Source: a virus. From it: a DNA stretch of 39,438 nucleotides. This document shows positions 1-39,438 of this stretch, one piece after another. The stretch's first letter is position 1; each line of letters begins with the position of its first letter. Location: the IMG/VR virus record IMGVR_UViG_3300031999_000082, positions 1 through 39,438 of that record; one strand, 5' to 3'. Under the pieces are notes generated by a model. It was not told the origin of the DNA. It was given only the letters and a program-made list of their open reading frames with translations, and made no database searches. Position numbers and translations under genes: made by a program.

Positions 1-303
1 AATGTCATAGGTTCCCGCTCCCGCGTAGGTATGTATTCTATCTGGATCATCAAAAGAAGTGATCGTACTGTCTGAAGATCCATCTCCCCAGTTCACAGTG
101 AAGTTATGGGCGTATCCGGCTCCACCCTCAAGAATTGGTAGGGTAAAGGTTCCAGGAGCAGCGTAAACAACTTGGAATTTGAATGTATTATATGGTTGTG
201 CAACTCTTCCAAGGATCACTTTCTGAACTAAACTAACCCCTGTCCCTATAAATAATAAGAGCATTAACATAATAATTATAAAAATAATTAATTTCTTTTT
301 CAT
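1..303 (-). CDS. Partial exported/anchored protein with PKD-like domain
   Basis: The 3' part of this gene lies outside the window. The visible 101 residues begin with a lysine-rich start and a long hydrophobic stretch (MKKKLIIFIIIMLMLLLFIG), which is a signal anchor or signal peptide. A beta-rich segment follows with TVNWGDGSS near residue 70 and HTYAGAGTYDI near residue 91. WGDGS followed by H-x-Y-x-x-x-G-x-Y is the hallmark of PKD-like immunoglobulin folds, usually seen in surface or adhesion proteins. It is the last visible gene of the minus-strand structural block, so a virion surface or host-contact role is plausible but inferred. Confidence 0.65.
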   Translation of the reverse strand, partial: MKKKLIIFIIIMLMLLLFIGTGVSLVQKVILGRVAQPYNTFKFQVVYAAPGTFTLPILEGGAGYAHNFTVNWGDGSSDSTITSFDDPDRIHTYAGAGTYDI

Positions 304-339
304 AGTTGGAATACTCTAATTAAAATACTAAGTTGACTA

Positions 340-1134
340 TTATAATTTAAATATATTGATAGGAACTGGTACTTCAGCTATTCCCCAAAGTTCTACGTTC
401 TCTCCAATCAAAACATCAAGTCTCCCACCTTCAAGAATAGGGAACCCAGATATAAGACTAACTCCAGGATTTGAAGCGAGGTATACTGTTTTAGCTAATC
501 CACCAGGAGATCCAGGAAGCCCCTCTTTCAATGTGTAAGAAACACTCCCATTAAAAGCTGTATCTCCACCAATTGTCCACCTTACTGCAAAATCAGTGGC
601 AACCCCCATCATTGCAGCATTAGCATAAAGAACATAGACACCTGCAGTTAGAGCCCAAATAACTTGGACATCAGTCCATGTTCCTGTAATTGGACTTTTA
701 ACCTGCATAATTACTGTAAAAATATCAGGCCCTGTTACAGTTCCTTGTAGGAACAAATGCACATTAAGATAATTTGCATCCCCTATTGGAGTAGCCTGAG
801 TATTCCCAGCAGCTATTATCTGGCCAATAACAACTGTATTAAAAACAGTTCCTGATATAGTGAGACCTACATTTCTAGAAGGATTAAAAATTACGTATGG
901 CCAAACATATTCCGAGACCATAAGTCTAGTAGGAGTTACTCCAACAGTCACCTGCTGACTACTAAATCCTCTCCCTATAAAGAGAGCATTTAGAGAATAT
1001 GGAGGAGGAACTCTTCCCTGAGGAAGCATAGGAACCTCTGATCCTACATACCCTTCTCTTACAGGAAGACCAGCTCCAACTCTCCTTGGCCAAAGATCCG
1101 GTGGTAAACCTCTAATTTTATTTTGATTATTCAT
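340..1134 (-). CDS. Putative virion structural protein, beta-rich
   Basis: 264 aa. It has no signal peptide or membrane segment. A proline-rich N-terminus (about residues 8-45) is followed by alternating short hydrophobic and polar stretches rich in Gly, Thr and Val, typical of beta-sandwich virion proteins. It ends in a short beta stretch, VPVPINIFKL. The start overlaps the end of the upstream gene by 8 nt and has GGAGTG a few bases before it, so the two are translationally coupled. I do not recognise a named family. The structural assignment rests on composition and on neighbours in the capsid block. Confidence 0.6.
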   Translation of the reverse strand: MNNQNKIRGLPPDLWPRRVGAGLPVREGYVGSEVPMLPQGRVPPPYSLNALFIGRGFSSQQVTVGVTPTRLMVSEYVWPYVIFNPSRNVGLTISGTVFNTVVIGQIIAAGNTQATPIGDANYLNVHLFLQGTVTGPDIFTVIMQVKSPITGTWTDVQVIWALTAGVYVLYANAAMMGVATDFAVRWTIGGDTAFNGSVSYTLKEGLPGSPGGLAKTVYLASNPGVSLISGFPILEGGRLDVLIGENVELWGIAEVPVPINIFKL

Positions 1135-1864
1135 ATAGTTTCACTCCTGTTATCATAACCTCTACTGGGTTAGGAGCCGCAGATAGGTCAGTAAAATTGA
1201 CAACAATAACCGATCCCCGATAAATGAATCGATTAGAAAAAACAACATTCGGAAACTGCCCATTTCCCACCATACTATCAAAATGAACTGGAATATTCTG
1301 CCAGTCTCGATCCCTCGAGGCTTCCTTAAATTCAATAAGGCAAGCCCCAGTTCTAATCCCTGTAATCTTCTGGACGAGAAAGTGGGCATCCATATCAACT
1401 TCAATATTCACTGGAAGAGAAGCACTAGCTGGAACTGTAATAGCCCCTGTCGAATACACAAAGGGAATTAAAGCCCGAAATCTTCTATCCCAAGGGGAAT
1501 TCCCTGGCCTCATCTTTGCACCATGCATTGCAAATCTTAATGTATTAGGTGCAGTAGAATAATCAGACGCTTCAACTGTAAAGGTTGTTCCTGCTAGGAT
1601 AACATAGGGTCTTCCCCAAATAAAAGGAGTCCCAATAAGATTACCAGCAATGCCCTGAATATCAACAGGATTTTTAGTTAAATACCTTCCCATTGAATCA
1701 TCTCGGAATTTGAGCTTAATAAGGGGACTTGTAGAAACATAAGCATTTTTCTGCCATTCAAAGTCAGCATCTGAATCAATTCTGATCTGAGTGGGAGTAA
1801 AAACAGTTCCTGTTGCTCCAGCCAAGTTAACATTCATTCCAAAAACAAAAAGTTCTTTCCACAT
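1127..1864 (-). CDS. Putative virion/minor capsid protein
   Basis: 245 aa with AAGGAGG just before the ATG. It is beta-rich throughout, with no membrane segment. It contains VNIEVDMDAHFLVQKITG near residue 150, and its C-terminus VEVMITGVKLYE has the same alternating pattern as the end of the capsid-type protein encoded upstream (IYVILHAFMRRP). This suggests both end in a similar beta-strand pair. It lies between the capsid-type gene and another structural gene. A minor capsid or vertex role is inferred; no catalytic motif is visible. Confidence 0.6.
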   Translation of the reverse strand: MWKELFVFGMNVNLAGATGTVFTPTQIRIDSDADFEWQKNAYVSTSPLIKLKFRDDSMGRYLTKNPVDIQGIAGNLIGTPFIWGRPYVILAGTTFTVEASDYSTAPNTLRFAMHGAKMRPGNSPWDRRFRALIPFVYSTGAITVPASASLPVNIEVDMDAHFLVQKITGIRTGACLIEFKEASRDRDWQNIPVHFDSMVGNGQFPNVVFSNRFIYRGSVIVVNFTDLSAAPNPVEVMITGVKLYE

Positions 1865-1888
1865 TTTCTTTTCCTCCTTTTTCTTTTT

Positions 1889-2086
1889 TTATTTCTCACC
1901 AACCACTTTTATTTTCTTATAATAAGCATCTTCCCATTCTTTTTCAAGTTGCTTATTAGTATAATTTTCAAACCCATCATGTCCATATCTAAGCAGATCT
2001 GCAATAACCCCAATATCCTCCACATAATTCTGGGCGGAATCTTCAACTAACTTATTAATAACCTCTTCTCTTTTCATCTGTTTCAT
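1889..2086 (-). CDS. Small helical protein of unknown function
   Basis: 65 aa, charged and probably all-helical. It contains FENYTNKQLEKEW near residues 40-52, an aromatic-YT-x-x-x-LE-x-E pattern often seen in short phage proteins without known function. AGGAG precedes the ATG. A second possible start, four codons in, also begins with Met. It sits directly downstream of the capsid-type gene and upstream of a structural gene, so it is presumably co-transcribed with them. I cannot assign a function. Confidence 0.6.
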   Translation of the reverse strand: MKQMKREEVINKLVEDSAQNYVEDIGVIADLLRYGHDGFENYTNKQLEKEWEDAYYKKIKVVGEK

Positions 2087-2119
2087 AACAATCTCCTAAA
2101 AATTAAAGTAAGATAGCAT

Positions 2120-2152
2120 GGCCCCTTTTTTTAGCAAAGCACCGGAGGGGCC
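2120..2152 (-). other. GC-rich hairpin after the capsid-type gene
   Basis: In the gap after the capsid-type gene, GGCCCCT and AGGGGCC form a perfect 7-bp stem around a roughly 19-nt A-rich loop. On the minus strand no U-run follows, so it is not a standard intrinsic terminator. It may instead protect the 3' end of the capsid message or weaken read-through. Confidence 0.4.
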
Positions 2153-2187
2153 GTAACCGGGAAGGAGGGACATGGAGGACTAACAGA

Positions 2188-2708
2188 TTACGTAGGGCGC
2201 CGCATGAAGGCGTGCAATATCACATAGATATCATGAGCAGAGGTCACAGTGATCGCTGTATCAAAATCAAGAGACACTGAGAAGTTCTCATACGGATTCA
2301 ATGTGATAGGCACCGGGAATCTGTAAATTCCCTGATAAAGCCCAACAGCACATCCAGTGGGAGCTGTACCAAAAATAATGGGGTTAAGTTCAGGAATTGA
2401 GATCATCGGAAGATGAAGAATATCCTTATCTACAATCCTGAAAGTAAAATAACCACCATTTCGGATTTTGCTCCTATCAAGAGGATTGTTAAGGTGATCC
2501 TCATTCTCAGAGCAGAAGGCAATACTCATTCCTACAAATTTGAATAACTTCGTAGGAACCACGTTAGCGTTATCAATGTTAGTGTCACGATAAGTCTTAA
2601 CCTTCGCAGCACTAGCACCAAAAGTGACCAACGTTGCTATCGAGCCCCTCTGCTGAGCAAAGAACGCCAGCTGAGTCGTACCTGTTACAAAATGACACCT
2701 GTCATACA
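2188..2708 (-). CDS. Exon 3 of the capsid-type gene (bulk of the protein)
   Basis: This open segment encodes about 173 residues, starting in the frame GTG TAT GAC, and ends at TAA. It has no credible start of its own: the GTG has no ribosome binding site and an in-frame TAA lies just upstream inside the intron. This is why it is better read as the third exon of the gene starting at 3886 than as an independent gene. It holds a conserved-looking aromatic region GTTQLAFFAQQ near its beginning and the C-terminal beta strands. Confidence 0.7.
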
Positions 2709-3886
2709 CCTTCTGTTACTTTAATGACCTAATATCAATTAGGCGGATGATTATTTCTAATCATCTCTTCAAGTTTCCTTGAAGCACGGATTATATCATG
2801 ACTCAAATCTTCTTTAGAGTCTCTTGTCCTAAATAAGGGAGATCTAAGTTCTGGATTAATCTTATATTGTAAACAGGGAACCTCTTTAACATACGAGTAA
2901 ACTATAGATAGAAACTTTCTAGCAGATTCCCCTTTAGCCGAGATAGAATTACTTTTTAACTTATTAAACTCTATCCCAAACTTACTTTTGAAAAATTTAC
3001 GTATAAGATTTATCCCAGATTCTTCAAAACCACTAGTAGCTAACCTAATTGCCCCCACCTCAAAACTCCCATTTCTTTTAACTCTAACTAAACAACCATC
3101 ATCCATATACCAAGTTGCAATTGAAATAGAAGTCAGCCGATTAAGGACATTCATCCGGATCTTCTTTTTTGGTCTTCCTGTTTCTAAAGAGTAAATATCT
3201 TTCCAAATATGAAATAGATATTTGGAAATCTTAGAACAGGCAAACCACTTAATTCCATTAGAAAATCCTTTCTTAACCCTTTTAGCTACTCTAAATTCTC
3301 CAAGTAAAGGCCTTAATTTATCTAACTTCCAAAGAAAATAGCTCCCTTGAGCTTCACAATGAGAAAACCTGAGCCTTGCTTTCTTTTTAAAGTGTTTTCT
3401 AGACTCAATATTCCCATCTCCTAAGGAAGTTCCCAAAATAAGTTTTCTCGCCACCTTTACTGGAGAATTCTCTAACTTTAATTCTCCCTTAATAATCTCT
3501 ACACCTTCTCTACTTTGAGTAGAGCTTGGCTCGGTATTTCCATGATTCCCATTCCTAAGAATTTTAGGATCCACCGAATTCACAAGATTTTTCAACCGCT
3601 GTATTTTAGGTTCACGGTTGCCAGCCATCTTCTTTAACTTTTCATTCGCTAAAGAGTGGGCCATCTCTTCAGACCTAAAGTCTGCCCCGTACACGGCCTC
3701 TACACCTTTCCTTCTTAGAAGGACTTGGTTCGGGATTAGCATTACAGCTTTCCCCGAGTTCACGGAGTTTTTTAACGAGGGCCCCTGGCAAATTTTAAGG
3801 TCCTCGGGAAGCTCTGCCCTTTGTGTACGAAACGGCTGAGCCTTCAATGGATCAGATGGAATTACTTGTCCAAATTGGGGTGACAT
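2188..3886 (-). CDS. Capsid-type virion protein, gene split by two group I introns
   Basis: Proposed exons on the minus strand are 3886-3798 (89 nt), 3624-3614 (11 nt) and 2708-2188 (521 nt). Together they make 621 nt, an exact 206-codon frame plus stop. The joined junction reads LPEDLWQPLYDRCHFVTG. Splice sites were set by U.G pairs in P1, a terminal intron G, and P10 pairings. The product is beta-rich, and its last 40 residues (PITLNPYENFSVSLDF, then IYVILHAFMRRP) resemble a jelly-roll capsid ending. AAGGAGGTG precedes the start. I infer a major capsid role from its strong ribosome site, position and fold-like pattern; no family match could be tested. Confidence 0.65.
2709..3613 (-). ncRNA. 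Group I intron 2 (905 nt), with LAGLIDADG gene
   Basis: The core elements are visible on the minus strand. P1 pairs exon CAACCGU with GCGGUUG, with a U.G at the splice site. P4 is UCGGU/ACCGA. P5 is CCUAA/UUAGG. P6a is CUCUACU/AGUAGAG. The conserved AAGGUGUAGAG before P7 is present. P7 is GAUUAU (about 3497-3492) with AUAAUC (about 2790). At the 3' end are two GAAA-capped hairpins (2767-2784 and 2746-2765) and a third hairpin (2728-2743). The intron ends in G, and exon UGUAU pairs with AUACA as P10. The endonuclease frame runs through the 3' core elements. Confidence 0.85.
2735..3886 (-). CDS. LAGLIDADG homing endonuclease, in frame with capsid exon 1
   Basis: The endonuclease proper lies in intron 2, from about residue 140 of a 383-codon frame that stays open back to the capsid start codon. 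The two LAGLIDADG helices are LILGTSLGDGNI (about residues 149-160) and IATWYMDDGCL, both with the catalytic acidic residue. Between and after them are the Lys/Arg-rich DNA-binding strands expected for a single-chain two-motif enzyme. It would cut the intron-less capsid allele and drive intron spread. Translation could start at capsid exon 1 on unspliced RNA or at an internal GTG near 3454; I cannot decide. The last 25 codons overlap the intron's P7-P9 structures. Confidence 0.85.
   Translation of the reverse strand: MSPQFGQVIPSDPLKAQPFRTQRAELPEDLKICQGPSLKNSVNSGKAVMLIPNQVLLRRKGVEAVYGADFRSEEMAHSLANEKLKKMAGNREPKIQRLKNLVNSVDPKILRNGNHGNTEPSSTQSREGVEIIKGELKLENSPVKVARKLILGTSLGDGNIESRKHFKKKARLRFSHCEAQGSYFLWKLDKLRPLLGEFRVAKRVKKGFSNGIKWFACSKISKYLFHIWKDIYSLETGRPKKKIRMNVLNRLTSISIATWYMDDGCLVRVKRNGSFEVGAIRLATSGFEESGINLIRKFFKSKFGIEFNKLKSNSISAKGESARKFLSIVYSYVKEVPCLQYKINPELRSPLFRTRDSKEDLSHDIIRASRKLEEMIRNNHPPN
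3625..3797 (-). ncRNA. Group I intron 1 (about 173 nt, no ORF of its own)
   Basis: A minimal group I core. P1 pairs exon CCU with GGG (U.G at the junction), extended by CGAGG/CCUCG. P3 is CUCCGU/ACGGGG. P4 is UCGGG/CCCGA. P5 is AGC/GCU. P6a is UCCUUC/GAAGGA. AAGGUGUAGAGGCC leads into P7 (GGCC/GGCC). P8 is CAGAC/GUCUG. The conserved GAACCAAG before P6 is present. A P10 pairing joins UUGCCA of the guide to UGGCAA of the next exon with one unpaired base. It is among the shorter natural group I introns. Exact ends could shift by one to three bases. Confidence 0.8.
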
Positions 3887-4044
3887 AATGTTTCACCTCC
3901 TTTCATATTTTGCTTAGATCATCAAGGATGCATCTCTTTTTGAATTCAAAGATCTCTTTACAATCTTAGAATACATAGATTCCATTATGGTATGAATTCA
4001 AGGACTACGGAAAAAATAGGTGGGTACAAAGACCTCTACTACAA
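3887..4044 (-). promoter_or_regulatory. Leader of the capsid-type gene with paired TGAATTCA palindromes
   Basis: This gap holds AAGGAGGTG next to the start codon and two copies of the palindrome TGAATTCA (3941-3948 and 3993-4000), 52 bp apart. The pair could be operator half-sites or parts of RNA stems. A TTGAAT followed by AT-rich sequence could be a weak promoter, but no convincing -10/-35 pair at proper spacing is present. Confidence 0.35.
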
Positions 4045-4059
4045 AAGAGCTTAGCTCTT
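4045..4059 (-). terminator. Short hairpin at the stop codon of the NPRR protein gene
   Basis: AAGAGC and GCTCTT form a 6-bp stem with a TAA loop that overlaps the stop codon on the minus strand. UUUUG follows, so a weak intrinsic terminator separating this gene from the capsid transcript downstream is possible. Confidence 0.4.
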
Positions 4060-4984
4060 ACATTGGATAAGATTCACTTGTAGGGTATCCTTCAGAAACC
4101 TCTCCTGGATAAGCTCCTACCCCTCCTCCACCAGCTTCTGCAAACCGGGAATAAGGGAATGCTCCAAAACCAGCTAATGTGGTCTTAAAGACATAGGTAT
4201 TGAGGATGTCATTCAGAAGATTGATACCAGAACCAATCAACCAAACAGCACCGTTCTGCTTACCCAAAAACTTTCCAATCAGCATACCACCACCAACCCC
4301 AACCGCTGCCTTCACTCCAAGCCTAGGCAGAGTAGTAGTCATTCCGACCATAGCTGGAACTTTCTCAGTTGCCAAATAGGCCGCAGTACCAACTGCCACA
4401 GGCATTAGAATAGACATTGGTCTTGCAATAGAAAGGGCGGGAACACCAATAGCCCGAGCTCTACCTCTACGTGGATTGCTTCGATAACGCCGAATTCTAT
4501 ACCGTCTAGGATTATCCCTCAGCATGAGGGCTCTTCCACGGCTTACCCGACGTTTTCGATACCTTCTAGGATTCTCATTCAGCTTAAATCTCCTTCTGAG
4601 TCTCCCAATCAATCCAACCCTTCTAGCACGAACTCTACTTCTACGCACCCTTTTCTTTCTGGGGTTGTTGTCAAGCCTTATCCTTCTTTTTAAACGTCTT
4701 CGTCTTGGATTTGCTCCCACAATCATCACCTCCTCTCCAAATGGATTTCTCCCTAGTCGGCGTCTTCTAACACCAGACCGGGGATTATATTCAGGTTCAT
4801 TCTTTCGAACTCCACGTCTAAAAGACCTCCAAGCTTCACTCATCCCTTTTCTAGGACCATAAGTCCTCATCATACGAGATAAGAGTCTACCTGGAAGACC
4901 ACCTTTTCGTTTACGTCGAATTCGCCTTCTGCCTTTTCCTAACCTCAACGGGTTAGGGTTAATCAAAAATGATTCCATCGCCAT
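4058..4984 (-). CDS. Arg-rich 'NPRR'-repeat virion protein with hydrophobic C-terminal half
   Basis: 308 aa from the ATG that follows GGAGGTGG; an upstream in-frame GTG is less likely. The first half is extremely basic and carries repeated Asn-Pro followed by Arg clusters: NPLRLGKGRR, YNPRSGVRRRR, ANPRRRRLKRR, NNPRKKRVRR, NENPRRYRKRR, RDNPRRYRIRR, SNPRRGRAR. From about residue 195 the chain becomes hydrophobic and Gly/Ala-rich (ILMPVAVGTAAYLA, AAVGVGGGMLIGKFLG), then ends Gly/Tyr/Ser-rich. The composition suits a protein that bridges packaged DNA to a membrane or capsid shell. Its place in the structural block supports that, but the function is inferred. Confidence 0.65.
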   Translation of the reverse strand: MAMESFLINPNPLRLGKGRRRIRRKRKGGLPGRLLSRMMRTYGPRKGMSEAWRSFRRGVRKNEPEYNPRSGVRRRRLGRNPFGEEVMIVGANPRRRRLKRRIRLDNNPRKKRVRRSRVRARRVGLIGRLRRRFKLNENPRRYRKRRVSRGRALMLRDNPRRYRIRRYRSNPRRGRARAIGVPALSIARPMSILMPVAVGTAAYLATEKVPAMVGMTTTLPRLGVKAAVGVGGGMLIGKFLGKQNGAVWLIGSGINLLNDILNTYVFKTTLAGFGAFPYSRFAEAGGGGVGAYPGEVSEGYPTSESYPM

Positions 4985-5035
4985 AATTTCCACCTCCCCC
5001 CTGAAACCTAATATTTTAAATCTTTTCTTTTCTCA

Positions 5036-5242
5036 TTATAAAGTTGCTAAAGCCTCTCCAACTACTTCAAAATAGATCACCTCTGATTCAAGATCCTGGT
5101 CATAACCAAGAGAAGCAGTCAATTTAGAATAAATTTCATCCGCAAACACCCCTTCACATGGTAGATTAGGACTAAATTGTTTTAAAAATGAAATTAAACC
5201 TTTTACTTTTGTAACCTTTATGCTAATCTTCTCTTTTGCCAT
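5036..5242 (-). CDS. Small protein of unknown function
   Basis: 68 aa preceded by GGGAGG. It has a basic N-terminal strand, a central helix and an acidic C-terminal half (DQDLESEVIYFEVVGEAL). There is no membrane segment or metal motif. It sits between two basic structural-type genes, so a virion or assembly role is possible. I do not recognise it. Confidence 0.5.
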   Translation of the reverse strand: MAKEKISIKVTKVKGLISFLKQFSPNLPCEGVFADEIYSKLTASLGYDQDLESEVIYFEVVGEALATL

Positions 5243-5254
5243 TTTAGTCCTCCC

Positions 5255-6388
5255 TTAATATTTAAACTTCTTCCAAAGCTTCTTTTTCCCTTTAATCAAA
5301 ATTGAACCATCAGGCAATCCAAAGATCTTAGAACCTGGTTTAAATTCGTGCCTAAAATTTTCTTTTGGAAAAGTTGAATTAAGACCTTTTTGGGCCTCTA
5401 TCGCAATAATTTTCCCGTAAATTTCTATAGCTCCTGGAGGTGGATTCTTTTTTATTAAAACATTATAAGCAATCCCCCTAGCTCTTTCCTCAGTAAGCCT
5501 GGGATATATTTCCATTAATCTCTTAACTAATTCAGGCTTAGATTTATATCCAACCTTTTGAGTAAGAACCTGAGCAGTATCTAAAACCTGGTTATGTTTT
5601 CTTTCTTCTAGCTTAGTAGATATTTTTCTTACAGGATGAAGAATCCTTCCCCTTTCTCGTTTTGTCATAAGAGGAGTTTCAATAGATTTTTTAATATATC
5701 TCCTTCTTTCACCCTCAGCAACTTTCTTTCTTAAGTGTTCCTTTGAAACAGCTTTTGAAAGATTAACTCCCAACTTCCTAAGCTGTCTTCTAATCTTTCT
5801 TGCCTCTTTAGAATTCCGATCCATCTTGGAAAGCCTTTCTAAAAGTTTAGATCCCTCCCCTTTTGCTTCTTTAACCATTTCAGAAGTAATAGCAACGTTC
5901 TTATTAAAACCATGAGAAGAAGTTCTTTTGAATCCTAAAAGAAGCACTTTAATCATTCTCTCTAACTTCTCTTTAGAAACTAACTTATCAATCCAACCAT
6001 CAATCCAAATAACATATTCTTCCTTAGTTGGTTCTCCTTTTAAATATGAAATTATTATTTTCTCAACAGTGGCATCCTTAAAAGACACTCTTTTACTAAG
6101 CTGTCTCCTGATCTCTTTTGCTCCTCTCGAGTCCCTATCTAACCTAGAAAGTCCTTCTAATAAATGAGAAGTTGTCCATCTAGGCCTCTTAACCATTTCT
6201 GGGGTAATAGCAATATTCTTTCTCATCATTCTTCGGTTCCATCCTATAACTGGAGCCGCATGAACTGTAGTAAACCGGGACATTGGCTTTGCTATCTTAA
6301 CAGCTTCCCAATTTGTTCTGGCATCTACAATCACATAAGAGCCATCAGCAAATACCACTTTCCATTTTTTGAGAGAAAGAATTTTCAT
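5255..6388 (-). CDS. Basic virion-region protein with two copies of the LL..IRR module
   Basis: 377 aa from the ATG one base after the upstream stop; an in-frame codon eight residues earlier is less likely. It carries an internal duplication. NIAITPEMVK, then LLEGLSRLDRDS and EIRRQLSK (about residues 58-105), is repeated as NVAITSEMVK, then LLERLSKMDRNS and KIRRQLRKLG (about 163-212). The same module ends three other proteins in this window. The C-terminal part contains KKNPPPGAIEIYG and a GLPDGSILIKG strand, with many lysines. It probably binds nucleic acid or other virion parts. No enzyme motif is visible. Confidence 0.6.
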   Translation of the reverse strand: MKILSLKKWKVVFADGSYVIVDARTNWEAVKIAKPMSRFTTVHAAPVIGWNRRMMRKNIAITPEMVKRPRWTTSHLLEGLSRLDRDSRGAKEIRRQLSKRVSFKDATVEKIIISYLKGEPTKEEYVIWIDGWIDKLVSKEKLERMIKVLLLGFKRTSSHGFNKNVAITSEMVKEAKGEGSKLLERLSKMDRNSKEARKIRRQLRKLGVNLSKAVSKEHLRKKVAEGERRRYIKKSIETPLMTKRERGRILHPVRKISTKLEERKHNQVLDTAQVLTQKVGYKSKPELVKRLMEIYPRLTEERARGIAYNVLIKKNPPPGAIEIYGKIIAIEAQKGLNSTFPKENFRHEFKPGSKIFGLPDGSILIKGKKKLWKKFKY

Positions 6389-6389
6389 A

Positions 6390-7223
6390 CTAATAAAGTC
6401 CTTTAAGAGCATAATCTGCAGCTCTTATTCTAGTACTAAAGGGTCCAATTACATGTCTAAAATCAGGATATAGCTTCTTTTCAGGCTTTCTTTTAGATTT
6501 AAAAAACTTAATTCCTCCAGTTTTATAAATCCCAACATACCACTTGTAATATGAAGCTCTTTCAATCAAAGGCCTTCTTTTAGGATTTCTTTTTCTTGGG
6601 TGACCAAACTCATCAGCACTGGAAGCTGGAGCTTCCCGTTTTAAGTACTTTTTAGGATGTGTCATAACATCTTCAGGTCGTGATTTCTTCCTTATACCCT
6701 CCAATGAAAATTTAGCATATATTCCTGGATAAGCTCCCTTAAATCTTTCAACTAACTCTCTTTTACGAGAGGAAGATATTTCTCTGGGGTCTCCCCAACC
6801 TTCAAAGATCTTCTCTCTTAAGCTAGTTGTATATCTTTCTCTAATCCAGCCTCTAGCCTCTTTCTCAGGAATACGATATCTATATTGAGTATCTTTCACT
6901 AATTCATCAAATTTTTTCTTAGTTACCAATTTTCTTCCAGTCTTCCATGACTCCCTTCTCCTAAGCCCAGTAGGAAAAGGATTTTTGCTAAGAGGGCAAG
7001 GATTTGATAACATAGCTTCCTCCATCGGATGAAGAATCTTCTGGATCTGAACAGGAACTTTACATAATTCAGTAGAAGGGGAATATTTCCCTTTTGGACA
7101 TCCAAATGTTATTCGATGAGCCCTTGATACTTTTGTCCTAAAAGACCTAGGATCAAACTTCCTCTTTGATTGAAGTGGCTCATGAATAAATCGTGCTCTA
7201 CTTTCTCTTACTCTCTTTGCCAT
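6390..7223 (-). CDS. Basic virion-region protein with NP motifs
   Basis: 277 aa from MAKRVRES, which has GGGG about nine bases upstream. An ATG nine bases earlier overlaps the preceding stop and is an alternative start (280 aa). The N-terminus is Arg/Ser-rich. A cysteine-containing stretch (FGCPKGKYSPSTELCKVP) follows near residue 40. Asn-Pro motifs occur in SKNPFPTGLRRR and RKRNPKRRPL, like those of the NPRR-repeat protein. The C-terminal domain (YYKWYVGIYKTGGIKFF, then VIGPFSTRIRAADYAL) looks like a compact beta fold. Function unknown. It is likely a particle component by location and charge. Confidence 0.55.
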   Translation of the reverse strand: MAKRVRESRARFIHEPLQSKRKFDPRSFRTKVSRAHRITFGCPKGKYSPSTELCKVPVQIQKILHPMEEAMLSNPCPLSKNPFPTGLRRRESWKTGRKLVTKKKFDELVKDTQYRYRIPEKEARGWIRERYTTSLREKIFEGWGDPREISSSRKRELVERFKGAYPGIYAKFSLEGIRKKSRPEDVMTHPKKYLKREAPASSADEFGHPRKRNPKRRPLIERASYYKWYVGIYKTGGIKFFKSKRKPEKKLYPDFRHVIGPFSTRIRAADYALKGLY

Positions 7224-7228
7224 TATAA

Positions 7229-7657
7229 TCATCCCCTTTTCTTTCTAGATACATAGAAGAAAACTCCAGCCGCCAGCAAAACTGGAATAGTCCATCCTGA
7301 AAGAATCCCTACCTCCTGTGGAGCAAGTCCTTTATATTGATTCCAAATGTCACCAACATCACTAATCTGAGAATCCATTTGATAATAAAAAGCTCCCCCT
7401 TGAAGAATATCAGAAACAGAATAAGATCCCGCTTTCGCCCGTTCTATCATGGGAGTAATTGTATTACTAAGAGCATCCTCAAGCTGAATCTGAGATCCTA
7501 ACAGCTCAGTCGCCTTACTCTGGATAGTCAAAATAGAAGACCTCTGCATTTCAAGTAATTTAGCTTTCCCACCAAGAAACTCTCCAATCCTTGCTTGGAT
7601 TCTAGCCTCTATATCTTCTATTTCTCCTAACATTCCCCCCCGATTTACTGACAGCAT
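7229..7657 (-). CDS. Small virion protein: helical body, C-terminal membrane anchor
   Basis: 142 aa from the ATG after GAGGAGGTATT. The body is amphipathic helix (about residues 10-75), then a region rich in Gln, Tyr and Asp. A single hydrophobic segment, GWTIPVLLAAGVFFYVS, ends in RKKRG, giving an N-out/C-in anchor. Its stop overlaps the next start (GGATGA). Its neighbour at 7671 and the peptidoglycan-binding protein at 38927 share this design. It may be an internal-membrane or membrane-penetration protein of the particle, by inference. Confidence 0.6.
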   Translation of the reverse strand: MLSVNRGGMLGEIEDIEARIQARIGEFLGGKAKLLEMQRSSILTIQSKATELLGSQIQLEDALSNTITPMIERAKAGSYSVSDILQGGAFYYQMDSQISDVGDIWNQYKGLAPQEVGILSGWTIPVLLAAGVFFYVSRKKRG

Positions 7658-7670
7658 AATACCTCCTCTT

Positions 7671-8174
7671 TCATGTTTTCTTAGCAATCATCTTAGGAAT
7701 AACTCCTACTAACAAAAGATAACCCACTCCCACTATTAAAACATAAGGGAGTAGAGGCTTTAAAATTGAAGCAGCTGTTGTTCCAACTATAGTTCCCATT
7801 TCTGGAAGTATCTGCTGGACTCCACCTGGGGCTGTTGAAACTACTCCTCCCTCTACCTGAACAAGAGAAGCACCTCCATATCCCATGTCCTTCCATGAAG
7901 TATCAAAGGCACTCATCCAATCTGATACACTTACATCCATTGTAGGAACTATCCCAATCACCCAATGATCTGAAAAGAGAGGCCTAGTAGCAGATACGAC
8001 TTCTCCAAAATTCTGAAGCCGATAGTTTAGATTCTCTTTCACCCAGGCTTCAGTATTATATTCAAAGAATCTTCCGTGGGCCCAAGTAAAAGTATACTGA
8101 CTACCAGATTTCAGTACATTACCACTTGTTAAGATTGCTCCTAGATATCCAAGTCCTCTTGGTTTTGTATACAT
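7671..8174 (-). CDS. Virion-type protein with C-terminal membrane anchor
   Basis: 167 aa with GAGGAAGG before the ATG. The first 115 residues form a soluble, beta-leaning domain rich in Trp, Tyr and Phe (YTFTWAHGRFFEYNTEAWV). A Gly/Val/Pro linker follows, then a long hydrophobic segment (LLPYVLIVGVGYLLLVGVI) and a short basic tail (PKMIAKKT). Together with the adjacent anchored protein at 7229-7657 it suggests a membrane layer in the virion or a host-membrane contact complex. No named family recognised. Confidence 0.6.
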   Translation of the reverse strand: MYTKPRGLGYLGAILTSGNVLKSGSQYTFTWAHGRFFEYNTEAWVKENLNYRLQNFGEVVSATRPLFSDHWVIGIVPTMDVSVSDWMSAFDTSWKDMGYGGASLVQVEGGVVSTAPGGVQQILPEMGTIVGTTAASILKPLLPYVLIVGVGYLLLVGVIPKMIAKKT

Positions 8175-8177
8175 AGA

Positions 8178-8354
8178 TTAACCTTCCTCTTCAGGTCCCC
8201 CTTCTTCTGGTTCTTCCGGTTCATCTACACCATCCAAATAATCTGCAATTGCATCATGGATATGGTCAGCTGCTTCAGTTGAAATTCCTAGTTTACCACT
8301 AACCTCCTCAGATGAGAGATCAACTAATTTTTCTAGCTCTTCTTCCCAGTCCAT
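8178..8354 (-). CDS. Small acidic protein
   Basis: 58 aa: MDWEEELEKLVDLSSEEVSG, then a short helix and a tail that is nearly all Glu, Gly and Pro. It is strongly acidic, the opposite charge to the basic structural proteins nearby, so a scaffold or chaperone-like partner is possible. GGGGG lies upstream on the minus strand. No match recognised. Confidence 0.55.
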   Translation of the reverse strand: MDWEEELEKLVDLSSEEVSGKLGISTEAADHIHDAIADYLDGVDEPEEPEEGGPEEEG

Positions 8355-8367
8355 TTTATACCCCCTA

Positions 8368-8523
8368 TTAATATCCCTCTATTTCTTCCTTAGCTTTCTC
8401 TAGTCTCTCATACCCAACAGTATTCTCTAGTTCATCTTTTTCAAGGTCCTCAAGAGCTTCATCTAACAGAGATGATATTATCTGATAACTTGCTTCTGTC
8501 AGTTTTATTGTTCTTCTAGCCAT
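8368..8523 (-). CDS. Small helical protein
   Basis: 51 aa: MARRTIKLTEASYQIISSLL, then a Glu/Leu/Asp-rich helix likely to form a coiled coil. The short beta-then-helix start (RRTIKLTEA) resembles small ribbon-helix-helix-like proteins, but it is too short to be sure. The ATG follows the stop of the upstream transglutaminase-like gene directly (TAAATG), so translation is coupled. Confidence 0.5.
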   Translation of the reverse strand: MARRTIKLTEASYQIISSLLDEALEDLEKDELENTVGYERLEKAKEEIEGY

Positions 8524-10053
8524 TTAGACCTCCATATCTAATACTCTGGTCATGTTAGGAGCTTCCCAACCTAATCCTTGAAATTTAACAAGATCAAATG
8601 GAACCCATCCTTTAGGTTTTATAAAGACTAGCCCATAAACATGAGAAAATTTTCCATCTGGCTTATATGAAGTCGCCCTCAAAGCAACTGGGATACCAAT
8701 AGACTTAATTAGAGATAGAGACAGGACTGCCATACAATCACAATTCTTAACCATTACCCCATTCCAAAGAAAAAAGTTATGAAACCCAGAAACAGTCATA
8801 CTACATACTTTTTTCATACCCTCTTCAGAAATCTTTTTAATAGATACAGTCTTTAAACCAGGATAATCATAAAGAGAGCTCCTTCCACTTTTCATGTATC
8901 TATCAAATTCTTTTATTGGAAATCTAATCCGATTAGTTAATCCTTTCTTAATCCCTGAAAGATGTATCCTGTATCTAGAAGATTTTCCCAAGATCAGATT
9001 CATAAAAAAGAGTTCTTTTGCGAGAAATCTACTTCTAGTAGTATACTCAGTAAAATTTAAATCCTCTCTTGTATGCCCATCCCCTTTTGTATACCCTTCT
9101 GAAAAAACTTCTATCTCTTTCTGGGGAAGAGAAAAATATTCTTGAGGAAACTTCTTCTTATAAGAGGTAGACCCAAAATTATCCTTTAAGTAATTTCTAA
9201 AAGGACCAGAAACAAGGACGTAAGCATGTTTAAGTCTACATGAAGGGTGGTGGGGTAAATTAAGCTTTTTCAATTTCGAGATTAAAAGATTTCTCAGCTT
9301 TAAATTATCATTAGCAATACTTCTTCCATTACATCCTTCTGCAACATAATGTCCTTCAACCCAAAGCTGATCTAAATTCTTATTTAAAAGAGCTAATTCT
9401 GGGGCTTTCAGGATAGAAAGTACTCTATCATTCTTACTAAGATCTTTAACCATAACCAATTTTACACATCTATCAGAATCTAAAGCAAATAGTGGATGGG
9501 TCCCAGTAAGAATAACAGAAGCTCCATTTCCATTATTAAATCTGACTCTATAAGAATTTAGACTCCCTTTATCTACCCAGTTAAAAATTTCTTCAAAACA
9601 ATATTTTTTCTTCTCAAAATCATATGAAAGCGTATCAAACTGAAGAGGCTTATCTTCCAAATAAGAAAGAGGAAGCAGTTTATAAAAACCAGTTTCTTTC
9701 TCTCTACAGATGACCTCCTCATCAACTGAAACACAATCAAGAGAAGGAGTCTCTCCAACCTCTAATAACTGAAGACTAACTTTTGGAGTTTTTAAGAGTT
9801 CTACGTGGTGGGGATCTTTGAGGTATTTAACATGACTAACAAGGAAGTTATAAATAAAATCTACTTTGATATAATCATCCTTTCCAGCATTTTCAACTAT
9901 TTTTTCGGCCCACCTTCTGACATAATAATCTTTGATGGAGGAGTTGATAATATCCTTCATCTTGTTCATCGTGTTAGGAGTCACTTCTTCTCCCACACCT
10001 AGAAATTCGACCCTAACTGGATGATTAACTTGTTTAGATATAGTCCAGTTCAT
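8524..10053 (-). CDS. Transglutaminase-like cysteine protein interrupted by an intein
   Basis: 509 aa as translated. The host protein is residues 1-106 plus 438-509, 178 aa after splicing. The rejoined sequence SLDCDCMAVLSLSLIKSIGI matches the transglutaminase-core active-site helix (G-D-C-D...A...L...GIP), with the nucleophile at C438. The second and third catalytic positions are H471 in FSHVYGL and D487 in GWVPFD. Such folds act as cysteine proteases, amidases or crosslinking enzymes; in a structural block, virion protein processing is plausible. The N-terminal 100 residues are helical. The start overlaps the upstream stop (ATGA). Confidence 0.8.
   Translation of the reverse strand: MNWTISKQVNHPVRVEFLGVGEEVTPNTMNKMKDIINSSIKDYYVRRWAEKIVENAGKDDYIKVDFIYNFLVSHVKYLKDPHHVELLKTPKVSLQLLEVGETPSLDCVSVDEEVICREKETGFYKLLPLSYLEDKPLQFDTLSYDFEKKKYCFEEIFNWVDKGSLNSYRVRFNNGNGASVILTGTHPLFALDSDRCVKLVMVKDLSKNDRVLSILKAPELALLNKNLDQLWVEGHYVAEGCNGRSIANDNLKLRNLLISKLKKLNLPHHPSCRLKHAYVLVSGPFRNYLKDNFGSTSYKKKFPQEYFSLPQKEIEVFSEGYTKGDGHTREDLNFTEYTTRSRFLAKELFFMNLILGKSSRYRIHLSGIKKGLTNRIRFPIKEFDRYMKSGRSSLYDYPGLKTVSIKKISEEGMKKVCSMTVSGFHNFFLWNGVMVKNCDCMAVLSLSLIKSIGIPVALRATSYKPDGKFSHVYGLVFIKPKGWVPFDLVKFQGLGWEAPNMTRVLDMEV
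8743..9735 (-). mobile_element. LAGLIDADG intein (331 aa)
   Basis: The intein runs from Cys107 (CVSVDEEVICRE, block A) to Asn437 (SGFHNFFLWNGVMVKN, blocks F/G), followed by Cys438 as the +1 residue. Block B is VILTGTHPLFAL with the conserved T-x-x-H. The endonuclease part has LWVEGHYVAEG and EVFSEGYTKGDG, matching two LAGLIDADG helices with acidic residues. The penultimate position is Lys rather than the usual His, a known but less common variation. The +1 cysteine is also the catalytic nucleophile of the host enzyme, so the host is dead until splicing occurs. Confidence 0.9.
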
Positions 10054-10310
10054 AAATATTTTGCCTTAAGAACTTCTGCCTGTTTTCGATCTTCTTCACG
10101 GGGAGAAGTGGACATCCTCTCATAATAATCTCTAGGTGAAAGTAGATTTACTCCAAGAGATCCCGCCAATTTTCTTATCTCTCTTACAGAATTCTTAGAA
10201 TAGGGACCATAACCCCATGGATCAAAAGTAGTAAAGAGGATCTCTTGAAAAACATGTATAAAGATAGTTTCCAAAAACCATTGCTCAGAAGAGCTTCTTT
10301 TCACTGGCAT
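10050..10310 (-). CDS. Small protein of unknown function
   Basis: 86 aa with an amphipathic aromatic-rich first half (WFLETIFIHVFQEILFTTF) and a charged second half (SPREEDRKQAEVLKAKYL). It ends overlapping the transglutaminase-like gene start, so the two are coupled. The hydrophobic stretch contains charged residues and is probably a buried helix, not a membrane span. No family recognised. Confidence 0.5.
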   Translation of the reverse strand: MPVKRSSSEQWFLETIFIHVFQEILFTTFDPWGYGPYSKNSVREIRKLAGSLGVNLLSPRDYYERMSTSPREEDRKQAEVLKAKYL

Positions 10311-10315
10311 ATTAT

Positions 10316-10537
10316 TTATACCTTTACGGGAGCTTCCTCAGCCTTCTCTTCCCTCTTAACCCAAGGCACTGGTTCTCTTAACTTGTATGAAATAAAAGCT
10401 TTGCACCGTGGACACTTCAGAGATATGTCACAGGGAGATTTAACTTTTACTGCTAGAAGCTTCCCACAATTTTGACATCTGAATCCACTGCCCGTTTGCA
10501 TTTCTGGACTTCTAAAGTAATTTCCCGTAAAAATCAC
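10316..10537 (-). CDS. Com-like zinc-ribbon protein
   Basis: 73 aa starting at a GTG behind GAGAGGAC. FRCQNCGKLLA and LKCPRCKAFISYKLR give a CxxC...CxxC zinc ribbon of the kind found in the phage Mu Com protein, which binds mRNA to activate translation of mom. An RNA- or DNA-binding regulatory role is therefore possible. The C-terminus is Glu/Pro/Val-rich. It lies between a 512-aa protein and a small unknown gene in the late block. Confidence 0.6.
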   Translation of the reverse strand: MIFTGNYFRSPEMQTGSGFRCQNCGKLLAVKVKSPCDISLKCPRCKAFISYKLREPVPWVKREEKAEEAPVKV

Positions 10538-10556
10538 CGTCCTCTCTATTTTTATT

Positions 10557-12095
10557 TTAAGCTGCAGGTGGAACTTGAATCATTTCTTTTAAATTTCCAC
10601 CACACTCATCACAGATTTTATCATCCGTCTTCCAATCTTCTAAAGCTACATCAAGTTCATCTCCACATTTTTCACACTTAACCGGAACAAATCCATTTCC
10701 AGCTACTACTGCCTCCTGAGAAGGAGCCTGATTCTTAACCCACTCAATAAATACTTCTAAGTAGGTTTTAGATTCAGGCATATTAAAAATATCCCCATAA
10801 GCTGAAGATGAAACTAAAGAAAGAAAAGTATCAACTGAAACTGTTCCAGAAACTAAGGCGGGAATAACATGAGGGCCTATGAAAAGAATGATTAGCTCTT
10901 GAAGTTTAGGGAAATAAATTTGATTATTACTTGCAACTGCTCCCATTATCTCAGCGACAATTGGGTGGACGTTTGGTCTTTGCTCTTGGATAGGAATATC
11001 CTCCTGGGGTGAACCTTCAGTTTGAGGAGGTAGAGGAACTGGAGCTACCATTGGTCTTCTAATCTGAGGTGAAAGTGGCTTTCCAATTCTCTGTTGTAAT
11101 TCAATCTTCCTAAGTTCAATATAATCTCTGAATGGAGAAGCCAAATTCTCAATGAATCTTGGGATATGAGGAGCTAGAGTATTCCAGAAACTAGCCTTTT
11201 CTCCAGTAGGATTAATCAAAGGAGTAAAAATCTCAATCATTGATTTTATCTTTTCGAGAGATGATAGAGGATCCTCTTTATCTTCTCCCGCTAACTTGAT
11301 AAGCCCTGTCTCCCTAAGTTTTATAAGATCTGAAAGTGTATCTCTTGGTTCAGTAGTTTTCAGAGCTCCCATATCCTTCAAGTTTTTAAGAATCTTTTCC
11401 ACAAGTTCGACTTCATTAACTTTCTTCTCTTCCTTCCCTATAAGTCCAAGTTCCTTCATAACAGTAACTAATTCAATAATTGTACTTCTTCCATTTCCTC
11501 CCTGCTTATCAGCAGCTGCTCCTTTTACCGCATCAACTCCTGATTTAAAAGTTTCAGCTAGAACTTCTCCCATCCTTCGGTTGTCAGTAGGTTCACTTCT
11601 GGGAAGAATATCTTTTACAGTTGCGATAACTCCAGAAAGTTCAGTTAATTTTTCAGCGAGGGTTTGTTGTGGAGGAAAATTAGAAGAAATTTCTTTTCCT
11701 GAAGCATCTTCAACGGGAACATCAATTCTCATAGTTAAGCCTTTCTGGCATCCTGCTTCTCCCTGTTTGAAAACTCTTAACTTATAATCTCCTGATCCCC
11801 ATCTTCTTTCCTTTGCTAACTCAGCTACCTCAATTTCTGGGTCATTCAATTCTTCCAAAGCCATGAAATGGTGCTTCATCTCCATCTTTCCTGAAGGAAG
11901 CATCTTGTAAAGTTTTCCATAGTAACCTTCTGAGGAGGGGAAGGTAGAAATAATTTTCTTCAGAGCAGTATCTTCTCTTCCAACCTGATCTAACATCTCC
12001 TCTTCAGATTGTCTCTGATCAATGACATCTTCAATCTTGTCCTCAACAAACTTTCCGAGGCTGGACCCAAGGTCTCTTTCTTTTCGCTTTGCCAT
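10557..12095 (-). CDS. Large virion-region protein with C-terminal zinc ribbon
   Basis: 512 aa with AAGGAGG before the start. Regions in order: a charged helical N-terminus (1-60); a compact beta domain with WGSGDYKLRVFKQG and LTMRIDVPV (about 95-125); a long helical Glu/Lys/Leu-rich middle; a Pro/Gln-rich linker (about 345-375); a helical segment; and a C-terminal zinc ribbon CEKCGDELD, then CDECGG. It is the first gene of the minus-strand late block after the 600-bp non-coding region. There is no Walker motif, so it is not a packaging ATPase. A scaffold, DNA-linked or portal-like role cannot be separated from sequence alone. Confidence 0.55.
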   Translation of the reverse strand: MAKRKERDLGSSLGKFVEDKIEDVIDQRQSEEEMLDQVGREDTALKKIISTFPSSEGYYGKLYKMLPSGKMEMKHHFMALEELNDPEIEVAELAKERRWGSGDYKLRVFKQGEAGCQKGLTMRIDVPVEDASGKEISSNFPPQQTLAEKLTELSGVIATVKDILPRSEPTDNRRMGEVLAETFKSGVDAVKGAAADKQGGNGRSTIIELVTVMKELGLIGKEEKKVNEVELVEKILKNLKDMGALKTTEPRDTLSDLIKLRETGLIKLAGEDKEDPLSSLEKIKSMIEIFTPLINPTGEKASFWNTLAPHIPRFIENLASPFRDYIELRKIELQQRIGKPLSPQIRRPMVAPVPLPPQTEGSPQEDIPIQEQRPNVHPIVAEIMGAVASNNQIYFPKLQELIILFIGPHVIPALVSGTVSVDTFLSLVSSSAYGDIFNMPESKTYLEVFIEWVKNQAPSQEAVVAGNGFVPVKCEKCGDELDVALEDWKTDDKICDECGGNLKEMIQVPPAA

Positions 12096-12372
12096 GAAAG
12101 TTCCTCCTTTCTTTCTTTGGATGGCTTTAAACTACTAGAACTTACCCTTTTTCTGGTTACGAAAATATAGTATATCATAAATTTATAAAATGTTATTGAA
12201 AAAAATCCAAGAATAATATTATTAAGGTTGATTAAATTTCCTGGAAGAATTGGTAATCTTCGGAAGAGAAGTTAAAGAAGAAACTGACTGGAAGAATTTT
12301 AAATTACATTCTTGAAGAAGAGATAAAAATAAAAAAAGAGTTTTATTTTTATACTGAAAGTAGTTTAGCTAC

Positions 12373-12483
12373 TTCTATTCTAAAGTTAGCTAAGCTATCT
12401 TATTTTTTATTAATATTATCTTCTTAATTATATTTCTAAAAATAATAAGGATAGCTAAGTTATTCTATTCTAAAGGTAGCTAA
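12373..12483. repeat. 21-bp direct repeat pair with TAGCTA boxes
   Basis: TTCTATTCTAAAG(T/G)TAGCTAA occurs at 12373-12393 and 12463-12483, differing at one base and offset by exactly 90 bp. Further TAGCTA boxes flank each copy (near 12366 and 12452). TAGCTA is itself palindromic, so each copy sits between two potential protein-binding sites. Confidence 0.7.
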
Positions 12484-12490
12484 TCTATTT

Positions 12491-12523
12491 CTATAGGTCT
12501 CAATGGGTTTAATATACCTATAG
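12491..12523. repeat. Inverted repeat CTATAGGT / ACCTATAG
   Basis: A perfect 8-bp inverted repeat with a 17-bp spacer, next to the second direct repeat and followed by TAGATCTATATATA. It could be an operator or part of an origin. Confidence 0.55.
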
Positions 12524-12756
12524 ATCTATATATAAGGGATGTTTTTTCAAAGAAGTGGTCCAAAGGAGTGTAAAACTAGGAGGTTTTTATTTTATTTTTT
12601 GTATTTTCAATCCTAGGTTTGAGGGAGTTAACTCTTCGGTATACTATATTAAACAGAGTCTAACCTCAATCTATCACTTCAAGTAGTTTTCACTTATTTA
12701 AAAGTATAGTTTTAAAGGACCTTCATTGTTTACATATTTTAAGAAGATATCTGGAC

Positions 12757-12797
12757 ATAAAAATAGGTCCTCCAAATTAAAAAATTAGAGGACCTAT
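12757..12797 (-). terminator. Intrinsic terminator for the zinc-protein gene block
   Basis: ATAGGTCCTC (12763-12772) and GAGGACCTAT (12788-12797) form a perfect 10-bp stem. On the minus strand it is followed by TTTTTATG. It closes the transcript of the small zinc-protein genes before the non-coding region. Confidence 0.75.
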
Positions 12798-12829
12798 CCT
12801 GCTTAATAATTTCTACTCAATTTTATTTC

Positions 12830-13006
12830 CTAAAGTTTTTGGTTCTTTAATTTTATGTCCTTCTTCTTGATAGGAGTAAATCTAACATATATTCCTACCA
12901 ACCCACATTGTTCACACTTTTCTTGTTTAGTATCATCACATGGGATTCCATCCCAATAAAGAGGATCCCCTCCTAGTTTAATAAAACAATTATAGCAGAG
13001 TATCAT
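12830..13006 (-). CDS. Small zinc-finger protein
   Basis: 58 aa. It overlaps the end of the upstream gene by 17 nt and has AAGGAGGTAAC a few bases before the ATG. CYNC near the start and CEQCG near residue 31, with a further Cys at 23, form a plausible zinc ribbon; the tail is Lys-rich (IKKKDIKLKNQKL). It is the last gene before the terminator at 12757-12797. Probable nucleic-acid binding; function unknown. Confidence 0.65.
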   Translation of the reverse strand: MILCYNCFIKLGGDPLYWDGIPCDDTKQEKCEQCGLVGIYVRFTPIKKKDIKLKNQKL

Positions 13007-13466
13007 TTTCTGTTACCTCCTTTTTAGGTTTTAAGTGAAATCCAAGTTCTCTTAATTCTCTTCTCAGAGCCCTAGCTTCTGAGGAGGATCCTTTCCCTTT
13101 AAGTAGATCTAATTCCTTTAATAATCTTTCTACTTCCCCCCCTGTCCTCATCTCTCTTCTATAAAAATAGTAGATGTCATGACTTTCTTCCTCTCCTGAG
13201 AAAGCAAATATTCCTATTATTATTTCTGAGATATATGAAATTTCAAACCCAGATAAATCTTCCATATTGATAATGGAGATTGGAACTTTATTTTTAGGAT
13301 CCTCTTTGAAATATTTGCAGAAGATACCAGCATAATCTTTTAAAAGCTCATTCTGTTTTTTAGGACAAGATTTAATCCTACTGTTAATACAATGGGAGCA
13401 GTTCCTGTCGAAGTTTATAACTGGAATTCCTTTTACATCCCAGTTCCATTTTGTTTCTTCTTCCAT
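12990..13466 (-). CDS. Zinc-binding protein with C-terminal LL..IRR module
   Basis: 158 aa. The N-terminal domain has INFDRNCSHC, a CPKK and then GIFCKYFKEDPKNKVP, a Cys pattern also found in the protein encoded at 14672-15184, so the two are paralogs. The C-terminus carries VERLLKELDLL, then SSEARALRRELRELGFHL, the recurring module of this window. There is no membrane segment. It probably binds zinc through four Cys. The function of the family is unknown; the gene lies between two terminators with one other small gene. Confidence 0.6.
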   Translation of the reverse strand: MEEETKWNWDVKGIPVINFDRNCSHCINSRIKSCPKKQNELLKDYAGIFCKYFKEDPKNKVPISIINMEDLSGFEISYISEIIIGIFAFSGEEESHDIYYFYRREMRTGGEVERLLKELDLLKGKGSSSEARALRRELRELGFHLKPKKEVTENDTLL

Positions 13467-13483
13467 TCTCTTTTCTCATCTTA

Positions 13484-13530
13484 AATAAAAAAAGGAAGAA
13501 AGGGAGGTTTAAATTCTCCCCCTCTTCCTT
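13484..13530 (-). terminator. Strong intrinsic terminator
   Basis: On the minus strand AAGGAAGAGGGGGAG pairs with CTCCCTTTCTTCCTT (15 bp, two G.U pairs) around a 9-nt loop and is followed by TTTTTTTA. It stands between the genes at 13559 and 12990. Confidence 0.85.
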
Positions 13531-13558
13531 CTAGGTTGTTTAAATATGGTAGGAGGAA

Positions 13559-14203
13559 TTACTCTGCATCCTCTACCCCGGCCTTTTCCTTTTTGCTCTT
13601 CTTATTGTCTTTCTTTGGGGGAGGAGTTTCCTTTTTCTTTCCATTTCCCTCCCTGTAGTCGGAAAGCTTGAATCCGGCTTTTCTCAATGACTTCCGAATG
13701 GTGGCTCCCTCTTTTGAGGAGCGGTCTTTCAGAGCATTCAGGTCTTTCAGAAGCTTCTGGACTTCCTTTGTCTGTTTCTTAATGATGGATTCAGGGATCA
13801 CAACTGGCTCCATCGGCTTCAGGTGTTCACCTTTCTTTCCAGCTTTCTTTGTCATGATAAGTTCTCCTTTCATTGTTGTTAGAGGTTTGCCCATTCTCTT
13901 CATCCGCCGTCTGAGGCGTTTTTCCTGTTTCACCTCCTTTTGTTCCATCATTAATTCGGCGAGATGACTTGGATGGAATTGTCTCCAGGCCTCAGTTCCT
14001 GGAGTGCATTCTGGAACATGATAGTAACGCCATTCTGGGACCTTCTCATCAGGAGGAATTCTACGATAAACCCTCCCTGGTTTAATAATTTTTCCACAGA
14101 CTATACATTGAATATGTTCATCTTTACCTACTACCCAGCCCCCCTCTGCAGTTAGTTGCCTAGCCTCCTTAATCTCTTTCTTGTGCTTATTTTTTCTGGA
14201 CAT
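13559..14203 (-). CDS. Zinc-binding basic protein with C-terminal LL..IRR module
   Basis: 214 aa with GGGAGGAG before the ATG. A CIVCGKII motif near residue 34, with later His and Cys (YYHVPECTPG), suggests one zinc site in a small domain of about 60 residues. A basic helical linker follows, then VQKLLKDLNALKDRSSKEG and IRKSLRKAGFKLSD (about 145-180), the shared module. The tail is Lys/Pro-rich. Codon choice here is visibly less AT-rich than in its neighbours. It is followed by a strong terminator, so it may be independently expressed. Function unknown. Confidence 0.6.
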   Translation of the reverse strand: MSRKNKHKKEIKEARQLTAEGGWVVGKDEHIQCIVCGKIIKPGRVYRRIPPDEKVPEWRYYHVPECTPGTEAWRQFHPSHLAELMMEQKEVKQEKRLRRRMKRMGKPLTTMKGELIMTKKAGKKGEHLKPMEPVVIPESIIKKQTKEVQKLLKDLNALKDRSSKEGATIRKSLRKAGFKLSDYREGNGKKKETPPPKKDNKKSKKEKAGVEDAE

Positions 14204-14342
14204 TTTGCTCCTCCCTATTTTTTTCTATTCTTCTTGATTCTCCCTCTTTAGTTATTTCTTCCATTCGTTCCTTCCAATACTTAATAGCCTTATCAGAATA
14301 AAAAGGATTCTCTTTGTCTAAATCAGGCAAGGTATTTTTCAT
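14187..14342 (-). CDS. Small charged protein
   Basis: 51 aa: MKNTLPDLDKENPFYSDKAI, then a helical, highly charged remainder rich in Glu, Lys and Arg. It overlaps the next gene's start by 17 nt, and AAAAGGAG lies before its ATG. No family recognised. Confidence 0.55.
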   Translation of the reverse strand: MKNTLPDLDKENPFYSDKAIKYWKERMEEITKEGESRRIEKNREEQNVQKK

Positions 14343-14363
14343 AACTAGTATATGATCTCCTTT

Positions 14364-14675
14364 TTATGGAATTAAAACGATATTAGCTATTGAGTCAAAT
14401 AGAGATTTAACTGCTCCTCCAAAAAGAGATACTCCTAATGAATATATCATTATAATTGCTGCAGTTACTCCAGCTATTATTATGATATATCCAACTAAGG
14501 AAGCTCCGGCTGATGTTACTCTGATTCCTCTCCTAAGCATCTCTAAAGGATAAAAACACCTGTAGCAGAATTCTGCTTTAGGTATCTTGTGGAGTAGGTT
14601 CATCTTCAGGGGTTTTTTACAGCTACCACATTTCCTGGCCTGAGAAAATTCATTGTTCTTGTAGGGTTTTTTCAT
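14364..14675 (-). CDS. Zinc-ribbon membrane protein
   Basis: 103 aa. An N-terminal CGSCKKPL and CYRCFYPL form a zinc ribbon (about residues 16-41), followed by one long or two short hydrophobic spans (about 53-85: ASLVGYIIIIAGVTAAIIMI, then YSLGVSLFGG). Its ATG overlaps the stop of the upstream gene (AGATGA). It would be a membrane-bound small protein with a cytoplasmic metal site. Role unknown. Confidence 0.6.
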   Translation of the reverse strand: MKKPYKNNEFSQARKCGSCKKPLKMNLLHKIPKAEFCYRCFYPLEMLRRGIRVTSAGASLVGYIIIIAGVTAAIIMIYSLGVSLFGGAVKSLFDSIANIVLIP

Positions 14676-15184
14676 CTGGTGTCACCTCCTCCTTTGCTAA
14701 GGTAGAATCCAATTTTTCTTAGTTCCTTTCGGATCTTCCTTCCCTCTTTTGAGGATCTTTTAGGAAGAGCAAATAGTTGGTCCATTAATTTCTTAACTTC
14801 TTTATTATCGGATAGAATCTGGTGGAACCTCTGTTGTTTTCTTTTTGATTTAATCAAGGGAGCTTTGATATTTAAAGGCTTATAATATTCCGGATTTCTG
14901 AAGGCCTTGATGGAAGTCTTAGTTCTATCTCCCTTTAGTCTTCTGGATCCCCTGATTTGCCTTCTGGCCTCTTTCTCCTCCTCTGTTAACTTATAGTGGG
15001 GAACTGGATCCTTTGGATTCTCTTTGAAATCCTCACAAGTTACGCCATGGTATTTAATAAGGTTGGTTTTATGGTCCTTAATACAAGTTCCACAAATAAC
15101 AGAATCATCCAGAGCTTTATCTATCCCATGGTAGAAGAGGCAATGGCTACAATTCCTATCTGAGTTGAATTTGACTCGTTTCAA
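14672..15184 (-). CDS. Zinc-binding protein with C-terminal LL..IRR module
   Basis: 170 aa from a TTG that directly follows GGAGGTAAAC. The N-terminal domain FNSDRNCSHC, then CGTC and GVTCEDFKENPKDPVP, parallels the protein at 12990-13466 in both Cys spacing and flanking residues. A basic linker follows. The C-terminus VKKLMDQLFALPKRSSKEG and IRKELRKIGFYLSK is the shared module in its clearest form. The two paralogs suggest duplication within the genome. Function unknown; nucleic-acid binding is likely from its charge. Confidence 0.6.
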   Translation of the reverse strand: MKRVKFNSDRNCSHCLFYHGIDKALDDSVICGTCIKDHKTNLIKYHGVTCEDFKENPKDPVPHYKLTEEEKEARRQIRGSRRLKGDRTKTSIKAFRNPEYYKPLNIKAPLIKSKRKQQRFHQILSDNKEVKKLMDQLFALPKRSSKEGRKIRKELRKIGFYLSKGGGDTR

Positions 15185-15186
15185 GT

Positions 15187-15384
15187 TTACCTCCTCAGTG
15201 CTGGATGAAGGAGTTTTTTGGGAGCTACTTCTTCATATCCTAAGTTGAAGTCTAGCCATTCTTCAGGATTTAGCTCCCTTCCGAAGATCTTATCTATTTC
15301 TCTTCCACCAAGGTTGTTTGGCCAGGACCTTCCTTCGGCCTTTTCCCTTTCCAATACCTTTTTTATTAATTTCTGGTTTGTCAT
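15187..15384 (-). CDS. Small protein, first gene of the minus-strand zinc block
   Basis: 65 aa from the ATG behind AAAAAAGGAGGTAATAAT; an earlier in-frame ATG lacks a ribosome site. It has a helical N-terminus, then NLGGREIDKIFGRELNPEEW. There are no cysteines. As the promoter-proximal gene facing the divergent region at 15385-15890 it may be expressed early, but I see no functional motif. Confidence 0.55.
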   Translation of the reverse strand: MTNQKLIKKVLEREKAEGRSWPNNLGGREIDKIFGRELNPEEWLDFNLGYEEVAPKKLLHPALRR

Positions 15385-15890
15385 ATTATTACCTCCTTTT
15401 TTAGAAGCCACTATATACTATGCCTAAAGCTCGCCCTTTTTGGTGTAAAAGGAGATTTCAATGTGGATTTTTCTTAAATGTCCGAAATTATTAGCTTTTT
15501 TGCCGTTTTGGTCCAGAGGGTTATTAACAAGATTTGAACACCAAAAAGTGATTTTTTACAAAAAGTGTCAGTTTTGTTCTTTTTTGGAACAAATTTGGCT
15601 AGATGATATTATTAGGCTTTTTGGTCCTTTGCCTAAGAAGTAAAGCAAAATTTTTCAGTCGTTTACAACTTCTTGTTTTTATTAGAAGAATTGGATGAAC
15701 AAAAATATTTAATAAAATTAAGAAGTTATAAAAGTTGTCAATCGAGTGGCATATATAATAACCAAATGGAAAAATTAGAGAAAAAGTAGAGGAGGTTCTA
15801 ATTGCTTATGAAAATCCAACAAAATCAAAAGAAATCGGTTAAAATCACTTGCTTTTTAACCCAAAATAGTGTATATTAAAGGAGTGAAAT
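15385..15890. other. Divergent non-coding region
   Basis: About 500 bp between minus-strand and plus-strand genes. I see no convincing gene: one short plus-strand frame (15461-15643) lacks a ribosome site and a protein-like composition. Candidate promoter boxes on the plus strand include TTGGAA-17-TATTAT near 15584, a TATAAT near 15755 without a good -35, and TTGCTT-17-TATATT at 15849-15877. ACAACTT (near 15665) and AAGTTGT (near 15733) form a wide inverted repeat. The left edge of the inserted block probably lies here. Confidence 0.45.
15849..15877 (+). promoter_or_regulatory. Candidate sigma-70 promoter
   Basis: TTGCTT and TATATT are separated by exactly 17 bp, followed by AAAGGAGTGAAAT and the ATG at 15891. 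The predicted start point falls on the ribosome site, which would leave almost no leader, so this promoter is uncertain. Confidence 0.35.
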
Positions 15891-16049
15891 ATGAAAGTCA
15901 TCAAGGTAACGAAAGAGTATTTTCAGACAGAGGACGAGAAGGTTTATTTCTTTGAACCTTTGGAAAAAGAAATATCCGTTGAGGATATGCAGAAGATTGT
16001 GGATGCAAACGAGAAATTAGTTAAGGAGTTGAAAGATGCCCAAGATTGA
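15891..16049 (+). CDS. Small protein paired with the methyltransferase
   Basis: 52 aa: MKVIKVTKEYFQTEDEKVYF, then FEPLEKEISVEDMQ and a helical tail. AAAGGAG precedes it. It overlaps the methyltransferase start by 14 nt, so the two are coupled and may act together. The beta-hairpin-like start and acidic helical end suggest a compact domain. No named family. Confidence 0.55.
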   Translation: MKVIKVTKEYFQTEDEKVYFFEPLEKEISVEDMQKIVDANEKLVKELKDAQD

Positions 16050-16755
16050 ATTGATACAAGGCGATTGCTTGGAAAAAATGAAAGATGTTAATGATAAAAG
16101 TATTGATATGATACTTTGTGACTTACCTTACGGAACAACCGCCTGTAAATGGGACACTATCATACCTTTCGAGCCACTTTGGAAGCAATATAAGCGAATA
16201 ATAAAAGACAACGGGGCGATAGTATTAACAGCATCTCAACCTTTTACGAGTGCTTTAGTGATGAGTAATATCAAGATGTTTAAGTATGAGTGGATATGGG
16301 ATAAAAAAATACCAAGCGGAATGTCTTATGCAAGATTTCAACCAATGCGACAACACGAGAATATATTAGTATTTTGTAATGGAAAAACTATTTATAATCC
16401 TCAAATGATAAAAAGAGATAAACCAATAAAAGGTGGTGGAATGTCAAAAGGGGAAACAACTAACAACCAAAACCTCGTAGCACTCAAAAAGACATACGAT
16501 TATAAAAATCCAACTACAATAATAGTTGAAGATAAAATAAGAAAAGATAGCCTCCACCCCACCCAAAAACCAGTAGCCCTATTTGAATATCTTATCCGCA
16601 CATATACCAACGAAGGTGAAACGGTTCTTGATAATTGTATGGGTTCTGGAACGGCTGGAGTTGCTTGCAAGAATCTCAATCGGAACTTTATCGGAATAGA
16701 GTTAGACTCCGAGTATTTCAAAATTGCAGAGAAGCGAGTAAATGAAAATCTATAA
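16036..16755 (+). CDS. DNA adenine/cytosine-N4 methyltransferase, beta class
   Basis: 239 aa. Motif IV, CDLPYGTTACKWD (about residues 28-40), comes first and the S-adenosylmethionine loop NCMGSGTAGVACKNLNRNFI near residue 207 comes last: the beta-class order. HPTQKPVALFEYLIRTYTNEGETVLD is the usual motif X region before it. It would methylate exocyclic amino groups in a short DNA sequence; the target cannot be read from the sequence. There is no partner restriction enzyme, so it is an orphan, probably protecting phage DNA or regulating. It overlaps both neighbours. Confidence 0.9.
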   Translation: MPKIELIQGDCLEKMKDVNDKSIDMILCDLPYGTTACKWDTIIPFEPLWKQYKRIIKDNGAIVLTASQPFTSALVMSNIKMFKYEWIWDKKIPSGMSYARFQPMRQHENILVFCNGKTIYNPQMIKRDKPIKGGGMSKGETTNNQNLVALKKTYDYKNPTTIIVEDKIRKDSLHPTQKPVALFEYLIRTYTNEGETVLDNCMGSGTAGVACKNLNRNFIGIELDSEYFKIAEKRVNENL

Positions 16756-17359
16756 AATCACAGAAGCAAGCGATTATCTCGGCGTGTCAATAAACACTCT
16801 CAAGACGCTTGCCAACAACGGAAAGATAAAATCTTTCAAGACTACTGGTGAGCATAGGCGTTTTCGTCAGGAAGATTTAGACGCTTACATGGGAGTCGAG
16901 AAAGAGAAACAAGAAAAGTTGACTGTGATTTATGCCCGTTGCTCTACCGCCAAACAGAAAGAGAATCTTGAACGGCAGAAAGACAGGTTAAGAAAACACG
17001 CAGCAGCCAAAGGTTATAAGTATGTTTTGATTGATGAGATTGCCAGCGGGATAAACGAGAAGCGGAACGGCATACACAAGTTAATCAAGATGTGTTTTGA
17101 GGGTAAGGTTGAACGAGTGCTGATTGAATACAAAGACAGACTTGCACGATTTGGTTATGAGTATCTTGACGCAATCTTTACGAATCTTGAAATTGAAGTA
17201 GAGATAATGGAAACCAAAGAGAAGAAATACGAAGAAGAATTGGCAGAGGATATTATGAAAATTCTTACCTGCTATTTAGCGAGATATTATGGTGCAAGAG
17301 GTGGCAGGAAAAAGAAAAATCAGGTTGAAAATGTGCCTGTCGAATCTAATGGAATTTGA
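16742..17359 (+). CDS. IS607-type serine recombinase (TnpA-like)
   Basis: 205 aa. A MerR-like helix-turn-helix at the N-terminus (YKITEASDYLGVSINTLKTL, then TTGEHRRF) precedes a resolvase domain with catalytic Ser68 in IYARCSTAKQKENLERQ and the later RLARFGYEYL motif. This domain order is specific to IS607 transposases, which integrate a circle at short GG-type cores. TnpB, which normally follows, is absent: the next gene starts at 17374 and is unrelated. The start overlaps the methyltransferase by 14 nt. Full length and apparently intact. Confidence 0.9.
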   Translation: MKIYKITEASDYLGVSINTLKTLANNGKIKSFKTTGEHRRFRQEDLDAYMGVEKEKQEKLTVIYARCSTAKQKENLERQKDRLRKHAAAKGYKYVLIDEIASGINEKRNGIHKLIKMCFEGKVERVLIEYKDRLARFGYEYLDAIFTNLEIEVEIMETKEKKYEEELAEDIMKILTCYLARYYGARGGRKKKNQVENVPVESNGI

Positions 17360-17373
17360 AAAGGAGGATACTC

Positions 17374-17568
17374 ATGCCAAACAAGAAACTATCTTTAATA
17401 CAAGGACAATGGAGTTTTAAAGACCTTGCTGAAAGGTTAAAAATGGGTTATCTATTTTTCAACCAACCCTTGAAGAGTGATAAGATGGCTCTAAAGGTGG
17501 TGGATAATCTTATCATATATCTTAAGTTTTCAAGAGACCAGATTTTATTTAAGAGTGATTTACCATGA
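17374..17568 (+). CDS. Small protein at the start of the replication block
   Basis: 64 aa from the ATG after AAGGAGG. It is basic, with LSLIQGQWSFKDLAERLKMG and a second half rich in Lys, Leu and Ile. It may form a small helical domain, possibly helix-turn-helix, but no clear motif is present. It overlaps the next gene by 4 nt. Confidence 0.5.
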   Translation: MPNKKLSLIQGQWSFKDLAERLKMGYLFFNQPLKSDKMALKVVDNLIIYLKFSRDQILFKSDLP

Positions 17569-17690
17569 GAAGATTTAAGCAAGAATATAACCTGATGCCC
17601 TGGTATAAAAGACGACCTCCACTTAAAAACGTTAGGTGGGTTGAAATAAAACCAATTAAAATCAAGAAGGATAAAGATGAAATATCTTGA
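17565..17690 (+). CDS. Very small basic protein
   Basis: 41 aa: MRRFKQEYNLMPWYKRRPPL, then basic residues to DKDEIS. It starts 4 nt inside the previous gene (ATGA) and ends 14 nt inside the primase gene. The tight overlaps argue that it is translated, although it is short and unrecognised. Confidence 0.45.
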   Translation: MRRFKQEYNLMPWYKRRPPLKNVRWVEIKPIKIKKDKDEIS

Positions 17691-18528
17691 TCTCTCAACT
17701 TTAAAGCTAATTGGAAAAAGGGCCAATGGGAAAGAGCTCCGATATATCTGCCCCTTCTGTAAGGAGAGGAGAGGAACTCCAGATACAAAAGGCCATTTAT
17801 ATGTAAATCTTGATCAAGGAATTTATCATTGTTTCCGCTGTGATGCTTCTCCAAAAAATACCAACCTTTATATATACTCATCCATCTACAAAAGAGTTAC
17901 TGATAGAAATAAACCTTTAGGTGCCTCTAATATTTCTCTTCCAAAAGACTATTGTTTTCTTCATGAATCTAAAAAAGATTTTTTCCCAATTTTTATGGAG
18001 TATGCTAGGGAAAGAGGAATAATAGATGTGGATGAGGTTAAGTATGACATAGGATTTACTATTGACTTGAACGACTCTTTCTTTGGTAGATTAATATTTT
18101 GCTATTATGAGAAGGGTATTAATGAAGGGGATTTGGATCTAGTCTTTTATCAGGGAAGGTGGGTCTTAGAATCTGAAAATCCCTGTAAGTATTTATCCTG
18201 TGGGGATAAGCCCCTGTTTAAAAGTTTCAGGGGCCAAGTAAAGGAGGGAATAATAGTTGAGGGCTTTTTTGATATGGTTAAGGCCTCTCGATTTATTCCT
18301 TCAGCAGCTATTCTAGGCCATAGTATTTCAGATAAGCAAAGTGAATCAATCACTAAATCATTTTCTGAGAAAGTGATATTAGCTTTAGATTCTGATGTTC
18401 CAGGGGATATAATTCATTGTGTTAAGAAGATTAAAGGTCCCACTGTAATTCCTATATTTCTTCCTAAAAAAGATATTGATGAGATGGATGATTCTGAGAT
18501 TGAGAAATTGATAAGAAAGGTCATTTGA
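17677..18528 (+). CDS. DnaG-type DNA primase
   Basis: 283 aa. An N-terminal zinc ribbon (CPFC at about 25-28, CFRC at about 52-55) is followed by a TOPRIM domain with the acidic motifs GIIVEGFFD (about 189) and VILALDSDVPG (about 228). It would make RNA primers for replication. It lacks the C-terminal helicase-binding domain of cellular DnaG, as usual for phage primases. The stop overlaps the start of the DnaB-like helicase gene by one base, pairing the two as a primosome. Confidence 0.85.
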   Translation: MKYLDLSTLKLIGKRANGKELRYICPFCKERRGTPDTKGHLYVNLDQGIYHCFRCDASPKNTNLYIYSSIYKRVTDRNKPLGASNISLPKDYCFLHESKKDFFPIFMEYARERGIIDVDEVKYDIGFTIDLNDSFFGRLIFCYYEKGINEGDLDLVFYQGRWVLESENPCKYLSCGDKPLFKSFRGQVKEGIIVEGFFDMVKASRFIPSAAILGHSISDKQSESITKSFSEKVILALDSDVPGDIIHCVKKIKGPTVIPIFLPKKDIDEMDDSEIEKLIRKVI

Positions 18529-19769
18529 TGGACCTGGAACTTACTATATTAAATTATCTCAGAGAGAAAGAATTTTATAATAAATTAGCTCCATTTATCA
18601 ATGAAGAGACACTCTCCGAAAATGGGAAGGTGATTTTCTCTTCAGTAAAGGAGCTGATGGAGAGGTGTCCTGAAGATGGAAAACTAAAATGTAAAGAGAT
18701 CCATCTCTATCTCTCCTCAGACTCCTCATATAGTAAAGGGGACCTAAGATCATTTAAGGATTTTCTAAAAGGGATAAGAAATTCAAGAGTTTCCAATAGA
18801 GGGGTTCTAATTGGGATCTGTAAAGAGTTTCTCGAAAAGAATTTATGGAAAGATGCTTTAGAAAAGTTTATGCCTTATCTTGGAAAAAAAGGTATTATGC
18901 CTTTGGATCCAGTGGAGGAGGCTTTAGATACAACTAAAAAGATTAGAGAGTCATTTGGAGAAACAAAAGGGTATGACTTTTTTGAAAATATATCCCGTTC
19001 AAAGGTTAAGGACTCTCCTGGAGCGGTTGAATCTCCACTTAAAGGAATTTTTCTTTATCCAGGGGAGGTAGGGTTATGGGCGGGGACACCTAAAAAGGGA
19101 AAGACATGGGCTTTAATAAATACAGCTTATTCGGCTCTTATTCAGGGAAGAAAAATCTTATATTTTACATTGGAGCTTCCTGCAGACTGGGTCGCGTTAA
19201 GATTAGATGGAAGAATTTTAGGAAAACCTTATAAAGAAGTAAATCTTGAGGATTCGGCTAGGGCAGTTAAGAAAATAAAAAGTTTGGGGGGATCTTTGAT
19301 AATAGAGGATCGTCCCGAATTAACTTTATATGAGATAAGAAACTATATTAAAAGTGATCATTTTGATCTTGTAATAGTTGATTATGCAGATCTAATGTCT
19401 CCCCCTAAGAAGTATAAGGAGAAAAGGTTTGAACTAACTTCTATATTTCAAGGGTTACGAAGAATTGCTAAGGAATTTAAGATACCTGTTTGGACTGCAT
19501 CTCAGCTTACAGCTAAGAGTCTTAGTAAGAAGGTAGCCACAATCGAAGATCTTGAGGAAGCTAAGATAGGGAAAGCTGGGACATGTTCATTAGTTCTTAC
19601 CATAAATCAGGATCTTCAAGAAAGGGAGGATGGGATTGCTAGAGTTTTTGTCGCCGCTTCTAGTAGATATATTTCAGGGAGATCTTTAAGAAAAGTTGAA
19701 TCTGACTTTGATAAGATGCTGATGAGAGAAATTGAATATAAGAAAAAAGAGAAAGAGAAGGAGGAATAA
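18528..19769 (+). CDS. DnaB-like replicative helicase
   Basis: 413 aa from the ATG that overlaps the primase stop (TGATG). Walker A is AGTPKKGKTW and Walker B is LVIVDYADLM. FTLELPADWVALRL and VWTASQLTAKS match the RecA-fold signatures of DnaB/gp4-type helicases. The N-terminal 150 residues are helical, like the DnaB N-domain that binds primase. It would unwind DNA at the fork as a hexamer. It ends in a run of Lys and Glu. Confidence 0.85.
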   Translation: MDLELTILNYLREKEFYNKLAPFINEETLSENGKVIFSSVKELMERCPEDGKLKCKEIHLYLSSDSSYSKGDLRSFKDFLKGIRNSRVSNRGVLIGICKEFLEKNLWKDALEKFMPYLGKKGIMPLDPVEEALDTTKKIRESFGETKGYDFFENISRSKVKDSPGAVESPLKGIFLYPGEVGLWAGTPKKGKTWALINTAYSALIQGRKILYFTLELPADWVALRLDGRILGKPYKEVNLEDSARAVKKIKSLGGSLIIEDRPELTLYEIRNYIKSDHFDLVIVDYADLMSPPKKYKEKRFELTSIFQGLRRIAKEFKIPVWTASQLTAKSLSKKVATIEDLEEAKIGKAGTCSLVLTINQDLQEREDGIARVFVAASSRYISGRSLRKVESDFDKMLMREIEYKKKEKEKEE

Positions 19770-19771
19770 AG

Positions 19772-20122
19772 ATGTCTTGGATCAGATATGAAGTAAAAAG
19801 AAAGATTCTTCCAACTGATGTAATTAGAATGTCAAAATCAGAGATTCAGTTTTCTACTAATATTTGGTTGAAGTATCTTAAAAGATCAGAATTTATTGGA
19901 TTTCTGTTTGATCCTGAAACCAATCAAATAGGATTAGTCCCCTGTGATAAAAGAGGGGGTTTAAAGATTTCTGAGAGAAGGGAGGTTTGTAGAGCAATGT
20001 GGGGAGGATTTCTGAAGCAGTTTAATCTCTTTTTTGAAAAACCTGAAGATTATAAAATTCAATCTGCTTTAGAGAATAAAACTATGTTAGTAATAACTCT
20101 AAATAAAAGGAGTTCAAAATGA
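19772..20122 (+). CDS. Protein of unknown function in the replication block
   Basis: 116 aa with AAGGAGG before the ATG. It is a mixed alpha/beta sequence without Cys clusters or catalytic signatures; it contains FIGFLFDPETNQIGLVPCDK, a beta-hairpin-like stretch. The stop overlaps the next start by 4 nt (ATGA). Its place between the helicase and a TS-fold gene suggests a nucleotide or replication role, but nothing in the sequence shows it. Confidence 0.5.
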   Translation: MSWIRYEVKRKILPTDVIRMSKSEIQFSTNIWLKYLKRSEFIGFLFDPETNQIGLVPCDKRGGLKISERREVCRAMWGGFLKQFNLFFEKPEDYKIQSALENKTMLVITLNKRSSK

Positions 20123-20847
20123 GGATATATTCTTCAGTGCTAGAAGCAGTGAAAGAGATAGAGAGAGATTTATTTGAAATGGGGATAGAAAATCAAGCGC
20201 CCACGGTCCAGGATATTGCTGTAAGAAATAATCCTGATTATAATTCGAAAGAACTTCCAGGATATTCCTATATGATTACTCGATTTGATGATTTACAAGA
20301 TATATTTAGATTTTTCTTTGAAAATAAAGAAGATCGTATTTCTGCTATGCTTTATTCACAAGCTGAGTTAGAGGATAGATTTTATGGGTTAGGATTAAAT
20401 CCCGGAAATTCTTGGGCTTGGAGAGCTGACTATTGGAGAAAGTTTTTGAAAGAAGGAAAGTTTTCATACACATATTCAGAGAGAATGTATTGGCAACTTG
20501 GTTCTATTTTTAATGAGTTGTCTGAAGCTAAAGGATCTAGACAGTGTATTATAACAATATATGATTCTTGTAAAGACCTTAAAAATTTAAGAGGCAAGGC
20601 TCGCATTCCTTGTTCAATGTATTATCAGTTTCTTAGAAGAGAAATTTCTGGGAAGGACTCTCTTATGCTTATTTATACTATGAGGTCATGTGATTTCTAT
20701 ACTCATTTTCCAATTGATGTTTGGTTAGCTATTAAATTAGGACAGTATATAGCTAATCTTTTGAAAATAGATTTTTATAACTTCACACACTTTATTGGAA
20801 GTCTTCACGCATTTGCTAAAGACTATGAGAGAAGAAGGATCTTCTAA
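20119..20847 (+). CDS. Divergent thymidylate synthase/hydroxymethylase-fold protein A
   Basis: 242 aa. The C-terminal two thirds follow the thymidylate synthase pattern: YSERMYWQLGSIF, GSRQCIITIYD (about 139), nucleophile Cys165 in RIPCSMYYQF, RSCD (189-192) and HFIGSLHAFAKDYE (about 224). Where TS has PFNI, this protein has PIDV, placing Asp200 at the Asn position that selects dUMP. In T4 dCMP hydroxymethylase the same Asn-to-Asp change favours dCMP. It may thus methylate or hydroxymethylate dCMP. It lies between the helicase gene and a second TS-fold gene, and close to dCMP deaminase. Substrate is inferred. Confidence 0.75.
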   Translation: MRIYSSVLEAVKEIERDLFEMGIENQAPTVQDIAVRNNPDYNSKELPGYSYMITRFDDLQDIFRFFFENKEDRISAMLYSQAELEDRFYGLGLNPGNSWAWRADYWRKFLKEGKFSYTYSERMYWQLGSIFNELSEAKGSRQCIITIYDSCKDLKNLRGKARIPCSMYYQFLRREISGKDSLMLIYTMRSCDFYTHFPIDVWLAIKLGQYIANLLKIDFYNFTHFIGSLHAFAKDYERRRIF

Positions 20848-21035
20848 TGCCATTTAAAGAAACTAAGAAGGTAGAATTTAATGTGAATCAGGTGATAGAG
20901 GCTTTAGAGAAGTATTCAGGATTAAAAATTTATATTGAAGGAGTATATGTGGCGGATCTCACCCACCAGTGGGATCCTGTTTTTAAAGAAATAGGGATGG
21001 GCGGTGTAATGACGGTTGTCTGTGAGGTTGAATGA
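20847..21035 (+). CDS. Small protein between the two TS-fold genes
   Basis: 62 aa, linked to both neighbours by 1-nt and 4-nt overlaps. It has a helix (VNQVIEALEKYSG), then beta strands (KIYIEGVYVAD, GGVMTVVCEVE). It may form a small alpha/beta domain. No family recognised; its position suggests an accessory to the nucleotide-modifying proteins. Confidence 0.5.
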   Translation: MPFKETKKVEFNVNQVIEALEKYSGLKIYIEGVYVADLTHQWDPVFKEIGMGGVMTVVCEVE

Positions 21036-21871
21036 ATAGAAAGAATTCTTTGAGCTATTGCTCTTGTGGATATAATGGAAAAGAAGGTTGGGATCTATGG
21101 GTGGCAGGTCCTAAAGGTATAAAAAAGGGAGATAGAAATGGATCTTTCTGTCCTTACTGTGGAAAGGATCAAGCAGAAGTGATAACTACCCCGTTAGAAA
21201 TGTGGAAAAATCTCTGTTATTTTCTCTATAATGAGGGACAAAATACTGAAAAGTATGATATTCAGGCTACTTGTAGGTGGAACGACTTTGATTTAGATCT
21301 CTCAGATATTGGATATAGAAAAGGAGGAATTAATAAGAGAAAAAATTGGCTTGAGATCTATATAAATCCAGAGGAAGTTGAAAAGTTTAATAGAAATCTT
21401 AAGGAAGTTAAAGCTAAGAAAAAGACTTTTGTTCTTCTTTTCAGATTTGGGAACCGGGAGAAATCAAGATTTAACAATATGAGAGATTTCTGCTTGATTG
21501 GAGCTACTTTTAGATTTGAGAGAGGAAAATTGAAAAAGGTGAATATATATTATCGAGTTACAGAAGGGGTTACCAAATTCCTGGCTGATCTAATTCTGTT
21601 GGGGGATTTCTTCCAAACTTACTTAGAATCTTTAGATATTAATGGAGTTAAAGTGGAATTTTATTTTACTAAAGTTTACACTAGGTATTTTCATATCATA
21701 ACATTCTATCGAGTCTGTTCTAAATTGTTTAATGAGGATGTAAGACCTAAGTTAGGAAAGTGGGCTCAGGACTTAATAGAGAATGTCCTTGATAGAAAGA
21801 GAAAATTCAAGTACTGTGCAGCTAAAAGGCTTGCTAAAAGTTTTCTGGAGGGTGAGGATGAAAAAACCTAA
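21032..21871 (+). CDS. Zinc-ribbon protein with a second TS-like domain (protein B)
   Basis: 279 aa. The N-terminus has CSC and CPYC (Cys10, 12, 40, 43), a zinc ribbon absent from ordinary thymidylate synthases. The C-terminal half can be laid on the TS pattern: Cys154 in MRDFCLIGATFRFERGKL at the nucleophile position, Arg175 in IYYRVTEG where TS has R-S-x-D, then FYFTKVYTRYFHI near the H-x-Y region. The match is weaker than for protein A, and the Asp of RSxD is Glu. It could be an inactive partner or a TS-family enzyme on another base. It overlaps both neighbours. Confidence 0.5.
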   Translation: MNRKNSLSYCSCGYNGKEGWDLWVAGPKGIKKGDRNGSFCPYCGKDQAEVITTPLEMWKNLCYFLYNEGQNTEKYDIQATCRWNDFDLDLSDIGYRKGGINKRKNWLEIYINPEEVEKFNRNLKEVKAKKKTFVLLFRFGNREKSRFNNMRDFCLIGATFRFERGKLKKVNIYYRVTEGVTKFLADLILLGDFFQTYLESLDINGVKVEFYFTKVYTRYFHIITFYRVCSKLFNEDVRPKLGKWAQDLIENVLDRKRKFKYCAAKRLAKSFLEGEDEKT

Positions 21872-22178
21872 AATAATTTGTCTCTGTGGTTCTACTCGTT
21901 TCTGGAAAACATTCAGAGATGTAGGTCTAAAATTAACTCTCCAAGGTAAAATTGTTTTATCAATTGGGATATGTGCTCCTGATTCTAAAATTTTAGCTCA
22001 TCCCAATAGTCCTCATGGGAAACTCCAAAAACGGAGGCTTGATGAACTCCACAAAAGAAAAATTGATCTTGCTGATGAAATTTTAATTTTGAATGTTGGT
22101 GGTTATATTGGAGAATCAACTAGAAATGAGATTGAATACGCAAAGACATATAGGAAGACTATTCAATATCTTGAATAA
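21858..22178 (+). CDS. Nucleoside 2-deoxyribosyltransferase-like protein
   Basis: 106 aa. It opens with KIICLCGSTRFW, a Rossmann-like GSTRF loop. The core LDELHKRKIDLADEILILNV and GYIGESTRNEIEYAKTYRK matches the small phage proteins related to nucleoside deoxyribosyltransferases and SLOG folds, including the D-E-I-L/ST-x-x-E active-site region. It may cleave or exchange N-glycosidic bonds of nucleotides, as part of nucleotide salvage or modification. It starts inside the previous gene with GGAGGGTGAGG before the ATG. Confidence 0.7.
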   Translation: MKKPKIICLCGSTRFWKTFRDVGLKLTLQGKIVLSIGICAPDSKILAHPNSPHGKLQKRRLDELHKRKIDLADEILILNVGGYIGESTRNEIEYAKTYRKTIQYLE

Positions 22179-22191
22179 AAGGAAGTGAAAA

Positions 22192-22626
22192 ATGAAAAGA
22201 CCTAGCAGAGAAAAATGCTTAATGGAAACAGCTAGAATCTGGAGTGAAAGAGGAACTTGTCCTAGGGGAACTGTAGGAGTGGTTTTAGTAAGAGATAACC
22301 GAATTATTTCTATTGGGTATGCAGCTAGTCCCCCTAGAGAGTCACATTGTATTGATATAGGATGCTTAATACGATCCTCAGAAGAAGGTTGTATAAGAAC
22401 TGTCCATGCAGAAATTAATGCTATTCTATTCGCAGCAAGACAGGGAATTTCAACAGAGGGGACTACTTTATATACAACACTATCTCCCTGTTTTAGATGT
22501 TGTCAGGTTATCCTTTCAGCAGGGATTTCTGAAGTAATCTATCTGGAGGAATATCGAGATAAAATAGGATTAGAATATCTAAGGGAAAGAGGAGTAAAAG
22601 TCAGTCAGTATGTAGATGAAATATAA
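22192..22626 (+). CDS. dCMP deaminase
   Basis: 144 aa, the usual family length. The zinc-dependent cytidine/deoxycytidylate deaminase signatures are VHAEINAIL (zinc His plus catalytic Glu) and SPCFRCCQVIL (two zinc Cys). An extra Cys/His-rich segment between them (SHCIDIGCLIRSSEEGC) is typical of dCMP deaminases. It converts dCMP to dUMP, feeding the TS-fold enzymes and dUTPase product pool. GGAAGTG precedes the ATG. Confidence 0.9.
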   Translation: MKRPSREKCLMETARIWSERGTCPRGTVGVVLVRDNRIISIGYAASPPRESHCIDIGCLIRSSEEGCIRTVHAEINAILFAARQGISTEGTTLYTTLSPCFRCCQVILSAGISEVIYLEEYRDKIGLEYLRERGVKVSQYVDEI

Positions 22627-22873
22627 AATGACTAGATTAAGCAAAAAATCACAGATGATAGGAAATTTAGAAATAAGCTTCTGGTTTGATGAACTAGATG
22701 GTTTATGGCATACTTGTATTAAACAGTGGAAGGATGATGAATGGGTTGTAGTAGAATCTGCCCAAAGTTTAAGAAAAAAGTTAGTAGAAGAGATGTACAA
22801 CCAAAATATACAATGGGCTGAAACACTTTTTAACAAGAAGGAAGCTGTAATAAATCATGAAGAAGCTATTTGA
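22616..22873 (+). CDS. Small protein of unknown function
   Basis: 85 aa, overlapping the dCMP deaminase end by 11 nt and the polymerase start by 17 nt. It has a beta-rich first half (NLEISFWFDELDGLWHTCIK) and a helical C-terminus. A second Met at residue 5 could be the real start. No family recognised. Confidence 0.5.
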   Translation: MKYKMTRLSKKSQMIGNLEISFWFDELDGLWHTCIKQWKDDEWVVVESAQSLRKKLVEEMYNQNIQWAETLFNKKEAVINHEEAI

Positions 22874-25193
22874 TATAATAAGAGATGAAGATTGTACTCG
22901 TTGTGGCTTATATAAAGAAGCTCAGCTAACTTGTTTAGTGGGGGATGGACTCTATCCTGCGGAAATCATGCTGATTGGAGAGGCTCCAGGTTGGAGAGAG
23001 GAAGATTTAAGGAAACCCTTCTCTGGAAAAGCAGGAAAGCTCTTAGATAAGATTTTAGTCTCAATTGGGTTAGACAGAGAAAATTTATTTATTTCCAATG
23101 CTGTTCGCTGCCGACCAACTGATAATCGTACTCCTAAAATAAAAGAGATTGAAGCCTGTAGATACTTTTTGGATAAAGAAATTAAGTATGTTAAGCCAAA
23201 AAAGATTATTGCTATGGGTAAGTCAGCAATACTTGGGCTTTATGGAGATAAGGATTTTAAAATTGAAACCATGAGAGGAAAAGTGTTTGAATATAAGGGG
23301 ATTAAAGTCTATTCTACATATCATCCTGCAGCTGCTCTTAGAAGGCCGTTTCTTACTAAAGTGATTAGAAAGGATTTGAAGAATTATATTCTGGGAGTAG
23401 TTAATGGAAATGGAAAGCCAGTTAAATACAAAGACATAACTACTGAATCTCAATTTGATTGGCCTCCTAAAGTTGCTATTGACCTAGAGTGGGATATTCC
23501 GACTAGAGTAGTTAGAACAATGGCTTTTTCCCCTGCAGCTAGAGAGGCTTATTTTGTAGAGTCTCCAGAAAGGTATAAAAATTCAATAAGAAATTTTTTA
23601 GAAAACTCTTCTTATTTGAAGATAGGACATAACTTAAAATCAGATTTAAAAATTTGTTTGAAAGAAGGATATATCCGGGAAAAGTATCTTCCAGATAATG
23701 ATTTCTTCTGTACGATGATAGCCTCTAATGTTCTCGATGAAAACTACCTTCAAAAAGATCTAGAACATTTAGCGACTATGAATACTTCCATGGAAAGATG
23801 GAAGACTGAAGAAGATTTTGAATCTATAAAAAAGTTAAGAATTAGAAATTTAAAGGATGCAGACGCTACTAAGAGACTCTACAATGTATTCTCAAAGAAA
23901 ATTACAAATGAACACCTTGAAATCCCTTTTAAGATAGATATGGATATGATGAAGGTATTGATTTCAGCAGAAGTTCATGGAATAAAAATTGATACTAAAG
24001 AGTTAAATGATTTAGATTTCGAATTGACAAAGAAGATAAAGAAGATGGCAGCTAATATTCCTGCTAATCCTGGTTCAAATAAGCAGCTTACAGAATATTT
24101 TAATTTTATGAAAATAAGAAGCCCAGAAAATACAGGGAAAGGAGTCCAATCTTGGGGGAAAGAAATTCTCTTAAAGTTATCAGGGGAGCTTGAGGGAAAA
24201 AGAAAGGGGGCCGTTGATGCCGTTATTGAATACAAAAAATTATTTGGGATTAAAAGTAAGTTTCTGGATAATTTATCTAAGTTTCTGGATTCTGAAGATA
24301 TGGTTCATCCAGTATTCAATCAGGTTAAAGCGATCGGTGCTGAATCTGGTGATGAAGAGGGTACTGTAACTGGTAGGCTTTCTTGTAAAGATCCTCCACT
24401 ACAAACTATCCCTCGAGATAGAGAAGATCTTCCAAGAGAGATAAATCCTAGAAGGTTGTTTGTTCCTGTGGATCCAAAAGGATTTATATTAACTGGAGAT
24501 TATGAACAGATCGAAGTAAGAACTTTAGCCCATGAAAGTGGAGATAAAGCTTTAATAGAATACTTAAAGAAGGGAGATATTCATAGAGCAATCGCTGCTG
24601 AAGTTTTAGAGAAGCCCCCGGATAAAGTTACTAAGGATGAGAGAAAGAACGCTAAAAAAGTAACTTTTGGTATTATATATTTGATTAGTGCTTATGGTTT
24701 GGCTTTAAGACTAGGCTGTAGTAAGGAGAAAGCTGCTAAGTATATTCAGAATTTTTATAAAGCTTTTCCAGGGACTGAAGATTGGCAGAGTTCATCAGAA
24801 TCTGAGATAATTACTAATCAGCAGATTGTGAATATGTTTGGGCGGGTAAGAAGACTTCCTGGGGCTACTAATGAAACTGCAATTGGAAGAAGTTTAATCC
24901 GACAGGGGGTGAACTTTCCTAATCAAGGAGGGGCTGTTGATATAGTTAAGGTTGCTATGTTTAAAATATTTAGAGACTTAATTAAAGAGGGGGCTAGATC
25001 TAGAATTTTCGAAAATGTCCATGACGAGATAGGAGTTTGTGGTTATCCAGAGGAAGAGAAGGACGTAATAAAAATAGTAAAGAAAAGGATGGAAAATCCT
25101 GGGCTGGAAGAATATGGAGTTAAGCTTAAGGTGCCATTGAGGGCTAAACTTAGTATAGGCCCCAACTGGCTTGAAGTAAAAGAAATAAACTAA
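22857..25193 (+). CDS. Uracil-DNA glycosylase-DNA polymerase I fusion
   Basis: 778 aa. Residues 1-180 are a family 4 uracil-DNA glycosylase: GEAPGWREEDLRKPFSGKAG, NAVRCRPTDNRTP, TYHPAAALRRP, and iron-sulfur Cys13, 16, 84, 100. Residues 200-340 are a 3'-5' exonuclease (AIDLEW, GHNLKSDLK, DADATKRLY). The rest is a family A polymerase: GRLSCKDPPLQTIP, motif A DYEQIEVRTLAHES, motif B RKNAKKVTFGIIYL, motif C VHDEIGV. In motif B the Gly after the conserved Tyr is Leu, and the Asn before Phe-Gly is Thr. It is the replicative polymerase, with uracil checking built in. No 5' nuclease domain. Confidence 0.93.
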   Translation: MKKLFDIIRDEDCTRCGLYKEAQLTCLVGDGLYPAEIMLIGEAPGWREEDLRKPFSGKAGKLLDKILVSIGLDRENLFISNAVRCRPTDNRTPKIKEIEACRYFLDKEIKYVKPKKIIAMGKSAILGLYGDKDFKIETMRGKVFEYKGIKVYSTYHPAAALRRPFLTKVIRKDLKNYILGVVNGNGKPVKYKDITTESQFDWPPKVAIDLEWDIPTRVVRTMAFSPAAREAYFVESPERYKNSIRNFLENSSYLKIGHNLKSDLKICLKEGYIREKYLPDNDFFCTMIASNVLDENYLQKDLEHLATMNTSMERWKTEEDFESIKKLRIRNLKDADATKRLYNVFSKKITNEHLEIPFKIDMDMMKVLISAEVHGIKIDTKELNDLDFELTKKIKKMAANIPANPGSNKQLTEYFNFMKIRSPENTGKGVQSWGKEILLKLSGELEGKRKGAVDAVIEYKKLFGIKSKFLDNLSKFLDSEDMVHPVFNQVKAIGAESGDEEGTVTGRLSCKDPPLQTIPRDREDLPREINPRRLFVPVDPKGFILTGDYEQIEVRTLAHESGDKALIEYLKKGDIHRAIAAEVLEKPPDKVTKDERKNAKKVTFGIIYLISAYGLALRLGCSKEKAAKYIQNFYKAFPGTEDWQSSSESEIITNQQIVNMFGRVRRLPGATNETAIGRSLIRQGVNFPNQGGAVDIVKVAMFKIFRDLIKEGARSRIFENVHDEIGVCGYPEEEKDVIKIVKKRMENPGLEEYGVKLKVPLRAKLSIGPNWLEVKEIN

Positions 25194-25208
25194 AAGGAGG
25201 ACTCTAAA

Positions 25209-26039
25209 ATGGCTAAGGACAAAGAAAAAGGTAGTAGGAAACCAAAGACGGATTTAGAAAAATCGAGAGAAGCTTTAGATGAAGTGGGGAAAGGACTATT
25301 TGCTATTCCTAAAGAGGGGAAAAATGTTTATAGGATTGTCCCCTGGAAAGCTGTATTCTTTTTTAAAGCCATTCTCCATTATGGATTTAAAAGAGCAGGT
25401 GGAGCAAGGGAAATGGCTTATCCTTGCTTATTTATGTTTGGAAAAAAGAGCTGTCCCATCTGTGACTACCATGAGGAACTTGCTAAAAGTGGAAGTGAGA
25501 AAAAGCAACAGTTAACTGCAAAGATAAGACCTGTGACTAAATATTATGTAAATATTCTGGATCGAAATAGAGTTTCTGAAGGGATTAAAGTTTATGGATT
25601 TAGTAACAAGATGATGAGAACTCTAAAAGGGTATTTGGAAGATGAAGATTATGGAGATATCACTGATCCTGAAGAAGGAAGAGATATCATTATTACTCGG
25701 GAGGGGACTACGTTTACTAATACTTCCTATGATATTCGGGTGAGAGCTAAGTCCACTATATTAGACTATGATGGCTGGGAAGATGAAATCCATAACCTTG
25801 AAGAAGAAATCGTAAAAGAGGTTGATAAAGATTTCCTCGAGAAAAAGGTTAAGGAATTAAAGAAGCTTATCTCAGGGAAATCTGAAGAAGATGAGGAGGA
25901 GGATAAACATAAAAAGAAGAGAAGGGATGAGGAGGAAGAAGAGGATGACAATGATAAAGAGGAAGAGGAAGATGACGACAAGGAAGAGGAGGAAGAAGAG
26001 GATGACAAGGAAAAGAAACATGGAAAACATAAGAAATAG
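25209..26039 (+). CDS. gp32-like single-stranded DNA-binding protein
   Basis: 276 aa with AAAAGGAGGAC before the ATG. The N-terminal Lys-rich arm, a core with zinc-type cysteines (YPCLFMFGKKSCPICDYH), YYVNILDR, GFSNKMMRTL and DITDPEEGRDIIITREG match T4 gp32-type proteins. The last 55 residues are almost only Glu, Asp and Lys, the protein-interaction tail of the family, longer than usual and encoded by a purine-only tract. It coats ssDNA at the fork and recruits the polymerase encoded just before it. Confidence 0.85.
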   Translation: MAKDKEKGSRKPKTDLEKSREALDEVGKGLFAIPKEGKNVYRIVPWKAVFFFKAILHYGFKRAGGAREMAYPCLFMFGKKSCPICDYHEELAKSGSEKKQQLTAKIRPVTKYYVNILDRNRVSEGIKVYGFSNKMMRTLKGYLEDEDYGDITDPEEGRDIIITREGTTFTNTSYDIRVRAKSTILDYDGWEDEIHNLEEEIVKEVDKDFLEKKVKELKKLISGKSEEDEEEDKHKKKRRDEEEEEDDNDKEEEEDDDKEEEEEEDDKEKKHGKHKK

Positions 26040-26115
26040 TTTTCCAGATATTGAAGATATTGAAGAAGAGGATGATCCTTTAGCGTGGGAAGAAGCTTTA
26101 GGGATTGTTAATTAG
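26020..26115 (+). CDS. Very small acidic protein
   Basis: 31 aa: MENIRNSFPDIEDIEEEDDP, then LAWEEALGIVN. It starts in another frame inside the end of the ssDNA-binding protein gene. AAGGAAAAG upstream is only a modest ribosome site. The even acidic composition could be a by-product of the purine tract, so this gene is uncertain. Confidence 0.35.
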   Translation: MENIRNSFPDIEDIEEEDDPLAWEEALGIVN

Positions 26116-26227
26116 GTGGAGGTGGTGGCGAAAGCTGAGGGGAAAAAACAGGACTAAGGCGCTTCTTATATTAGACGGTAATGCTTGAGTCGGGGGAAGA
26201 GACCAATCCTGCCCGCCTCCCCTAAAA
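26116..26227 (+). ncRNA. Candidate structured RNA, GC-rich
   Basis: About 110 bp with no good gene and a G+C content clearly above its AT-rich surroundings. GGAGGTGG near the start can pair with CCGCCTCC near the end (8 bp, one G.U), enclosing about 85 nt. Inside, CAGGA/TCCTG gives a second stem, and GGCGAAAGCT and GACGG...GTC could form hairpins. A closed multi-stem fold just upstream of the nuclease gene suggests a riboswitch, ribozyme or small RNA. It does not match a class I can name. Fold and strand are inferred. Confidence 0.45.
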
Positions 26228-26249
26228 AATAAGGGATAGAGGAACTGAA

Positions 26250-27182
26250 ATGGAACTAGGAGAACTTATTACTCGAGAAAAGGTGAATGATCTCATCTTC
26301 AAAAAGGGTTACCTTAATTTCAGAATTAGCCAATTAGGGAGGTGCCATCGCGCAGTACAGTATAGTGTAGTAGGTGTGAAGCCGGATGAAGCCCCTGAAA
26401 AGACTAAAAAAATGTGGGCTGAGAGGCTTGGGGATGAGGGTAGAATTGTAAAGAAACTTAAGAAAAAATATAATGTGAAGTATTCTACTCCAAATCAGAA
26501 AACTTACTACAGAAGAATAGTAGAGCCTGAGAGTATAGGTGATGTTATTGTTTCATCTACTCCAGATGGCCTTATTGAATTTGAAGATGAATGGATCCCC
26601 TTAGAGATTAAATCACTAAATCCTTTTAGATTTGAGAACATTAAGGGGCCCCAGGATTTATCTAGAGAGTACTTTATTCAGGTTCATGGGGAAATGCTTC
26701 TTACAAATTCTAAAAAGATTTTTTATACTATAGGGAACTCAAAGACTAAGGATGATATTAAGAGTTTCCAGATAGATTTTAATGAAGGGGTTCTTTCCTG
26801 GTGTGAAAGAAGAATTAAGTATATCATGTCTTTTCAGGACAAGGGGTGGTGGATTTATCCAGAGTTTCTTCCTGAGTCAGATAAATGCCACTGGTGCCAG
26901 TATAAAACTAAATGCAAAGGGGATATTTACAAGGGATTTAAAACTTCTTATAATCGTTCTGAAAAGATTGAAAATGATGACTTTGATTTTGAAAACCTAA
27001 AGCGATTAGATAAGTTTTTCAGTGCTTCTAAGTCAGATCTGGAGGATGCAAAATTACAATTGTTGAAGACAGCCCACGAGCTGAAAACTATGCTTCTTAT
27101 TAGAAAGGCAAAGGAACTTACCTCAATGAAATTTAATATTTCATTGGAGGAAATAAATAAAATAATAGAGGAACTTAAATGA
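26250..27182 (+). CDS. Cas4/RecB-type exonuclease with Fe-S cluster
   Basis: 310 aa. PD-(D/E)XK core: LGDEGRIVKKL, STPDGLIEF with the metal Asp, IPLEIKSL with Glu-x-Lys, and YFIQVHGEMLL (QxxxY-like helix). An N-terminal Cys32 in LGRCHRAVQY and a C-terminal CHWCQYKTKCKGD supply the four cysteines of a 4Fe-4S cluster, as in Cas4 and AddB-type nucleases. The C-terminal 80 residues are helical and basic. A role in DNA end processing during recombination-linked replication is likely. No other cas gene or CRISPR array is present. Confidence 0.8.
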   Translation: MELGELITREKVNDLIFKKGYLNFRISQLGRCHRAVQYSVVGVKPDEAPEKTKKMWAERLGDEGRIVKKLKKKYNVKYSTPNQKTYYRRIVEPESIGDVIVSSTPDGLIEFEDEWIPLEIKSLNPFRFENIKGPQDLSREYFIQVHGEMLLTNSKKIFYTIGNSKTKDDIKSFQIDFNEGVLSWCERRIKYIMSFQDKGWWIYPEFLPESDKCHWCQYKTKCKGDIYKGFKTSYNRSEKIENDDFDFENLKRLDKFFSASKSDLEDAKLQLLKTAHELKTMLLIRKAKELTSMKFNISLEEINKIIEELK

Positions 27183-27394
27183 ATGAAAAGATTATTTACT
27201 ATACAAACTTAAATCAATGTGACAAGATCTTTATTGGATATACAGTTCCAGACTGCCAACTCATTAATCATCTATTAGGTCATTTTTCAATGGGTGATTG
27301 GCATGAAGGAACATTTTCTAACACGACACTACATAAGTTGCAGCATATTGCTAAAATGCATGGTTATGTTCTCAAGTATGAAAAAAGGAGCTAA
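27179..27394 (+). CDS. Small protein of unknown function
   Basis: 71 aa, starting 4 nt inside the nuclease gene. It has conserved-looking His and Asp positions (DWHEGTFSNTTLHKLQHIAKMHG) but no recognisable metal motif. Probably a small alpha/beta domain. Confidence 0.5.
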   Translation: MNEKIIYYTNLNQCDKIFIGYTVPDCQLINHLLGHFSMGDWHEGTFSNTTLHKLQHIAKMHGYVLKYEKRS

Positions 27395-27396
27395 AG

Positions 27397-27714
27397 ATGA
27401 CTATTGGGTATTATATTTTTAATGAAAATTCATATCGGAAGTTAAATAAAGATTTCAAAGATGAAGAGAGGAAATCTATTATTGAAGCTGCTAAAATTCT
27501 TTCAACTATCTCAGATGATTTAATGATATTTGTTGGGAAAAGAATGGAAGATCATCGAACAGCAACAGCAGCAATTATATATGCTAAAGAAACATTTCGA
27601 GGGCAGGTAGCTGAGCAATTATTAAAAGAACTTCCAATTGATTGGAAAGATTATTTAACTGGAGGAGCAAAGGATTTGATGAAGAAGGAGGAAGAGATTG
27701 AAATACTATTGTAG
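27397..27714 (+). CDS. Small helical protein of unknown function
   Basis: 105 aa with AAAAAGGAG before the ATG. It is mostly helical: DEERKSIIEAAKILSTI, then AAIIYAKETFRGQVAEQLLKEL. It ends in an acidic tail. No family recognised. Confidence 0.5.
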   Translation: MTIGYYIFNENSYRKLNKDFKDEERKSIIEAAKILSTISDDLMIFVGKRMEDHRTATAAIIYAKETFRGQVAEQLLKELPIDWKDYLTGGAKDLMKKEEEIEILL

Positions 27715-27802
27715 GAAATGTGGTTATTGCTGGAAAATTAGAGCAACAACGTTGAGACCAAGATGTCCCTTTTGTTATTCAAGAAAAATTAAACCTAGTT
27801 AG
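27698..27802 (+). CDS. Tiny zinc-ribbon protein
   Basis: 34 aa from a TTG behind GAAGGAGG. CRKCGYCWKI and CPFCYSRKI make a complete rubredoxin-like CxxC/CxxC zinc knuckle, the pattern of small phage and archaeal zinc ribbons. The regular Cys spacing makes chance unlikely despite its size. Its start lies inside the previous gene by 17 nt. Confidence 0.6.
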   Translation: MKYYCRKCGYCWKIRATTLRPRCPFCYSRKIKPS

Positions 27803-27819
27803 TCTTAGAAGAGGGGAAG

Positions 27820-28365
27820 ATGTCTTATTATATTTGTAAGAGATGTGGAATAAAAGTTGACTACGATGAAACAGTTTGTGGAACTCCAGAAGATTTACTT
27901 TGTGAAGATTGTTATTCAGAGACGAATGACCCAGAAGGAGGGAAAATAATGAACATTACTGACATTAAGAAAATAATAAAAGTAGATGGAGAGGATAAGC
28001 TGGATGTGATCTTTGCTGTCCAGAAGAAGTTGAAGGAGAAGTATGATTGTATTGAAAGGATGAAAGGGATCTATGTCCCAGTGATGCCTTTGGATATTAA
28101 TGAATGCAGGACGCAGTATTTTTTAAAGGATATGTTTTTTAGAATAATAACCGAATTGGTTGAAGCTTCCGAGTGTTTGCGTAATAAACCCTGGAAACAG
28201 AGTGAAGTCTTAGTAGATCACGACCACTTAAAAGAGGAGATTTCAGATTCAGTGCATTTTCTAATTGAATTATGTATTTGTTTAGGAATATCATCTGAGG
28301 AATTTTTCCAGCTTTATTTTAAGAAATCAGAAGTGAATAAGTGGAGGCAACTAACTCAATACTAG
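27820..28365 (+). CDS. Dimeric dUTPase-like protein with N-terminal zinc ribbon
   Basis: 181 aa. Residues 1-35 are a zinc ribbon (CKRC, CEDC). From about residue 44 an all-alpha NTP pyrophosphatase domain follows, with FRIITELVEASECLRNKPWK, HLKEEISDSVHFLIELCICL and KSEVNKWRQ. The E-x-x-E and D-x-x-H helices and the final K-x-x-x-N-x-x-R are the signature of dimeric dUTPases. It would hydrolyse dUTP to dUMP, both keeping uracil out of DNA and feeding TS-type enzymes. A Met at residue 44, also behind GGAGGG, could give a form without the ribbon. Confidence 0.75.
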   Translation: MSYYICKRCGIKVDYDETVCGTPEDLLCEDCYSETNDPEGGKIMNITDIKKIIKVDGEDKLDVIFAVQKKLKEKYDCIERMKGIYVPVMPLDINECRTQYFLKDMFFRIITELVEASECLRNKPWKQSEVLVDHDHLKEEISDSVHFLIELCICLGISSEEFFQLYFKKSEVNKWRQLTQY

Positions 28366-28376
28366 GAGGGAAAATT

Positions 28377-28763
28377 ATGTCTGATAAAATAAAAGAAACA
28401 AGAGAGGCTTTTAAAACACAGAGGGCAACTTTTCCTATGCCAGATAGGGAATTCCCGTTGAGTCTAGATGATTTAGATCCTCTTAATCTTCCACCTGGAA
28501 TTATTGAATTTGTGAGAGAAGATACTTATGATAAATTAACATTTAATGTATTAATGAGGATATTTGCTGTTTCATCAGCTTCTAGGTTTGATCTTATAGT
28601 GGGAGATAAAATTACATATTCCCATTGGCCCTCAATCATAACTTATGTATTTAAAGAGATAGGGATAGCTCCATTAATTAATCCTTATGAATTGGTAAAA
28701 ATAAAATACTATGGTTCTAAGAAAAATGTTATAATTGAAACTATTTTAAGACAACCTTTTTAA
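28377..28763 (+). CDS. Protein of unknown function
   Basis: 128 aa from the ATG behind AGGAGGG. A charged N-terminus (DKIKETREAFKTQRATFPMP) is followed by an Asp/Leu/Pro-rich loop and an alpha/beta C-terminal half. No motif recognised. Confidence 0.5.
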   Translation: MSDKIKETREAFKTQRATFPMPDREFPLSLDDLDPLNLPPGIIEFVREDTYDKLTFNVLMRIFAVSSASRFDLIVGDKITYSHWPSIITYVFKEIGIAPLINPYELVKIKYYGSKKNVIIETILRQPF

Positions 28764-28781
28764 TAATAGAGAGAGGAACTT

Positions 28782-29393
28782 ATGAATCCCAGAGAGATTA
28801 ACTTCTTTAACCAGCCAAAACTGGAGAGAATCCTATATCTAAATAAGCGGGGGTTTAACACTCCTATGTTCATAATAAAAATTGACTCAATTAAGGGTCT
28901 TGCTGTTTTCCAAAAAGATAATATGAAAAAGAAATTTTCAATCCGGACTCAAGGAAGGAATCCAAAACAAACTAACTGTCCCCACTTTCCTAATATAGTT
29001 TTAAATAAATCCATTCTTCAGAAACTTTCAACGACAATCAGAAAGAAGTTTGAATTGCTAGTGTTTGAAGCAATTGACCCTTCAGAAGCTGAGATGAAAG
29101 GAAATCTCATGATTGATAAAGTAAACAAAATGGTGACGATTGAATATTCTGAAGGTCCAGGAACAGTTAGAAGTTTAGAAACTGATGTTATTCCTAGTTT
29201 AATAAAAAGAGTTGAAACTTCATTTGATCATTTTCTATTAATGGAAGTGAATAAATCTAATTTTATGGGTCATCAGCCCAGTGAGTTTCTTGATTTTCCC
29301 TTTGAAAGTTTTATTATAGAATTTTCAGCCTACAAGTATCCTGTTGGAATAAAAAATTCTAAATATATCTTTTGGGAAATTCGACATGGATAA
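28782..29393 (+). CDS. Protein of unknown function
   Basis: 203 aa with AGAGAGGAAC before the ATG. It has mixed alpha/beta composition with a basic first half and LLMEVNKSNFMG and SFIIEFSAYKYPVG in the second. There is one Cys, with no metal site. It ends 8 nt inside the following nuclease-like gene. Confidence 0.5.
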   Translation: MNPREINFFNQPKLERILYLNKRGFNTPMFIIKIDSIKGLAVFQKDNMKKKFSIRTQGRNPKQTNCPHFPNIVLNKSILQKLSTTIRKKFELLVFEAIDPSEAEMKGNLMIDKVNKMVTIEYSEGPGTVRSLETDVIPSLIKRVETSFDHFLLMEVNKSNFMGHQPSEFLDFPFESFIIEFSAYKYPVGIKNSKYIFWEIRHG

Positions 29394-29757
29394 GAGAAAG
29401 ATAGGACTCGAATGGTGTAAGCAAGTAGCAAATATTCTTAGACAGGATGGCCATGTTGTCGATGGGCCTTTTAGCAAAGTTATTTTCACAAAAGGAAGAA
29501 AGATGGCTTCTCATGTTGATATTTTTAATACATTTGATATAATCTCACTTAAAAATGGAGTTATATTTCTTCATCAGGTAACTTCTTTAAATATGCTTTC
29601 AAATAAAAGGAAGAAGATATTTAAGTTGGGAATAAGAGGAATAATCTGGTGCCATTGTAAAATTGATGAGAAAACTGGTTACAGGAGATTTTGTATTGAT
29701 CCTCTCAATAATCTAGAAACAGCTAGGAGTTGGGAAACTTCAACTATTATTATATAG
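29386..29757 (+). CDS. PD-(D/E)XK nuclease/Holliday junction resolvase-like protein
   Basis: 123 aa. HVDIFNTFDIISLKNGVIFLHQVTS is the tell-tale core of short phage nucleases: D-x-F-x-x-F-D-I followed by Q-V-T, where Asp and Gln sit on the two metal-binding strands. NKRKKIFKL and IIWCHCK continue the fold. It may resolve branched DNA or cut DNA during recombination. It overlaps the gene before it by 8 nt. Confidence 0.6.
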   Translation: MDKRKIGLEWCKQVANILRQDGHVVDGPFSKVIFTKGRKMASHVDIFNTFDIISLKNGVIFLHQVTSLNMLSNKRKKIFKLGIRGIIWCHCKIDEKTGYRRFCIDPLNNLETARSWETSTIII

Positions 29758-29768
29758 GGAGAAGTAAA

Positions 29769-30023
29769 ATGCCAGAAGGAATTAAATTAGTACCAATAGA
29801 TAGAGCAATAGTTGAGCCTGTAATGGTTTTCACAAAGTATGATAAAGATATTATTATTCTTTGGAAATTAACCTGCCCGGATAAGATGGAATACTGGGGA
29901 GTTGCTAATAGATACACAAATAAATTTTATGACTGTTTTAGTCAAGAACAGGGGTTGGATATTTTTGGTGTCTGTTGTGAAAAATACAGAGAAGAAGTAG
30001 AAGGAGGAATATATCTATCTTAA
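29769..30023 (+). CDS. Small protein of unknown function
   Basis: 84 aa from the ATG behind GGGAGAAG. It is beta-rich with aromatic residues (IIILWKLTCPDKMEYWGVAN) and three later cysteines. No recognised motif. Next to the endolysin gene. Confidence 0.5.
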   Translation: MPEGIKLVPIDRAIVEPVMVFTKYDKDIIILWKLTCPDKMEYWGVANRYTNKFYDCFSQEQGLDIFGVCCEKYREEVEGGIYLS

Positions 30024-30037
30024 AAGGAGAAGTAAAA

Positions 30038-30499
30038 ATGAAAAAGATCGAAATCACAGCTTATGATTTGGCCCGAAGATTTGTTGGAATGACTGAAGTT
30101 GCTGGTAAAGTTTCAAATCCTCAGATCTTAGCAATGTTACAGCTTGATCAAGTATGGCCTGAACAAGATGAAGTACCTTGGTGTTCAGCTTTTGTAAATT
30201 ATATTACATGGCTTCTTAGGCTTCCAAGATCAAAAAGTCTAGGTGCTAGGTCATGGTTGCAGGTGGGTATTCCTATAAATCTAGAAGATGCTGAGCTTGG
30301 ATTTGATGTAGTAATTTTAAAACGTGGGGGGGAAAATCAACCAGGTCCTGACGTGATTAATGCCCCCGGACATGTAGGATTCTTTGCCGGGGGAGATAAA
30401 GATACAGTTTTTATACTTGGAGGAAATCAATCTGATTCTGTTAATATATCTCGATTTTTTGTTCAAAATATTTTAGGAATTAGGAGGTTATTGGGATGA
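30038..30499 (+). CDS. NlpC/P60-CHAP-type endolysin
   Basis: 153 aa. PWCSAFVNYITWL has the catalytic Cys with its Trp-Cys-Ala/Ser-Phe setting; PGHVGFFAG gives the His; GGNQSDSVN and GIRR complete the TIGR02594-type pattern of phage peptidoglycan amidohydrolases. There is no signal peptide, so it needs a holin; two small membrane proteins follow immediately. It would cleave peptide bonds in the host wall at lysis. Confidence 0.75.
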   Translation: MKKIEITAYDLARRFVGMTEVAGKVSNPQILAMLQLDQVWPEQDEVPWCSAFVNYITWLLRLPRSKSLGARSWLQVGIPINLEDAELGFDVVILKRGGENQPGPDVINAPGHVGFFAGGDKDTVFILGGNQSDSVNISRFFVQNILGIRRLLG

Positions 30500-30699
30500 A
30501 GGGGAGAAAGATGAAAAACGGAACAATTATAGTGTTAATAATGATTTCAATTTTATTTGGGGGTTTAGCTCTTCATTATCAGTCAAAATCTATTATGTGG
30601 GAGGAGAGGGCGTGGGAGCAGTCAAAAATGACCGACAGAGCTATCGAGGTCGCTAAAGATTGTAGGGATACACTCAAAGATTGTGTAGAAATTAAATAA
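30496..30699 (+). CDS. Small single-span membrane protein, spanin- or holin-like
   Basis: 67 aa if started at the ATG overlapping the endolysin stop, or 62 aa from a second ATG at 30511 behind GGGGAGAAAG. One N-terminal hydrophobic span (IIVLIMISILFGGLALHY) is followed by a charged helix, WEERAWEQSKMTDRAIEVAK, with two Cys. This resembles an inner-membrane spanin subunit or a lysis regulator. Assignment is from size, topology and position. Confidence 0.55.
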   Translation: MKGRKMKNGTIIVLIMISILFGGLALHYQSKSIMWEERAWEQSKMTDRAIEVAKDCRDTLKDCVEIK

Positions 30700-30739
30700 A
30701 CCATGACTTATTGGCCATCAACCCTAAAGGGAGAAGAAA

Positions 30740-30886
30740 ATGATTTGGGCTTTTGCTCCAATAATTTATTTGCTTTACTTAGATGATGTCATTACTAAAG
30801 GAATGTTTGATTATATTCCAACTGTTTTGGTGTTGATTTTTACTATTTGTCTTATTGGTTATTTGAAGGAGAAGATGGACTTATGA
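30740..30886 (+). CDS. Small two-span membrane protein, holin candidate
   Basis: 48 aa behind GGGAGAAG. Two short hydrophobic segments (AFAPIIYLLYL and VLVLIFTICLIGYL) flank a DDVITKG turn, and the tail is charged. This is the size and layout of small class II-type holins, and it directly follows the endolysin. The stop overlaps the next start (ATGA). Confidence 0.5.
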   Translation: MIWAFAPIIYLLYLDDVITKGMFDYIPTVLVLIFTICLIGYLKEKMDL

Positions 30887-31086
30887 ACCAGGTGAAACAT
30901 ACAGAAGTCCTGAAATATATAAATGAACATCCAGGTATGCCCACTGATAGGATTTTTAGAGCCTTTGGGAGAGATCTTGGATGGACCCTTAGAAAATTGG
31001 AGGATTTGGGAAAAGTTAAAGTTGAGTATATGGATCCTGATTTTGTTAGAAAGAAACATAAAATCTATTTTGCTAAGAGGAGTTAA
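30883..31086 (+). CDS. Winged helix-turn-helix protein
   Basis: 67 aa. VLKYINEHPGMPTDRIFRAF and WTLRKLEDLGKVKVEY fit a small winged-helix DNA-binding domain: helix, turn, recognition helix, then a beta wing. It starts inside the holin candidate gene and precedes the recombinase gene by a few bases. It may regulate the lysis/recombinase unit. Confidence 0.55.
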   Translation: MNQVKHTEVLKYINEHPGMPTDRIFRAFGRDLGWTLRKLEDLGKVKVEYMDPDFVRKKHKIYFAKRS

Positions 31087-31088
31087 AA

Positions 31089-31709
31089 TTGAATAAGAGT
31101 AAAACTTCTCGCCAGAAGTATTTGACAGAGGATGAATATAAAAGACTCTTAGGAGTTATCAGAAATGAAAGAGACTACGTTTTATTCTTTCTATGTGGGA
31201 ATCTTGGGTTAAGGGTTGGGGAGCTCGTGAGGTTAAGGGTATCTGATATTATGAAGGATGAGACGGGATTCTATTTAAAGATTCCTACATTGAAAAGAGG
31301 GGGAGTTAAAGGTAAAGTGAAAGGATCTATCCAAAGGGGAGAACTTCCTAAAGCTTACGAGGATATTCCATTATCATCAGACCTGGCTTCAATACGAGAA
31401 ATCCTTAGTAAATATATTTCAAAGTATAAAATAAAGGATTGGATCTTTCCTTATAGAGGGTTACATATCCCTGAATATACGGTAGCTAGATACTTCAAAT
31501 CCTATGCAAGAAAGGCGGGAATGGATCCTCGTTATAGTATTCATTCCTTAAGACATTTCAAAGGGTTCTATACTTATAAGATGAAGACTGACCTTAGAGC
31601 AGTTCAAATACTTCTTAGGCATAGAGATATAAGGACTACAGCTATCTATGCCGATGCTAATTTAGATTCTAAAAGAAAGATTGTTGAGGGACTTGAACTC
31701 TTCAGATGA
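31089..31709 (+). CDS. Tyrosine recombinase (short form)
   Basis: 206 aa from a TTG behind GAGGAG. Catalytic signatures are present: Arg42 in GNLGLRVGELVRLRV, HSLRH with the second Arg, LLRHRDIRTT, and the nucleophile Tyr in TAIYADANL. It is short and lacks the usual N-terminal core-binding domain, as do some phage and archaeal integrases or dimer resolvases. It could act in genome resolution or integration. No att site is recognisable next to it. Confidence 0.85.
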   Translation: MNKSKTSRQKYLTEDEYKRLLGVIRNERDYVLFFLCGNLGLRVGELVRLRVSDIMKDETGFYLKIPTLKRGGVKGKVKGSIQRGELPKAYEDIPLSSDLASIREILSKYISKYKIKDWIFPYRGLHIPEYTVARYFKSYARKAGMDPRYSIHSLRHFKGFYTYKMKTDLRAVQILLRHRDIRTTAIYADANLDSKRKIVEGLELFR

Positions 31710-31724
31710 AGATTGTTATAATTT

Positions 31725-31750
31725 GGTCTAAAATATAACAACTTAGACCA
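31725..31750 (+). other. Inverted repeat after the recombinase gene
   Basis: GGTCTAA and TTAGACC form a 7-bp stem with a 12-nt AT-rich loop, 15 bp after the recombinase stop. No T-run follows. It could be a weak transcript-end structure or a recombinase-related site. Confidence 0.35.
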
Positions 31751-31790
31751 TAGTAATAGTATTATTAAACTTAAAAAGGGGGGTAAGGCC

Positions 31791-32234
31791 CTGAAACTAC
31801 ACAAGTCCTCTTATGCAGTTGGTTTATTTGATGGAGAGGGTTGTATTCATATAGCTAGACGAAAGAGAAGAAAAGGAAGGCTCCTTTATGTTCTGTTCCT
31901 TACTATGGCAAATAATAAATCTTACAAAGCATTAGGACTTATGAAGAAGCTGTTTGGAGGAAGTATTCAAAGAATTACTCCTAAGAATAAAAGGATAAAA
32001 CCTTATTGGTTCTGGACTATTTCAGGGAATAAAGCTAATGGGATGCTATTAAAAATAGGTTCATATTTTATTATTAAGAAAGAAGAATGTGACTTGGCCC
32101 TAAAATTTAGGGATTTAGATCCTAGGACCAAGAGAATGAATGTTCCTAAAGAGGTCAGAAGAAAGATGAGCAAGATGTATAAAGAAATGAAACAATTAAA
32201 AGTTCCTTTAGAATTAAGAGGGGGCAATGGTTAA
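31791..32234 (+). CDS. Single-motif LAGLIDADG endonuclease, non-ATG start
   Basis: About 147 aa if read from the open frame near 31791. SSYAVGLFDGEGCIHIARRK holds one LAGLIDADG motif with its acidic residue. GGSIQRITP and PYWFWTISGNKANGMLLKIG match the DNA-binding strands and second helix of the family. No ATG, GTG or TTG lies in frame before the motif; a CTG near 31791 behind a G-rich run is the best guess. Starting at the ATG at 31905 would lose the motif. It is free-standing, between the recombinase and a SLOG gene. It may be decaying or start at CTG. The 3' end overlaps the next gene by 8 nt. Confidence 0.65.
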   Translation: MKLHKSSYAVGLFDGEGCIHIARRKRRKGRLLYVLFLTMANNKSYKALGLMKKLFGGSIQRITPKNKRIKPYWFWTISGNKANGMLLKIGSYFIIKKEECDLALKFRDLDPRTKRMNVPKEVRRKMSKMYKEMKQLKVPLELRGGNG

Positions 32235-32577
32235 GAAGGTATTGAAGCTAGCAGTGGTAGGCTCCCGTAGCTTTAACAACTACTCTATAATGAAGCAAGC
32301 CCTAACACAACGTCTTCCTTTTGTATTAGTATCAGGAGGAGTAAAGGGGGCGGATTCGCTCGCCGAGCGGTTTGCCCGAGAGAATGATCTCGAGACTATA
32401 ATCCATTTCCCAGAGTGGAAGAAGTATGGAAGAAAGGCTGGATACCTCAGGAATACTTTTATAGTTAGGGATTGCGATAAGCTGATAGCATTCTGGGATG
32501 GAGAAAGTAAGGGAACTAAAATGACAATTGATTTAGCTGAGAAAAGTGGGAAACCTTGTAGTATAATTAGGTTTTGA
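32227..32577 (+). CDS. SLOG-family nucleotide-binding protein (YspA/DUF2493-like)
   Basis: 116 aa. LAVVGSRSFNNYSIM, LVSGGVKGADSLAERFAREN, FPEWKKYGRKAGYLRNTFIV and KLIAFWDGESKGTKMTIDLA are the standard motifs of the SLOG superfamily branch that contains YspA and relatives of DprA. These bind or process nucleotide ligands. In phages they are common and of unclear role. It overlaps the endonuclease gene end. Confidence 0.8.
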   Translation: MVKKVLKLAVVGSRSFNNYSIMKQALTQRLPFVLVSGGVKGADSLAERFARENDLETIIHFPEWKKYGRKAGYLRNTFIVRDCDKLIAFWDGESKGTKMTIDLAEKSGKPCSIIRF

Positions 32578-32588
32578 AGGGGGAGAAG

Positions 32589-32801
32589 ATGAACTTAAAA
32601 GAGATTATATCTCGTCGTAAGAATTTTAGAGCTGGGACTAAAGTTGTAAATTGCGTATCTCATATTGGCTTGCCCATAACCACACGTCCCCAGGATTGTA
32701 ATCTCTGTTATCTAGATATGAAAAACTACATCAATTATGTTCTTGATGTGAATAAGTTTTTAAATGAATTATTTGATAAAATAGAAGAGGACTCCAAATG
32801 A
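32589..32801 (+). CDS. Small protein with CxxC
   Basis: 70 aa from the ATG behind GGGGGAGAAG. It has a basic N-terminus (KEIISRRKNFRAGTK), Cys-containing DCNLCY in the middle and a helical end. A single CxxC plus one earlier Cys is not enough for a clear zinc site. Unknown. Confidence 0.45.
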   Translation: MNLKEIISRRKNFRAGTKVVNCVSHIGLPITTRPQDCNLCYLDMKNYINYVLDVNKFLNELFDKIEEDSK

Positions 32802-32956
32802 AAGGATATATCCCTGATGCGATCTCAAAGATTGCTGCTATGATAATTGCTATACCCATATCCATAATAATTCTTGTAGGTTTGTGGGTATACAAACTTA
32901 CTTCAAGGAGAGATTGTAATGAAAGATCTAGAATTAAGAAATCCAGATCTCTTTAA
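32798..32956 (+). CDS. Small single-span membrane protein
   Basis: 52 aa. It starts 4 nt inside the previous gene. A hydrophobic segment (AAMIIAIPISIIILVGLWVY) is followed by a basic tail (KLTSRRDCNERSRIKKSRS). The tail overlaps the next gene by 38 nt in another frame. It could be a lysis-related or membrane-anchoring protein. Confidence 0.45.
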   Translation: MKGYIPDAISKIAAMIIAIPISIIILVGLWVYKLTSRRDCNERSRIKKSRSL

Positions 32957-33248
32957 GATGGTAAAAGAAGAGAGTCTAAGACAGATTAAAATATGGGGGA
33001 TTCAGGACCATGATCCTTTTGAATGGATAACTCATACTACAGAGGAGTTAGGTGAGTTAGCTTGTGCTATTTCTGAGTGGACATATAGAATGGGCCTTCA
33101 GTCAGAAGTAGTAAAAGAAGCTATTCACACCGCAACTCTTTCTTTAAAGATAGCAGAGATATTTATTGAATTATGTGATGAATGTGATAAATCTTTTGAG
33201 GAAGGGCAAAGACATTGTAGAAAGTGCGGAAAATTTCTACTTGAATAA
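32919..33248 (+). CDS. MazG-like protein with C-terminal zinc ribbon
   Basis: 109 aa behind AAGGAGAG. HTTEELGELACAISEW has the EExE-type metal-binding helix of MazG-like NTP pyrophosphohydrolases, and the second helix is AIHTATLSLKIAEIFIELC. The last 25 residues, CDECDKSFEEGQRHCRKCGK, form a zinc ribbon fused on. Such enzymes remove non-canonical nucleotides or alarmones. The second acidic motif is weak, so activity is uncertain. Confidence 0.55.
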   Translation: MKDLELRNPDLFKMVKEESLRQIKIWGIQDHDPFEWITHTTEELGELACAISEWTYRMGLQSEVVKEAIHTATLSLKIAEIFIELCDECDKSFEEGQRHCRKCGKFLLE

Positions 33249-33264
33249 GTAAGGAGGTATAGCT

Positions 33265-33921
33265 ATGAAATACAAATCACCAGTAATATGGAGAGAAGTT
33301 TACGAAAGAGATAAAAAGAAGTGGTTCCAGAAATGGGCCATAACAGTTCTTGTTGCTTTTATTATCCTGATTGGATCTTTTTGTTATTTTCAAGAAGAAG
33401 CCTTCTTGGCTAGAAAATCAAATGTGCTCCAGGGGGTGGTTGATGACTATAAGATAAAATTTGAAATTTTAGGTCTACTTAGGACTAAAGGGATTAGTCT
33501 TAATCAGGGATTAGATATTGCTAATATGGCTGTGATCCAATCTAAACAGTTGGGACTTCCCCTGCCTTTAGTCTTGGCAATTATGGGGAAAGAAAGTGAG
33601 TATCTCCCCCATGCAATTAGTAATAAAGGAGCAAAAGGATTAATGCAGCTTATCCCTGCTACATTTGATCTCTATATTAAAAAATTAAATTTAGGGGTTA
33701 CACAGTCAGCAATCTTTGATCCGATTGTAAATGTACTTGTTGCCACTCATTATTTAAAGGATCTTTATGATGAGTATAAAGGGAAGACAAAGACAGAAGA
33801 TGAAGCATGGAAATTAGCTCTATCCTGCTATAACTCGGGGCCCCTGGGGGGTATTCAGAAAAGTTATGTTAAGGAAGTGAATAAACTTTCATTACAGATT
33901 GATAAGAGGTTTGATAAGTAA
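33265..33921 (+). CDS. Membrane-anchored lytic transglycosylase
   Basis: 218 aa. An N-terminal span (WAITVLVAFIILIGSFCYF, about 26-44) anchors the protein. The catalytic domain shows IMGKESEYLPHAISNKGAKG with the acid Glu, LMQLIPATF, DPIVNVLVATHYLKDL and ALSCYNSGP, the SLT/MltE-type signature. It would cut glycan strands of peptidoglycan either at lysis or, as a virion part, at entry. AAGGAGGT precedes the ATG. Confidence 0.85.
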   Translation: MKYKSPVIWREVYERDKKKWFQKWAITVLVAFIILIGSFCYFQEEAFLARKSNVLQGVVDDYKIKFEILGLLRTKGISLNQGLDIANMAVIQSKQLGLPLPLVLAIMGKESEYLPHAISNKGAKGLMQLIPATFDLYIKKLNLGVTQSAIFDPIVNVLVATHYLKDLYDEYKGKTKTEDEAWKLALSCYNSGPLGGIQKSYVKEVNKLSLQIDKRFDK

Positions 33922-34045
33922 TGAATAATATATTTTTAGAAGGAGGTGATAGAGCATCAGAGTAAAGAAGAGATAGTAGAGGCTAAGGGTATAATAGAAA
34001 TCTCTATTTAATTTTTAACAAATCTTTAAAAGGAGGAACAGAATT

Positions 34046-34891
34046 ATGAAAAAGATGTTCATTGTAACCATTATGATTTTGATGTTGGGGGTAGTCCCAG
34101 CATTCGCAGGGGGACTTGGATACTCTTGGAGTCATTCCGAGTTTGATAAGAGTACGAGTGGCGTCACTACCAATACTGACTCTTTTCATGCAGTTGGGGT
34201 CCTTGGCAGTGGTTCTGCTATAGGTAGTAACTATGCTGGTGGTCAGGCAGTAACTACCCACATTTATCCATTCTCAGATTTTCTAGGGGATGTCCAATTT
34301 GGAAAAGCAACCCAAAATTTTGGTGAAACAATCGGTGGATTTGAATTCAGTATCGAGACAGGAAACAAGGGATGGTTGCCTATTGCTGGAGCCATTGCTG
34401 GAACCAAAGGTGATGTGTCTCAATGGAGCGACAACTGGTCTAACATCACTGGACTTAATGGAGTAGCCGGTAGCCAAGCAAGTCAGGGTAGTGCAGCGGG
34501 ATTTGTTGGTGCTGATGCAGCTCTACTTATCGGCAAGAATAAGTCTGATACTGGTGCATTTACAGGGGACTCCGTGGTTGGTGGAGAAACTTATTCTTAT
34601 TCTTACAAAGGACCTGGATACATTGGAACTGTGTCTGGTGCTGGCAACTCAGCTGAAACCATTATCACTGGTAATTTTGGAAGTGGTTATGCTGGGGGTA
34701 ATGGTCAGACTTCTGGTGGATCTTCTATTAATAGTGATAAAGGTTCCACCTTTGGTGCATACGCTGGTCAGTTCTCTTATTCAGGAAATGGGTGGGGAAA
34801 TGTGGCTGGGTATAGTCAATCGTATCATACTCAACTGACTCATGGTTCCATTTTTGGCACAAGTTCTGGTGTCAGTGTGAACATGCCATAA
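34046..34891 (+). CDS. Exported Gly/Ser-rich protein
   Basis: 281 aa behind AAAAGGAGGAAC. A clear Sec signal peptide (MFIVTIMILMLGVVPAFAGG) predicts cleavage after AFA. The mature part is almost free of Cys and rich in Gly, Ser, Thr, Asn and Tyr (SYSYKGPGYIGTVSGAGNSA), resembling secreted beta-repeat or surface-layer-like proteins. Codon use is less AT-rich than upstream. It would act outside the host cytoplasm, perhaps on the cell envelope. The next gene encodes a second exported protein. Function unknown. Confidence 0.65.
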   Translation: MKKMFIVTIMILMLGVVPAFAGGLGYSWSHSEFDKSTSGVTTNTDSFHAVGVLGSGSAIGSNYAGGQAVTTHIYPFSDFLGDVQFGKATQNFGETIGGFEFSIETGNKGWLPIAGAIAGTKGDVSQWSDNWSNITGLNGVAGSQASQGSAAGFVGADAALLIGKNKSDTGAFTGDSVVGGETYSYSYKGPGYIGTVSGAGNSAETIITGNFGSGYAGGNGQTSGGSSINSDKGSTFGAYAGQFSYSGNGWGNVAGYSQSYHTQLTHGSIFGTSSGVSVNMP

Positions 34892-34902
34892 CCTTTAACT
34901 AG

Positions 34903-34929
34903 GGAGGGGGCGTAATACACGTTCCCTCC
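34903..34929 (+). promoter_or_regulatory. Strong GC-rich hairpin between the exported-protein genes
   Basis: GGAGGGGGCGT pairs with ACGTTCCCTCC over 11 bp (two G.U pairs) with the loop AATAC. No T-run follows, so it may be an RNA processing or stability element; the following gene has its own AAAGGAGGTC. Confidence 0.55.
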
Positions 34930-34954
34930 TAACTTAAAAAGGAGGTCAAGTAAT

Positions 34955-35629
34955 ATGAAGAATCTATTCCTAATAATATCTTTGATGATGATGCTGGTTG
35001 CTACTCCAGTATTTGCTGGGGATGTAAATACCATAGCTGGAGCAGGTGTAGATTTTAACTATACTCCGACTACTTATGCTGACGAACCACGGCAATTACC
35101 AATGCCTGTCCCTGTCTTCCCAAATCCTATTCCCTTAATTCAAGGGGGGAGAGTTGGTGATATAACAGTAAGTCTACCTGGATTTGCCTATGTGGGACTT
35201 CGCCCTCTTGGAAATGGAGATAAAGTCCTTGATTTAGTAGTTAAGTCCGGAAGTATCTTTGATAGAGTCCGACTTGAGGACATCGAATTGGACGTGATTA
35301 AGTTCTATAAGAAGACCATTGAAGGGAAGAAATGGAATGAGACCATGGTAAGATATGCTGTCCAATATAAGGATAGTGCAATGGGTGCTGGTATTGGTGG
35401 TGGTGGTGCAAGTTCTGTTTCTGGTCTTGGTAATGGAGCAACTGCGGTAGGCGGAACTGGAAGTCTTGCAGTTCTTCCTGGTTACACCAGATCGACTGCT
35501 GATCCTGTGTATGTTATTAAATTATACCTGATCGGAAGCATTGCTTCTTTAAATATTAAGACTGAAGCTGTTGTTCCTGAAAAGGTAGTTAAGAAAATTA
35601 AACCAGGAGAGATATTCTCAGTCAATTAA
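34955..35629 (+). CDS. Exported protein of unknown function
   Basis: 224 aa behind AAAAAGGAGGTC. The Sec signal peptide LFLIISLMMMLVATPVFAGD is cut after VFA. The mature part starts with a Pro-rich stretch (QLPMPVPVFPNPIPL), then a beta-rich domain (GDITVSLPGFAYVGLRPLG), a Gly-rich loop (AGIGGGGASSVSGLGNGA) and a Lys/Val-rich end. It has no transmembrane or catalytic motif. It pairs with the preceding exported protein and ends in a terminator, so the two form a small unit of host-envelope proteins. Confidence 0.65.
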   Translation: MKNLFLIISLMMMLVATPVFAGDVNTIAGAGVDFNYTPTTYADEPRQLPMPVPVFPNPIPLIQGGRVGDITVSLPGFAYVGLRPLGNGDKVLDLVVKSGSIFDRVRLEDIELDVIKFYKKTIEGKKWNETMVRYAVQYKDSAMGAGIGGGGASSVSGLGNGATAVGGTGSLAVLPGYTRSTADPVYVIKLYLIGSIASLNIKTEAVVPEKVVKKIKPGEIFSVN

Positions 35630-35673
35630 TTTAACAGATGAAGGAACTCAGGTTCGAGGGGAAACTGAGTAAG

Positions 35674-35718
35674 AGGGGAAGGTTAAGAATTTCTTTTCCT
35701 TCCCCTTCCTCTTTTTTT
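35674..35718 (+). terminator. Intrinsic terminator
   Basis: AGGGGAAGG and CCTTCCCCT form a 9-bp stem around 15 nt, followed by TTCC and TTTTTTT. A 6-bp hairpin (ACTCAG/CTGAGT) precedes it at 35647-35669. It closes the exported-protein unit. Confidence 0.8.
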
Positions 35719-35740
35719 CTTAGAAGGGAGAAAACACGAA

Positions 35741-35929
35741 ATGATACCAACTTTAATAGTAGATTTTAATGGAGAGGCTCTCACTATAATTGATGGAGAG
35801 AAACGAAGGCATTCTTCAAAAGCTAGTGCTGAAAACTTGGCTAGCCTTAAAAAGATTTCATTTGGAATAATCTTTGATCATGGGGATGCAGTAACTTTGA
35901 TAAATGGGATAAAAGGAAACTCCCGATGA
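35741..35929 (+). CDS. Small protein of unknown function
   Basis: 62 aa behind AGAAGGGAG. Beta strands at both ends (TLIVDFNGEALTII, AVTLINGIKG) suggest a compact fold. It overlaps the next gene by 4 nt. First of a run of very small plus-strand genes. Confidence 0.5.
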   Translation: MIPTLIVDFNGEALTIIDGEKRRHSSKASAENLASLKKISFGIIFDHGDAVTLINGIKGNSR

Positions 35930-36126
35930 TCATTCTATATTTAATCAAATGCAGAGATTGTGGGCACGAGGTGACTGGAGAGACTGAATATTTCAGTGGG
36001 AGATATTGGTATTGTGAGAAATGCAAATCTCGAAGATTACAGGTGTACTTAGAAATAGAACCCCATAGAAAGGAGAAATCAAATGTCACCAATTCCACGA
36101 GATTACAGGAAACAAAAGGATCCTAG
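35926..36126 (+). CDS. Small zinc-ribbon protein
   Basis: 66 aa. CRDCGHEV and CEKCKSRR form a CxxC/CxxC zinc ribbon, followed by a basic tail. Starts at ATGA inside the previous gene. It overlaps the winged-helix gene by 44 nt in another frame. Confidence 0.6.
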   Translation: MIILYLIKCRDCGHEVTGETEYFSGRYWYCEKCKSRRLQVYLEIEPHRKEKSNVTNSTRLQETKGS

Positions 36127-36364
36127 ATTGTTCTCCATTGAGATTTTGATTGAGTTGATTAGTCAGAAAGTAAATGAGTTTACATCAAGAGAAATAGCTG
36201 ACTTATTTAAGATCCCTATCGCGGAATCCTGCACCCGCATTAATGTACTGAAACGATATGGCTGCATTAAAGTTATTAAACCCGAGACTTATCCTCGAGT
36301 CTACGAAATAACTGATTGGGGAAAGAGATATTCGGAGAAGAAAAAAAAGGAGTATGGATTATGA
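36083..36364 (+). CDS. Winged helix-turn-helix regulator
   Basis: 93 aa. EFTSREIADLFKIPIAESCT and RINVLKRYGCIKVIKP make a winged-helix DNA-binding domain, with a basic tail YSEKKKKEYGL. AAAGGAG precedes the ATG. It probably regulates phage transcription. It overlaps the next gene by 4 nt. Confidence 0.65.
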   Translation: MSPIPRDYRKQKDPRLFSIEILIELISQKVNEFTSREIADLFKIPIAESCTRINVLKRYGCIKVIKPETYPRVYEITDWGKRYSEKKKKEYGL

Positions 36365-36624
36365 ACCTTACTTCTTGTAGTCATAAATGCTGGTATGCCA
36401 AGAGAGAAAAATGTATTTGTATCTGTGGTGGAAAAAATCACAAGATTGGTACTCAAGATTTCATAAGTTCTGAGTTCCTTGAGAAATTGGAAGAAAAATT
36501 CAAGAAGTATAAGGAATTAAGAAGGCATGAGAGAAAAATGGAACGGAAAATGGGAAAGCTTTCCTTTAAGCCTGAATCCCAAAAGATGATGAACCAAATA
36601 ATTAAGGCACATAAGAAAAGGTAA
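36361..36624 (+). CDS. Cys-rich metal-binding protein
   Basis: 87 aa. CSHKCWYAKREKCICICGGK gives five Cys and His in 20 residues, a motif found in small phage proteins with an unknown role. A basic helix follows (EKLEEKFKKYKELRRHERKM). Starts inside the previous gene (ATGA). Confidence 0.55.
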   Translation: MNLTSCSHKCWYAKREKCICICGGKNHKIGTQDFISSEFLEKLEEKFKKYKELRRHERKMERKMGKLSFKPESQKMMNQIIKAHKKR

Positions 36625-36740
36625 TGCTATCTATAGGAATGTTATGCTTTCTTGGGCTGTTCTTCTTAGCCTTGGCGGTGCATAAAATCCTAAAAGGTAT
36701 TCCGATAAGGATTGTAGAAAAGGAAGGTAACTATGACTAA
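36624..36740 (+). CDS. Tiny membrane protein
   Basis: 38 aa: a hydrophobic start (MLSIGMLCFLGLFFLALAVH) and a basic then acidic tail. It begins at TAATG of the previous stop and overlaps the next gene by 8 nt, so it is probably translated. Unknown role. Confidence 0.45.
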   Translation: MLSIGMLCFLGLFFLALAVHKILKGIPIRIVEKEGNYD

Positions 36741-36903
36741 GGATAGACTTTTTTGGATTATAGATGGATTAGATTGGGATAGATTAACTCGCTGGGAAGA
36801 GAATTTTATAGAAAAGATGGAGCTGCAGTTTAAAGAGGAAGAGTACTTAACTAAAGCTCAAGAAGAAAAATTAGAAGAAATCTATAAAGAGAAAGCAAAA
36901 TAA
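36733..36903 (+). CDS. Small acidic helical protein
   Basis: 56 aa behind AAGGAAGG: MTKDRLFWIIDGLDWDRLTR, then a Glu/Lys coiled-coil-like helix. No family recognised. Confidence 0.5.
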   Translation: MTKDRLFWIIDGLDWDRLTRWEENFIEKMELQFKEEEYLTKAQEEKLEEIYKEKAK

Positions 36904-36920
36904 AAAGGGAGGTAACTAAA

Positions 36921-37133
36921 ATGGATGAAAAGAAAATTGTAACTATTGTACCAGTAGATCCTTTTGGAAATCTTAAAGGAACAATTATTTTTGAAGCCAA
37001 AGCTGACAGCTTAGGTGGAACTGCTGTCTGGGCTCCCAATATTGACCCTTTTACTGGGATGAAGATACTTCTTAATATGTTTGTTGGTATTCTTCAGACA
37101 ATATCTCCACAATCAAGTATTATTAGGCCTTAA
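36921..37133 (+). CDS. Small protein of unknown function
   Basis: 70 aa behind AAAGGGAGG. A beta strand (KIVTIVPVDPFG), a Gly/Asp loop, then a hydrophobic helix (GMKILLNMFVGILQTI) that may lie on a membrane. Confidence 0.5.
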   Translation: MDEKKIVTIVPVDPFGNLKGTIIFEAKADSLGGTAVWAPNIDPFTGMKILLNMFVGILQTISPQSSIIRP

Positions 37134-37150
37134 AGAGAAGAAGGAGGAAC

Positions 37151-37285
37151 ATGAAAGAAAGAGGATGGTTAAAAAGACAATTAATTTCATTCTTTGCCTG
37201 GTGTATAAAGATTCTACTAAGGCCTTATATAGGATTTTCTTGCTCACAGTTCTCAATAGATTTTAAGAAGCAAAGGAGAAGATAA
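37151..37285 (+). CDS. Small basic amphipathic protein
   Basis: 44 aa behind GAAGGAGGAAC: MKERGWLKRQLISFFAWCIK, then basic residues to QRRR. A membrane-surface helix is likely. It overlaps the next start (TAATG). A frame shifted by one is also open, but it lacks a ribosome site. Confidence 0.45.
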   Translation: MKERGWLKRQLISFFAWCIKILLRPYIGFSCSQFSIDFKKQRRR

Positions 37286-37575
37286 TGAAGAAAAAACTTT
37301 TTGGGCTTATTATTGGAAGTCTTCTTAAAATTACTCCTGGTAGACGTCATGCTTGGTATGAAAGCAATCTTGGTTATCCAATAAGGAAAGAGATTGGGAA
37401 CTGGAAATTACCAGAATTAACTGGATCTTATACTCCTACTCCCTCTTTTGAGAAGAAGATTTTTATGTGGGAAAGATTAAAGTCGTTATTAAGAGGGGGA
37501 GTTAGGTTATGGATAGGAAGATTCAAAAGGTGGATGAAGAAGCTATTCCATTTTGGAAAGAAAGGAGGTAGCTAA
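37285..37575 (+). CDS. Basic amphipathic protein
   Basis: 96 aa starting at TAATG behind AAAGGAGAAG. Basic and aromatic, with KKKLFGLIIGSLLKITPG at the start and RLWIGRFKRWMKKLFHFGKK at the end; both ends could bind membranes. No motif recognised. Confidence 0.5.
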   Translation: MKKKLFGLIIGSLLKITPGRRHAWYESNLGYPIRKEIGNWKLPELTGSYTPTPSFEKKIFMWERLKSLLRGGVRLWIGRFKRWMKKLFHFGKKGGS

Positions 37576-37576
37576 A

Positions 37577-37852
37577 ATGTCAATATTATCTAAGGATGAG
37601 TTTGAGTTTGATAAGATTGAGATTAATGGTGAATCACTCCCCCCATTTGCAGAAGAGATTTTAACTCCAGAGGCAGAGGATCCATACTGGGAAATTCACT
37701 ACTCAGGGGGAATGGTTATATTTCTAACTGGGAATGTTCAAGTGATGGCCCATTCCAGAGAAGAGCTTAAAGTAGTAGAGGGTGGGAAGCGAGAAGGAGT
37801 AAGAAAGGAAGTTACAGAACTTTCTTCAAAGAAAAAGGAGGAATCAAAATGA
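37577..37852 (+). CDS. Small protein of unknown function
   Basis: 91 aa from the ATG behind AAAGGAGGTAG. Acidic N-terminal half, a beta hairpin (WEIHYSGGMVIFLTGNVQVM) and a Lys/Glu-rich tail. It overlaps the next gene by 4 nt. Confidence 0.5.
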   Translation: MSILSKDEFEFDKIEINGESLPPFAEEILTPEAEDPYWEIHYSGGMVIFLTGNVQVMAHSREELKVVEGGKREGVRKEVTELSSKKKEESK

Positions 37853-38043
37853 AACCTGAGGAAATCTTTAAAATGCTGAGGGAAGGATCAGGGGAGGTTC
37901 TCGAGGGACTGGAAGCTTTAACTAGAATGAGTAACAAGATGTCTGAAACTGCAAAAAATCTGGGTGAAATGGCCCAGGAGGCTAAGAAAGTAGTGGAGAT
38001 GGCTGATAAAATTTCAAGGAAGTTTGGTCAACAAAAACCTTAA
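37849..38043 (+). CDS. Small coiled-coil protein
   Basis: 64 aa, starting at ATGA behind AAGGAGG. Heptad-like EEIFKMLREGSGEVLEGLEA and AQEAKKVVEMADKISRKF predict two helices. Its last 62 bp overlap the opposite-strand gene at 37982. End of the plus-strand transcription. Confidence 0.5.
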   Translation: MKPEEIFKMLREGSGEVLEGLEALTRMSNKMSETAKNLGEMAQEAKKVVEMADKISRKFGQQKP

Positions 38044-38362
38044 GAATTTTATATACTTTTCTTAAATCTTCAGAGGGAATGAATTGTAAACGATTTCCCC
38101 AGGGAGTTTTGGGGACATATTTTAAAGCAACTCCAAATATCCTCTTTACGATTTCATTTGCTTCTTCCTCACTATGATCTCTCTTAATTGCCAGGTGGCC
38201 TACTTCATGAGTTAATAAGGCAAGTTGATGATTTAAGGGGATTCTATCAAAGGCTGAAGCTTTGCAGATATATCCAGGAATATGGCCGACATGAAGATAC
38301 TGCCTTTGAGATTTATAATTTTCACGGTCAGCTAGTTTGCATCTTTGGATTTTGAATTTCAT
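37982..38362 (-). CDS. HEVGH putative zinc metallopeptidase
   Basis: 126 aa. LALLTHEVGHLAIKRDHSEE has the HExxH zinc-protease motif on a helix with a nearby His and Glu, as in small ImmA-like or archaemetzin-like peptidases. The C-terminal 25 residues read through the end of the opposite gene. There is no clear ribosome site. It may cleave a regulatory or virion protein; the third zinc ligand is not evident, so activity is uncertain. Confidence 0.55.
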   Translation of the reverse strand: MKFKIQRCKLADRENYKSQRQYLHVGHIPGYICKASAFDRIPLNHQLALLTHEVGHLAIKRDHSEEEANEIVKRIFGVALKYVPKTPWGNRLQFIPSEDLRKVYKILKVFVDQTSLKFYQPSPLLS

Positions 38363-38367
38363 TTTTA

Positions 38368-38568
38368 TTAGATTTTATATTTTGATTTAGAGTAGATTTC
38401 ACTTGCTTTCTGAAGATAAGGAGCTATCCTTAAAGCATCCTTAAATTCAAGGCTAAGGTTTTGAGATAGCCCTAAAGCAAGGATCCTTTCTTCTACAGCC
38501 CTAGCTGAAGTTAAGGCTGAATCCATTGATTTCCAGAACCATTTTTTAGGAATTCCTGTTTTTCTCAT
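38368..38568 (-). CDS. Small helical protein
   Basis: 66 aa from the ATG behind GGGAGGTGC, overlapping the upstream stop (TAATG). It is helical with SALTSARAVEERILALGLSQ and a basic tail. No family recognised. Confidence 0.5.
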   Translation of the reverse strand: MRKTGIPKKWFWKSMDSALTSARAVEERILALGLSQNLSLEFKDALRIAPYLQKASEIYSKSKYKI

Positions 38569-38924
38569 TATTGCACCTCCCATGTATGAATTGGGGTGAA
38601 CTCAAAAGCTCCAATATAAAGTTTTTCATAATCTCCAGAAGCTACATTTTCAATATGAGCTATTTTTCTTTCAATTTTCTGGATAATCCAGATATCATCA
38701 AAAGCTAGAACAAAATCCCCCTTTTTAGGTTTTATTCTTGCATATCCATTCCCATTAGGCACGTTAGTCAACCCCCTCTCTGCTTCTTTTGATTTCCTCA
38801 TTTTTTCTATCTTTTCCATTCTTATTTTAAAACACTTAGGACAAAGTCCATGAGTATGAGACTTATCTTCATAAGGCTCTTTCTCTCCATAAATAATATT
38901 ACAGTCCATACAAATTTGCAGCAT
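38568..38924 (-). CDS. Zinc-binding protein with C-terminal SH3-like strands
   Basis: 118 aa. CMDCNIIYGEKEPYEDKSH and HGLCPKCFKIR form a zinc finger of two CxxC pairs plus His, followed by a basic helix. The C-terminal part (GDFVLAFDDIWIIQKIERKI) looks like a small beta barrel. It lies directly after the peptidoglycan-binding protein gene and is coupled to the next one. Confidence 0.55.
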   Translation of the reverse strand: MLQICMDCNIIYGEKEPYEDKSHTHGLCPKCFKIRMEKIEKMRKSKEAERGLTNVPNGNGYARIKPKKGDFVLAFDDIWIIQKIERKIAHIENVASGDYEKLYIGAFEFTPIHTWEVQ

Positions 38925-38926
38925 TC

Positions 38927-39373
38927 TTATTCCTCTACTTTAGGGCTAGCAAAGTAAGCGATAGCCATCACTGCTAAAACTCCTATTCCAATCCATTTCC
39001 AATCAAGACCGAAGGGGCCAGGAGTTGGAGTAATAATAGCAGCTGAGATAGTGGTAGGTTTAGCATAACTTTTTGGAAGAGCAGCTACTGCTGGAGAAAT
39101 TGAGGGATCAGTACTTGGACTCCATGTTCCCTCTGCTACCATTCCTACTGCCTGTTTAATTGCAGCTGCAGTCTGAGCCCCAACAACTCCATCCACTGAA
39201 ATTCCCCAAGTGTATTGGAAGTTTCTTACAGCTGTTTCAGTTTCAGATCCAAAGTTTCCATCAGCTCCATATTGGGATAGAGTAAATCCAAGAGAAAGAA
39301 GATCACTCTGCATTTCCTGGACTCCAGCTCCCGTCATTCCCCTTGCAAGATAGTTGTAAGCTCCTAGTGGCAT
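38927..39373 (-). CDS. Peptidoglycan-binding virion protein with membrane anchor
   Basis: 148 aa behind AAGGAGGTAAAC. The N-terminal 75 residues are a peptidoglycan-binding type 1 domain: GMTGAGVQEMQSDLLSLGF, YGADGNFGSETETAVRNFQ, VDGVVGAQTAAAI. A Pro/Thr/Ser-rich linker follows, then one hydrophobic segment (WKWIGIGVLAVMAIAYFA) and an acidic end. A wall-binding domain tethered to a membrane fits a virion entry or vertex protein of a membrane-containing phage. The same anchor design occurs at 7229 and 7671. Confidence 0.75.
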   Translation of the reverse strand: MPLGAYNYLARGMTGAGVQEMQSDLLSLGFTLSQYGADGNFGSETETAVRNFQYTWGISVDGVVGAQTAAAIKQAVGMVAEGTWSPSTDPSISPAVAALPKSYAKPTTISAAIITPTPGPFGLDWKWIGIGVLAVMAIAYFASPKVEE

Positions 39374-39387
39374 TTTAGTTTACCTCC

Positions 39388-39438
39388 TTAGAAGTATATT
39401 GGAAAACGGGCTTCTATTTCTCTTTTTGCTCTATCATA
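39388..39438 (-). CDS. Partial gene, C-terminal end only
   Basis: The last 16 codons (YDRAKREIEARFPIYF) of a gene that begins outside the window. It ends a few bases before the ribosome site of the peptidoglycan-binding gene, so it is probably the preceding gene of the same transcript. Too short to assign. Confidence 0.45.
   Translation of the reverse strand, partial: YDRAKREIEARFPIYF

Follow-up and report, generated by a model that had tools for sequence, protein, structure and literature searches.

A dCMP-type thymidylate synthase-superfamily enzyme and a linked second TS-fold protein in putative phage nucleotide-modification loci

Phage T4 makes hydroxymethyl-dCTP by a route that comprises a dCTPase, the dCMP hydroxymethylase gp42, a dNMP kinase and a dCMP deaminase, and the module described here consists of the same kinds of enzyme. 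AfhB (RB69p048) is a dCMP 5-hydroxylase, or 5-hydroxy-dCMP synthase, that adds the hydroxyl group with flavin (PMC13390438; titles of PDB entries 9iqu and 9iqc). MilA, a CMP hydroxymethylase (PDB 5jnh, 5b6d), combines the thymidylate synthase (TS) fold with a cytosine substrate, which in its case is a ribonucleotide (PMC5175136). In the portion of the MetaGPA study considered here (PMC8670742), positions 177 and 147 are the top two that separate the TS proteins of cytosine-modified from those of unmodified contigs, and the modified-contig TS co-occurs with dCMP deaminase and pyrophosphohydrolase domains, as our module does; the route given there uses a carbamoyltransferase, and that portion mentions no second TS-fold partner.

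Here we compare with these systems a locus in an IMG/VR virus record whose entire sequence, 39,438 bases, is referred to below as the window. An earlier note on this DNA had pointed to two neighbouring TS-fold proteins, A and B, as possible makers of a modified pyrimidine. TS sites are numbered as in E. coli.

The A–B locus and its distribution

The relevant features of the window are the following.

20119–20847, + strand: protein A, 242 aa, dCMP-type TS-superfamily enzyme (PF00303, 8.9e-11; phrog_160, 6.9e-20; AF2 model; conservation in 85 sequences)
20119–20847, + strand: key residues of protein A, namely Cys165, Ser166, Asp192, His196, Asp200 and His230
20611–20613, + strand: codon of the nucleophile Cys165 of A, kept in 85/85
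20716–20718, + strand: codon of Asp200 of A, counterpart of E. coli TS Asn177, kept in 85/85
20847–21035, + strand: 62-aa ORF between A and B, no family match
21032–21871, + strand: protein B, 279 aa, divergent TS-fold protein with its core at about residues 50–230 (AF2, Foldseek, VIA, profile-profile comparison)
21032–21184, + strand: N-terminal 51 aa of B with a Cys-x-Cys...Cys-x2-Cys ribbon, in this copy only
21491–21493, + strand: codon of Cys154 of B, kept in 73/73
21587–21589, + strand: codon of Asp186 of B, aligned with Asp200 of A and counterpart of TS Asn177, kept in 73/73
21783–22178, + strand: ORF, putative deoxyribosyltransferase-like, without a significant family match
22192–22626, + strand: dCMP deaminase (PF00383, 6.4e-22; phrog_174, 4.5e-47)
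22857–25193, + strand: DNA polymerase A with 3'-5' exonuclease and an N-terminal uracil-DNA glycosylase domain (PF00476, 1.8e-83; PF03167, 7.9e-28; PF01612, 1.1e-7)
27820–28365, + strand: dUTPase_2/MazG-type nucleotide pyrophosphatase (PF08761, 1.3e-6; phrog_12184, 2e-26)

Genes A and B lie where the earlier note had placed them, and the 62-aa ORF between them overlaps both the stop of A (TAATG) and the start of B (ATGA). This ORF is missing from the closest relative, locus L027, whose B is 52% identical and begins right at the stop codon of A. The dCMP deaminase gene that had been noticed close by starts about 0.3 kb past B (PF00383, 6e-22). What had been called a nearby dUTPase is a pyrophosphatase of the all-alpha dUTPase_2/MazG type about 6 kb downstream, and probably the dCTP/dUTP pyrophosphatase of the module. 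The proposed resemblance of ORF 21783–22178 to deoxyribosyltransferases found no support in the family searches, and a search of the window for a dNMP kinase gave no match.

Several other features of the window deserve mention. The uracil-DNA glycosylase domain is fused to the DNA polymerase A of a phage that also encodes a dCMP deaminase. Just upstream of the replication genes, at 16036–17359, a DNA N6/N4 methyltransferase gene (PF01555) is directly followed by an IS607-type transposase gene (NF033518, 7.7e-54). A short integrase-like ORF of 206 aa (31089–31709; PF00589, 3.7e-23) suggests that the phage is temperate or once was, despite its nucleotide-modification module.

The usual gene order in loci of this kind is dNMP kinase, dUTPase_2-type (dCTP/dUTP) pyrophosphatase, B, A, dCMP deaminase and DNA polymerase A. 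Among 78 distinct A loci, which are mostly fragments, 67 contain the dUTPase_2-type pyrophosphatase, 30 the dCMP deaminase and 23 the kinase. The gene set of a T4-like modified-cytosine pathway, comprising a putative dCTP pyrophosphatase, a dCMP-modifying enzyme, a dNMP kinase and a dCMP deaminase, is thus present across the loci, and the assignment of the neighbourhood to this type of nucleotide pathway is supported. T4, in contrast, has a glucosyltransferase, and none was seen adjoining the A–B pair.

Well over 100 phage sequences contain the pair. B lies near A in 58 of the 78 loci (74%), on the same strand in 58/58, and the gap between the genes is at most 12 bases (touching) in 19 of these and at most 400 bases in 44. 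The phages concerned include PMBT14, Almagne, Serbin, Yersinia P744, Brevundimonas Strzyga, Desulfofustis MD02, Gordonia GTE2, Streptomyces Zuko and Mycobacterium phage Muddy (B is gp47, A is gp46). Muddy and Gordonia, Streptomyces, Pseudomonas and Serratia phages with the module have been cultured, and the Muddy-type B is carried by 85 actinophage records. The association of B with a dCMP-type TS spans phages whose hosts differ widely. A GroES-like Cpn10 gene (for example L087, 10977–11351) also occurs in 23 of the 58 A–B loci.

A stands without B in 20 of the 78 loci, and in 19 cases B is absent from the complete record. A search for B in the full records of these 19 A-only viruses and of T4 and RB69 found none, the only hits being weak ones to RB69 AfhB itself and to a gene that by its position is the A gene of its record; A of the window has a partner that T4 gp42 and AfhB lack. 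The reverse arrangement, B without A, was not seen in 18/18 phage records or in 13/13 B-seeded viral loci, B relatives having been collected from genes beside A. Since A was found without B, whereas the records examined held no B lacking A, the product of A is most likely what B depends on, and this asymmetry favours a second-step or accessory role for B over that of an obligate partner. A search of viral contigs with the B protein of the window returned no relative. Bacterial genome contigs were scanned for A with no match, which says little, as the scan used a single 7-residue pattern.

Some loci depart from the simple pair. Two different B genes are present in L100, L087, L025, L031, L037, L041 and L097, the A gene of L100 having, in addition, a canonical Asn-type TS as a neighbour. 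Two large phages that lack B have another TS-like protein of the Asp type next to A (L052, 8596–9534; L089, 9368–10300); it has no counterpart of His207 and a long C-terminal part.

The B-less loci carry other genes beside A. A C5-cytosine-methylase-like gene (PF00145) is found in 6 of 20 B-less loci versus 0 of 58 with B (p 1.5e-4), and an asparagine-synthase-like gene (PF00733) in 7 of 20 versus 0 of 58 (p 2.9e-5), both values being uncorrected for shared ancestry. Loci with the former include L003, L035, L051, L073 and L103, and in the first three the methylase-like gene fills the slot of B, between the pyrophosphatase and A. This pattern suggests that second-step genes are interchangeable, the methylase-like protein being a possible alternative second step. 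The asparagine-synthase/class II amidotransferase gene occurs in the B-less loci L045, L073, L080, L099 and L104, and hints at a carboxyl-bearing cytosine that gets amidated.

Protein A as a dCMP-type enzyme

Protein A matches PF00303 with 41.9 bits (E 8.9e-11; family cut-off 24.3), and its AF2 model, built like that of B as a single chain, has a pLDDT of 96.6. In VIA comparisons the model is closest to AfhB (9iqc, Z 23.2), followed by MilA (Z 22.2) and E. coli TS (about 20.9); MilA has a longer chain and is about 18–19% identical to A. In an alignment of 85 A sequences, Trp106, Tyr119, Arg141, Arg162, Cys165, Arg189, Ser190, Asp192, His196, Asp200 and His230 are invariant. Four of these positions define A as a TS-superfamily member, since they supply the nucleophile (Cys165), the phosphate-binding Arg (Arg189), the folate-contact Asp (Asp192) and the counterpart of His207 (His230). 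The nucleophile, the RSxD motif (Arg189-Ser-Cys-Asp192 in the window copy), the C-terminal His and the Asp in place of Asn had all been described in the earlier note, and each proved invariant.

In total, A has counterparts of E58, W80, Y94, R126, C146, R166, D169, D177 and H207. A dTMP-forming TS has Asn at 177, where A has Asp200 in 85/85, and residue 166 of A, the equivalent of His147 in ThyA, is mostly Ser or Thr. A therefore shows both of the marks given in the consulted portion of MetaGPA, an Asp at 177 and a changed 147, just as the modified-contig TS does (PMC8670742).

The residue pattern of A is that of T4 gp42, with Asp at 177 and the folate-side Glu60, Trp82 and Asp: the two proteins are equal at the E60, W82, Y96, Cys, Asp179, Arg, Asp and His sites, and in the proteobacterial and actinobacterial branches of A a His takes the place of the folate-side Glu. 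Compared with gp42, A has Arg162 for Asp, lacks most of the TS C-terminal tail, stops about 20 residues before the gp42 end, and carries the invariant His196 where gp42, a canonical phage TS and PaMx11 gp51 (used purely as a comparison sequence) have Gly. AfhB shares with A and B the Cys, Arg and Asp at sites 146, 166 and 177 but has lost the counterparts of E58, W80 and D169 that A keeps. The AfhB-type pattern, in which Asp169 is replaced by Asn and Trp80 is gone, is our own reading of the RB69 sequence and no published criterion; A differs from it in having both Asp192 and Trp106 (each 85/85).

In a FastTree phylogeny, A, T4 gp42, RB69p048 and two further Asp-type proteins cluster together (0.97), apart from a canonical TS and PaMx11 gp51, with weakly supported branching within the cluster. 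The assignment of A as a dCMP-type TS-superfamily enzyme is thus supported. Its reaction may differ from that of gp42, because AfhB, which adds a hydroxyl group with flavin, is the nearest solved relative in both sequence and structure and because His196 is invariant where gp42 has Gly.

Protein B as a divergent TS-fold family

Protein B matched no family in Pfam, PF00303 included, or in NCBIfam. PHROGs holds its relatives as two families of unknown function, 34294 (matched by B of the window, of PMBT14 and of Serbin) and 13667 (matched by Muddy gp47), which in the libraries searched are linked neither to each other nor to the TS fold. The AF2 model of B has a mean pLDDT of 84, mostly above 90 over residues 51–270, and is predicted to adopt that fold: Foldseek matched it to 9iqu at E 4.2e-5, VIA aligned it to the same entry with Z 11.5 and an rmsd of 4.3 over 181 residues, ahead of MilA (10.5, with 10% identity) and ThyA (9.7), and the best 50 VIA rows were all TS-superfamily structures. 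The superposition that had been proposed as a check on the two proteins thus placed both on the TS fold, and a non-TS fold for B, which would have spoken against the proposal, was not found.

A comparison of the profiles of 73 B and 85 A sequences gave E 5.7e-7 and a probability of 92%, an earlier one with small alignments having been weak (33%). The match pairs Cys154 of B with Cys165 of A and Arg175 with Arg189, at the places the earlier note had matched, and also Asp186 with Asp200. The note had overlooked this last residue, so that the Asn-to-Asp change it ascribed to one protein holds for A but is present in B as well. A HMMER search of the B profile against 9iqc paired the same Cys, Arg and Asp in a weak match (E 0.08). 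Asp186 lies exactly 11 residues past Arg175, a spacing equal to that between R189 and D200 in A and between R166 and N177 in E. coli TS.

The 73 B sequences are highly divergent, and only Tyr110, Cys154 and Asp186 are invariant in them, with Arg175 kept in 69. In TS a helix follows Tyr94, and since Tyr110 stands immediately ahead of that helix it is taken as the Tyr94 counterpart, an assignment based on the order of secondary structure elements rather than on coordinates. The residues that in TS serve folate, partner and 3'-OH contacts (Asp169, Arg126, His207) are not retained: B has Glu178 at the Asp169 site in 53/73, no conserved Arg at site 126, and Tyr216 or other residues at the 3'-OH His site. 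This pattern indicates that B has kept the nucleophile and the cytosine-type nucleotide residues and has lost the usual folate and partner residues, and the fact that Tyr110, Cys154 and Asp186 are the sole invariants would argue for a working pocket. On the evidence of the predicted structure, B is a TS-fold family that has no name in the libraries searched and that appears to have retained its pocket.

The new zinc ribbon that had been described in B is present as cysteines C10, C12, C40 and C43 in a segment modelled with low confidence (pLDDT blocks of 38–54 for residues 1–50). It was not seen in other B proteins, including that of L027, and therefore appears to be a local addition; as it occurs in one copy only, we rejected it as a defining part of B. 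Of the original interpretation, a dCMP-type A, a linked second TS-fold protein and a modified-cytosine-type neighbourhood have stood up. The ribbon is not a feature of the family.

We also considered whether B might be a relative of RB69p047, the neighbour of AfhB, and rejected this since RB69p047 has no B match. The gene adjoining the AfhB-like gene in RB69 (L107, 8493–9662) is annotated as 'peptidase' and seems to be of the U32 type. The U32-type proteins are a group that includes oxygen-independent hydroxylases.

Proposed roles of A and B

We tentatively read A and B as two members of an enzymatic route by which phage DNA acquires a modified cytosine, a reading that we judge to fall a little short of probable. 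Within it, A most likely makes a 5-substituted dCMP, probably the 5-hydroxymethyl form, and B carries out a second step on that product, so that the pair would probably make an altered cytosine by a step not described before. From the observed conservation, linkage and module content, together with the predicted folds, we infer the substrate, cofactor, product and order of action (A, then B) and the modification of virion DNA. The dUTPase_2-type pyrophosphatase would convert dCTP to dCMP, which A would bind, reading the cytosine face with Asp200. Cys165 would attack C6, and methylene-tetrahydrofolate would donate a one-carbon unit to C5; the resulting 5-substituted dCMP would most likely be 5-hydroxymethyl-dCMP. 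B would be a slimmed TS-fold enzyme that keeps the nucleotide-handling core (Tyr110, Cys154, Arg175 and Asp186) and appears to have given up the conserved cross-subunit Arg, the folate-contact Asp and the 3'-OH His of TS. In the chemistry that we propose for B, the enzyme most likely takes up the dCMP-type product of A, forms the C6 thioether anew and performs the second step at C5. A dNMP kinase and the phage polymerase would place the product in DNA, and the dCMP deaminase would supply the dTTP side. Literature searches for DNA modification in pair-bearing phages (including Muddy, GTE2, PMBT14 and Serbin) returned nothing on point, and a search for a paper describing the A–B pair found none.

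Several observations weigh against this two-enzyme route: touching genes (19/58) would suit a complex, the window has no dNMP kinase match, AfhB as the nearest solved relative of A adds a hydroxyl group and not a one-carbon unit, and His196 of A replaces the Gly of gp42. The touching genes belong to the main rival, in which A and B form a heterodimer that carries out one reaction only, B tuning specificity or helping to close the active site of A. TS enzymes form dimers whose active sites are shared, Arg126 of one subunit extending into the site of the other, so such a heterodimer is conceivable given how often the genes touch. On this reading A, lacking most of the C-terminal tail, would be unable to close its site alone; A keeps Arg141 (85/85) and B has no conserved Arg there, so A could complete the site of B, and the pair's uniform strand is as expected for subunits. 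B is nevertheless missing from 20 of the 78 A loci, and from 19 whole records, so A must work without it; a purely structural B would also have no need of the nucleophile and pocket residues that it conserves, and some loci hold two B genes. We consider the heterodimer unlikely, but a serious contender.

A bolder form of the two-enzyme route, which we regard as rather unlikely, is that B is a TS-fold enzyme that has ceased to use folate and subjects 5-substituted dCMP to a new step of covalent catalysis, yielding a new cytosine base. For example, 5-hydroxymethyl-dCMP might be dehydrated to a 5-methylene species and then trapped by another nucleophile or by hydride.

Alternatively, the pathway could lead to 5-hydroxy-dCMP, with either A or B acting as a flavin-dependent monooxygenase (the hydroxylase) in the manner of AfhB from phage HY126/RB69. 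Both by structure and by profile, AfhB (9iqc/9iqu) heads the PDB matches of the two proteins, and B resembles AfhB in having no folate-contact Asp of the TS kind. The folate-side Trp106 and Asp192 that AfhB has lost are retained in A, however, the profile match of B to AfhB is the weak one noted above, and the pair, in contrast to RB69, comes without a sugar transferase, which leaves this reading improbable.

Still less probable is a joint synthesis of 5-methyl-dCMP in which A provides the methylene group and the hydride comes from B or from a flavin, sparing folate from oxidation. 5-Methylcytosine is known from Xp12-like phages, and AXL1, a relative of these, has genes for TS, dCMP deaminase, pyrophosphatase and DHFR (PMC9206674). 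A search of 44 module records found no DHFR, which weakly supports a reaction without folate oxidation; it is weak evidence because the host has a DHFR of its own. No cofactor site was identified in B.

That A is an ordinary thymidylate synthase, as most records annotate it, and B an unrelated neighbour is very improbable: A has Asp at 177 throughout, B is a linked TS-fold homologue, and several phages with the module also encode ThyX or a canonical TS, so that A is not needed for dTMP and was rejected as the dTMP synthase of the phage.

Two unnamed protein families, one of them present in Muddy, a phage used in patients, are here linked to a known kind of cytosine-modification pathway, and a second TS-fold gene with an intact-looking pocket of its own is seen to adjoin the dCMP-type enzyme. 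If B is a second-step enzyme, it would represent a new use of the TS fold, and if it is a subunit, the pair would be a heteromeric TS. Were the folate-free reading of B true, many actinobacteriophages, Muddy included, would carry a cytosine base not yet described. If cytosine is modified in Muddy or in the Gordonia phages, this would bear on restriction, on CRISPR resistance and on actinobacteriophage genetics.
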